From assembly GCA_020435995.1 (NCBI GenBank), contig JAGQYO010000024.1:1-49351 (forward strand): DNA of 49,351 nucleotides. Reading direction: 5' to 3'. The notes beneath the pieces were generated by a model. That model searched no databases. It was not told the DNA's origin and saw only the letters and a list, made by a program, of their open reading frames with translations. Each line of letters opens with the position of its first letter. Position 1 is the first letter of the stretch. Shown here one piece after another: positions 1 to 49,351 of this stretch. The position numbers and the translations under genes are program-made. Source of the DNA: Flavobacteriales bacterium (GTDB taxonomy: Bacteria; Bacteroidota; Bacteroidia; Flavobacteriales_G; Salibacteraceae).

Positions 1-489
1 TTGGTAGAACAAGTGGTTTTGATGTGCACCAAACAGGGTATTCCCACATGCGTTGACCCCAAGAAAAAAAACTTCCTCAATTATCAAAACACCACCCTTT
101 TCAAACCCAACAAAAAAGAGCTGGAAGAAGGACTTAATATTGATTTAAAAAATTGCAACATCGCTAATCTTTCAAAAGCCCATTCATCCCTCCAAAAAAT
201 ATTGAACCACTCTATATCACTCATTACCCTTTCGGATAAGGGGGTGTTTATTGCCACCAAGGATAGCGCAGAGCTTATACCCGCTCACCTGCGAAATATT
301 TCGGATGTTTCGGGGGCCGGTGACACCGTAATTTCAGTAGCGGCACTTTGCTTATCTTGTCAAGTTGATAACACTGTTTTGGCCCATATTAGTAATTTGG
401 CGGGCGGTTTAGTATGCGAAAAAGTAGGTGTAGTGCCTATAGATAAAAATCGATTATTAGAAGAGAGCATAAGGCTCTATGGCGAATGA
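1..489 (+). CDS. PfkB-family carbohydrate kinase, C-terminal part (heptose-7-phosphate kinase-like)
   Basis: Only the last ~162 residues are inside the window; the true start lies upstream of base 1. The fragment carries the C-terminal PfkB signature DVSGAGDTV (residues 102-110), whose Asp108 would be the catalytic base for phosphoryl transfer. The stretch after it ([15 protein letters not shown]) resembles the kinase domain of RfaE/HldE, which phosphorylates D-beta-D-heptose 7-phosphate for lipopolysaccharide core synthesis. Substrate is inferred; another sugar kinase of the family cannot be excluded. The stop codon overlaps the menG start in an ATGA, so the two are probably translationally coupled. 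Confidence 0.8.
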
Positions 490-1217
490 AACACGATACA
501 GTTACCCCTTATAAAAAATCAGACCAGAGTAAAAAAGATCAGGTTGCCGAAATGTTTGACAATATTTCTGGAAACTATGACTTTCTCAATCATTTGCTTT
601 CTATGGGTATTGACATTTTATGGCGTAAAAAAGCCATTAAGTTAATTCGCCCTTATGCCCCAAAATCGGTTCTAGACATCGCTACTGGCACAGGAGATTT
701 CGCCCTTGAGGCCGTCAGCCTCAAACCTGAATCAATTACAGGAGTGGACATCAGCCGAGAAATGTTGGAAGTAGGAAAGCAAAAAGTTATCAAAAAAGGA
801 CTTCAAAAACTCATCAAACTTGATTATGGCGATTCCGAAAACCTACCATTTGAATCCAATTCTTTTGATGCCATAACTGTTTCATTTGGGGTTCGGAATT
901 TTGAAAACCTCGAAAAAGGCCTTACAGAAATGTACCGTGTTCTCTCCTTAGGAAAGCCTGTAGCTATCATTGAATTCTCAAAACCGCAGCATTTTCCAAT
1001 TAAACAGTTATATAACCTCTACTTTAAATCTATACTACCAGGGCTGGGAAAAATGATTTCGAAAGACCCAAGAGCCTACACCTATTTACCTGAAAGCGTC
1101 GACGCCTTCCCTTACGGAAAAAACTTTATTCAAATCATGGAAAAAATTGGATATAAGAATTGTAAAATTGTGCCGTTAACCTTTGGAATCGCGTCAATAT
1201 ATTTAGCTGAGAAATAA
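486..1217 (+). CDS. menG: Demethylmenaquinone methyltransferase
   Basis: 243 aa, the usual length for UbiE/MenG. This SAM-dependent class I methyltransferase performs the last step of menaquinone synthesis in the cytoplasm or at the inner membrane face. Motif [12 protein letters not shown] is at residues 62-72, and the family signature FGVRNF is at 134-139. A quinone-type assignment to menaquinone rather than ubiquinone follows from the Bacteroidota context (inference). It overlaps the upstream kinase by 4 nt and is followed after 4 nt by the porT-like gene, so the three probably form one transcript. Confidence 0.95.
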
Positions 1218-1221
1218 CTGC

Positions 1222-1950
1222 ATGTACAGAATACCAGTTTTTATTTTATTTTTTACTTTATCCGCTAATGGTTTATTCGCACAGAAGGGAATCACCAAAA
1301 AAAGACCTATTAATCTGACCCAATTTGATGAGAAATTCATGCACTTTGGATTTTCATTGGGTATAAACTCTTCAGATTTTTTTTCAGAAACTAACCTAGG
1401 CGTCAACGACAGTCTGCTCAAAATGGAATCAAATCCACAATTGGGTTTTAATCTCGGTATTGTTGCCGACTTACATATAGGTACCAACGCAAATTTGAGA
1501 TTTATTCCCACCCTGTCTTTTTCGCAGCGAAATTTAGAATACACTTTTAGAGAGGGAAACACTCTAGAAACTAAGAAATACGTCAAACCCGTTGAATCTA
1601 CCTACATTGATTTTCCATTGAACCTTAAGCTTAGATCGAATCGGCACGGAAACTTCGCAGCATACGTTGTAGGTGGAGGTATGTACAGTTACGATTTGGT
1701 TTCTCAAGAAGGTGTGAGCAACACCACCCTCAACTTCGATGATTTAATTGTAAAGGTAAACCGACACACGATATCCTATCAAGTAGGTGCGGGTTTCGAC
1801 TTTTTCTTGGAATACTTTAAATTTTCGCCTGAATTCAAATTTTCAGGGGGAATTAACAACAACCATGTGCAAGATGGAACAGTGTTCTCAGCCCCAATCA
1901 ACTACCTAAAGTCCAGAATCTTCTTGATTTCACTCACTTTCGAAGGGTAA
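1222..1950 (+). CDS. porT: PorT-like outer-membrane beta-barrel protein (type IX secretion)
   Basis: 242 aa with a signal peptide (hydrophobic residues 3-18, cleavage near ANGLFA-Q) followed by alternating hydrophobic strands and repeated aromatic/Gly pairs (HFGFSLGINSSDFF, AAYVVGGGMYSYD, YQVGAGFDFFLEY) typical of an eight-stranded outer-membrane barrel. PorT/SprT is needed for type IX secretion and gliding in Bacteroidota and is often encoded directly behind menG, as here. Assignment rests on length, barrel pattern and synteny; a generic porin-family protein is the alternative. A type IX cargo-type sorting domain is present elsewhere in the window (9533-9775), consistent with a working pathway in the organism. 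Confidence 0.75.
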   Translation: MYRIPVFILFFTLSANGLFAQKGITKKRPINLTQFDEKFMHFGFSLGINSSDFFSETNLGVNDSLLKMESNPQLGFNLGIVADLHIGTNANLRFIPTLSFSQRNLEYTFREGNTLETKKYVKPVESTYIDFPLNLKLRSNRHGNFAAYVVGGGMYSYDLVSQEGVSNTTLNFDDLIVKVNRHTISYQVGAGFDFFLEYFKFSPEFKFSGGINNNHVQDGTVFSAPINYLKSRIFLISLTFEG

Positions 1951-1967
1951 AATAAGATTTGTTAAAC

Positions 1968-1987
1968 TTAGTATGCTTGCATACTAA
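1968..1987. promoter_or_regulatory. Perfect palindrome, probable MarR operator
   Basis: A perfect inverted repeat with 9-nt arms around a central TT: TTAGTATGC-TT-GCATACTAA. It lies 19 nt upstream of the marR start codon at 2007 and just upstream of a TAnnTTTG-like -7 element. Size and symmetry fit a MarR dimer site, so autoregulation and control of the downstream fad operon are likely (inference). Confidence 0.7.
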
Positions 1988-1993
1988 AATTTA

Positions 1994-2001
1994 TACTTTT
2001 G
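1994..2001 (+). promoter_or_regulatory. Putative -7 element of the marR-fad promoter
   Basis: TACTTTTG matches the Bacteroidota -7 consensus TAnnTTTG. It ends only 5 nt before the ATG at 2007, so the transcript would be leaderless or nearly so. No convincing -33 TTG sits at ideal spacing; that position falls inside the palindrome 1968-1987. Confidence 0.45.
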
Positions 2002-2006
2002 GGTGC

Positions 2007-2456
2007 ATGAAGCCCGAAGAAACATTTGATTTCCCACTTCGGTGGGCTTGGCACGGAATCCAACGCCAATATAACGGGTATGCTTCGAAGCACGATTTGT
2101 CCATGACCATGGGATATGTTTTGCTCAACATCAATACAGTAGAGGGTACACCAAGCACCCAACTCGGACCAAAAATCGGCATGGAAGCCAGTAGCCTCAC
2201 AAGAACCCTAAAAACAATGGAAGAAAAGGGCTACATCTGCAAGCAAGCCGATTTGGACGACCGCCGCAAAGTCAATATTTGTCTCACAGAGCTTGGGAAG
2301 AAAAAAAGAGAAATATCAAAAGCTGCCGTAATACAATTCAACAAAGCAATTCAGCAAAAGTGTAATGAAGCCCAACTCAATCAGTTTTTCGAGGTGATGG
2401 GCATCATTAATACGACATTAAAAAACGAAAACATTTTTAAAGAAAATGAAGCGTAG
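2007..2456 (+). CDS. MarR-family transcriptional regulator
   Basis: 149 aa from the ATG at 2007. The frame is open from a TTG at 1959, but that start would place coding sequence across the operator palindrome and -7 element, so ATG 2007 is preferred. The winged helix is visible: a recognition-helix region (GMEASSLTRTLKTMEEKGYI), then the wing with the MarR signature DLDDRRKVNICLTELGKK. The gene overlaps the following beta-oxidation gene by 11 nt. It therefore probably represses the fad operon and is released by a fatty-acyl ligand, as for other fatty-acid-linked regulators (inference). The ligand is unknown. Confidence 0.9.
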   Translation: MKPEETFDFPLRWAWHGIQRQYNGYASKHDLSMTMGYVLLNINTVEGTPSTQLGPKIGMEASSLTRTLKTMEEKGYICKQADLDDRRKVNICLTELGKKKREISKAAVIQFNKAIQQKCNEAQLNQFFEVMGIINTTLKNENIFKENEA

Positions 2457-4851
2457 AATAAAAAAAGTAGCCGTACTTGGCTCAGGAGTCATGGGTTCTA
2501 GAATTGCCTGTCACTTTGCCAATGTAGGTTTGGACGTTTTGCTCCTCGACATAGTTCCCAGAGAGCCAAATGAAAGTGAGAAAGCAAAAGGACTTACAGT
2601 TGATGACAAAGCAGTACGAAATCGAATTGTTAACGATGCACTTACTGCTTCGCTAAAGAGCAATCCATCCCCCATATATCGGAAGTCATTTGCAAAGCGA
2701 ATTCAAACAGGAAATTTCAAAGACGATTTGAAGCAAATTGCACATTGCGACTGGATAGTTGAAGTCATTATTGAAAATCTGGATATCAAAAAATCTCTTT
2801 TTGAAAAGGTCGAAAAAGTGCGAAAGGCGGGTACCTTAATTACATCAAATACATCTGGAATTCCTATCAATTTTATGGCAGAAGGAAGAAGCGATGATTT
2901 CAAAAAACACTTTTGCGGCACGCATTTCTTTAACCCCCCGCGCTACCTGCCCCTTTTAGAAATTATCCCTTCAAAATATACGGCACCAGAAGTAACCGAA
3001 TTCTTGATGGATTACGGTCAGCGGTTTTTGGGCAAAGACACCGTTCTGTGTAAGGACACCCCAGCATTTATCGCAAATCGCGTAGGTGTATATTCCATCA
3101 TGGCATTATTTCACATTGTGGAAGAAATGGGCCTATCGGTTGATGAAGTTGACAAGCTCACTGGACCCATCATAGGTCGGCCAAAATCGGCCACTTTCCG
3201 CACCTGCGACGTAGTGGGCCTCGATACGCTTGTTCATGTTGCCAACGGATTAAAAGCTGGAGCTCCAAAGGACGAAAAAAATGCAGCTTTCGCAGTTCCC
3301 GATTATGTTTCAAAAATGGTAGAAAAAGGCTGGTTGGGCAGCAAGTCGAAGCAAGGGTTTTATAAAAAGGTAACAGGGGCCGATGGTAAATCAGAAATTC
3401 TGTCGCTTAACTTAAAAACCCAAGAGTACGAACCCAAACAAAGGGTGAAATTCGCTACCCTCGAAATGACCAAACCCATAGAGGATCTTCAAAAAAGAAT
3501 GCCCGTCTTGCTTCAAGGGAAGGATAAAGCAGGTGAGTTTTACCGCAAAATGTTTTTCAGCATTTTCGAATATGTGACCAATAGAATTCCAGAAATAGCA
3601 GACGAACTTTACAAAATTGACGATGCCGTGTGCGCGGGTTTTGGTTGGAAAATCGGGCCCTTTAAAACTTGGGACATACTTGGAGTAGAAAACACCCTCA
3701 ACCAAATGAAGGCAGATGGTTTCTCTCCCGCGCCATGGGTTGAAGAAATGTTGGCATCAGGCTCAAAGAGTTTTTATTCCCAAAAAGAAGGTGCAAAATC
3801 GTATTTTGATCTTCCTTCAAAAACACAAAAACTAATTCCAGGAGCCGATCAAATTCTGGATCTAGATGTCATTCGGGAAACGAACACCATTTGGAAGAAC
3901 TCTGGAACGACAATTACCAACCTTGGAGATGGAATCTTGAACATTGAATTCCACACCAAAATGAATACAATTGGCGGTGAAGTGCTGGCTGGAATTAACA
4001 AAGCAATTGACCTCGCTGAGGCAGAATACGAAGGTTTGGTCATTTCCAATACTGGTGACAACTTCTCGGCTGGGGCCAATGTAGGAATGATCTTTATGAT
4101 GGCCGTGGAGCAGGAATACGATGAACTCGATTTCGCCATTCGCGCCTTCCAAAAAACAATGACTCGTTTGAGGTTTTCGAGCATTCCAGTAGTGGTGGCA
4201 CCTCATAATTTGGCCCTTGGCGGTGGATGTGAAATGAGTATGCACGCCGATAAGGTTGTGGCTCATGCCGAACTGTACATGGGCTTGGTAGAATTTGGTG
4301 TAGGTGTAATTCCCGGTGGTGGTGGTTCCAAGGAATTTGCCCTTCGCTGCAGCGACGAATTTAGAGAAGGTGACGTAAAAATCAATACACTTCGCAACCG
4401 GTTTTTAACCATAGGTCAAGCCAAGGTGGCTACATCGGCTTATGAAGCATTTGATTTGGGATATCTTCGAGAAGGAATAGACGAAGTAGTTGTGAGCAGA
4501 AAACTACAACTCACTCGCGCCAAAGAAGTCGTCCTTCAAATGGCCAAAAACGGTTATACCCAGCCGCAACCCAGAACGGATATTACTGTATTGGGGCAAG
4601 AAGGATTAGGTATAGTGTACGTGGGCGCAGATTCTATGAAGTCGGGGGCTTACATTTCAGAACACGATCAATTGATTTCGGAAAAATTGGGGTTTGTGTT
4701 ATGTGGAGGTGATCTTTCAGAAGCAACCCAAGTAAGCGAACAATATCTTCTGGACATGGAAAGAAGGGCATTTTTAGAATTATGCGCAGAAAGAAAGACG
4801 CTGGAAAGGTTGGAGAGTATTATTAAAACGGGGAAGGTTCTTCGCAATTAA
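2446..4851 (+). CDS. fadN: 3-hydroxyacyl-CoA dehydrogenase / enoyl-CoA hydratase fusion
   Basis: 801 aa, two-domain beta-oxidation enzyme. The N-terminal NAD-binding Rossmann fold carries GSGVMG (12-17), and the dehydrogenase catalytic pair is seen in GTHFFNPPRYLPLLEI (His160, Glu172). The C-terminal crotonase domain has the oxyanion-hole motif SAGAN (541-545) and both hydratase glutamates, Glu596 in GGGCE and Glu616 in LVEFGVGVIPGGGG. Dehydrogenase-first order and length match B. subtilis FadN (about 790 aa) rather than E. coli FadB. It would hydrate enoyl-CoA and oxidise 3-hydroxyacyl-CoA. A perfect palindrome (4838-4861) spans its stop codon. Confidence 0.92.
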   Translation: MKRRIKKVAVLGSGVMGSRIACHFANVGLDVLLLDIVPREPNESEKAKGLTVDDKAVRNRIVNDALTASLKSNPSPIYRKSFAKRIQTGNFKDDLKQIAHCDWIVEVIIENLDIKKSLFEKVEKVRKAGTLITSNTSGIPINFMAEGRSDDFKKHFCGTHFFNPPRYLPLLEIIPSKYTAPEVTEFLMDYGQRFLGKDTVLCKDTPAFIANRVGVYSIMALFHIVEEMGLSVDEVDKLTGPIIGRPKSATFRTCDVVGLDTLVHVANGLKAGAPKDEKNAAFAVPDYVSKMVEKGWLGSKSKQGFYKKVTGADGKSEILSLNLKTQEYEPKQRVKFATLEMTKPIEDLQKRMPVLLQGKDKAGEFYRKMFFSIFEYVTNRIPEIADELYKIDDAVCAGFGWKIGPFKTWDILGVENTLNQMKADGFSPAPWVEEMLASGSKSFYSQKEGAKSYFDLPSKTQKLIPGADQILDLDVIRETNTIWKNSGTTITNLGDGILNIEFHTKMNTIGGEVLAGINKAIDLAEAEYEGLVISNTGDNFSAGANVGMIFMMAVEQEYDELDFAIRAFQKTMTRLRFSSIPVVVAPHNLALGGGCEMSMHADKVVAHAELYMGLVEFGVGVIPGGGGSKEFALRCSDEFREGDVKINTLRNRFLTIGQAKVATSAYEAFDLGYLREGIDEVVVSRKLQLTRAKEVVLQMAKNGYTQPQPRTDITVLGQEGLGIVYVGADSMKSGAYISEHDQLISEKLGFVLCGGDLSEATQVSEQYLLDMERRAFLELCAERKTLERLESIIKTGKVLRN

Positions 4852-4861
4852 TTGCGAAGAA
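4838..4861. repeat. 24-bp perfect palindrome over the fadN stop codon
   Basis: Positions 4838-4861 are fully self-complementary (arms begin TTCTTCGCAATT). The stop codon TAA is at 4849-4851, near the centre. In RNA it could fold with a small AAUU loop. Only a short AT-rich tail follows (AATTTTG), so it is at best a weak terminator; an attenuator or mRNA-stability hairpin between fadN and the rest of the operon is an alternative. Confidence 0.6.
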
Positions 4862-4969
4862 ATTTTGAATGATGAGTTTTAAATTTTGAATTGTCAATCA
4901 GATTGATGAAAGAGTTTTGAGTTTTGAGGATTGAATTGACAATCGGAATGGATACAGATTTGAATTAAA

Positions 4970-5326
4970 ATGATTAAAAAAGAGAATGTTATACAGGAAA
5001 AGAGCTTTCAGTTTGCACTGAAGGTAATTGGATTGTATAAAATTCTACAAGAGCAACGTGAGTATATAATTTCAAAACAATTGCTTAGGTCGGCGACAAG
5101 CATTGGAGCAAATGTTCAAGAATCAAGTGCTGCTTTTTCAAGGAAGGATTTCATTTATAAAATATCAATTTCTTCAAAAGAAGCCAGAGAAACAAAATAT
5201 TGGCTTAGTCTGTTGCAAGAAAGTGATTTAGTTGAGATTGAATTGAAAGAATACATTAATGATGTTGAAGAATTAATTCGAATATTAACCGCAATTGTAA
5301 AATCAAGTCAAGTACAATCGAATTAA
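4970..5326 (+). CDS. Four-helix-bundle protein (23S rRNA intervening-sequence protein family)
   Basis: 118 aa, all-helical. The family signature is clear: LLRSATSIGANVQESSAA in the middle, then a FIYKISISSKEARETKYWL segment. Members were first found inside intervening sequences of 23S rRNA genes and are widespread in Bacteroidota as stand-alone small genes; their biochemical role is not established. Here the gene sits between fadN and fadA, where family neighbours would normally be adjacent. It is flanked by low-complexity TTTTGAATTTTGAA-like DNA, and a 16-bp sequence just downstream recurs at 6677, which suggests insertion into the operon (inference). Confidence 0.9.
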   Translation: MIKKENVIQEKSFQFALKVIGLYKILQEQREYIISKQLLRSATSIGANVQESSAAFSRKDFIYKISISSKEARETKYWLSLLQESDLVEIELKEYINDVEELIRILTAIVKSSQVQSN

Positions 5327-5336
5327 AAATTCAACA

Positions 5337-5352
5337 TTCAACACTAAGAATT
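5337..5352 (+). repeat. 16-bp direct repeat, copy 1
   Basis: TTCAACACTAAGAATT occurs here, just before fadA, and identically at 6677-6692, just before the acyl-CoA dehydrogenase gene. Each copy also has a nearby TTCAACATT (5330-5338 and 6691-6699). It lies in non-coding spacer in both places. Confidence 0.8.
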
Positions 5353-5359
5353 AATTAAA

Positions 5360-6532
5360 ATGGAAGCATACATAGTAGCAGCAAAAAGATCAGCAGTAGG
5401 AAAGGCAAATCGAGGTGGTTTTAGATTTTTAAGACCCGACGATTTGGCCGCGCAAGTAATTAAAGGATTGCTGAAAGAAGTACCTGAACTTGAAGTAGAT
5501 CGAATCGACGACCTCATTGTTGGGAACGCCATGCCTGAAGCCGAGCAAGGACTCAATGTGGGTCGATTAATTTCTCTTATGAGTTTTGATACGGATAAAA
5601 TTCCGGGCCAAACTGTAAATCGATATTGCAGCTCTGGTTTAGAAACGATTGCCATTGCAACTGCAAAAATTCGCACTGGGATGGCCGATTGTATCATTGC
5701 TGGTGGTGCCGAAAGCATGAGCCTTATTCCTATGGGAGGCTGGAGGGTTGTTCCAAACGCCAAGGTTGGAAAAGAAAATCCAGGTTGGTATTGGGGAATG
5801 GGCCTCACGGCAGAAGAAGTAGCTATGCGCTACAAAGTTTCGCGAGAAGACCAAGATGAATTTGCCTTTCACTCACACCGAAAAGCAAGTGAAGCTCTAA
5901 AAAATGGCAATTTCAAAAGCGGGATTATACCTATCGAGGTCGAAGAGGTGTTTTTGAAGGATGGTAAAAGAGAAACCCGAAAATATATTGTGGATACCGA
6001 CGAGGGCGTGCGACCTGATACCAAAAGAGAAGTGCTCGCCAAATTGCGACCAGTATTCAATGCTCAAGGGAGCGTAACGGCTGGCAACTCGTCCCAAACA
6101 AGTGATGGGGCAGCTTTTGCCTTAGTAATGAGCGAGCGTATGGTCAATGAGCTTGGGCTAAAGCCAATAGCAAGATTACTGTCTTACGCACCAGTAGGAG
6201 TTGAACCGAAAATAATGGGTATTGGCCCAGTACACGCTGTTCCGAAAGCGTTGAAACAAGCCGGCCTCACCTTAAATGATATTGATCAAATCGAATTGAA
6301 CGAAGCCTTTGCTTCGCAGAGTGTGGCGGTAATCCGCGAACTTGGTGTAAATCCAGATATTGTTAATGTAAATGGCGGTGCAATTGCCCTTGGTCACCCA
6401 TTGGGTTGCACGGGAGCCAAGTTATCGGTTCAATTATTTGATGAAATGAGAATAAGAAAACAGAAATATGGCATCGTGACCATGTGCGTAGGTACAGGAC
6501 AAGGCGCTGCTGGGGTTTATGAACTTTTATAA
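5360..6532 (+). CDS. fadA: Acetyl-CoA C-acyltransferase (3-ketoacyl-CoA thiolase)
   Basis: 390 aa, normal thiolase length. It cleaves 3-ketoacyl-CoA with CoA to give acetyl-CoA and a shortened acyl-CoA, the last step of beta-oxidation. The nucleophile is Cys90 in [12 protein letters not shown]. The second active-site set is His346 in [16 protein letters not shown] and Cys376 in [10 protein letters not shown]. Placed between the multifunctional fadN-like gene and an acyl-CoA dehydrogenase gene, it completes a fadN-fadA-fadE-type operon. A biosynthetic acetoacetyl-CoA thiolase would look similar, but the neighbours argue for degradation. Confidence 0.93.
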
Positions 6533-6714
6533 ATGTTGAATTTTGAGTTTTGAATTGGCTGAAGCCAAGTGTGATTTGGTAGGTTTTAAATTTTCAAAAA
6601 AAACATAAAGTATTGATTAACTAAATGTTGTGGTTTTGTAGTTGATTTTGAATGAAGCAAATACTAAAATTCTAAATTCAACACTAAGAATTCAACATTA
6701 TAAAAAAGCGAAGA
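6533..6714. other. AT-rich spacer with degenerate repeats
   Basis: 182 nt between fadA and the acyl-CoA dehydrogenase gene. It starts with TTGAATTTTGAGTTTTGAATTG, close to sequence downstream of fadN (4862-4935), and ends with the 16-bp direct repeat. No open frame of note, no clear terminator. Confidence 0.6.
6677..6692 (+). repeat. 16-bp direct repeat, copy 2
   Basis: Identical to 5337-5352 (TTCAACACTAAGAATT). The two copies are 1340 bp apart and bracket fadA. The surrounding TTGAATTTTGA-type low-complexity DNA is also shared. Confidence 0.8.
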
Positions 6715-8490
6715 ATGAGCACTATTAAAGGAGGAGAATTCCTAATAAAAGAAACACGAGCAAAAGACATTTTTATTCCAGAGGAATGGGATGAAGAACA
6801 ATTGATGATTGCCCAAACTTGTCACGATTTTTTAGAACAGGAAGTTTGGCCAAACTTAGAGCGAATTGACGCAATGGAAGAAGGTTTGATGCCCTCATTG
6901 CTCGATAAAGCTGGAGAATTAGGCATGTTAGGCATTTCAATTCCCGAAGAATATGGTGGGTTCGGAAAAAACTTTGTGACCGGTATGTTGGTAACGGAAG
7001 TTACGGGAGCGGGCCACTCATTTGCGGTAGCATTCTCTGCACATTCTGGAATTGGAACCTTACCTATACTCTACTACGGAAACGATGCCCAGAAAAACAA
7101 ATACATTCCCAAATTGGCGACAGCAGAATGGAAAGCATCTTACTGCCTTACTGAGCCAGAATCAGGTTCTGATGCCAACTCAGGAAAAACCAAAGCAAAG
7201 CTTACTGCCGATGGCAAACACTATTTGATTAACGGTCAAAAAATGTGGATAACCAACGGTGGATTTGCCGATGTTTATACCGTTTTTGCCAAAATTGACG
7301 ACGACGAAAATCTATCTGCATTTATTGTTGAGCGCGGTTTCGAAGGAATTTCGTTTGGAGCTGAAGAAAAGAAAATGGGAATTAAGGGCTCCTCTACGGT
7401 ACAGGTTTTTTTCAACGATTGCAAGGTGCCCGTAGAAAACATGCTTTACGAAAGAGGTAAAGGGTTCAAAATCGCCCTCAATATTCTAAATATTGGCCGA
7501 ATTAAGCTAGCTGGAGCCTGCTTAGGTGGTTGCAAAAAAGCTATTGATATTTCAGTAAACTATGCCAACGAACGTTCTCAGTTTGGCAGACCCATTTCTA
7601 AGTATGGAGCGATAAGACACAAAATTGCTGAACAAGCTATTCAAACTTTTGTTCTGGAATCGGCTTTATACCGTTGTACTAGAGATATGGGAAATGCCAT
7701 TCGTGAACTTGAGGCTGGTGGAATGGAACATTCAGAATCTATTCTTAAGGGTGTTGAACAATTTGCTGCAGAAGCGGCCATATTAAAAGTTCTTGGTTCA
7801 GAAGTGACAGATTATGTAATGGATGAAGGTGTTCAGATTTATGGCGGCATGGGATATTCGGCAGAAGCGCCAATGGATCGTGCTTATCGCGATGCCCGAA
7901 TCAATCGAATTTTTGAAGGAACCAACGAAATTAACCGGATGTTAATTGTGGACATGCTCCTCAAAAAGGCAATGAAAGGCGAATTGGATTTGATGGGCCC
8001 TGCTATGAAGGTAGCAGAAGAATTGATGTCTATTCCAGATTTCTCGGAACCTGGAGATGCCCTTTTTGATAGGGAAAAGAAGTACATCGCCAATTTCAAA
8101 AAAGCGATTTTAATGACCGCTGGTTCTGCAGCTCAAAAACTCATGATGACCCTTTCGAAAGAACAGGAGATATTGATGAATATCGCTGATATGGCAATCT
8201 GGACTTATGCCGCCGAAAGTGTTTTGCTTCGAGTAGAAAAACTGGCTGGAATTAAGGGCGAAGAAAATGTGAAAGCACAAGTTGCCATGGTTCAAACATA
8301 CATTTACGACATAGCTGATAAAATCAATAAGGCCGGGAAGGACGCTCTTAACGCTTTTGCTGAAGGTGATGAGCTACGCATGCAATTGATGGGAATAAAA
8401 CGATTTACTAAGGTTGATGCCTTTAATTCAAAGAACGCACGTCAAGCGATTGCCACTAAAATGATAGAAACGAATAAGTATTGTTATTGA
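6715..8490 (+). CDS. fadE: Acyl-CoA dehydrogenase
   Basis: 591 aa, an FAD-dependent acyl-CoA dehydrogenase with an extra C-terminal helical region beyond the ~380-residue core, as in the B. subtilis FadE (about 594 aa) and VLCAD-like group. Seen are the FAD/substrate signature YCLTEPESGSDA (143-154), MWITNGG (177-183), QIYGGMGYS (374-382) and the catalytic base Glu401 in IFEGTNEINR. It oxidises acyl-CoA to trans-2-enoyl-CoA, the first beta-oxidation step, passing electrons to an electron-transfer flavoprotein. It is the last gene of the MarR-fad unit and is closed by the terminator at 8510-8535. Confidence 0.93.
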   Translation: MSTIKGGEFLIKETRAKDIFIPEEWDEEQLMIAQTCHDFLEQEVWPNLERIDAMEEGLMPSLLDKAGELGMLGISIPEEYGGFGKNFVTGMLVTEVTGAGHSFAVAFSAHSGIGTLPILYYGNDAQKNKYIPKLATAEWKASYCLTEPESGSDANSGKTKAKLTADGKHYLINGQKMWITNGGFADVYTVFAKIDDDENLSAFIVERGFEGISFGAEEKKMGIKGSSTVQVFFNDCKVPVENMLYERGKGFKIALNILNIGRIKLAGACLGGCKKAIDISVNYANERSQFGRPISKYGAIRHKIAEQAIQTFVLESALYRCTRDMGNAIRELEAGGMEHSESILKGVEQFAAEAAILKVLGSEVTDYVMDEGVQIYGGMGYSAEAPMDRAYRDARINRIFEGTNEINRMLIVDMLLKKAMKGELDLMGPAMKVAEELMSIPDFSEPGDALFDREKKYIANFKKAILMTAGSAAQKLMMTLSKEQEILMNIADMAIWTYAAESVLLRVEKLAGIKGEENVKAQVAMVQTYIYDIADKINKAGKDALNAFAEGDELRMQLMGIKRFTKVDAFNSKNARQAIATKMIETNKYCY

Positions 8491-8509
8491 GTTTTACAAA
8501 TATTGAAGG

Positions 8510-8535
8510 AAAGCCGCCTTGTGCGGCTTTTTTTT
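8510..8535 (+). terminator. Rho-independent terminator of the fad operon
   Basis: Perfect 8-bp stem AAAGCCGC / GCGGCTTT with loop CTTGT, followed by a run of T to 8535. It lies 20 nt after the acyl-CoA dehydrogenase stop. Confidence 0.9.
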
Positions 8536-8599
8536 GTGCCTTTTTCCTAATAAAAATGAATCCTTATTCTTTTATAACACGTATTTAGGATATTATAAT

Positions 8600-9532
8600 A
8601 TGGCTGGAATAAAGCACCTTTTTACGCTGTTCGTCTATTTTGTTCCTCTTTTCTTGTCAGGACAAGCTGGAACCGTAAGTGACCCATTCACCCAGCTTAA
8701 ACATGCCTGGTTCGCTAGTTCTGATGGGATTTACTATTTCGACATTGGAGGTAATTCCTTTTCTACCTACGTAGAGTCTGGAAATGGTTGGATATTAATG
8801 GCGTCAGGTGACGGAAGTACTACTGAATCAAGCTATTCTTCTACCACCGCCTTAACCTTACAATCAGACAAAATACTGCCTTCTTCAATTTTTACATCCA
8901 CACTAGTTACTGCCATCAGGATGAGTGCCTCCGGAGGGCCGAATTTACCTTTCGATGTGGAATCAACCGACTCAGGCGTTCTCTCCAACCTACAGAACAA
9001 TAATACACTCTCAGATGGAACCAACAGCGGCGATTGGACCGGAACCGGAACTGCAAGACTAGCAAGGTCGTGCGCCGGTAATAGTGGGCCTTTGTCTACA
9101 CATATTTATCACGCTTGCGGAAACACTGGAAACATGCATTGGCAAGTTGGAAAAAATACCGACCATGAAAAAATTGTATTCTCAAATGCAACTAAAAACA
9201 ATTTGAATTTGTGGATTAGGGCAACGCAAACTCCTCTTCCAATTGAGTTGTTGGAATTTCTTTGCATTCCAATAAGAAATAATAAATTTATTCAAATAGC
9301 TTGGAAAACCGCATCCGAAATCAACTGCGAAAAGTTTATCGTTCAGCGCTCAAAGAATGGACAGAATTGGGAATCTTTGGACTCTGTAGACGGGGCAGGT
9401 ACATCATCGACCCTGAATTCATATAACCTAATTGACCCACATCCACTCGGTGAAACCTCTTATTATCGTCTAAAACAAATCGACTTTAACGGTTCTGTCA
9501 CTTTCTCTCAAATTGAGAGCGTACATATATAA
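8600..9532 (+). CDS. Secreted protein with fibrinogen-like region, missing its sorting domain
   Basis: 310 aa from ATG 8600. An upstream in-frame start (8519) would run through the terminator loop and tail and is rejected. A signal peptide is visible (HLFTLFVYFVPLFLSGQA). Residues ~25-200 resemble a fibrinogen/intelectin-type lectin fold (GIYYFDIGGNS, SGNGWILMASGDG), a weak inference. The last ~95 residues are the common Bacteroidota pre-sorting module (TPLPIELLEF, WKTASEINCEKFIVQRSKNG, SYYRLKQIDFNGS). Translation stops at TAA 9530-9532, but the same frame continues without another stop into a full type IX sorting domain (9533-9775). The gene is thus probably interrupted by a single nonsense change; the truncated product would be exported to the periplasm but not anchored outside. 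Confidence 0.75.
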   Translation: MAGIKHLFTLFVYFVPLFLSGQAGTVSDPFTQLKHAWFASSDGIYYFDIGGNSFSTYVESGNGWILMASGDGSTTESSYSSTTALTLQSDKILPSSIFTSTLVTAIRMSASGGPNLPFDVESTDSGVLSNLQNNNTLSDGTNSGDWTGTGTARLARSCAGNSGPLSTHIYHACGNTGNMHWQVGKNTDHEKIVFSNATKNNLNLWIRATQTPLPIELLEFLCIPIRNNKFIQIAWKTASEINCEKFIVQRSKNGQNWESLDSVDGAGTSSTLNSYNLIDPHPLGETSYYRLKQIDFNGSVTFSQIESVHI

Positions 9533-9775
9533 AATGTAGAAAATAACAGGCCACAAATCTTCCCTAATCCAACCTTAGGTTTGGTAAGAATAAAAGGATT
9601 TGATCCCAAGGCAAACAACATTAAAGGTTTCGATGCATACGGGCAGAATGTGACTCAGGCTATTGGCTTATTTCAAATTGACCTAAGCAGCGTTAGCATT
9701 GATTTATCTGGCCTACCAAGTGGGACGTATTTCTTGCAATCGGAACAATCTGAATTTACGATTATAAAACGGTAA
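9533..9775 (+). pseudogene. Severed type IX secretion C-terminal sorting domain
   Basis: 80 codons directly after, and in the same frame as, the stop of the upstream secreted protein. The reading begins NVENNRPQIFPNPTLGLV and ends LSGLPSGTYFLQS...FTIIKR, matching the type A sorting domain (FPNPT motif, then a dlSgLpsGtYfl block and a final basic residue). There is no plausible start codon at its beginning, so it only makes sense as the C-terminus of the 8600 gene. One base change of TAA 9530-9532 to a sense codon would restore a ~391-residue protein. Confidence 0.85.
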
Positions 9776-9858
9776 AAATCATTTGTTCTGTCAGACCAAC
9801 AACGCAACACTAAATTCCATTACTTTGAGCTCCTTCAGATTCAGAAAAATGAGATATC

Positions 9859-10290
9859 ATGAACAGCTCCCTAAAAGTCTCCCAAAGCATAGAAATAAAC
9901 GCTTCGCCAGCAGCAATTTGGGATACCATGACGAATCCCGAAAAAATAAAAGTTTACCTATTTGGCACTGAAACCATTACCGATTGGAAGGTGGATAGTC
10001 CCATCGTTTTTCAAGGAAATTACGAAGGACATGTGTACAAAGACAAAGGAAATGTACTGGAGGTAACGGAGAATGAACTCCTCAAATACAACTACTGGAG
10101 CAGTATGTCGGGCACTGAAGACAAAATTGAAAACTACTTTATTGTCACTTACATTGTTGAAGCCATCGGTACAAACAAGGTGAAGTTTACATGGCAACAA
10201 GAGGGTTTTCCGTCAGAAGAAAAAAGGCAGCACACAGCGCAAGGACTCACGACTATGTTAGAACATATTAAAAAAGTGGCAGAAGGCTAA
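9859..10290 (+). CDS. SRPBCC (START/AHSA1-like) domain protein
   Basis: 143 aa single-domain protein. The opening VSQSIEINASPAAIWDTMTNPEKIKVYLFG is split across the typical SRPBCC first strand and helix, and the end (TAQGLTTMLEHIKKVAEG) is the long C-terminal helix. Such domains form a hydrophobic cup that binds lipids or aromatic ligands, or act in stress response; the ligand here cannot be told from sequence. It is cytoplasmic, with no signal peptide. It stands alone, 83 nt after the broken secreted gene. Confidence 0.85.
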   Translation: MNSSLKVSQSIEINASPAAIWDTMTNPEKIKVYLFGTETITDWKVDSPIVFQGNYEGHVYKDKGNVLEVTENELLKYNYWSSMSGTEDKIENYFIVTYIVEAIGTNKVKFTWQQEGFPSEEKRQHTAQGLTTMLEHIKKVAEG

Positions 10291-10332
10291 AACTTTAGCG
10301 ACATTTGTTTGTCATTCATTAAAACTTAAATT

Positions 10333-10830
10333 ATGGCTCAGATAACATTAAAAGGCAATAAAATTAACACTATTGGGAGTTTACCTGAAATAGGTTCAAC
10401 TGCAAAAAATTTTGAATTGACAGCACTTGACTTGTCTACTAAATCATTAAAAGATTTCGCGGGTAAAAAACTCATTTTAAATATTTTTCCAAGTATTGAT
10501 ACAGGTACTTGTGCGGCTTCGGTAAGAAACTTTAATAAAGAAGCTGCTGGCTTGAAAAACACAACCGTGCTTTGTATTTCAAGGGATCTTCCATTTGCTC
10601 AAAATCGATTTTGTGGAGCTGAGGGCATCGAAAACGTGGTCATGCTTTCGGATTTTAAAATGGGGCAGTTTGGTAAAGATTATAAACTAGAAATATTGGA
10701 AGGTCCCTTAGCTGGCTTGCACTCTAGAAGTATTGTTATTCTTGATGAAAATGGTAAAGTGACCTATACCGAGCAAGTAGCTGAAACGATTGATGAACCA
10801 AATTATAGGGCGGCGTTGGCTAGTTTATAA
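10333..10830 (+). CDS. tpx: Thiol peroxidase
   Basis: 165 aa, an atypical 2-Cys peroxiredoxin of the Tpx family that reduces hydrogen and lipid peroxides with thioredoxin. The peroxidatic cysteine is Cys60 in SIDTGTCAASVR, with the resolving cysteine Cys94 in QNRFCGAEG, matching E. coli Tpx Cys61/Cys95. An additional Cys81 lies in TVLCISRDLP. The start ATG 10333 gives the standard N-terminus (MAQITLKGN). It is probably a single-gene unit. Confidence 0.95.
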   Translation: MAQITLKGNKINTIGSLPEIGSTAKNFELTALDLSTKSLKDFAGKKLILNIFPSIDTGTCAASVRNFNKEAAGLKNTTVLCISRDLPFAQNRFCGAEGIENVVMLSDFKMGQFGKDYKLEILEGPLAGLHSRSIVILDENGKVTYTEQVAETIDEPNYRAALASL

Positions 10831-10918
10831 TTTTTCGAACATAATGATACTGTTCATCACATGCTATTGTTCGTAAACAAAGGGTTATTGCATTAGGTCA
10901 AACCATAATATTGCACTA

Positions 10919-11554
10919 ATGAAAAAACTAAGAAATGCGGCAGCCCTCCTTCTAATCTTAGGTTTGGCTTTAAAGTTCAAGCATTACCCAGGAGGTTCAG
11001 TGAGTTTGATAATTGGCGCTTTTTCGTTGGGCGTTTTTGGGTTTATTGAATTCGGCAGAAATTTAAACAAGAATCTTAGTTTGAGTTTTTTAAATCTGTC
11101 TATGGGTATTCTTTGCATTTCATTGCTTTTTAGAGTTCAATTTTATCCCGGTGCACTTACACTTTTTTATGTCGGGTTGCTTTCTTCTATTGCATGGCTC
11201 ATCCTCATGGTTGGGAATCAGGTAAAACCAAAAATTAGAGATGGAATTATGCTTGTGTTTGTTGGATTTTGCATCTGGCTATCTTTTGTACCCACTCATA
11301 AAGTTCATTATTTTGTTTCAATGACAGAATTCTTAAACTCCGAATACCGAGACAAAGATTACTGGGGTTGGGACAAACAAAGTTGGTTTTTGTATTTGGA
11401 TGAAAAATATGAAGAAGCCGAAGAAGCGAATAACAAAGCCTTAAGGGCTATTGAGCTGCATAAGAATGGAATTCCATTTAGTGAACCTGAAATGGAAGTC
11501 ATGATAAATCTACACGGCGAAAAAATTAAGTCGCGAACTTGGGATACATTCTGA
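10919..11554 (+). CDS. Membrane protein with two GldL-like hairpin motifs
   Basis: 211 aa, not a named family that I recognise. About five hydrophobic segments lie within residues 5-125, followed by a ~85-residue soluble, charged tail (EEAEEANNKALRAIELHKNG). Two segments carry a repeated pattern, LALKFKHYPGG and LLFRVQFYPGA, each followed by a hydrophobic helix. This resembles the FKxxHWPGA hairpin of the gliding/type IX motor protein GldL and related Bacteroidota membrane proteins (inference). A role in motility is not implied by context. Confidence 0.7.
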   Translation: MKKLRNAAALLLILGLALKFKHYPGGSVSLIIGAFSLGVFGFIEFGRNLNKNLSLSFLNLSMGILCISLLFRVQFYPGALTLFYVGLLSSIAWLILMVGNQVKPKIRDGIMLVFVGFCIWLSFVPTHKVHYFVSMTEFLNSEYRDKDYWGWDKQSWFLYLDEKYEEAEEANNKALRAIELHKNGIPFSEPEMEVMINLHGEKIKSRTWDTF

Positions 11555-11579
11555 TGTTGAGTTTTAATTTAAATAATTC

Positions 11580-12563
11580 ATGCCTCAAAAAATAGCTGTT
11601 ACTGGAGCCAGTGGGCATATAGGAAACGTGGTTTGCCGCGAGCTCATTAAAAGAGGACATGAGGTGCGCGCGCAATACCATTCGGATGCTCGCGCACTCG
11701 AAGGCCTGAGTTTGGAATTATTCCAAGGCACGGTACTCAACAAAGATGATTTAGCTATCCTACTCGAAGGCTGCGATTTTGTAATTCATTGCGCGGCTAT
11801 TATCTCCATCAATGGCGACAAATCTGGAATCGTATTCAAAACAAATACGGAGGGTCCCGCAAACGTGCTAAGTGTGGCCATCGAAAAAGGCCTAAAAAAG
11901 ATGGTTCACGTAAGCAGTGTACACGCAGTTGAAGACCTGCCCCATCACACCCCCTATGATGAGCTGCGGCCCTATAAAAAACAGGGTGCCTTTGCCTACG
12001 ATTTTTCGAAAGCTACTGGCGAGCAACTTGTTTTGAATAATTCGAAAAACAAAGACATCGAAGTAGTGGTTGTGAGGCCTAGCTGTGTGGTTGGTCCATA
12101 CGATTTTAAACCCTCTAAAATGGGCGGCGCACTGTATGATTTCTCACGTCAAAAATTACCAATTGTACCCCACGGCGGATACGATATTGTTGATGTGCGA
12201 GAGGTAGCTAATTCTGCGTGCAACGCCATTGCAAATGGAAAAAACGGCGAAGTGTATTTGTTGGCTGGGCGGTATCACAGTTTTAAGGAATTGGTAAAAA
12301 TCATCCATAATATTCAGGGCGTTAGTCGGCCTATTCTGGTCACACCTGTTTGGGTTTTGTATCTGGCCCTTCCCTTCGCGTGGCTTTATAGCCAAATAAT
12401 GGGCAATGATGCCGTTGTTACCATGGAATCCATTACTGCTATTAGAGATGGACATCCACAGATGAACCACGCCAAAGCCAAAGTCGAACTCGGGCATTCA
12501 CCAAGGCCCATTTCGGAAACACTTTCTGACCTTTTTGAATGGATCAAATTTCAGCGTAAATGA
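11580..12563 (+). CDS. NAD-dependent epimerase/dehydratase (extended SDR, 3-beta-HSD-like)
   Basis: 327 aa extended short-chain dehydrogenase. The nucleotide motif TGASGHIG is at residues 8-15, the catalytic Ser at 112/113 (HVSSVHAV) and the YxxxK pair at Tyr140/Lys144 (YDFSK). A hydrophobic stretch near the C-terminus (VWVLYLALPFAWLYS) suggests membrane contact, as in 3-beta-hydroxysteroid dehydrogenase-like members. The stop overlaps the next start by 4 nt (ATGA), coupling it to the 5-alpha-reductase-like gene. Substrate is unknown; a sugar-nucleotide epimerase is the alternative. Confidence 0.85.
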   Translation: MPQKIAVTGASGHIGNVVCRELIKRGHEVRAQYHSDARALEGLSLELFQGTVLNKDDLAILLEGCDFVIHCAAIISINGDKSGIVFKTNTEGPANVLSVAIEKGLKKMVHVSSVHAVEDLPHHTPYDELRPYKKQGAFAYDFSKATGEQLVLNNSKNKDIEVVVVRPSCVVGPYDFKPSKMGGALYDFSRQKLPIVPHGGYDIVDVREVANSACNAIANGKNGEVYLLAGRYHSFKELVKIIHNIQGVSRPILVTPVWVLYLALPFAWLYSQIMGNDAVVTMESITAIRDGHPQMNHAKAKVELGHSPRPISETLSDLFEWIKFQRK

Positions 12564-13321
12564 GTGCCGAAGCCCTTTATTATTTAATCTATTGCTGGAT
12601 CGGCATTGCCATCGCCACCCACGTGCTTTTGTACTTTGTGAAAGCCCCATTCGGCAGGCATACTTCTAAAAAATGGGGACCGAGTATCAACAACAAATGG
12701 GGCTGGTTTTTTATGGAATTGCCCTCGTTAAGTATCATGGTGTTCTTCCTCGTCAAAAGCCTCAGAGTACCAGAATCATTTGTGTGGATTCTGTTTTCAC
12801 TTTGGATTATACATTACTTCAACCGAACGTTTATATATCCGCTGCGAATTAAAAATACTGAAAAAAAAATGCCGCTGTTTATCGTTTTCAATGGCATCTT
12901 TTTTAATGTAATCAACGCAGGAACCAACGGCTACTTCCTGGCAGAGATTGGGCCTATGCTTTACACCGAAAATTGGCTATTCAGTCCTCTATTTGTAGTT
13001 GGTTTGCTTTTCTTCGTTACGGGCATGTCCATCAATTTAAAGTCGGACAATATGCTTATAGGGTTACGGAAAAAAGGTGAAACGGGGTATCAAATTCCTC
13101 GTGGTTTTTTGTTCAAGTACATCTCCTCCCCCAACCTATTTGGTGAAATAATAGAGTGGACTGGGTTTGCCATTATGGCTTGGAACCTTCCAGCGCTGGG
13201 ATTTGCTGTTTGGACTTTTGCGAATTTGGTGCCGCGTGCACTTAACCACCACGATTGGTACCAATCCCATTTTTCCGATTATCCAAAAGATCGGAAGGCG
13301 GTTTTTCCATTCATTTTATAA
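12560..13321 (+). CDS. Steroid 5-alpha-reductase-like membrane protein
   Basis: 253 aa, about six to seven hydrophobic segments. The C-terminal region carries the 3-oxo-5-alpha-steroid 4-dehydrogenase pattern: INLKSDNMLIGLRK, then YQIPRGFLFKYISSPN, FGEIIEWTGFAI and a terminal HHDWYQSHFSDYPKDRKAV. This family reduces C=C bonds of steroids, polyprenols or very-long-chain enoyl-CoA using NADPH. Translation is coupled to the upstream SDR, which suggests the two act in sequence on one lipophilic substrate (inference). It converges on the POT transporter gene with only 9 nt between stops. Confidence 0.85.
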   Translation: MSAEALYYLIYCWIGIAIATHVLLYFVKAPFGRHTSKKWGPSINNKWGWFFMELPSLSIMVFFLVKSLRVPESFVWILFSLWIIHYFNRTFIYPLRIKNTEKKMPLFIVFNGIFFNVINAGTNGYFLAEIGPMLYTENWLFSPLFVVGLLFFVTGMSINLKSDNMLIGLRKKGETGYQIPRGFLFKYISSPNLFGEIIEWTGFAIMAWNLPALGFAVWTFANLVPRALNHHDWYQSHFSDYPKDRKAVFPFIL

Positions 13322-13330
13322 AGAAAGGCC

Positions 13331-14683
13331 TTACTCAGGTTCAACAAACATAGGCGGGTTTTCCACCTCCTCTGCCCCGTGAGTTAATGCCTTCAGTTTT
13401 TTCACTAGAATAAAAATCAAAATCCCAACGATTAAACAAGCGAGAGCAATTATGCCGAACGTCACCATCTCACCCGACTTTTGAGCAAATACCCCAAGCA
13501 TACTTGCGGCTTTGTTTCCCAATCCTGTAATCGCAAAATAGGTTCCCATCATCAGACTTGCGTATTTGGCAGGGGCCAATTTGGTAATGAATGAAAGGGC
13601 CACCGGAGAAATGCTCAACTCAGCAACCACGTGCAGGAAGTAAGAAAATAATAGCCAATAAATCGGTGCCTTTCCTATCATGTTGATAGACGCATCGTAA
13701 ACTGCTCCCATCAGTGCCAAAAAACTAACACTCATGATGATCATACCCACGGCCATTTTGAATACAGCCGACGATTCTTTACCCATATTACCCCATTTGA
13801 GCCAAAGCCAAGCCATGGGAGCGCCAATGAGCACCACATAAAAAGCATGAAGCGACTGAAACCAACTGGTAGGAATTTCATAGCCAAAAACAAAGCGATC
13901 TACACTGTCGCGGGCGTAGAGGTTCATAAGCCCTCCGGCCTGCTCATAAGCCGCCCAAAAAACAATAACAATCAGGAACGAAATAAGTAAAACGATCACA
14001 CGGTCTTTTTCGAGTTTCGTAAGGGGCTGTGTGGCCAAATGGGCTTCGGTAGGCGATTGCTTGAGCAGGTTACCTACATCTTTTAAGTGCTTTCCCCCAA
14101 ATACAAAAACCAGTTGGCCGATAATCATCCCAAACCCAGCAAGAGAAAAGCCTAAATGCCAGTCCACTTTTTCACCGAAATAGCCCACAAGCAAAGGTGC
14201 CGCAAGAGCGCCAATGTTAATTCCGATGTAAAACAAGGTAAATCCCGCATCCCGCTTGGCATCGCCTTTTTTGTAAAGCCCACCAACCATGGTGCTAATA
14301 TTTGGCTTTAATAAGCCAACTCCGCACACGAGCAAAACAAGTCCTGAATAAAACATGGCCAAGCTGTCAACGGTAAGAGCAAATTGCCCTAGGATGATAA
14401 GAAGGCCACCAAAAATGACGGCCTTTTTTTGGCCTAGCCATTTATCGGCAGCCGCACCACCAAAAATTCCCATAAAATAAACCATCATGCCATAAGTTCC
14501 GTACAGCGACAAGGCCTCCGAACTCGTCCAACCCAACCCAGGATTGATTAAATCTGTGGTTTCGGCAGTGAGGTACAACACCAAAATGGCACGCATACCA
14601 TAGTAGGAAAAACGCTCCCATAGCTCTGCAAAAAATAAAACAAATAATCCCTTGGGGTGACCTAAAACTGTGTCTTGCTGCAT
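13331..14683 (-). CDS. POT-family proton-dependent oligopeptide transporter
   Basis: 450 aa, about 12 transmembrane segments, inner membrane. The POT signature ELWERFSYYG (residues 20-29, ExxERFxYYG) for proton coupling is intact, and a second family motif lies near GFTLFYIGINIGALAAPLL. These carriers import di- and tripeptides with protons. The start ATG 14683 gives the usual short cytosolic N-terminus. It is transcribed alone, convergent with the 5-alpha-reductase-like gene and divergent from the helicase gene. Confidence 0.93.
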   Translation of the reverse strand: MQQDTVLGHPKGLFVLFFAELWERFSYYGMRAILVLYLTAETTDLINPGLGWTSSEALSLYGTYGMMVYFMGIFGGAAADKWLGQKKAVIFGGLLIILGQFALTVDSLAMFYSGLVLLVCGVGLLKPNISTMVGGLYKKGDAKRDAGFTLFYIGINIGALAAPLLVGYFGEKVDWHLGFSLAGFGMIIGQLVFVFGGKHLKDVGNLLKQSPTEAHLATQPLTKLEKDRVIVLLISFLIVIVFWAAYEQAGGLMNLYARDSVDRFVFGYEIPTSWFQSLHAFYVVLIGAPMAWLWLKWGNMGKESSAVFKMAVGMIIMSVSFLALMGAVYDASINMIGKAPIYWLLFSYFLHVVAELSISPVALSFITKLAPAKYASLMMGTYFAITGLGNKAASMLGVFAQKSGEMVTFGIIALACLIVGILIFILVKKLKALTHGAEEVENPPMFVEPE

Positions 14684-14754
14684 AGTTTACTATTTTTTTG
14701 AGGGAGGCTAAAGTATAAGTTTTATCAGTTGGTGATGCAAGCAATCAATAGCTT

Positions 14755-14762
14755 CAAATGTA
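14755..14762 (-). promoter_or_regulatory. Putative -7 element for the POT transporter gene
   Basis: On the minus strand TACATTTG matches TAnnTTTG, 71 nt upstream of the transporter start. No exact TTG lies at ideal -33 spacing, so this is tentative. Confidence 0.35.
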
Positions 14763-14846
14763 TCAAGCATCTTTTTTCTTGAACCATCAATATTGCTCTA
14801 CAAAACCCAACACAAGGTTCTTTATAAAATACCATCTTTGGCCCCA

Positions 14847-16175
14847 ATGAAATTTAGTGAATTAAATATATCTCCTGAGCTCGTAGAAGCTGTAGGTTAC
14901 ATGGGTTTTGAGAACTGTACACCCATACAAGAACAAGCTATTCCAAGCATTTTGGATGGAAAAGACCTTATTGGATGCGCCCAAACGGGTACTGGAAAAA
15001 CAGCCGCCTTCCTCATTCCTATTCTTGAAAAATTGGCCAATTCGAAGCACAACAAAATTAAATGTCTGGTATTGGTGCCCACTAGGGAGCTTTGTCTTCA
15101 AATTGACGAGCAGGTGCAGGCCATTGGGTATTTTATGGGAATAAGTTGTATTCCAGTTTTCGGTGGTGGTGAAGGCGGCGATTTTTCTCAGCAGAAAAAC
15201 GCGATTCAACAAGGAGCAGATATTATTATCGCTACTCCAGGTCGGTTGATCGCCCACATGAATTTAGGTTATGTTGATTTTTCAGGTCTTGAAGTCCTCA
15301 TAATGGACGAAGCTGACAGAATGCTCGATATGGGTTTTATCGATGACATCAACAAGATCATTAAAACCTGCCCCACCAAGCGCCAAACACTTATGTTTTC
15401 GGCAACAATGGCTACTCAGATAAGGGTATTAGCTAAGCAGGTTTTAACGGATCCATTGCAGATTAATTTAGCCATCGCCAAACCTGCCGAGGGCGTAAAC
15501 CAACAAATCTATTTGGTTCACGATTCTAAAAAAATTGAACTTCTTCTCAGAATTCTTGAAAAAGAGGACATCCAAAACATGATCATTTTCGCGTCGCGCA
15601 AGGAAATGGTAGACCAAATAGAACGTCAGCTTCAAAGAAAAAACCACTCCGCTAAAAGCTTACACTCGGGCCGCGAACAAGCGGAAAGACAAGAAAGACT
15701 CAGGGAATTCAAAGCCGGAAATCTGCAAATATTAGTGGCTACGGATGTGCTTAGCCGAGGAATTGATATTGATGGATTGAGCCACGTACTCAACTTCGAT
15801 ATGCCAAACGATGCTGCCGATTATGTACATCGGGTGGGCAGAACAGCTAGGGCGGATAAAAAAGGTACCGCCATTTCATTTGTAAATCAGGCAGACCAAT
15901 TAAAGCTGATGAATGTAGAAGAATTGATCGAGAAACCGCTTGAGAAACTCAATACCCCAGAAGACATAGGCGAGTCGCCTGCTTATGACCCAGAATCGCT
16001 GCTGAAACAAAAAGGAAGAAGCAGTGGAAAAGATCGAAAGGGTGGGAAGTCAAACTTTAAAGGAAAACGCCCTGAAGGATCTGGTCCTCATACAAACAAG
16101 GGTGGCGGGAAAAAACCTTGGTTTAAGAAAAAATCAAAGGGTGGTTCAAATTCTGGAAACAAACAATCGGCTTAA
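14847..16175 (+). CDS. DEAD-box RNA helicase (RhlE-type)
   Basis: 442 aa from ATG 14847 (MKFSELNISPELVEA); an in-frame ATG at 14793 would add 18 residues unlike the family, so it is rejected. All core motifs are visible: Q motif with FENCTPIQ, motif I AQTGTGKT (45-52), PTREL, TPGR, DEAD (in IMDEADRMLDMGF), SAT, and HRVGRTAR. Such enzymes unwind short RNA duplexes in ribosome assembly and mRNA decay. The last ~55 residues are a Gly/Lys/Arg/Ser-rich disordered tail (KGRSSGKDRKGGK) likely to bind RNA non-specifically. Confidence 0.93.
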   Translation: MKFSELNISPELVEAVGYMGFENCTPIQEQAIPSILDGKDLIGCAQTGTGKTAAFLIPILEKLANSKHNKIKCLVLVPTRELCLQIDEQVQAIGYFMGISCIPVFGGGEGGDFSQQKNAIQQGADIIIATPGRLIAHMNLGYVDFSGLEVLIMDEADRMLDMGFIDDINKIIKTCPTKRQTLMFSATMATQIRVLAKQVLTDPLQINLAIAKPAEGVNQQIYLVHDSKKIELLLRILEKEDIQNMIIFASRKEMVDQIERQLQRKNHSAKSLHSGREQAERQERLREFKAGNLQILVATDVLSRGIDIDGLSHVLNFDMPNDAADYVHRVGRTARADKKGTAISFVNQADQLKLMNVEELIEKPLEKLNTPEDIGESPAYDPESLLKQKGRSSGKDRKGGKSNFKGKRPEGSGPHTNKGGGKKPWFKKKSKGGSNSGNKQSA

Positions 16176-16179
16176 AAAG

Positions 16180-16821
16180 TTACCATAAAAACAAAAGATG
16201 ATGAGCGATTTTTAGATATTCTTGGCGAATCGTTTTTCCTCTTTTTAATACATAAACCTCCTCTTTTTCCATTTCATACATTTCGGGGCTCATTTTAGCG
16301 ACTTTAAAACCTCCATTCCATATTTTGCAGCACACAACCCAACAACGCAGCTGGTGGAATGGAGAAGTGCATATAATCGCCTCTGAAAGCCCTAACGAAT
16401 CTGCTATGAGAAGAGAATTTGTAAAATTATCTACCGTGCTCATACTAAGCGTATCCCAAATGATGTCAGATGAATCTATTTTCCACTCGTGAATCATGCG
16501 ATGAACGAATCGCTTTCTTTCATGAGGAAAACATGTTCCTTCGGATAAAATGAGTTTTCTTTTTTTAATTTGATAAAGCGCACTCGCCAAGTTGAGCCGC
16601 TCTTCGGTGCCTCTTCCGGGATTACAACCGCTACCTGGCACAATCAACACATCCCCATAATCCGATTTTATCTCTTGTCCAATGGCCAGTGGAAATTGAG
16701 CAATTTTCACCTTGGTAGGGTAAGCCAAATGATCAAACAAACTCCAGCCACCCCAAATACTGATGACAAATGTCAAAAGCGAAATAAGGAACAATTGTTT
16801 TTTTATCGATTTACCTTTCAT
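16180..16821 (-). CDS. YdcF/SanA-like DUF218 membrane protein
   Basis: 213 aa with one N-terminal membrane anchor (residues ~10-28) and a periplasmic DUF218 domain. The domain begins with VLIVPGSGCNPGRGTEER and has the conserved T-x-x-N block (STVDNFTNSLLIAD), followed by TSPFHQLR. SanA/YdcF proteins are linked to envelope barrier function in other bacteria, with no firmly known reaction. It converges on the helicase gene with a 4-nt gap. No operon partner. Confidence 0.85.
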   Translation of the reverse strand: MKGKSIKKQLFLISLLTFVISIWGGWSLFDHLAYPTKVKIAQFPLAIGQEIKSDYGDVLIVPGSGCNPGRGTEERLNLASALYQIKKRKLILSEGTCFPHERKRFVHRMIHEWKIDSSDIIWDTLSMSTVDNFTNSLLIADSLGLSEAIICTSPFHQLRCWVVCCKIWNGGFKVAKMSPEMYEMEKEEVYVLKRGKTIRQEYLKIAHHLLFLW

Positions 16822-16911
16822 AAATAAGGTGAAGTCATTCTTTTGAATTCATTAATCCACAAATCTAATCGCAGCTTTTACAATAAGCCTGCAAATAAGT
16901 AATTTCCCCAC

Positions 16912-17898
16912 GTGAAGTTTTTAATAGTTTGGTTTGGTGTTTTTATTGGGTTTGCCGCTAGCGCTCAAAATTATTATTCACCCGATGTAACTTCTAAAAT
17001 ATACACGAATCTGAACCAAGCGTTAAACGAAAGGGAAAGGGTTTTTAGGCTCGACTTAAGCGAACAAAATTTATCTGCAATTCCACTTGGTGTATTTGAA
17101 TTTAACAACCTGGAGTCGCTTATTCTTGACGGAAACAAAATAACAAGTCTTAAGTTTCTTCCCAACCAGCTGCCTCGCTTAAAGTATTTGAGCCTCAAGA
17201 GAAACAAAATTCGAAAATTTCATATTCCAAAAAATTGCCTTGATATGCTCTCGGAGCTTTACCTCGACCAAAATGAACTCATCGAATTTCCTCAAATAAC
17301 AAACCCAATGGTTAACCTCATTGCCTTGTCACTATCCCAAAATTACATCAACGAATTGCCCAGAGACGCGCTCTCCCTCACAAGACTACGATTTTTAACT
17401 TTAGACTCAAACCCATTAAAAAATCCAGAATTAGCTTTCGATTATTCATCCTACTTGGAACGCTTGAGTATGTATCAAACAGGATTAAAAAAACTTCCTC
17501 GGTCTTACATCTTTAAAAACATGACCAAACTTGTAATAAGTGGAAATACCATTGATTATAAAACAATTGATGCATCTCGTTTTTTGAAAGTTGAATATTT
17601 GGATATCAGCTACGTACCCTTAATCAACATGGAAGATTTTATATCAATTACTCAGTTTAAAAACCTAAAATATTTAGTAGCCGAAGATATTGGAATGACT
17701 TCACTCATGCCCGAGATAGCCAACTTAAAAAAGCTTCGAGAAGCTACTTTTTTAAACAACCAGCTTACCACGTTGCCTGAGGAAATATTCAAACTAAAAT
17801 TGAAAACGATTCATTTGGAATACAACCCCATTTCAAAGACTACCATTGAACTCATTCAACAAAACATGCCAAAAACTAAGGTATTTTTTAGCCCATAA
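16912..17898 (+). CDS. Secreted leucine-rich-repeat protein
   Basis: 328 aa starting with GTG at 16912, chosen because it is directly followed by a signal peptide (KFLIVWFGVFIGFAASAQ). About nine to ten leucine-rich repeats of 22-25 residues fill the rest, for example LESLILDGNKITSL, LKYLSLKRNKIRKF and LSELYLDQNELIEF. It has no visible type IX sorting domain; the last repeat ends at KVFFSP, so it is probably periplasmic or released by another route. LRR solenoids bind proteins; the partner is unknown. Confidence 0.85.
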   Translation: MKFLIVWFGVFIGFAASAQNYYSPDVTSKIYTNLNQALNERERVFRLDLSEQNLSAIPLGVFEFNNLESLILDGNKITSLKFLPNQLPRLKYLSLKRNKIRKFHIPKNCLDMLSELYLDQNELIEFPQITNPMVNLIALSLSQNYINELPRDALSLTRLRFLTLDSNPLKNPELAFDYSSYLERLSMYQTGLKKLPRSYIFKNMTKLVISGNTIDYKTIDASRFLKVEYLDISYVPLINMEDFISITQFKNLKYLVAEDIGMTSLMPEIANLKKLREATFLNNQLTTLPEEIFKLKLKTIHLEYNPISKTTIELIQQNMPKTKVFFSP

Positions 17899-17946
17899 AT
17901 GGAAATCAAAATTTTAGTAATTTAGCATGAACTAAAACCTTAGAGC

Positions 17947-18114
17947 ATGGCGAACATACATCTCTTCAGAATTCCAAGCAGGTCTTCGCTCCTACTTAAA
18001 ATGAAGGTTTTGATCAATGACAATAAATTCTACATGCTCTCTAATCAATATCTTGTAGTTCCATGCCGTGAAGATTCCATTCGTATTTCTTGTAGCCTTT
18101 TTCCTTCTAAATAA
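17947..18114 (+). pseudogene. N-terminal fragment cut off by an in-frame TAA
   Basis: 55 codons from ATG 17947 to TAA 18112-18114. The product (MANIHLFRIPSRSS..., then MKVLINDNKFYML and YLVVPCREDSIRIS) looks like the small beta-sandwich that opens many Bacteroidota membrane proteins of this layout. After the TAA the same frame stays open (KISIDHSNSASDD...) straight into the membrane protein at 18172. A single nonsense change in an originally ~226-residue protein is the simplest reading; a genuine short protein is possible. Confidence 0.65.
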
Positions 18115-18171
18115 AAAATCTCGATTGACCATTCAAACAGCGCCAGTGATGATCTATTTCTTATAACGGAT

Positions 18172-18627
18172 ATGAATCCCAATCTTGGCATTTCAATAAC
18201 CGATTTTATAGGCAGGTCGAAAGCCCTTAGAATTCGTGTTGTCGATAGGAATGAGTTTGAAAACCAAATGGAATTATATGCTAAGCTAGATCAGGTGAAG
18301 ACATTCGTAGGCTATGGCTTTGACCTTATTTCGTGCTATTTCGCGGGGTTATTCCTTTTGAGATATTCCATTGTTTGCGGTGTGGAATTCCATCCGTGGA
18401 TGTTTTTTTTAGTGGGTAGTAGCCTTGCAATACTGGTTTCGGTTTACGCAAGAAAAAAAATGCCAGATCTTAGCTATATCTTCCTAAAAAGGAACGGATT
18501 AGTTTCCTTAATGGCAGCAGTGGCGCTGTTTCTCTATAACCCGTCTGAGGCCATAATTCCTTTGCTGGCAACAGCTATTTTTGCTTTAATGTTTACATAT
18601 TCGAAGAATGGTCAGTTTATTATATGA
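18172..18627 (+). CDS. Membrane protein, probable C-terminal part of an interrupted gene
   Basis: 151 aa from ATG 18172, function unknown. A ~45-residue charged N-terminal part (beta-strand pattern, then NQMELYAKLDQVKTF) is followed by three to four membrane segments (YFAGLFLLRYSIVCG, FFLVGSSLAILVSVY, LMAAVALFLY, IIPLLATAIFALMF). Its frame is continuous with codons back to the TAA at 18112, and the preceding 55-codon piece is in the same frame. The ATG at 18172 is therefore probably an internal Met of a longer original protein (17947-18627). It ends at the shared bidirectional terminator. Confidence 0.7.
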   Translation: MNPNLGISITDFIGRSKALRIRVVDRNEFENQMELYAKLDQVKTFVGYGFDLISCYFAGLFLLRYSIVCGVEFHPWMFFLVGSSLAILVSVYARKKMPDLSYIFLKRNGLVSLMAAVALFLYNPSEAIIPLLATAIFALMFTYSKNGQFII

Positions 18628-18668
18628 AGATGGAAGCTTTTTTCCAATTCATGAATGTATACAAATAA

Positions 18669-18692
18669 AAAAGGCTCCAGAAGGAGCCTTTT
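18669..18692. terminator. Bidirectional terminator
   Basis: Stem AAAAGGCTCC / GGAGCCTTTT around loop AGAA, with A and T runs on either side so it works for both strands. It separates the membrane-protein gene (+) from gltA (-). Confidence 0.85.
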
Positions 18693-18711
18693 CTTATATA
18701 GTTTGTTTTGT

Positions 18712-19998
18712 TTATCTATCACCAATATTGGTAAATGGTCGCGCTTTGGCACCTGTGTATATTTGGCGTGGTCTACCAATTGGCTCATTATTCTCACGCA
18801 TTTCTTTCCACTGAGCTATCCAACCTGGTAATCTTCCCAAAGCAAACATTACTGTAAACATTTGGGTAGGTATTCCCAACGCTCGATAGATAATTCCTGA
18901 ATAGAAATCTACGTTTGGATAAAGTTTTCTTTCTACGAAATATGGATCGCTCAAGGCAACCTCTTCCAATCCTTTGGCAATTTCCAAAACTGGATCATTC
19001 ACACCCAATTTCGCCAATACAGAATCCGCTGCTTTTTTGATAATCTTAGCTCGAGGATCGAAGTTTTTATACACCCGGTGTCCAAATCCCATTAATCTAA
19101 ATGGATCGTCTTTGTCTTTTGCTTTATCCATGAATTTCTGAACACCACCGCCATCTTTTCTGATAGCTTCAAGCATTTCAATCACAGCTTGATTGGCGCC
19201 ACCGTGTAAAGGCCCCCAAAGAGCAGAAATTCCAGCAGAAATGGCGCTATACAAACTTGCGTGACTTGATCCTACAATTCTCACAGTAGAAGTAGAGCAG
19301 TTTTGTTCGTGATCGGCGTGAAGAATTAATAGTTTGTTTAAGGCATCAGCCACTACTGAATCTGCCTTATAAACATCAGATGGAATGGCAAACATCATCT
19401 TCAAAAAGTTGGAGCAATAGTCCAAGCTATTATCAGGATAGTTTACAGGATGCCCCAATTCGTTTTTATAAGCCCATGCTGCGATAGTGGGCATTTTAGC
19501 AAGAATGCGAATCACACTCAAATAAACTTGGTCAGCAGACCTATTAGGGTCTAATGATTCGGGGTAAAAAGCAGTAAGCGAACTAATCAATGAAGACAAC
19601 ACACCCATTGGATGAGATTTCGAAGGAAATCCATCAAGTATGTTTTTTATTTCCTCATGAACCAGGGTATGCTTGGTGATGTCGGCATTAAATTTCTCAA
19701 ATTCTGATTTTGTTGGAAGCTCTCCGAAAATTAATAGATAAGCCACTTCAAGAAATGAAGCGCTCTCGGCTAACTCTTCAATGGAGTAACCACGGTACCG
19801 AAGAATTCCTTCTTCTCCATCCAAAAATGTAATTGCACTCGTTGTCGCACCCGTATTTTTATAACCAAAATCAAGGGTAATCAAACCGCTTTCGGCTCTA
19901 AGTTTACTAATATCTACAGCCTTTTCATTTTCTGTACCTTCTATTACTGGTAACTCATACGACTGTCCATTATACGTAATGATTGCTTTGTCCGACAT
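18712..19998 (-). CDS. gltA: Citrate synthase
   Basis: 428 aa, the usual length of the hexameric type II bacterial enzyme. It condenses oxaloacetate and acetyl-CoA at the entry of the citric-acid cycle. The catalytic residues are in LLILHADHEQNCSTST (His), MGFGHRVYKNFDPRA (His, Arg) and NVDFYSGIIYRALG (Asp). The N-terminal strand region (AIITYNGQSYELPVIEGT) is also typical. It lies 104 nt downstream of eno on the same strand, probably with its own weak promoter or by read-through. The gene order eno-gltA behind the ribosomal cluster is, to my knowledge, common in Flavobacteriales. Confidence 0.96.
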   Translation of the reverse strand: MSDKAIITYNGQSYELPVIEGTENEKAVDISKLRAESGLITLDFGYKNTGATTSAITFLDGEEGILRYRGYSIEELAESASFLEVAYLLIFGELPTKSEFEKFNADITKHTLVHEEIKNILDGFPSKSHPMGVLSSLISSLTAFYPESLDPNRSADQVYLSVIRILAKMPTIAAWAYKNELGHPVNYPDNSLDYCSNFLKMMFAIPSDVYKADSVVADALNKLLILHADHEQNCSTSTVRIVGSSHASLYSAISAGISALWGPLHGGANQAVIEMLEAIRKDGGGVQKFMDKAKDKDDPFRLMGFGHRVYKNFDPRAKIIKKAADSVLAKLGVNDPVLEIAKGLEEVALSDPYFVERKLYPNVDFYSGIIYRALGIPTQMFTVMFALGRLPGWIAQWKEMRENNEPIGRPRQIYTGAKARPFTNIGDR

Positions 19999-20102
19999 TT
20001 TCCTTCTCTACTTTTTTCTAACCTTAATCTATTTAATTCCACTTCGCTGGGTGGTCTTGGCGAAAATACATCGTAGTCATGACAAATCCTAGTGACAATA
20101 GT

Positions 20103-21398
<1,296 letters not shown>

Positions 21399-22511
21399 TT
21401 ATTTGGATTTATGTGTTCTAATATTTTCAATAAACTGGTCGAATAAATAGCGGCTATCATTTGGTCCGGCCGATGATTCGGGGTGGAATTGAACCGAAAA
21501 TACGGGCATACCCTTAATAGAAAAACCGGCTAAACTGTTATCATTCAAATGTTGGTGGGTAATTTCGATGTCCTCTCGGTTTTGCGCTGAGTCCCAGTCA
21601 ACTACAAAGCCGTGATTCTGAGAAGTTACCTCACATTTACCCGTGATTAAATTCTTTACAGGATGATTTACCCCTCGATGACCGTTGTGCATTTTTATGG
21701 TTTTTAATCCCTGTGAAATGGCCAGAATTTGGTGTCCTAAACATATTCCAAATACAGGTTTCCCAGAATTTGCGATTTGATGAATGGTTTTAGTTTCGTT
21801 GGGCATAGCTGATGGATCGCCAGGTCCATTAGACAGCATGTAGGCATCAGCATTCCATTTTTCCATTTCAGCAAAGCTGGTGTTGTAAGGAAAAACCTTT
21901 AAATAAGCTCCTCGTTCCACCAAACAACGCAGAATATTTTTTTTGACTCCTAAATCAAGAACCGCAATTCTCAGAGTCGCATTTTCATCGCCAAAAAAAT
22001 AAGGTTCCTTGCATGATACCTTAGAGCTTAGCTCCAAACCATCCATGGAAGGAACAAGGTTCAATTTGTTTTTTAGTTCAGACAAATCTTCAATCTCCGA
22101 TGAAATTATAGCATTCATCGCGCCCGATTGGCGAATGTGTCTGGTAAGCGCCCTGGTATCTACATCTGAAATTCCGACTTTGCCGTTCTCCACAAAATAA
22201 TCTTGGAGACTTGCATATCCAGCGGGTCTCGAATATTCTTGTGAAAACTTTTTACATACCAGACCTTCGATTTTTATGCCTTCAGATTCAACATCATTAT
22301 GAGCCACACCATAATTTCCAACGTGAGAAGGTGTCAGTAACAAAATCTGCCCGAAATAGGATGGATCAGTAAAAATTTCTTGATAACCGGTCATGCCAGT
22401 ATTAAAGGCTATTTCTCCTGTTGCAGTTCCAATCTTGCCAACTGCCTTACCCCTATATACTGTTCCGTCTTGGAGCAGCAATATGGCATCTTTTCGTTCT
22501 TGATACTTCAT
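21399..22511 (-). CDS. carA: Carbamoyl-phosphate synthase small (glutaminase) subunit
   Basis: 370 aa. It hydrolyses glutamine and feeds ammonia to the large subunit CarB for arginine and pyrimidine synthesis; carB is not in this window. The N-terminal domain (LLLQDGTVYRGKAVG) is followed by a class I glutamine amidotransferase with the nucleophile Cys in FGICLGHQILA and the His-x-Glu pair in FSVQFHPESSAGP. It begins just 11 nt after the terminator following rplQ, so some expression by read-through from the ribosomal operon seems likely (inference). It is coupled to eno. Confidence 0.96.
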   Translation of the reverse strand: MKYQERKDAILLLQDGTVYRGKAVGKIGTATGEIAFNTGMTGYQEIFTDPSYFGQILLLTPSHVGNYGVAHNDVESEGIKIEGLVCKKFSQEYSRPAGYASLQDYFVENGKVGISDVDTRALTRHIRQSGAMNAIISSEIEDLSELKNKLNLVPSMDGLELSSKVSCKEPYFFGDENATLRIAVLDLGVKKNILRCLVERGAYLKVFPYNTSFAEMEKWNADAYMLSNGPGDPSAMPNETKTIHQIANSGKPVFGICLGHQILAISQGLKTIKMHNGHRGVNHPVKNLITGKCEVTSQNHGFVVDWDSAQNREDIEITHQHLNDNSLAGFSIKGMPVFSVQFHPESSAGPNDSRYLFDQFIENIRTHKSK

Positions 22512-22522
22512 CTATTTCTAAG

Positions 22523-22560
22523 CAAAAAAAAAGGACAAAACGCAAACGGCTTTATCCTTC
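22523..22560 (-). terminator. Terminator after rplQ
   Basis: Imperfect stem of AAGGATAAAGCCG and CGTTTTGTCCTT around loop TTTG (minus strand), followed by a run of ten T. It lies 28 nt after the rplQ stop and ends the 33-gene ribosomal cluster. Confidence 0.75.
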
Positions 22561-22587
22561 TATTTTTAATTTATTTTTCAAGGAAAT

Positions 22588-23190
22588 CTACTCTTGGCTA
22601 TCCTTTTTTTCTTCCGCGCTTTTATCGTCAGACTTTGCCTCAGCCTTTGGCGCCTCAGCTTCTGCTGCAGGGGCCTCAGCCTTCGGTGCTTTAGGAGCTT
22701 CTTCTTCAACTACCTCAACTGCCTCTTCAATTTTAGCCTTTGGAGTTACCTTAGGAGCTGCAGTTTCTGCAGTACTACCAGTACCTCTTCGGCTTCTACG
22801 GGTTTTCTTCTTTTCTTCTTTTCCGTAGATTTCGTTGAAGTCAACCAATTCGATCATTGCCATTTCGGCACCGTCACCTTTTCTAGAACCGATTTTGATG
22901 ATGCGGGTATAACCACCTGGTCTATCAGCAATTTTTGGAGCCACATCTCTAAACAGTTCAGCAACTACCTCTTTATTTTGTAGAATACTAAATACAATTC
23001 TTCTAGAGTGGGTAGAGTCTGTTTTGCACTTCGTCAAAATAGGTTCTACATATCGTCTTAATGCTCTGGCTTTAGGAAGCGTTGTGCTTATCCTTTTGTG
23101 CTCGATTAACGAACACGCCATGTTAGAAAGCATTGCACTACGGTGCGCCGCATTTTTTCCAACCTTTAGTATTTTGTTATTGTGTCTCAT
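22588..23190 (-). CDS. rplQ: 50S ribosomal protein L17 with long acidic Ala/Glu/Lys tail
   Basis: 200 aa. Residues 1-125 are a normal L17 ([35 protein letters not shown]), which lines the polypeptide exit side of the 50S subunit. Residues ~126-200 are a low-complexity extension with a basic start ([10 protein letters not shown]) and then Ala/Glu/Pro/Lys repeats ([18 protein letters not shown]). E. coli L17 has ~127 residues; extended forms are known in Bacteroidota. The tail is likely disordered. Last gene of the alpha segment. Confidence 0.96.
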
Positions 23191-23214
23191 GATATATGTG
23201 TCGTGTCAGTGAAA

Positions 23215-24204
23215 TTAGTCCTTATCTAATTTATATTTAGATAGATTCATTCCGAAAGACAATCCTTTATTCTCAACTAATTCTTCCAATTCAGTTAGCG
23301 ATTTTTTACCGAAGTTTCTGAACTTAAGCATGTCGTTCTTGTCAAATTGAACCAAGTCACCAAGGGTGTCAATTTCAGCTGCCTTAAGGCAATTGAGAGC
23401 TCTAACACTTAGGTCAAGGTCAACCAATTTAGACTTCAACAATTGACGCATGTGAAGCGAAGTTTCATCAAATTCTTCTTCAGATGCTGTTTCATGTGAA
23501 TCCAAAGTAATTTTCTCATCAGAGAACAACATGAAATGGTGAATCAAAATCTTAGCTGCTTCTTTCAATGCTTCCTTAGGGTGAATTGACCCATCAGTTT
23601 CGATATCTACAATCAATTTCTCATAATCCGTTTTTTGCTCAACCCTGTAATTCTCTACAGCGTATTTTACATTGCGAATTGGAGTGAAAATAGAATCAAT
23701 AGCAATCATTCCGATGGTACCATCAACACGGTTTTCTTCTGCAGGAACATAACCTCTTCCCTTGTTGACAACCAATTCAAGTTGAATTTCTACAGATTCG
23801 TTCATCGTAGCGATAATCAAATCAGGATTAAGCACTTGAAAAGCAGAAGTAAACTGTCCAATATCTCCAGCAGTCAAGTGTTTTTTGCCGCTTACACGCA
23901 CATTCACTTTTTCACTATTGATATCTTCAATTTGCTGCTTGAATCTAACTTGTTTTAAGTTAAGTACAATTTCGGTAATATCTTCCGCAACTCCCTTAAT
24001 AGTAGAGAATTCGTGGTCAACACCTTCAATTTTAATTGCTGTTACAGCAAATCCTTCCAAAGAAGAAAGTAAAATTCTTCTAAGAGAATTTCCAACTGTT
24101 ATACCGTAACCAGGCTCCAATGGTCTGAATTCAAACTGACCATTTTTATCATCGGAGTCGATCATTATTACCTTATCAGGCTTCTGAAAATCTAAGATTG
24201 CCAT
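23215..24204 (-). CDS. rpoA: RNA polymerase alpha subunit
   Basis: 329 aa, standard length. The N-terminal dimerisation domain (to ~residue 230) carries [20 protein letters not shown] and [17 protein letters not shown]. The C-terminal domain (from ~250) carries the helix-hairpin-helix elements [20 protein letters not shown] and [16 protein letters not shown] that touch UP elements and activators. The gene sits between rpsD and rplQ as in the alpha operon. Confidence 0.98.
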
Positions 24205-24230
24205 AGGGTTCTTGGGATTTCTTTTAATTA

Positions 24231-24839
24231 TTATTTAGAATATAATTCGACGATTAGCTGCTCCTTAATGTTCTCAGGAATATCTTCTCGGTTTGGATTC
24301 TGAACGAAAGTACCAGATAGGGTTTCTTTGTTAAAATCTAACCAAGGATACTTGCTTGCATTAGAAGTAGAAACAGAGGCACGAACAACCTCTAGCGATT
24401 TTGAACGCTCTCTTACTGCTACTACATCACCAGGACGCAAGGTATAGGAAGGAATATTAACCACATCTCCGTTAACGGTAATGTGACGGTGATTCACTAA
24501 CTGACGCGCACCTCTTCTTGTATTAGATATGCCCATTCGGAATACGGTGTTGTCCAATCTTGCTTCGCAAAACATCAACAACAATTCACCAGTAATACCT
24601 TTAGAACTAGACGCTCTATGAAATATGTTAGCGAATTGACGCTCCAATATTCCATAAGTATACTTAGCTTTTTGTTTTTCGGCTAACTGAATAGCGTACT
24701 CGCTTTGCTTCATCCTTCTTTTGTTAGGACCATGCATCCCAGGAGGATAGCCTTTTCTATCTAACGCCTTATCCGGACCAAAGATTGGATCACTAAATCT
24801 TCGCGCAATTTTTGATTTCGGGCCTCTATATCTTGCCAT
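24231..24839 (-). CDS. rpsD: 30S ribosomal protein S4
   Basis: 202 aa. A primary 16S rRNA binder that nucleates the 30S body. N-terminus [17 protein letters not shown]; the S4 RNA-binding domain is around residues 93-155 ([38 protein letters not shown]). The N-terminal cysteine zinc knuckle seen in some species is absent. Alpha-operon position between rpsK and rpoA. Confidence 0.98.
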
Positions 24840-24866
24840 TTCTTGCTATTTACTATTTATCGAGAA

Positions 24867-25250
24867 TTAAACTCTTCTTCTTTTTGGAGGACGACATCCA
24901 TTATGTGGAAGTGGTGTAATATCCACAATCTCCAACACTTGAATACCTGCATTGTGAATACTTCTAATTGCAGATTCTCTACCTGCACCAGGACCTTTCA
25001 CAAACAATTTAACTTTTCTCAAGCCTGCATCAAATGCTGTTTTCGAAGCATCGTTTGCCGCCATTTGAGCTGCGTAAGGAGTGTTCTTTTTAGAACCTCT
25101 AAATCCCATTTTACCAGCTGACGCCCATGAGATTGTTTGTCCTTGCGAATTTGTAAGAGTAATGATAATGTTGTTAAATGAAGCCTTAATGTGCGCTTCA
25201 CCCTGTGCATCAATCTTTACTTTATACTTCTTTACTGTAGACTTAGCCAT
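24867..25250 (-). CDS. rpsK: 30S ribosomal protein S11
   Basis: 127 aa, platform protein next to the mRNA exit channel. Recognised from [38 protein letters not shown] and the terminal [19 protein letters not shown] block (split by the C-terminal tail that contacts 16S rRNA). Between rpsM and rpsD. Confidence 0.98.
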
Positions 25251-25258
25251 ATCAATTC

Positions 25259-25636
25259 TTATTTAGAAGGCATCTTTTTATTTGCAATCGTTTTTCTCTT
25301 ACCCTTTCTTGTTCGGCTGTTGTTCTTGGTTCTTTGTCCTCGAAGTGGCAAACCAGATCTATGTCGGATTCCACGGTAGCAACCAATATCCATCAATCGC
25401 TTGATATTCAATTGAGTTTCCGAACGAAGCGCTCCTTCCACCTTCAACGTTGTGTTGATGTAATTTCTAATTGCAGCTAATTCATCATCACTCCAATCCG
25501 AAACCTTCGTGTTTTGATCGACTTTGCTACTTTCCAAAATTTGTTCAGCCTTAGTGCGGCCAATACCGTAGATGTAGGTAAGTCCTATCACCCCTCTTTT
25601 GTTTTTTGGTAAATCTACTCCTGCTATCCTAGCCAT
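25259..25636 (-). CDS. rpsM: 30S ribosomal protein S13
   Basis: 125 aa, head protein that contacts the P-site tRNA and L5. N-terminus [20 protein letters not shown], helix-two-turn-helix [17 protein letters not shown], and the basic tail [20 protein letters not shown]. Alpha operon between rpmJ and rpsK (8 nt gap). Confidence 0.98.
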
Positions 25637-25648
25637 AATAATCCTTGA

Positions 25649-25765
25649 TTAACCTTGTCTTTGTTTGAACTTAGGGTTCTTTTTATTGATTACATATAAA
25701 CGTCCTTTTCTTCGAACGATCTTGCAATCTTCACTTCTCTTTTTTATTGATGCTCTTACTTTCAT
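25649..25765 (-). CDS. rpmJ: 50S ribosomal protein L36 (cysteine-poor form)
   Basis: 38 aa, [20 protein letters not shown] at the start and [12 protein letters not shown] at the end. L36 binds 23S rRNA near the GTPase centre. The classical zinc ribbon uses three Cys and one His; here only Cys14 remains (position 11 is Ser, the third Cys is Asn, the His is Phe), so it cannot hold zinc in the usual way. It lies between infA and rpsM. Confidence 0.95.
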
Positions 25766-25774
25766 CAGTCCTCT

Positions 25775-25993
25775 TTATTTATATCTAAAGGATATTCTCC
25801 CTTTTGTCAAATCATACGGTGACATTTCCACCTTTACCCTATCTCCGGGTAAAATTTTTATGTAGTGCATTCTCATTTTACCCGAGATATGCGCAGTTAT
25901 TATATGTCCATTTTCTAGTTCAACCCTGAACATGGCATTAGATAGCGCTTCTATTATAGTTCCATCTTGCTCTATCGAGGACTGTTTAGGCAT
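25775..25993 (-). CDS. infA: Translation initiation factor IF-1
   Basis: 72 aa single OB-fold (S1-like) protein that blocks the 30S A site during initiation. Visible: [37 protein letters not shown] and the end [13 protein letters not shown]. The start overlaps the map stop by 8 nt, suggesting translational coupling. Confidence 0.98.
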
Positions 25994-26777
25994 ATATTTT
26001 ACTCTTTAATACTTTTTCAATTTCATCAAAACTGGACAATACGTCCGCTTTTCCTTCTCTAATGGCAACATCATGCTCAAAATGAGCCGATGGTTTGCCA
26101 TCTCTTGTACTTATGGTCCAACCATCCTTCGATTGCTTGACCTGTCGTCCACCCATGTTAATCATAGGCTCTATTGCTATAGTCATTCCTGGTCTGAGTT
26201 GTTTTCCCCTTCCTCTTGAACCAAAGTTCGGAACTTCAGGACCTTCGTGTAGGCTTTTTCCAAGGCCGTGACCAACTAGTTCTCTAACTACACCATAGCC
26301 ATTCGATTCGGCATGAAACTGAACAGCGTGACTAATGTCTCCTATTCGATTTCCAGCTTTGGCTTGTTCAATTGCTAAGTACAAAGATTCCTTTGTAACC
26401 TTGAGCAAGCGACTTACTTCCTCCGATACTTCACCAATGGCAAAAGTATAAGCCGAATCACCCCAATAACTATTAAGAACGACGCCACAATCAACTGAGG
26501 CAATATCCCCGCTTTCAAGTGGCCGATCAGTTGGAATTCCATGTACTACTTGTTCATTTACCGAAATGCACAAGGAGTTTGGGAATCCTCCGTGACCCTT
26601 AAAACCAGGAATGGCACCATGATCTCTGATAAACTCTTCAGCTATCTTATCTAATGCTAAGGGTGTAATCCCCGGTTCAATAACCTTGGCCACCTCGGCC
26701 AACGTTTTTCCTACAAGCAAACAACTCTCACGTAGGATCTCAATTTCTTCCTCAGTTTTATAAAAAATCTGAGCCAT
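25986..26777 (-). CDS. map: Methionine aminopeptidase, type I
   Basis: 263 aa. It removes the N-terminal Met from nascent proteins and needs two metal ions. Ligand segments are seen: [18 protein letters not shown] (Asp, Asp), [18 protein letters not shown] (His), [10 protein letters not shown] (Glu) and a final Glu in [13 protein letters not shown]. The substrate-binding His is in [18 protein letters not shown]. Start and secY stop share one base (TAATG). No adk lies between secY and map, unlike in E. coli-type or Bacillus-type clusters. Confidence 0.97.
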
Positions 26778-28108
26778 TACTGAGCTACTCCATACGTGTT
26801 GGCAGATGAACGACCGCTAATGCGACCGGATTTCATCAAACCATCATACTGTCTCATCAACAAATGACTTTCAATTTGTTGAAGCGTATCCAATATTACC
26901 CCTACCATAATGAGCAGAGATGTACCTCCAAAAAAGTAGGCAAATCCTGAGCTTACTCCAGCTATCATAGCAAAGGCGGGTAATATTGAAATAATTGCCA
27001 AGAAAACAGATCCAGGCAATGTAATTCGAGACATTACATTATCAATAAAATCAGCTGTTTCCTTCCCAGGCCTTACGCCAGGAATAAAACCGCCATTTTT
27101 CTTTAAATCATCAGCCATCTGGTTTGGGTTTATGGTAATAGCTGTATAAAAATACGTGAAAGCTATAATCAATACAGCAAACACAAGGTTGTACCAAAAT
27201 CCAGTAATATCGGCAAAAGCGGCAGCAAAGCCTGTTAAGGCATCCGTTTCTGCAAATCCTACAATTGACATGGGGACAAACATTAAAGCTTGCGCAAAAA
27301 TGATAGGCATTACTCCTGCAGCATTTACTTTTAATGGTAAATACTGACGCGCTCCGCCGTATTCTCTGCTTCCTACAACATTTTTTGCAAAATTAATTGG
27401 CACTCTACGCACTCCTTGAACCAATAGAATTGTGGCAATAGTAACCAATAACAGGAATACCATTTCTACAAGGAACATAACTAGTCCACCGGCACCCATT
27501 CTCGCTTGAAATTCAAAAGCTAATGAAGTCGGTAAGTTTGCAATAATTCCAATCATAATCAACAGTGAAATACCATTACCCAGTCCTTTATCGGTAATTT
27601 TTTCTCCCAACCACATAACGAACATGGTTCCAGTAATAAGCAATACAATGGAGCTAATCCAAAAGAACGTGCCGTCAGCAACAACCGCATTAGAAGGAAT
27701 TTGCGTGGCAATATAGCTTGGCGCCTGAGCCAAACAAATAGCTATTGTAAGCAACCTCGTCCATTGATTGATCTTTTTACGGCCGCTTTCTCCTTCTTTT
27801 TGTAGCTTGGCAAATTGAGGAATCGCAATTCCCAAAAGTTGCATTACAATCGAAGCAGATATATAAGGCATGATACCTAATGCAAAAACAGAAGCCCTGC
27901 TAAATGCACCTCCTGCAAACATATTAAGCAATGCCGCCAATCCCTGAGCTTGTGAAGCGCTAGCTTGAAGAGCCACAGAATCAACTCCTGGAAGAACTAT
28001 AAAAGAACCCAAACGATAAATCAAAAGAAATCCCAGGGTATTTAGAATTCTTACCCTAAGATCTTCAATCTTATAAATGTTCTTGAAAGTTTCTATTATC
28101 CGCTTCAT
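26777..28108 (-). CDS. secY: Protein translocase channel subunit SecY
   Basis: 443 aa with ten membrane segments; the protein-conducting pore of the inner membrane. Landmarks are the N-terminal YRLGSFIVLPGVDS, the plug-region GGAFSRASVFALGIMPYISAS, the SecA-contact loop RRVPINFAKNVVG and the conserved KNGGFIPGVRPGKETADFI. It follows rplO by 12 nt in the classic spc order. Confidence 0.98.
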   Translation of the reverse strand: MKRIIETFKNIYKIEDLRVRILNTLGFLLIYRLGSFIVLPGVDSVALQASASQAQGLAALLNMFAGGAFSRASVFALGIMPYISASIVMQLLGIAIPQFAKLQKEGESGRKKINQWTRLLTIAICLAQAPSYIATQIPSNAVVADGTFFWISSIVLLITGTMFVMWLGEKITDKGLGNGISLLIMIGIIANLPTSLAFEFQARMGAGGLVMFLVEMVFLLLVTIATILLVQGVRRVPINFAKNVVGSREYGGARQYLPLKVNAAGVMPIIFAQALMFVPMSIVGFAETDALTGFAAAFADITGFWYNLVFAVLIIAFTYFYTAITINPNQMADDLKKNGGFIPGVRPGKETADFIDNVMSRITLPGSVFLAIISILPAFAMIAGVSSGFAYFFGGTSLLIMVGVILDTLQQIESHLLMRQYDGLMKSGRISGRSSANTYGVAQ

Positions 28109-28120
28109 CTATTCTTAGTC

Positions 28121-28567
28121 TTATAGGCTAATAGCCTCTCCGCCTTTATCTTCAATTGCTTTTTTCGCTGCTTCAGAAAATGCGTTCGCTGAAACTTTCA
28201 ATTTAGCGCTCAATTCGCCCTTAGCTAGTATTTTAATCAAATCATTCTTTGAAACAAGTCCGTTTTCAATTAAAACTTCTTTTGTTACTTCAGCGATTTT
28301 TTTATCTGCTAAAATTTGAAGAGTGCTCAAATTCACAATTCTGTATTCCTTTCGGTTAACGTTCTTAAATCCAAATTTAGGAACACGTCTTTGAAGCGGC
28401 ATTTGACCACCTTCAAAACCGATTTTCTTTGAATATCCCGACCTAGATTGAGCACCTTTATGCCCTTTAGAAGCCGTTCCACCTGAACCACTACCTTCTC
28501 CTCTTCCGAGTCGCTTAGTGTTTTTCTTTATTGAACCTTTTGCAGGCTTTAGTTCGTGTAATTTCAT
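28121..28567 (-). CDS. rplO: 50S ribosomal protein L15
   Basis: 148 aa. [20 protein letters not shown], the Gly-rich [20 protein letters not shown] and the [18 protein letters not shown] motif identify it. It is a late-assembling 50S protein. Between rpmD and secY. Confidence 0.98.
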
Positions 28568-28584
28568 GTTTACGTTGAGCTAAA

Positions 28585-28770
28585 TTATTTAACCTCCTCG
28601 GTTTCAACGAGGTGTTTTACTTTAGTAATCATTCCCATAATCTGAGGTGTCATGTTATGTTCAACCGTCTGATTCAATTTTCGAAGACCAAGAGCAACTA
28701 AAGTTGCCTTTTGTCTTTGGGGTCTTTTTATTGCAGCTCTTACCTGCGTTATCTTAATTTTTCCAGCCAT
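28585..28770 (-). CDS. rpmD: 50S ribosomal protein L30
   Basis: 61 aa from ATG 28770 (MAGKIKITQVRAAIKRPQ). The frame is open further upstream, but an earlier start would add 19 unrelated residues and overlap rpsE by 47 nt, so it is rejected. Typical L30 features: IKRPQRQKATLVALGLRKL and a hydrophobic end MGMITKVKHLVETEE. Confidence 0.95.
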   Translation of the reverse strand: MAGKIKITQVRAAIKRPQRQKATLVALGLRKLNQTVEHNMTPQIMGMITKVKHLVETEEVK

Positions 28771-28780
28771 CACTTTAATC

Positions 28781-29299
28781 TTAGCCGTTAAATACTTTAT
28801 CCATAGAAATTCCTCTATTCTGTGCAACGGTTTGAGGGTCTCTCAATTGTACCAGTGCTGCCAAAGTTGCTTTAACCACATTTTGTGGATTAGAAGAACC
28901 CTTTGATTTGGCAAGTACATCGGTAATACCCACACTCTCTAATACGGCACGCATAGATCCTCCAGCGATAACACCTGTACCATGAGCTGCTGGTTGAATA
29001 TACACGAGAGATCCACCAAATCTGGCCAACTGTGCATGAGGAATTGTTCCTTTCAAAATTGGAACTTTAACCAAGTTCTTCTTGGCATCGTCAATTCCTT
29101 TAGCAATAGCCGAAGTAACTTCTTTTGCCTTACCAAAACCATATCCAACAACACCGCTTTCATTTCCCACTACTACTAGGGCAGAAAAACTAAATGTACG
29201 TCCCCCTTTGGTAACTTTAGTTACACGATTAATGTGTACCAAACGATCTTTCAACTCAATTTCGCTAGAGCGAATTCTTTTAATGTTTGCGTTTGCCAT
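28781..29299 (-). CDS. rpsE: 30S ribosomal protein S5
   Basis: 172 aa, involved in decoding accuracy and mRNA unwinding. N-terminal double-stranded RNA-binding fold ([35 protein letters not shown]) and C-terminal S5 fold (APASHGTG-type block [19 protein letters not shown]). The spectinomycin loop ([10 protein letters not shown]) is wild-type in appearance. Confidence 0.98.
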
Positions 29300-29302
29300 T
29301 GC

Positions 29303-29653
29303 TTAAAATTTAAGGCCTCCTTCACGAGCAGCTTCGGCAAATGCCTTCACCCTTCCGTGATATAAATAACCGTTTCTATCAAATTTAACTGTTTCAAAAC
29401 CAGAGGCCTTAGATAACTCTGCTATTGATTTTCCTACAGTAATTGCTTGCTCTATTTTAGTTCCCTTGGCATCTTTATTCTTCAATGAAGAAGAAGATAA
29501 AATTGTTTTGCCATTTGAATCATCAATCAATTGAGCGTAGAATTCTTTGTTGCTACGAAATACTGCCAATCTAGGTGTTTCTGCAGTACCTTGAACACTT
29601 TTGCGAGAACGTTTTTTTATTCTCAGACGTCTTTCTTCCTTATTAAGTGCCAT
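29303..29653 (-). CDS. rplR: 50S ribosomal protein L18
   Basis: 116 aa, binds 5S rRNA together with L5 and L25-type proteins. Identified by [19 protein letters not shown] and the C-terminal [20 protein letters not shown], with a basic N-terminus [17 protein letters not shown]. Starts 5 nt after the rplF stop. Confidence 0.98.
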
Positions 29654-29658
29654 TTTTC

Positions 29659-30213
29659 TTATTTTTTAGCAGCAGTTTTACCAGCTTTTCTACGAATAGA
29701 TTCGCCCATATATTTAATTCCTTTGCCCTTGTATGGTTCTGGTTTTCTCATTGCTCTAATTTTAGAAGCTACCATGCCAAGCAACTGCTTATCATGAGAC
29801 TCTAATGAAATTACGGGAGCTTTTCCTCTTTCGGTTTCAGTCGAAACTTTTATCTCATTTGGGAGCTCTATAAGAACGTTGTGTGAGTATCCAATAACCA
29901 GCTCCAACTGTTGCCCAGTAGAAGTTGCTCTAAAACCAACTCCATTGAGTTCAAGTTGTTTTTTGTATCCTTTGGATACGCCTTCAACCATGTTGTTGAT
30001 TAAAGCTCGATACAACCCGTGACGCGCTTTTGATTCTTTCGAATCATCTTTTCTCGTTACTTGTAGCATGTTTCCATTAACTTTTGCAGTAACGTGATCT
30101 GAAATTACCTGTACTAACTCCCCTTTGGGGCCCTTAACACGCACAACAGCATCGTTTACCTCTACTGTTATGTTTTCAGGAATCTCTATCGGTGAATTTC
30201 CAACCCTAGACAT
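29659..30213 (-). CDS. rplF: 50S ribosomal protein L6
   Basis: 184 aa with two tandem L6 folds; located near the sarcin-ricin loop. N-terminus [20 protein letters not shown], middle [16 protein letters not shown], and the C-terminal signature [15 protein letters not shown]. Between rpsH and rplR. Confidence 0.98.
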
Positions 30214-30231
30214 TTTCTAATCTTTATTTTT

Positions 30232-30630
30232 TTAATATACGTAGCAAAGAACTTCCCCACCAACATTTCGTTGACGCGCTTCCTTGTCTGTCATTAGACC
30301 TTGAGAAGTAGACACTATGGCTACTCCCAGTCCATTAAGAATTCTTGGCAAATCTTTCGAGCTCGAATGTTTTCTCAAACCTGGCTTAGATACACGTTGA
30401 ATATCTCTTATTGCGGGAACCTTGTCCAACTCACCATATTTCAGGGCGATCTTAATTGTTCCTTGTGGACCGTTTTCCTCGAATTTATAATTCAAGATAT
30501 ATCCTTTTTCGAAAAGGATTTTGGTAATTTCCTTCTTTACATTAGATGCAGGAATTTCAACTACCTTATGACGAGCGCCTAACGCATTACGCACTCTTGT
30601 CAAATAATCTGCTATTGGATCTGTATACAT
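30232..30630 (-). CDS. rpsH: 30S ribosomal protein S8
   Basis: 132 aa, a primary 16S rRNA binder. MYTDPIADYLTRVRNALGAR at the start and the C-terminal block GLGVAIVSTSQGLMTDKEAR with the final GGEVLCYVY are diagnostic. In E. coli S8 represses the spc operon; no such target could be judged here. Confidence 0.98.
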   Translation of the reverse strand: MYTDPIADYLTRVRNALGARHKVVEIPASNVKKEITKILFEKGYILNYKFEENGPQGTIKIALKYGELDKVPAIRDIQRVSKPGLRKHSSSKDLPRILNGLGVAIVSTSQGLMTDKEARQRNVGGEVLCYVY

Positions 30631-30650
30631 TTCTTAATCCTTATTGTGTA

Positions 30651-30920
30651 TTACCAGCTTGCTTTAGTTACCCCAGGTATTAAACCTTGAGATGCCATTT
30701 CGCGGAATGTTACCCTTGAAATTCCAAAAGTTCTCATATAACCTCTTGGTCTTCCTGTTAATTTACATCTGTTGTGTAACCTAACTTTTGAAGAATTTTT
30801 TGGCATTTTTTGAAGTGCCTCCCAATCTCCAGCCTCTTTAAGAGCTGCTCTTTTATCAGCATAGCGAGCTACCATTCTTTCTCTCTTGCGCTCTCTGGCT
30901 TTCATCGATTCTTTCGCCAT
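30651..30920 (-). CDS. rpsN: 30S ribosomal protein S14 (zinc-free form)
   Basis: 89 aa, the long form without the CxxC zinc ribbon; only one Cys ([20 protein letters not shown]) is present. It lies in the 30S head. The end [18 protein letters not shown] is typical. Between rplE and rpsH. Confidence 0.98.
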
Positions 30921-30926
30921 CTCTTC

Positions 30927-31472
30927 TTATTTTTTAAAGGGTAATCCAAATTCTGTTAACAATGCTCTTGCTTCTTCATCAGTCGGAGCAGAGGTCACAA
31001 ATGTTATGTCCATTCCATTGATCTCATTGATTTTATCAATATCAATTTCTGGAAATATAATTTGCTCTTTTATCCCTAAAGTATAATTACCACGACCATC
31101 AAAGCCAGTAGTACTTACTCCTCTGAAATCTCTGGTTCTTGGTAGGGCTAAAGAGATAAATCTGTCCAAAAATTCGTACATTCTCTCTCCTCTCAAGGTT
31201 ACTTTAGCTCCAATGGGCATACCTTTTCTCAACTTGAAGTTAGACACGTCCTTTTTAGCCTTAGTAGTAACAGGCTTTTGGCCAGTTATTAATGCCATTT
31301 CAGCAAGGGCATTTTCTAATATTTTCTTATCTGAGGTAGCCTTACCTAAACCTTGGCTCAAAACAATCTTTTCGAGCTTAGGTGCTTGCATAGGAGTAGT
31401 ATACTTAAATTTTTCAATCAAACTTGAAACAATTCGAGTTTGATACTCTTCTTTCATTCTAAGTTTATACAT
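30927..31472 (-). CDS. rplE: 50S ribosomal protein L5
   Basis: 181 aa, binds 5S rRNA and bridges to S13. Recognised by [40 protein letters not shown] and the end [30 protein letters not shown] stretch lies 6 nt upstream of the ATG, inside the end of rplX; a Shine-Dalgarno-like sequence is uncommon in this window. Confidence 0.98.
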
Positions 31473-31473
31473 C

Positions 31474-31785
31474 TTAAATTTCCTCCCCTGATTTTTTAGA
31501 AATTCTTACAGACTTTCCTGCCTTATTAACTCCTCTAGAAATCTTAGTCACATTATCCTTAGCATCAATTAGCATAAGGTTAGAAATGTTTATAGTTCCT
31601 TCTTTTTCTATGATTCCACCTTCAGGACTCTGCGCACTAGGCTTTTTGTGAAGTTTAATCATGTTTACACCCTCCACAGTAGCGCGATATTTACTAGCAT
31701 CAATAGCAAGAACACGTCCGGTAGACCCTTTGCTATCGCCAGCAATAACTTTTACGTTATCTCCTTTTTTGATATTTAATTTCAT
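31474..31785 (-). CDS. rplX: 50S ribosomal protein L24
   Basis: 103 aa, an assembly initiator of the 50S subunit. KOW motif region [19 protein letters not shown] near the N-terminus, then [20 protein letters not shown] and [16 protein letters not shown]. Ends one base before the rplE start. Confidence 0.98.
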
Positions 31786-31800
31786 CTTAATTTTAATATC

Positions 31801-32169
31801 TTAAAGCACTTCAGGTGCAAGTGAAACAATTTTCATGAATTGCTTTTCACGGAGCTCACGAGCCACAGGACCAAAAATCCTTGTACCTCTTATTTCGCCA
31901 GTGGTATTAAGCAATACACACGCGTTATTATCAAATCTGATGTAAGATCCATCAGCTCTTCTAACTTCTTTTTTGGTGCGAACGATTACTGCTTTTGAAA
32001 CAGTACCCTTCTTTACGTTTCCTGAAGGCATTGCATCCTTAATGGAAACCACAATTTTATCACCTACAGAGGCGTACCTTCTTTTGGTACCTCCTAATAC
32101 TCTAATGCAAAGAACTTCTTTCGCTCCGCTGTTATCGGCTACTTCGAGTCTGCTTTCTTGCTGAATCAT
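31801..32169 (-). CDS. rplN: 50S ribosomal protein L14
   Basis: 122 aa. [20 protein letters not shown], the signature [19 protein letters not shown] and the end [17 protein letters not shown]. It forms an intersubunit bridge and is the docking site for the silencing factor RsfS. Between rpsQ and rplX. Confidence 0.98.
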
Positions 32170-32198
32170 TGTAAATTCTATTTATAAAATCGAAGAAA

Positions 32199-32456
32199 TT
32201 ACTTCGCTTTTTCTAATATTTCGGTCATTCTCCATCGCTTCGTCTTCGACAATGGGCGAGTTTCCATTATTTTTACGGTGTCTCCAACTCCGCACTCATC
32301 TTTTTCATCGTGAGCAGCAAACTTTTTAGAATGCTTCACGAATTTCCCGTATTTGGGGTGTCTAATCTTTCTTTCAACCGAAACAACGATTGACTTGTTC
32401 ATTGCAGTACTTACTACAACCCCTACTCTTTCTTTTCTGAGATTCCTTTGCACCAT
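32199..32456 (-). CDS. rpsQ: 30S ribosomal protein S17
   Basis: 85 aa OB-fold primary 16S rRNA binder. [38 protein letters not shown] and [17 protein letters not shown] are characteristic. Follows rpmC by 5 nt. Confidence 0.98.
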
Positions 32457-32461
32457 CGTAA

Positions 32462-32662
32462 TTATTTTGATTGCTCTCGCTCTCTTTTGCCTATTTCCGT
32501 TTGCAAACGGGCAATGTTTCTTCTTTTATTTCGCAAAATCATTGGGTTCTCTAATTGAGAAACCACGTGATTCAATTTCAACTTTTGAACTGAATCCTTT
32601 TCGTCAGCAAGTCGCTCGTGCAACTCTTCTGTCTTAAGTTCTAGTATTTCAGACTGCTTCAT
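32462..32662 (-). CDS. rpmC: 50S ribosomal protein L29
   Basis: 66 aa helical hairpin located at the polypeptide exit and contacting trigger factor and [23 protein letters not shown] and [17 protein letters not shown] identify it. Two nt from rplP. Confidence 0.96.
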
Positions 32663-32664
32663 GT

Positions 32665-33084
32665 TTACGCTTGATAATCGTTACGAATTACAACTCTACA
32701 AACTACTGGTAATTTCTGAGCTGCAAGTCTTAGTGCCTCTCTAGCTGTTTTTTCATCAACACCGTCGATTTCAAACAAAATTCTACCTGGCTTAATCTTA
32801 GCCACCCAGTGATCTAAAGCTCCTTTTCCTTTACCCATTCGTACCTCAGCTGGCTTAGAAGTGATAGGGGTATCTGGGAAAATACGAATCCAAACTTGAC
32901 CTTCTCTCTTCATATAACGTGTAACCGCAATTCTCGCAGACTCTATTTGTCTACTAGTAAGGCGACCCATTACCTCAGTCTTGATACCGAAGGTTCCGAA
33001 GGCTAAAGTTGCTCCTCTTTGAGCAGTACCTTTAATCCTACCTTTTTGTACTTTTCTGTGCTTAACTTTTCTCGGTTGTAACAT
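32665..33084 (-). CDS. rplP: 50S ribosomal protein L16
   Basis: 139 aa, near the A-site and peptidyl-transferase centre. [60 protein letters not shown]. Between rpsC and rpmC. Confidence 0.98.
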
Positions 33085-33112
33085 CTTTATTTCGTTTTAA
33101 TCGACCAGGGTA

Positions 33113-33814
33113 TTAAGCCTTTCTTTTTCTAAATCTTTGCTTAACAGGGCCCTTCTTAGCCTTCTCCACAATTGGAGATAAATCTCTTTTTCCTAGAACT
33201 TCACCATTGCAAATCCATACCTTAACACCAATTCTACCATAAGTAGTATGGGCCTCTCCTAAAGCGTAATCAATATCCGCTCTAAAAGTGTGTAAAGGTG
33301 TACGACCTTCTTTGTAATGTTCTGTTCTGGCCATCTCAGCACCGTTCAATCTTCCTGCAACAGTTACCTTAATACCTTCAGCTCCCATTCTCATTGCCGA
33401 AGCAATGGCCATTTTTGCGGCACGTCGAAACGAAATTCTTCCTTCAATTTGACGAGCAATACTATCTGCTACCAAACGAGCATCTAATTCTGGCCTTTTA
33501 ATTTCGAAAATGTTAATCTGAACATCTTTGTTTGTGATCTTTTTAAGCTCTTCTTTTAACTTATCCACTTCTTGACCACCTTTTCCAATGATAATTCCTG
33601 GACGTGCAGTTTTAACTGTAACTGTGATTAACTTGAGTGTTCTTTCAATTACAATTTTTGAAATGCTAGCTTTTCTCAATCGAGCATTCAAGTATCTACG
33701 AATATTGAAATCCTCTACAAGTTTATCCTCGTAATTATTTCCGCCGTACCAATTAGAGTCCCATCCTCTGATGAAACCTAATCTATTAGCAATTGGATTT
33801 GTTTTTTGTCCCAT
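33113..33814 (-). CDS. rpsC: 30S ribosomal protein S3
   Basis: 233 aa. [20 protein letters not shown], the KH domain with [17 protein letters not shown], and the C-terminal domain ([20 protein letters not shown]). It helps form the mRNA entry channel and its helicase activity. Starts 4 nt after the rplV stop. Confidence 0.98.
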
Positions 33815-33818
33815 ATTC

Positions 33819-34223
33819 CTAGTTTTCTACTTGGTTTGCTGTTCCTAAAATCAACGTAACGTGATTAGATCTTTTTCTAACTCTAAATGCTCTTCCCTGG
33901 GCGCGAGGGCTAATTCTTTTTAGCATCCTTCCACCATCAACTTTTACTTCTTTTACAAAAAGCTCAGCACTTTCCCAACTATTTCCAGATTTCTCCTCGT
34001 AGTTATTAATCGCTGACCATAAAAGTTTCTCCATTTTAGTTGAAGCTTCCTTTTTATGAAAACGAAGAATATTAGAAGCCTTAACTACTCGCTCTCCACG
34101 AATAAGATCTGCAATCAATCTCATTTTTCGAGGAGAAGAAGTACAATTGTTCAACTTCGCCAGATATTCTGTTTTGCGAAGCTCCTTCCTTTCTTCAGCC
34201 TTTTCTCTTTTTCTTGCACCCAT
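33819..34223 (-). CDS. rplV: 50S ribosomal protein L22
   Basis: 134 aa; its beta-hairpin reaches into the exit tunnel. Identified by [20 protein letters not shown], then [16 protein letters not shown] and the hairpin region [20 protein letters not shown]. No unusual insertion in the macrolide-linked loop is apparent. Confidence 0.98.
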
Positions 34224-34232
34224 GGCTAAATC

Positions 34233-34508
34233 TTATTTTTTCTTGTCTTTTTTGCCGGCATGTCCTCTAAAGCTTCTTGTAGGTGAAAACTCACCAAGCT
34301 TGTGTCCTACCATATTTTCTGTAACGTAAACAGGTATGAATTGACGACCATTATGTACACCTATTGTCAGTCCAACAAAATCAGGAGTAATCATAGAAGC
34401 TCTCGACCATGTCTTAATTACCGACTTTTTTCCACTCTGTTGAGCATCATCCACTCGTTGCTCGAGCTTATAGTGCACAAATGGCGGCTTTTTTAGGGAA
34501 CGACTCAT
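34233..34508 (-). CDS. rpsS: 30S ribosomal protein S19
   Basis: 91 aa head protein. [40 protein letters not shown], and [20 protein letters not shown]. Forms a complex with S13. Between rplB and rplV. Confidence 0.98.
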
Positions 34509-34524
34509 AATAACTTATTCTTTA

Positions 34525-35346
34525 TTATTTCTTTTTAGAAACGATATATCTATTCGATTGCTTAGTTTTTGATCTGGTCTTATATCCTTTAGCAGGAATA
34601 CCGTTCCTAGATCTTGGATGACCTCCTGAGGCACGGCCTTCTCCCCCACCCATTGGGTGATCAACAGGGTTCATAGCTACACCTCTTACTCGTGGTCTTC
34701 TACCCTTCCATCTGCTTCTACCAGCCTTACCTGAAACCTCCAAACTATGATCAGAATTGGAAACGGTACCCATGGTAGCCATACATGTAAGTAGAATCAA
34801 TCTTGTTTCACCAGAAGGCATTTTAAGTACTGCAAACTTGCCATCCTTAGCATTTAACTGCGCATAAGAACCGGCTCCTCTTGCAATTTTACCACCTTGG
34901 CCAGGTTGCATTTCAATATTGTGAATAACCGTACCAAGTGGAATATCTTTTAAGAACAAGGCATTTCCAACTTCAGGTGCAGCATTTTCGCCACTTACAA
35001 TTTCTTGCCCCACTTCAATTCCATTAGGAGCGATGATATATCTCTTATCACCGTCAGCATAATGAACCAAACTAATCCTACAAGTTCTATTTGGATCGTA
35101 TTCTACCGAAACCACTTTTCCAGGAACTCCGTAGTTATCCCTTTTAAAATCGATCTCTCTATACTTTCTTTTGTGACCACCACCAACTTGTCTCACGGTC
35201 ATTTTTCCAGTGTTATTTCTTCCACCAGATTTTTTTAGTGATCTTAAAAGACTCTTTTGACTTTCGCCAGTTGTTATCTCCGCAAAAGAGTTCGCAACTT
35301 TATGACGTTGTCCAGGAGTAATGGGGTTAAATTTCTTTACTGCCAT
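34525..35346 (-). CDS. rplB: 50S ribosomal protein L2
   Basis: 273 aa from ATG 35346 ([20 protein letters not shown]). A farther upstream in-frame start would overlap rplW by 23 nt and add nine unconserved residues. L2 is needed for subunit joining and peptidyl-transferase activity. C-terminal motif [20 protein letters not shown] with the following [18 protein letters not shown] is present. Confidence 0.98.
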
Positions 35347-35350
35347 GATC

Positions 35351-35641
35351 TTAAATATTGCTATAGAAATCAATCATATCTCCATCAACTAGAGTAACAA
35401 CTGCCTTCTTATAGGTTCCAGAATTACCTTGGGTTACACCCGTTTTAGTATATCGGCTCTTTTTCTTACCAGGAGTTACCATAGTGTTAACTGAACTTAC
35501 TTTAACAGCATAAGTCTTTTCTACTGCTTCTTTCACCTCAATTTTGTTTGCTCCTCTAGGTACTATGAATCCATAACGATTGAAGTCTTCACCTTCCTTC
35601 GTCATTTTTTCAGTGACTACCGGTTTTAATAAAATATTCAT
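35351..35641 (-). CDS. rplW: 50S ribosomal protein L23
   Basis: 96 aa. N-terminus [20 protein letters not shown] and middle [20 protein letters not shown]. It sits at the tunnel exit and docks trigger factor and SRP. Between rplD and rplB. Confidence 0.97.
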
Positions 35642-35648
35642 CGTTCTT

Positions 35649-36275
35649 TTAGCTTAAAATAGATTCAATTTTTCCTAAAGCCCCTTCACAAAATACAATA
35701 TTTTCAGTGTTTAAAATATCGTAAGTGCTTAATTCAGAAGCTGTTGTGTAAGAAACACCCCCTAAATTTCGGGAGGACAAATATACATTTTTATCAACCT
35801 CCCCAAACACTAGAAGCGATTTTTTACTGGCTATTCCTAAGTTGTTCAAAACCTTTGTCATTTCAGCCGTTTTTGGGGCATTAAACGAAAAGTCTTCAAC
35901 AACCATGATGGCGTTGTCTTTTAATTTAGCGCTCAAGGCAGATATTCTTGCCAACTTCTTTACTTTCTTGTTTAATTTAAAACCATAAAACCTTGGGGTA
36001 GGGCCGAAAACTCGACCACCGCCTCTAAAAATGGGAGACTTTATACTTCCTGCTCTCGCAGTACCAGTGCCCTTTTGCTTCTTGATTTTTCTTGTACTTC
36101 CAGCAATTTCTGCTCTTTCCTTAGACTTGGCAGTGCCCTGTCTTTGGTGAGCCAAAAACTGCTTAACATCCAAGTACATCGCATGCTCATTAGGTTCAGC
36201 CGCGTATATGGCATCCAATAGTTCCGCCTTCTTAGAAGTCTTAGAACCATCTATTTTCAACACATCTACTTTCAT
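35649..36275 (-). CDS. rplD: 50S ribosomal protein L4
   Basis: 208 aa. Tunnel-loop segment STRKIKKQKGTGTARAGSIK followed by PIFRGGGRVFGPTPRFYGFK; C-terminal Rossmann-like part ASELSTYDILNTENIVF. In E. coli L4 represses the S10 operon, but that leader is not expected in Bacteroidota. One base from rplC. Confidence 0.98.
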   Translation of the reverse strand: MKVDVLKIDGSKTSKKAELLDAIYAAEPNEHAMYLDVKQFLAHQRQGTAKSKERAEIAGSTRKIKKQKGTGTARAGSIKSPIFRGGGRVFGPTPRFYGFKLNKKVKKLARISALSAKLKDNAIMVVEDFSFNAPKTAEMTKVLNNLGIASKKSLLVFGEVDKNVYLSSRNLGGVSYTTASELSTYDILNTENIVFCEGALGKIESILS

Positions 36276-36276
36276 T

Positions 36277-36894
36277 TTACTTCTCTATTGTAACGATTGA
36301 ACCTTTAGGACCAGGAATAGCACCTTTGATAAGAATCAAATTTTGGTCACCCAAAATCTTCAATATTCTCAAGTTTTCAACCAATACTTGGTCTCCACCC
36401 ATTCTACCGGCCATTCTCATTCCTTTAAATACTCGAGCAGGAGTAGAAGCACCACCAACAGAACCTGGAGCTCTTAGCCGGTTATGCTGTCCGTGAGTTG
36501 CATCGCCCACACCTCTAAAGCCGTGACGCTTAACAACACCTTGAAAGCCCTTTCCTTTTGATGTTCCAGAAACATCAACGAAGTCTCCCTCTTCAAATAT
36601 TGAAACATCGATGATATCACCAAGTTTTACATCTTTTTCATATTCGTCGAATTCTACGACAAATCGCTTTGGAGTCGTGCCAGCTTTTTTAAAGTGGCCA
36701 CGTAAGGCAGCGGAAGTGTGTTTTTCACCTTTATCTTCATACCCTATCTGAACAGCGTTATATCCGTCTACTTCATTGGTACGAACTTGTGTAACAACAC
36801 AAGGGCCCGCAGCAACAACAGTACATGGAAGGTTTTTACCTTCCTCGGAATAAACACTGGTCATTCCAATTTTTCTACCAATAATTCCAGGCAT
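36277..36894 (-). CDS. rplC: 50S ribosomal protein L3
   Basis: 205 aa, assembly initiator near the peptidyl-transferase centre. [39 protein letters not shown] and [20 protein letters not shown] (the Gln methylated in E. coli lies in this loop region) are diagnostic. Between rpsJ and rplD. Confidence 0.98.
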
Positions 36895-36912
36895 CTTTGA
36901 AATGATTTTAAC

Positions 36913-37218
36913 TTAAACTTTAATTTCTACATCAACTCCACTAGGTAACTCTAATTTCATTAGAGCATCTACTGTTTTCGATGAAGATGAATAAATATCT
37001 AATAAGCGCTTAAAAGAGCTCAATTGAAATTGTTCTCTCGCTTTTTTATTTACGTGAGGTGACTTAAGAACTGTAAATATTTTCTTTTGAGTAGGAAGTG
37101 GAATTGGTCCACTCACAACTGCCCCAGTTGACTTTACAGTTTTCACGATCTTTTCAGCAGATTTATCAACCAAGTTGTGATCGTATGATCTTAGCTTTAT
37201 TCTAATTTTTTGTGCCAT
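36913..37218 (-). CDS. rpsJ: 30S ribosomal protein S10
   Basis: 101 aa. [19 protein letters not shown], the loop [20 protein letters not shown] and the end [16 protein letters not shown]. It doubles as NusE in transcription antitermination. It follows fusA by 9 nt; no tuf gene lies between, unlike the E. coli str operon. Confidence 0.98.
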
Positions 37219-37227
37219 CTCTATAAA

Positions 37228-39342
37228 TTATGCGGTTGCACCATTAACTTTTGTAATAATTCCATCAGCAATATTTTTTGGAACTTCATCGTAATGAGAA
37301 AATTCCATGGTACTTGTAGCACGACCCGAACTCATAGTTCTAAGCGATGTTACATAACCAAACATTTCAGACAGAGGAACAATTGCGTTGATCACTTGAC
37401 CAGTGGCTCTTGAATCCATACCTTGAACTTGACCCCTTCGTCGATTTAAATCGCCGACGATATCTCCCATATTCTCCTCAGGAGTTACTACTTCCAATTT
37501 CATAATGGGCTCAAGTAAAACTGGGTTAGCCTTTTTAGCGGCTGCTCTATATCCAATTTTAGCACATAACTCAAACGACAGTGCATCAGAATCCACCGCG
37601 TGAAAAGATCCATCCATTAGTGTTACCTTCATCGAGTCAAGAGAATAACCAGCCAATGGGCCATTTACCATAGCATCTCTAAATCCTTTTTCAATAGCGG
37701 GAATGAATTCACGAGGTACGTTCCCTCCTTTAATGGAATTAACGAAAACCAAACCTGTTTTAACTTCAGAATCTTCAGGAATCGGCTCAAGCACAACTTG
37801 GATATCGGCAAATTTACCTCTACCACCAGTTTGCTTTTTGTATATCTCTCTATGTTCAACGCGAGAAGTAATCGCTTCCTTGTAAGCCACTTGAGGAGCT
37901 CCTTGGTTACACTCTACTTTAAATTCTCGTCTCATTCGATCTACGATAATTTCAAGGTGAAGCTCACCCATACCGCTAATCACTGTTTGACCAGAGTCCT
38001 CATCAGTGTGTACTTTAAAAGTAGGATCCTCTTCTGATAACTTACCTAATGCGATACCCATTTTATCCACGTCAGCTTGAGTTTTAGGCTCAACTGCAAC
38101 ACCAATAACTGGCTCGGGGAAAGACATAGACTCCAACACAAGTGGCTTCTTCTCATCGCAAAGCGTATCCCCAGTTCTTATATCTTTAAATCCAACTCCA
38201 GCTCCAATATCTCCTGCCTCAATAGCCGAAATAGGATTTTGTTTGTTAGAATGCATTTGAAAGATCCTAGAAATCCTTTCCTTTTTACCAGTTCTAGCGT
38301 TTAAAACATAAGAACCAGCATCTAACTTACCAGAATAGCAACGGAAAAAACAAAGTCTTCCAACGTATGGATCCGTAGCAATCTTAAATGCTAAAGCCGA
38401 AAATGGCTCCTCGATTTTAGGTTCACGTTTAATGATTTTTTCCTCATCATCAATATCATGACCTTCAATGGCATCAATATCCAAAGGAGATGGAAGGAAT
38501 GCCATTACCGCATCCAACATAGTTTGAACACCTTTGTTTTTAAATGACGAACCACACATTACAGGCTGAATAGACATGTTTACTGTAGCAACACGAATAG
38601 CCTTCATCATCTCTTCTTCTGTAATCGAATCTGGATCTTCAAAGAATTTTTCCATGAGCTCATCATTGGTTTCAGCAACTGCTTCAACCAATTTCTCTCT
38701 CCAATGCGCAACTGTGTCTACTAAGTCATCTGGAATCGGAACTTCCGTCCATGTCATTCCCAAATCCTCCTCATTCCAAACAATTCCACGGTTATTGATC
38801 AAATCAACAACTCCCTTGAAGGTTTCTTCAGCACCGATCGGAATTTGAAGAGGAATTGGGTTTCCACCCAACCTGGTTTTAACCTCCTCAACACATCTAA
38901 AAAAATCAGCTCCAGCGCGATCCATTTTATTAATGAAACACATTCTAGGAACCTTATATTTATTAGCTTGTCTCCAAACTGTTTCTGATTGAGGCTCAAC
39001 TCCAGAGGCAGCGCAAATCAATGCAACTGCTCCATCGAGCACCCTCAATGATCGCTCAACTTCAACTGTAAAATCAACGTGACCAGGTGTATCAATGATA
39101 TTGATCTTATACTCTTGATCGCGGTATTTCCAAAAACAAGTAGTTGCGGCAGAAGTAATTGTAATACCCCTTTCCTGCTCTTGCTCCATCCAGTCCATGG
39201 TTGCAGCGCCATCGTGCACTTCACCAATCTTATGACTGATACCAGTATAATAAAGGATACGCTCAGTGGTGGTGGTTTTACCAGCATCCACGTGGGCCAT
39301 AATCCCAATATTTCTTGTAAACGTTAAATCTCTTTTAGCCAT
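37228..39342 (-). CDS. fusA: Elongation factor G
   Basis: 704 aa GTPase that moves tRNAs and mRNA after peptide transfer and helps recycle ribosomes. G1 [11 protein letters not shown] (16-26), G3 DTPGHVDF, G4 NKMD, and domain IV ([20 protein letters not shown]) are intact. The C-terminal [11 protein letters not shown] belongs to domain V. Between rpsG and rpsJ. Confidence 0.98.
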
Positions 39343-39364
39343 TTCTTACCTATCTAACCTATTT

Positions 39365-39838
39365 CTAGAATCTGAAATGCGAAAACGCCTTATTAGCCTC
39401 AGCCATTCTGTGCGTATCTTCTTTTCTTTTAAATGCTCCACCTTCTTCTTTTGAAGACGCAAGAATTTCATCAGCTAATTTCTCGGCCATTGATCTTCCG
39501 TTTCTTTTTCGAGCGAAAGAAATCATCCACTTCATTCCCATGGATAGTTTTCTACTTTGTCGAATCTCTTGTGGAATTTGAAAAGTTGCTCCACCAACTC
39601 GGCGACTTCTAACTTCTACCTGAGGAGTAACGTTTGATAACCCTCTTTTAAATATCTCAAGAGCCTCTTCTTCGTCACCTGCTTTTTTCTGAACCCTATC
39701 AAGAGCATCGTAGAAAATCTTAAATGCAGTGCTTTTTTTGCCTTGAAGCATCAAGTTATTGACAAAACTTGTTACTAGTGTATCTCCGAATTTGGGATCT
39801 GGAGCTACATAATTCTTTTTAGCGCGCGCTTTTCTCAT
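39365..39838 (-). CDS. rpsG: 30S ribosomal protein S7
   Basis: 157 aa, head assembly initiator. [40 protein letters not shown], and [19 protein letters not shown] at the end. A clear Shine-Dalgarno-like TAGGAGGAAG lies 4-5 nt upstream of the ATG, overlapping the rpsL stop, which is unusual for this organism. Confidence 0.98.
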
Positions 39839-39849
39839 AATTCTTCCTC

Positions 39850-40224
39850 CTACTTTTTAGGTCTTTTAGCTCCGTACTTTGATCGTCTTTGCGTTCTACC
39901 TTGAACACCCGCAGTATCTAAGGCACCTCTTACGATGTGATATCGCACTCCTGGCAAATCCTTAACTCTACCTCCTCTTACAAGAACAATAGAGTGCTCT
40001 TGAAGATTGTGTCCTTCTCCTCCAATATAAGAGTTCACCTCGTTTCCGTTAGTTAACCTAACACGGGCTACCTTTCTCATGGCAGAATTCGGTTTTTTTG
40101 GTGTAGTGGTGTACACCCTTACGCATACGCCTCGTCTTTGAGGACATGCATCCAAAGCAGCGGATTTACTTGTCTTAATCTTGCTCTGTCTTCCCTTTCT
40201 AACTAATTGCTGAATAGTGGGCAT
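39850..40224 (-). CDS. rpsL: 30S ribosomal protein S12
   Basis: 124 aa, decoding-centre protein. [20 protein letters not shown] at the start; [20 protein letters not shown] with Lys43/Lys44 and [14 protein letters not shown] both keep the residues that are changed in streptomycin-resistant mutants, so the protein looks drug-sensitive. First gene of the 33-gene ribosomal cluster, with a promoter at 40285-40315. Confidence 0.98.
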
Positions 40225-40284
40225 AAAAACATATTAATTTCTATTGTTAACAAACTATAGTTTTCCTCTGAAAAATCAGGGCGG

Positions 40285-40315
40285 CAAATGTAGTGGTTTT
40301 TAAACGCAAAATCAA
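40285..40315 (-). promoter_or_regulatory. Promoter of the rpsL-fusA-S10-spc-alpha cluster
   Basis: On the minus strand a perfect -7 element TACATTTG (40285-40292) lies 20 nt downstream of a TTG (40313-40315), matching the Bacteroidota TTG / TAnnTTTG layout. The start site would be near 40279, giving a ~55-nt leader before rpsL. Rest of the 272-nt gap 40225-40496: AT-rich, no gene seen. Confidence 0.7.
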
Positions 40316-40496
40316 TGCGCTTTTTAATTATTTTTTTACGGCCTTTGTTTATTGCTCAAAACAACAAAATGTAAAGACTTTCAGTAGTTTAGAATTAGTA
40401 GGTTGACAGGTATAAAATTGCTTTTGTTTATCAACTTTGTGGAATGAAATCGCATCTGTCGGATTATTTCAAGCTGGATAATTAAAAAAACGAAGC

Positions 40497-43400
40497 TTAT
40501 TCAATCTGCCTTTCCGCTAGCTTAAAAAACTTGCCTTTTAATGCCATCAACTCTTCGTAAGAACCGCTTTCTATAAGCTCTCCCGCCTCAAGGTAATGAA
40601 TAGTATCTGCATTAATAATGGTAGACAACCTATGTGCAATTACAATTCTTGTTACATTAAGATTGTCTAAGCTAGCAGTTACAATGGCCTGAGTTTCATT
40701 ATCTAGTGCACTGGTGGCTTCGTCAAAAATCAAAATTTTTGGTTTGTGAACCAATGCCCTAGCTATCATTAGCCTTTGTTTTTGCCCTCCTGAAAGTGTT
40801 CCTCCCTCTTCATTCACAATGGTGTGCATACCCATCGGGAATGACCTTACATCTTTATCAAATGCAGCAGCTCGAGCAGCGGCCCATGCATCTTTAAGGG
40901 TTAAGTACGCCGAGGAACCAACTATATTGGTATAAATATCACCCGACATTAAATCACCATCTTGCAGCACAACCCCCATATTTCGACGAATCATTTTTGG
41001 ATCGTAATGATCCATATCTTGTTTATCATAATACAAGGAACCTGATTCGGGTTTACTGAAGCCTAGGAGCAACCTTATCAAAGTAGATTTACCACTACCC
41101 GATGGCCCAACCAAGGCCACATACTCACCGCTTTTTATTGATAAGCTCAAGTTTTTTATCGTAAGTGGCGCATCTTCTTTGTACCTGAAATTAATGTTGT
41201 TAATTTCTATAGCCCCGGTAAACTTAGTAGGTGCTTCTTTTTGGGTTTCACATTCTGGTTTTGTTTCAAGGATTGGTCTTAAGCGGTCGTAAATTACCGG
41301 CAGTTGTAACATTTGAATAAGAGCACCACTCATTCCTACAATGGCCCCAACAAAAGCACCATAAGCTGCTAAGAACGCGAAGAATTGTCCTGTGGTTAAA
41401 TTATTACTGGTAGTTTTCACTATAATAAAGATGAATACAGTTGAAAGCAGCCCCAATAATGAGTTCAGTATAGTTTGTGCATTTTGCAACTTGGCTAAGT
41501 CAATGCTCACCGATTTGCTGGACATAAATGATTTAAACCAGTATAAAAAAGCTCTCGATTCCGCGCCACTTGCTCTAAACCTAGCAATACCATTTAATAT
41601 TTGGAATGCAATACCCGACAACTTTCCATTCTGCTCCATCAATACCTTTTGGAGTTTTAGTTGACTTCTGGCAAACAAACCAATAATTGTAATTTGCAAT
41701 AAACTGAATGCTATTGCCAACATAGCGAGGTTTACATTATAATATAGTAAGAGACCTAAATTCAATACAGAAAAAGCCAATGCAAGAACCGAGGCAATTA
41801 CAGCGCCCGAAACAATACTTTTCATTTGGTTTATTCCCATAGACCGAGATGCCAAATCACCGGTGGTGTATTTGGTAAAGAAGTCACTAGGGAGATTAAG
41901 CAACCTATCCCAAAGAGCAGATTGCGCCTTATAATCCAACCTATTTTGAGCCCTCATTAGAGCATATTGTTTCACCAAATCGAAGCCAACTGTACCAAAA
42001 GAAATGGCCAAAAGGGCAAATGCAATGTTCAATAGTTGCTGCTTGTCGGCACTGGGAATAACAAAATCAAATATCTGGGCCGTTAAAATCGGGAAAAACA
42101 ACATGAGAACTCCACCCGCTAGCCCCATCCCAAATACCCTTAAGAGGTCAATTTTATTTTTATCTATTGTAAATAATAAAATATCCTTTAATGTGACAGT
42201 TTTATCAGCGTCAAAGGGTCGGTAAAAAACAAATGCTTCTTGCTTGAACATCGAAGCGTTTTCCGCATTTACTTTCTGAATTTCCTTTGTTCGTGGGTTT
42301 ATAAACGAAAGACTTCCTTTGTGGGGAATAATTGCAATCGGCTCGTTCTCTTCATTATTAAGGTAGGCCAAAAAAGCATCCTCATTGTTCGTGGTGTACC
42401 AAGAAGGCTCGAGAAGCACCTCTCGATACCTCAACCCATTATATCTGCAAATTTCAGAAAGCCAGTCTTCATTTTCTGAATACCCTTTTGGAAACACAAT
42501 CGACATTTTTTCATATTGCAACACCATTGAAAGGGCGTTAAAAACATGATCCGTAGTGTCAAAATCTACTTTGAGGTTTGTATCCTTCTGAAAAACTTGA
42601 GAAAATGACTTAAGCGAATTGGCAAAGTCCTCTTTTTCAAGTGTATATTTTTTAATTAAACGGTTTGTTTCGGCAGAAACCCTATTTTTTATCTCATAGG
42701 CATCGCTCTTAAATATCTGGGTTGAAAGCTCTCTTAGTCCAGACCAAAACCCTTCCCGCTCAATAATATCCTCTGACTTAAAAGCCTCAATTTTTGCATT
42801 TCCTTCTAATGTCAAATAAGATCTTACCCCAAGTGGGAAAAAAATATGTTCAAAATCGATTTCGAGATGACGGTTAAACTTGCATTTCTCAGCATCGTAA
42901 ACCTTCACCCACATGAAGGCACGATTGCCTACTACTGAATTGCCCATATAAAAATAACAGCGATCAAACCCTAAAAAATCGTGAATAACAGGCGTCTGTA
43001 CGCTCGTATCATCAGCAACACCTTCATAAAGTCTATTAACCCACTTTTCAATAAGTGCAATTACCTCATCTTTAAATTCCGCATCTTTGCTTAGCTCTTT
43101 TAAATCGGTTAGGGTTAAATCAATAAAAACAGATTCAACTTCGGCATCTACAAGAAAGCATAAATTATTCTCGGAGCTAATGTCTCCTCCAATAACCAAT
43201 TCGCCTTTTTCTAAAGTTGTAAAATTATCAAGGCGTCCGTAGGCTTCCCCACTAACAACTTTGGTGGTAGATAAATTAACGCTTCCATCAAGGATGAAGT
43301 ACACCTTATCTGGGTCATCGGCCAAAAAAGGATCAATAACTGACTGAACCCTCTCCGTTCCGCGCCTTCTAAACTCTAGTATTAATGGGTTAATATCCAA
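40497..43400 (-). CDS. NHLM-type ABC transporter 2 with N-terminal cNMP-binding-like region
   Basis: 967 aa. Residues 1-~150 (VIDPFLADDPDKVYFILDG, then DISSENNLCFLVDAEVES) resemble a cyclic-nucleotide-binding/cupin-type beta roll without an evident nucleotide phosphate-binding motif. A ~250-residue linker follows, then six membrane helices (from ~430) and a complete ATPase: Walker A GPSGSGKST (765-773), signature LSGGQ (869-873), Walker B ILIFDE (889-894), switch His923. It lacks a C39 peptidase. The layout matches the second ABC protein of NHLM peptide-export systems, which probably pairs with the C39 transporter encoded 5 nt upstream. Last gene of the export operon; no clear terminator follows, only a T run. 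Confidence 0.88.
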   Translation of the reverse strand: MDINPLILEFRRRGTERVQSVIDPFLADDPDKVYFILDGSVNLSTTKVVSGEAYGRLDNFTTLEKGELVIGGDISSENNLCFLVDAEVESVFIDLTLTDLKELSKDAEFKDEVIALIEKWVNRLYEGVADDTSVQTPVIHDFLGFDRCYFYMGNSVVGNRAFMWVKVYDAEKCKFNRHLEIDFEHIFFPLGVRSYLTLEGNAKIEAFKSEDIIEREGFWSGLRELSTQIFKSDAYEIKNRVSAETNRLIKKYTLEKEDFANSLKSFSQVFQKDTNLKVDFDTTDHVFNALSMVLQYEKMSIVFPKGYSENEDWLSEICRYNGLRYREVLLEPSWYTTNNEDAFLAYLNNEENEPIAIIPHKGSLSFINPRTKEIQKVNAENASMFKQEAFVFYRPFDADKTVTLKDILLFTIDKNKIDLLRVFGMGLAGGVLMLFFPILTAQIFDFVIPSADKQQLLNIAFALLAISFGTVGFDLVKQYALMRAQNRLDYKAQSALWDRLLNLPSDFFTKYTTGDLASRSMGINQMKSIVSGAVIASVLALAFSVLNLGLLLYYNVNLAMLAIAFSLLQITIIGLFARSQLKLQKVLMEQNGKLSGIAFQILNGIARFRASGAESRAFLYWFKSFMSSKSVSIDLAKLQNAQTILNSLLGLLSTVFIFIIVKTTSNNLTTGQFFAFLAAYGAFVGAIVGMSGALIQMLQLPVIYDRLRPILETKPECETQKEAPTKFTGAIEINNINFRYKEDAPLTIKNLSLSIKSGEYVALVGPSGSGKSTLIRLLLGFSKPESGSLYYDKQDMDHYDPKMIRRNMGVVLQDGDLMSGDIYTNIVGSSAYLTLKDAWAAARAAAFDKDVRSFPMGMHTIVNEEGGTLSGGQKQRLMIARALVHKPKILIFDEATSALDNETQAIVTASLDNLNVTRIVIAHRLSTIINADTIHYLEAGELIESGSYEELMALKGKFFKLAERQIE

Positions 43401-43405
43401 CTTCC

Positions 43406-45610
43406 TTACATTTTTATTAAGTGAGAATATTTACCATTGAGCTTCACCAAATCTTCATGCGTGCCTCTTTCAATGATATGTCCTTGGTCGAGAACAATAA
43501 TTTCGTCACTATCTCTAATGGTACTCAACCGATGTGCTACGACTACTACTGTACACTTTCGTTTCTTAATATTTGTATCTATTTCTAATTCAGTAGTGGG
43601 GTCCAAGGCGCTTGTTGCTTCATCAAGTATTAATATGGATGGATCGTTTACGAGTGACCGAGCTATTTCAACTCGTTGTCTTTGCCCACCACTAAAGTTT
43701 TTTCCACCCTCACTTATCACATAATCATATCCGCCACTTTTGGTGTTAATGATGTCGTGAATCGCCGAGTCTTTACAAGCACTTATTAACTGTGCATCAG
43801 TGATGCTTCGATCCCAAAGGGTAACCACGTCTCTCACACTACCTTCATACAGGAAAATTTCCTGAGAAACCATGGACAGGGAATTATTCATAACTTGTCT
43901 GGGCCACTCTGAGCGGGGCTTTCCATCGAACAATATTTCGCCCTCCCAAGGCTCGTAAAAACCGATCATTAGTTTGGCTAAAGTAGATTTTCCACTTCCC
44001 GAGCCTCCAACAAATGCAATACGTTCGCCTGGGTTAATTTTTAAGGAAAAATTTTCGATTAACGGAGGTGCAACTTTAGAATACCCAAAGGTTATATTCT
44101 TGAATTCGACATAACCTTCGAGCTTCGTAGAAACAATTTCTAAATTTTCTTCAGTAACCTTAACCGCTCTGCCCACCTGCTTATCAACGTCAGATTGCAT
44201 AACATCATCAATTCGATTCATATCACCCTCCATTTTCTGAAGTGTACTGCCCAAATTCAATAAGCTACTTATTGGAGCTGAAAAGCTTATCACCAAGCTT
44301 TGAAATGCAACTAACATTCCCACAGTTATTTCACCGCTCATAATCTTCCACGCGCCTAGGGTTAAAATAACTGAACTCTGCAGAATACTTAGAGATCTGG
44401 GTAACAAAGCAAATCGGCTTTCAAACAACTGCAAATGCACCAATTGATTAAAAACTTTGGTGAAATTCCCACTCCATTTTACGAAAAAATCATTTTCGCG
44501 CCCCATTGCTTTTAGGGTTTCGATAGACTTTATTCCTCCAAGCGTGGTACCGTAGAGTTTACCTCTTGAAACTGAAAGTGCAAAGTATTTTTCGATTCGG
44601 ACTCGGCCTATTAATTTTAGAGATCCAATATTTAATGCAGCGAATGATAACGCAATGATCGAAAGCGTTACATCATAACTGAGCATTAGAATAAAGTAGA
44701 ACAAGACAACTAATAAATCAAGTAAGTTTTGCGCAAATTGTCCCGTAATAAGTGCAGCTATCCCTCTGTTTAAGCCAACTCTACTAGCAATTTCTCCTTT
44801 ATCTCGTTGATGAAAAAATTGGATGGGAAGTTTCAAAAGGTGCCAAAAATATTGAGCAGAAGTAACAACTTCCAGTTTATTTTTTGCTTTGAGCAATACA
44901 CTGAGTTTGAGGTGTTGAAGCACACCCCTAAGAATGGCGGTAAGCATCATGCCTCCCACTAAGGGCCACAACCAGTGTTCTGCTTTTCCGATTAATATTT
45001 CATCAACAAATATTCTTGAAAATACGGGGATTACGAGGCCAGGAATTACGAGAAACAAACCGACCAAGAAAAGATACAATATAGTTTTTTCGTATCCCTT
45101 TAATCTCGATTTCAACCCTGAAATTAGATTCCCATCCTTTCCAGTTTTTTCAAAATTTGGTCCTGGCGAAAATTCAAGGGCAATTCCTGTAAATGATCCA
45201 TTAAACTCTTCAAAATTTAAAACCCTATGACCAATTGCGGGATCACTCAAATAAAATTTTCCATTTTTAATGCCTTCAAGCACCAAAAAGTGGTTGAAAT
45301 TCCAATGAATAATCAAGGGAAAGTTCATTTCAAGCAACTCATTGACCGACTCGATCTTAAACCCTTTACCTTCAAGCCCGTGTTTTCGAGCTGCTTTTAG
45401 TACATTAATAGCCTTACTTCCGTCCCTGTTTACACCACAATCTTCGCGAAGCAATTCTAAAGTTTGGTGCCTGCCAAAGTAGGCCAAAACCATTTTTAAG
45501 CTAGCCGCCCCGCATTCAACGGCTTCAAGTTGAATCACCGAATTGGTTCTCGCCTTAGCCTTTGACGAATTCCAAAGTAACTTTTCTTCTTTTGTGGGTT
45601 TTCCTGCCAT
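43406..45610 (-). CDS. C39-peptidase ABC transporter (NHLM ABC1-type) for double-glycine peptides
   Basis: 734 aa. An N-terminal C39 cysteine peptidase has its catalytic set in LEAVECGAAS (Cys33), HWNFNHFLVLEG (His107) and LSDPAIG (Asp123). Six membrane helices occupy ~160-460. The ATPase has Walker A GGSGSGKST (535-543), signature FSGGQ (639-643) and Walker B ILILDE (659-664). It would cut leader peptides after Gly-Gly and export the rest across the inner membrane. Two matching substrates are encoded upstream (48624-48845 and 49250-49351). Six nt from the adaptor gene, five from the second ABC gene. Confidence 0.93.
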   Translation of the reverse strand: MAGKPTKEEKLLWNSSKAKARTNSVIQLEAVECGAASLKMVLAYFGRHQTLELLREDCGVNRDGSKAINVLKAARKHGLEGKGFKIESVNELLEMNFPLIIHWNFNHFLVLEGIKNGKFYLSDPAIGHRVLNFEEFNGSFTGIALEFSPGPNFEKTGKDGNLISGLKSRLKGYEKTILYLFLVGLFLVIPGLVIPVFSRIFVDEILIGKAEHWLWPLVGGMMLTAILRGVLQHLKLSVLLKAKNKLEVVTSAQYFWHLLKLPIQFFHQRDKGEIASRVGLNRGIAALITGQFAQNLLDLLVVLFYFILMLSYDVTLSIIALSFAALNIGSLKLIGRVRIEKYFALSVSRGKLYGTTLGGIKSIETLKAMGRENDFFVKWSGNFTKVFNQLVHLQLFESRFALLPRSLSILQSSVILTLGAWKIMSGEITVGMLVAFQSLVISFSAPISSLLNLGSTLQKMEGDMNRIDDVMQSDVDKQVGRAVKVTEENLEIVSTKLEGYVEFKNITFGYSKVAPPLIENFSLKINPGERIAFVGGSGSGKSTLAKLMIGFYEPWEGEILFDGKPRSEWPRQVMNNSLSMVSQEIFLYEGSVRDVVTLWDRSITDAQLISACKDSAIHDIINTKSGGYDYVISEGGKNFSGGQRQRVEIARSLVNDPSILILDEATSALDPTTELEIDTNIKKRKCTVVVVAHRLSTIRDSDEIIVLDQGHIIERGTHEDLVKLNGKYSHLIKM

Positions 45611-45616
45611 CAGAAT

Positions 45617-46858
45617 TTATTCAACTAAAGGAAGTATTAAGCTAATTGGCCTTTTGTTTTTAATTATAATCTTTGAACTACAGAGGGTTCCCGATTTTAT
45701 TTCAACTTCCGGCCCATCGCCCGAAGTCCATTCGTAGCCACTGCTGTTGTTCTCGTCAACATTTAGTGCTATTCTCACCGCTATCGGAGGCATTCCCGTA
45801 AAAAATGATTGTACCAACTCTTTGTTTTGTAAGGTATTCATCATCCCATCAAAGGTGGCCGGATACTCTGATACTTGAATCACTTTACCTTTTATGTAGC
45901 CAAATTTCTCCACTTCTACGGTAGAGGGTGAGAGTTTAACTTCCATTCCTTTTTTAATTTTCTTTCCTTCGCTCGGCCCAACATATACCACTCCTTCTAC
46001 CAACTCCTCCGCATCATCCCGTTCCATACTCAGGATGTATTTACCAGGGCTCACAATGCTTCCTGCGTTTACCATTAATTCTACAATGTACCCAGTATAT
46101 GGACTCGTAATTTCAGAATTAAGGTCATACCTAGCTTGTAGTTCTCCCAATTCTCCACTAAGTGCAATGATTTGTCCGTCTAAATTGTTCAGTTCAATTT
46201 CAATTTCTTTCGAAAGCTCGAATACCTTAAGTTGGAGCTCTTCCAATTCATTCTCAAGGGCCAGGTTTTGCTGTTCTAACTCAAATAATAATATTTTGCT
46301 TTCGTTAAGCTTTTCAGTGGTAATTAGTCCTTTTTGTTGAAGTTCTTCTCTGGCTTCAATTTGGGACCTTACAAAAACCATTCGCTCAATGTTCTTTTCG
46401 ATCCTTTTTTGTTTGTTCTCGGCATTTTGAGTGAGGATAGCTTTTTGAAGTTCAAGGTCCTTTTTATCATATGCTTTGATGGTGTTGTACTTGGTTTGTA
46501 AATGAAGTAATTGTTGTTCTACGTTATTTATTTTTAGAATTAACTCAGGCTGACCAATTTTGGCTAGCACATCTCCTTTTCTTACCTTGAGTCCAGGCTT
46601 CACGAGCACCCTAGTTACTTGTCCATTGGCGATTGCTGGAACTTCCATTACCCCTCCTGATTTGAGCAAAATTCCATTTCCACTTACGTTTATTGGCAAC
46701 CTCCCAAAAACACTCCAAATAATAAAAAATACCAATAGGACAGCCACAGATAATACAGCTATCCAATTACTTGGAGAAATTGTTCGCACCATTTCATTCA
46801 ATCGATCAGGCGATTGCAATTTGTCTATGGCATCTTTCCTAAAAAGATCATTATTCAT
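45617..46858 (-). CDS. HlyD-family periplasmic adaptor (NHLM-type)
   Basis: 413 aa. A short cytosolic N-terminus (SPDRLNEMVRTISPSNW) precedes one membrane helix (~31-51). Then comes the first lipoyl half (VMEVPAIANGQVTRVLVKPG), a long coiled coil (~125-260, Glu/Lys/Leu-rich), the second lipoyl half (ITSPYTGYIVELMVNAGSIV) and a beta-barrel region. The pattern of N-terminal segment plus GNGILLKSGGVMEV fits the NHLM HlyD group. It links the ABC pair to an outer-membrane channel, here the TolC-like protein whose gene it overlaps by 8 nt. Confidence 0.92.
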   Translation of the reverse strand: MNNDLFRKDAIDKLQSPDRLNEMVRTISPSNWIAVLSVAVLLVFFIIWSVFGRLPINVSGNGILLKSGGVMEVPAIANGQVTRVLVKPGLKVRKGDVLAKIGQPELILKINNVEQQLLHLQTKYNTIKAYDKKDLELQKAILTQNAENKQKRIEKNIERMVFVRSQIEAREELQQKGLITTEKLNESKILLFELEQQNLALENELEELQLKVFELSKEIEIELNNLDGQIIALSGELGELQARYDLNSEITSPYTGYIVELMVNAGSIVSPGKYILSMERDDAEELVEGVVYVGPSEGKKIKKGMEVKLSPSTVEVEKFGYIKGKVIQVSEYPATFDGMMNTLQNKELVQSFFTGMPPIAVRIALNVDENNSSGYEWTSGDGPEVEIKSGTLCSSKIIIKNKRPISLILPLVE

Positions 46859-48461
46859 TTTGAGCGCTTATTTTGGGTAGAGTAAATATTTCTTCTACAT
46901 CGATTATTATTTTATTGTCTTCAGAAAAAGAAACCAAGCTTCCAGACTCGTATCTAAACTGAATAACAGCTGAATTTAAAGCAAGTAAATACCTGTTGAG
47001 CGAGGTTTGGGCAAATGCGTAATTATTTTGAACCTGAACTAAATTAACCACAGTAGAAGTTCCCAATTGCAATTTGATATATTCGTTTTGTCTTGCTTGA
47101 AGGTTGAAAGCAACCGATTGGGTGCTTTGTTTTACAGCGGTATTATAATTAATGATGTTGGTATAACTTGTGGCCAGTTGCTGCTCTATATTAAGCCCAA
47201 GACTTCGCAAATACTCCTCATTTGTTTGCTTTTGAGCTAGGGATGAAGCCAAATAACCTTTCGTGGATTTTTGCCCCATAGGCCATGAAAAAACCAAGCC
47301 CGCCCTGTAGCTTACTCCAGGTATATTCGAATAAATCGGCGCGTAATATTGATCGGCCGTATTGGATTCATAAATTCCGTGATACCCCATTCCTAAACTA
47401 AAATCAAGTCGAGGCTGATTTTGTTGCTCAGCGAATTCTATATCACGGCTTCTTGATGCTATTCTTTTTTGCGATGCCAAATAGTCACCCCTAGATGTCT
47501 TTGACTTTTCCAACCATGCACTTAAATATGCATCAGGAATCTCTTCAAGTAGCGAGTCCAACCCAAAATCTAAATTTCCCAAATCTAGTTTGCTTTGCTC
47601 CGAATAAGGCAATCCCATTGATTCTACTAACCTGTTCTTGGCTCTTATGTATTCAGATTCTGAGCGCTTTACTACTGCCCCTTGTGAGGTAACATTTGCG
47701 TTAATAAAAGTCAGTTCGGATCTCGGAATTACGTCCTTATCCGAAAGCATTTTAAGTTGCTCGGCAAAATCCACAAAATTCTTCTCAATTGATTTTTGAA
47801 TATCCAAATCACGCTTTGCAGAAACTACATTTAAATAATTGAGCAAGACCAAATAGGCTTGGTTACTTACATTATAGGTGTACTCCAACTCCGCCGCCGA
47901 AAGATTTAGTTGTTCAATCTCTAAATTAGCTCCATAGTACTTTTTACCAAATCCTTGTAACAGCGGTTGAGTAACATCTATAAATACATTACTTCGACTC
48001 GTAATAAATTCTCCAACTCCAGCATTTACAAGGTTATCAAACAATGCATCACGGCCATTATTATTTAATTGAATCGATGGTCGAATAAGTGTTCCGGTTT
48101 GAAACCTTTTTGATACCGCAATACTGTAGTCAAAGAGGTCGGCCTCATAAGATTGCTCTGGTTTATATCCCAAATACCCTTCTCGAATGGCAATGTTATT
48201 CGGAATCTTATCAAGAGATTTATTGATTCCAATATCCAGCGTTGGGTTAAACTGACCTTGAAACTGCGTTACCCTTCCTGCCTGATAATCAACTTGAAGC
48301 TTGCTAATCTTAACACTTGGACTTTTTTCGAACGTAATCTCCATTACCTTTTGCAAGGAGGAGTTTTGAGCGGATAAATTTCCTTGTCCAACGCTAATGA
48401 CCGCTAAGCCAAGCCAAAACACATTTAATGATGAAGGAACATCAATAAATTTATATCTCAT
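46851..48461 (-). CDS. TolC-like outer-membrane efflux protein
   Basis: 536 aa from ATG 48461; a TTG nine bases upstream is open too but less likely. A signal peptide is visible (LNVFWLGLAVISVGQGNLSAQ, split before Gln). Two OEP repeats follow with typical segments (VDYQAGRVTQFQGQFNPTLD, VTQPLLQGFGKKYYGANLEI, GLVFSWPMGQKSTKGYLASS). It would form the trimeric outer-membrane duct for the export complex. First gene of the operon with hlyD and the two ABC genes. A -7 element lies at 48508-48515. Confidence 0.92.
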   Translation of the reverse strand: MRYKFIDVPSSLNVFWLGLAVISVGQGNLSAQNSSLQKVMEITFEKSPSVKISKLQVDYQAGRVTQFQGQFNPTLDIGINKSLDKIPNNIAIREGYLGYKPEQSYEADLFDYSIAVSKRFQTGTLIRPSIQLNNNGRDALFDNLVNAGVGEFITSRSNVFIDVTQPLLQGFGKKYYGANLEIEQLNLSAAELEYTYNVSNQAYLVLLNYLNVVSAKRDLDIQKSIEKNFVDFAEQLKMLSDKDVIPRSELTFINANVTSQGAVVKRSESEYIRAKNRLVESMGLPYSEQSKLDLGNLDFGLDSLLEEIPDAYLSAWLEKSKTSRGDYLASQKRIASRSRDIEFAEQQNQPRLDFSLGMGYHGIYESNTADQYYAPIYSNIPGVSYRAGLVFSWPMGQKSTKGYLASSLAQKQTNEEYLRSLGLNIEQQLATSYTNIINYNTAVKQSTQSVAFNLQARQNEYIKLQLGTSTVVNLVQVQNNYAFAQTSLNRYLLALNSAVIQFRYESGSLVSFSEDNKIIIDVEEIFTLPKISAQNE

Positions 48462-48507
48462 AAATAACAACTGTTGAGGGAAGGGGTGTTAACATCCTTC
48501 AACCAAC

Positions 48508-48515
48508 CAAACATA
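48508..48515 (-). promoter_or_regulatory. -7 element for the export operon
   Basis: Minus-strand TATGTTTG, a perfect TAnnTTTG, 46 nt upstream of the tolC-like ATG. The same octamer precedes the peptide gene (48876-48883). No exact TTG at ideal -33 spacing. The expected leader holds an imperfect inverted repeat (arms 48473-48477 and 48499-48503). Confidence 0.5.
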
Positions 48516-48569
48516 AAAAAAAAGTGTTTAGAAATTAGGGTTGTTGGATAATAGTCCAGAAATAGGGAT

Positions 48570-48600
48570 AAAAAAAAAGGCCCCAACTAATTGAGGCCCT
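48570..48600 (-). terminator. Terminator after peptide gene 1
   Basis: Minus-strand stem GGCCTCAA / TTGGGGCC with loop TTAG (one U-G pair), followed by nine T. It lies 26 nt after the peptide stop, so the peptide and export operon are separable transcripts. Confidence 0.85.
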
Positions 48601-48623
48601 ATTTTTTAATATTGGAAACAATA

Positions 48624-48845
48624 TTATCTCGCAGCTCCGCGACCTGAATCCATTTCATGAGGATTTCCACCTTCATGACCTAACTCTTGCTCTCCTGCGT
48701 GTGGGTCTTTATGCTCATCTTCCTTTCGCATTTCGTCCATTGAACCATCAACTCCGGCGTCTCTTCCGTCGTTTCTTCCCATTGACGCACCACCGCTTAC
48801 ATTCTCTAATTGCTCTTCGTTGAGCTCGCTTCTATTTTCTGACAT
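48624..48845 (-). CDS. Double-glycine-leader secreted peptide precursor, copy 1
   Basis: 73 aa. Residues 1-19 (MSENRSELNEEQLENVSGG) are a clear double-glycine leader of the L-x4-LExVSGG type, expected to be cut after Gly19 by the C39 peptidase encoded downstream. The 54-residue core has ten Gly, seven Asp, seven Glu, four His and four Met, no Cys, no aromatic and hardly any hydrophobic residues; net charge is about -7 without His. Such a core is unlike pore-forming bacteriocins and carries no obvious lanthipeptide or disulfide sites. A second copy lies upstream (49250). I do not recognise the family; function unknown. Confidence 0.85.
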   Translation of the reverse strand: MSENRSELNEEQLENVSGGASMGRNDGRDAGVDGSMDEMRKEDEHKDPHAGEQELGHEGGNPHEMDSGRGAAR

Positions 48846-48875
48846 AATAAATAAGTTTTAAAAAGTTTTACAGGT

Positions 48876-48883
48876 CAAACATA
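48876..48883 (-). promoter_or_regulatory. -7 element for peptide gene 1
   Basis: Minus-strand TATGTTTG, a perfect TAnnTTTG match, 30 nt upstream of the peptide start; predicted leader ~25 nt. Identical to the octamer before the export operon. Confidence 0.6.
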
Positions 48884-49196
48884 GGGTAATTATTGTGTTA
48901 ACTTAAAAAAGTAATGCGCCATATACACGAAAACATTGTTTTCTGTGATGAAATACAACATATTGGGTATGAACCATTTTCACAGTTTTTTCTTTTCTTT
49001 ATATTATCCCTTGCTGCGACTTCAAAAAGAACCATTGTTTGATAAATGTTTGATCGGAGACAGCTGATCATGTTGGACTCCTTAATAACTTTACAATAAT
49101 CAAAGTCAACACCCGAATATAAGGAACCAAACAGTTTCATACAAGTGGATAAGTAAAAACCAAGTCGCTTCGCAAGAAACGTAAAATATAGGGCAT

Positions 49197-49223
49197 AAAA
49201 AAAGCCCCAATCATTTGAGGCTT
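49197..49223 (-). terminator. Terminator after peptide gene 2
   Basis: Minus-strand stem GCCTCAA / TTGGGGC with loop ATGA (one U-G pair), then seven T. It is a close relative of the copy-1 terminator, in the same position relative to the stop. Confidence 0.8.
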
Positions 49224-49249
49224 CATTTCAATTGAATTGAAATTCAATA

Positions 49250-49351
49250 TTATCTCGCAGCACCGCGACCTGAATCCATTTCGTGTGGGTTTCCACCTTC
49301 ATGACCTAATTCTTGCTCTCCTGCGTGTGGATCTTTGTGCTCATCTTCTTT
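49250..49351 (-). CDS. Double-glycine-type peptide precursor, copy 2 (C-terminal part, cut by window edge)
   Basis: The last 33 codons plus stop of a second peptide gene; its leader lies beyond base 49351. The reading (KEDEHKDPHAGEQELGHEGG and on to SGRGAAR) is identical in protein to residues 41-73 of copy 1. The DNA differs at eight positions in 102 nt (codons for Gly, His, Pro, Asn, Glu, Asp, His and Lys), all silent. It was therefore not noticed as an exact DNA repeat, and the protein sequence must be under strong constraint or has been kept alike by selection. Confidence 0.85.
   Translation of the reverse strand, partial: KEDEHKDPHAGEQELGHEGGNPHEMDSGRGAAR

Follow-up and report, generated by a model that had tools for sequence, protein, structure and literature searches.

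Analysis of the window, a stretch of 49,351 nucleotides which is contig C124 in the 3.76-Mb draft assembly (G000) of a marine-type Flavobacteriales member, revealed a tandem array of small peptide genes in which the C-terminal 33 codons carry the signature of strong purifying selection, and which form one cassette with an export operon between pcrA and rpsL. Copy 1 lies on the reverse strand at 48624–48845 and, as defined by its open reading frame and by alignment, encodes a 73-residue precursor comprised of a Gly-Gly (GG) leader, MSENRSELNEEQLENVSGG, and a mature peptide, ASMGRNDGRDAGVDGSMDEMRKEDEHKDPHAGEQELGHEGGNPHEMDSGRGAAR, of 54 residues with no Cys and a pI of 4.8. The window holds the 3′ end of copy 2 (33 codons and the stop, 49250–49351, reverse strand), with the remainder located on contig C176 (L004 2–169), the start of which matches the end of the window exactly over 49 bases. 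When read across this overlap, copy 2 encodes 73 residues with a full GG leader, and is followed on C176 by a third copy of 69 residues, also with a leader (L004 570–779, reverse strand). Beyond copy 3 is a pcrA/uvrD helicase gene in the opposite direction. The original prediction had called for the copies past position 49351 to be counted and had named a missing leader in copy 2 as grounds for doubt; the extension completed copy 2, added copy 3 and left all three copies with leaders. The array consists of three copies if the contig join, on whose short overlap the copy number depends, is right, and further copies may have been collapsed in the assembly. Copies 2 and 3 differ by four substitutions and a single in-frame 12-base gap, located in the GRDSG stretch, and are the younger pair. 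No GG precursor besides these three copies was found in the genome.

A codon-level alignment bears out what had been read from the window originally: copies 1 and 2 share every one of the last 33 residues, yet their DNA differs there at 8 of 102 bases, each a silent third codon position. These represent 8 changes at 20 silent sites and none at 79 replacement sites, where the probability of all eight random changes being silent is about 1e-5 (3e-6 to 3e-5, varying with transition bias). Across all three copies the block contains nine variable sites, every one a silent third position, and no amino acid change, including in copy 3, the kind of further copy in which replacements had been anticipated as a possible sign of relaxed constraint. 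The data support the strong selection that had been proposed, and the constraint is regional: the stretch immediately after the cleavage site escapes it, with residues 20–40 having a dN of about 0.34 and replacement changes being common there as compared with the C-terminal block (Fisher test, p = 5e-7). Outside the block, silent sites are saturated or near-saturated between copies 1 and 2, in keeping with the earlier view that the duplication is not brand new.

Silent divergence is lower in the 3′ half (dS 0.57) than in the 5′ half, to which gene conversion may have contributed. It is, however, highly improbable that recent gene conversion or assembly chimerism, rather than selection, produced the 33-residue identity. 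This explanation would account for the lower dS, and the contig break does fall within the copies, but conversion makes no distinction between silent and replacement sites and so cannot alone be the source of differences that are silent at nine of nine sites. Moreover, the eight changes that separate copy 1 from copy 2 all lie inside one contig, which excludes chimerism for this pair.

The leader is short and ends in ELNE[ED]QLENVSGG, in which the hydrophobic positions −12 and −7 are Leu and −4 is Val, ahead of the Gly-Gly. It matches several bacteriocin leader models weakly, including Bacteriocin_IIc (E 0.02), TIGR03949 (E 0.002) and the CTB bacteriocin leader model (E 0.0016), and scores 15.5 bits with TIGR01847, for which the cut-off is 15.7. 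The NHLP leader model TIGR03793 aligns with the precursor over its last 22 positions only (12.4 bits against a cut-off of 50.9, E 0.44), and the Nif11 leader model TIGR03798 gave no match to the precursors at E ≤ 1. Relative to the long NHLP leaders, no more than about 19 final residues remain here.

The mature peptide is strongly acidic and very hydrophilic (gravy −1.6), without a hydrophobic stretch, and its C-terminal block includes four His and many Asp and Glu residues. Structure prediction for copy 1 (pLDDT 62, pTM 0.17) produced a helix in the leader only, and the mature peptide is predicted to be unstructured. This acidic, hydrophilic and apparently disordered character argues against a pore former. 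The mature peptides of all three genera in which the cassette was found (G000, G007, and G009; see below) contain no Cys, ruling out chemistry of the lanthionine, sactipeptide, and thiazole types. As had been noted at the outset, the mature sequence belongs to no recognised family, and no match was obtained in any family or genome searched: homologues were absent from genome contigs, viral contigs, and plasmids, none extended past a leader match in 60 relatives, and nothing convincing was found among PDB sequences or with PADLOC. Searches of 395 class and 395 phylum genomes gave no homologue besides marginal matches (E 0.002–0.009), which lie within larger open frames and were judged to be due to chance.

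The export operon lies directly downstream of the peptide genes on the same strand and is comprised of a TolC-type outer-membrane channel (46851–48470; profile match to OEP, PF02321), a HlyD-type adaptor (45617–46858; 345 bits with TIGR03794, NHLP bacteriocin system secretion protein, cut-off 156), an ABC transporter with a C39 peptidase domain, ABC1 (43406–45610; TIGR03796, 992 bits, cut-off 853), and a second ABC transporter, ABC2 (40497–43400; TIGR03797, 808 bits, cut-off 709), all on the reverse strand. The catalytic residues of ABC1, Cys33, His107, and Asp123, are intact and invariant in the three genera, and in a tree ABC1 falls in a clade within the NHLP-type transporters, separate from the family's other C39 transporters. 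Both cassette flanks are conserved, with rpsL at 39850–40224 (reverse strand) and the pcrA helicase gene at L004 996–3329 (forward strand). Modification enzymes (LanM/TOMM), kinases, receptors, and regulators were all absent from the cassettes of the three genera, and no thiol oxidoreductase was found in the cassette. Likewise, no immunity gene was identified in the three cassettes, where the pcrA–rpsL interval has no further conserved gene. An 80-residue open reading frame at 48898–49140, between copies 1 and 2, was dismissed as an immunity gene candidate, since it overlaps the sequence upstream of copy 1 and nothing equivalent lies between copies 2 and 3.

Intrinsic terminators with a 10-pair stem and a T run follow copy 1 (48577–48600) and copy 2 (49201–49224), both on the reverse strand, and the same element follows copy 3 (L004 521–544); four such terminators were found in the region, where 0.8 are expected from shuffled sequences. 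A putative promoter box, TATGTTTG, is located at 48876–48883 (reverse strand), 31–38 bases before the start of copy 1, and this box or its variant TACGTTTG is present 5′ of all three copies, at 37–38 bases from the start codon, and of tolC in this genome. The consensus of the Bacteroidota −7 box is TAnnTTTG, the form of which TATGTTTG and TACGTTTG share, and we infer a promoter role. With a terminator and an upstream box for each copy, the peptide genes look like separate transcription units. The approximately 200 bases 5′ of copies 1 and 2 (window 48846–49050 and L004 170–370) are 72–84% alike and contain TTCATACCCAATATGTTGTATTTC about 100 bases ahead of the start codon, an element not seen upstream of copy 3. 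The stretch containing it is possibly a shared regulatory site.

TIGR03796 was found above its cut-off in 3 of 35 family genomes, and this small sample of known carriers represents three genera: the present genome, G007 (UBA1986, Flavobacteriales, L050), and G009 (L053; the MAG of an uncultured Flavobacteriales member, from run ERR599121). The gene order pcrA–peptide(s)–tolC–hlyD–ABC1–ABC2–rpsL is common to all three, with four paralogous peptide genes in G007 and one in G009, and identities to the window proteins of 61–71% for HlyD and 71–79% for ABC1. The leaders are also alike, and paralog a of G007 scores above the curated cut-off of TIGR01847. The mature peptides, in contrast, are no more similar between genera than shuffled sequences, with one exception at 0.01, the best of eight comparisons of this genome's peptides with those of G007 and G009, and homology between them was rejected. 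The G007 paralogs (L037 4595–6111) have a conserved core of their own, LPDYM..MSK.E..DPDFVGSPEW.E, unlike any family found, in which silent change exceeds replacement change, and terminators were seen by eye after their genes. The proposal that nearly every residue of the C-terminal half matters therefore stands within this genome but does not carry over between genera, where an unrelated mature peptide occupies the same locus. The peptide sequence thus appears to be constrained inside a lineage and replaced between lineages.

In all 14 other family genomes examined the site is empty, rpsL adjoining pcrA with a few hundred bases between them. The closest filled/empty pair is G009 (L038) and the non-carrier G022 (L107), which share 98% identity in EF-G and 96–97% identity in the DNA flanks, with about 9 kb at the site in the former and about 300 bases in the latter. 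By EF-G the three carriers do not group together as a clade, but their order, ((G000,G009),G007), is the same in the ABC1 tree. A history of one old gain followed by several losses fits, and transfer via the conserved flanks is a possible alternative.

Outside the family, the closest relatives of the exporter were found in two Bacteroidales MAGs (L051 and L052, around 10000–13700), with HlyD identities of 45–46%; in both loci HlyD has a C-terminal extension and no recognisable GG precursor is nearby. Another Bacteroidota genome (L047 16627–17959) has several NHLP-leader precursors in a row, with the motif ELxDEQLExVAGGEF, near an NHLP-type exporter.

On the favoured reading, the locus is an accessory cassette that makes and exports a small unmodified peptide. 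Each copy would probably be transcribed separately from its own promoter to its own terminator, the C39 domain of ABC1 would recognise the ELNEEQLENVSGG leader and cut after Gly-Gly, and the cleaved peptide of 50–55 residues would leave the cell through the ABC transporter, HlyD, and TolC. Leader removal and export by the ABC1–HlyD–TolC route is very probable. The reading as a whole draws on the silent-only divergence, the GG leader, the full trio and TolC downstream, and the intact peptidase triad. The C-terminal 33 residues would be the active part and residues 20–40 a tolerant linker. Outside the cell the peptide would most likely act on close relatives as a competition peptide resembling the class II microcins, unmodified, although the chance that this is right is about even. 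Such a role is the best fit because the cassette is patchy and its core is replaced between genera yet rigidly constrained within one, because a conserved exporter and leader serve unrelated mature peptides, and because the site is empty in the other genomes. Against it, none of the three cassettes has an immunity gene, the acidic, hydrophilic, Cys-free and predicted unstructured peptide is unlike typical membrane-active bacteriocins, and patchy distribution with multiple copies also suits other secreted functions.

The main alternative, which is rather unlikely, is that the same export and maturation yield a lineage-specific pheromone or cell-to-cell signal whose receptor is encoded elsewhere. 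The GG-leader/C39 route exports signals in other bacteria, and the missing immunity gene, the soluble, charged and predicted unstructured peptide, and the pairing of a conserved leader with cores that differ between genera would all be explained; several near-identical copies, each with its own terminator, are nonetheless unusual for a signal, and the cassettes of three genera are devoid of a kinase, receptor, or regulator. Somewhat less probable again is an extracellular peptide with a structural, matrix, or metal-binding role, as might be suggested by the perfectly conserved His- and acid-rich C-terminal block and by multiple copies indicative of high dosage. The G007 peptides contain no His despite the same locus and exporter, and core replacement between genera argues against a single fixed chemical role. 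It is improbable that the peptide is a RiPP modified by enzymes from other loci of the genome: the closest such exporters in Bacteroidota and Cyanobacteria do serve NHLP/Nif11 precursors, many of which are modified, but here the cassette itself has no modification gene in three genera, the mature peptides have no Cys and the precursor has no NHLP domain.

Taken together, these data give a strongly selected orphan peptide both an exporter and a chromosomal site, each well defined, so that in any genome with the site filled the substrate follows directly from the sequence. They also suggest that NHLP-type exporters may work with minimal leaders and unmodified cores, and RiPP mining keyed on modification enzymes would miss such peptides. 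The G009–G022 pair provides a natural test of the role of the cassette. A bolder and decidedly tentative proposal is that, at a fixed pcrA–rpsL site of gain and loss in this Flavobacteriales family, an NHLP-type exporter shed the nitrile-hydratase-like leader domain and modification enzymes, and now secretes unmodified, disordered, Cys-free peptides, swapped over their whole mature length between genera and rigid within one, that constitute a new class of competition or recognition peptides with a non-membrane target.

Haft et al. (2010, PMC2887384) described the trio of TIGR03794, TIGR03796, and TIGR03797 as accompanying precursors of the NHLP and Nif11 types. As in those systems, all three export proteins here score above the curated cut-offs and the precursor leader ends in the same ELxxExLxxVxGG motif; however, the precursors have neither the nitrile-hydratase-like nor the Nif11 domain, their cores are long and Cys-free, and the cassette is without a LanM/TOMM enzyme. 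At four other Bacteroidota loci with an NHLP-type exporter (L045–L048) the precursors carry the long NHLP leader, with TIGR03793 above the cut-off of 50.9 at L045, L047, and L048 and below it, at 43.7 bits, at L046. Judged by these profiles, the cassette is of the NHLP kind in its exporter and not in its precursors. The class II microcins (microcin V type; PMC9746304) share with it a short GG leader, a C39-peptidase ABC transporter, a membrane fusion protein, and TolC, as well as a variable core served by a conserved exporter. The present system differs in that the peptide has no neighbouring immunity gene, the operon includes its own TolC and an additional ABC transporter, and there are one to four paralogous peptide genes. 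Bacteroidetocins (PMC6671954) are likewise found in Bacteroidota, with a GG leader, a C39 transporter, and no dedicated immunity gene, but have disulphide-forming Cys residues, a thiol oxidoreductase, and a 5-TM protein, all of which are absent here. The leader also resembles those of the Bacteriocin_IIc/lactobin-cerein and CTB bacteriocin leader families (PF10439, TIGR03949, NF038167), although the match is confined to the leader and below the cut-offs, and the cores are unrelated. The initial impression of a peptide of no known family holds for the mature sequence, an orphan, and not for the leader and export operon, by which the gene belongs to a known general class: peptides with a GG leader that leave through an ABC transporter with a C39 peptidase.
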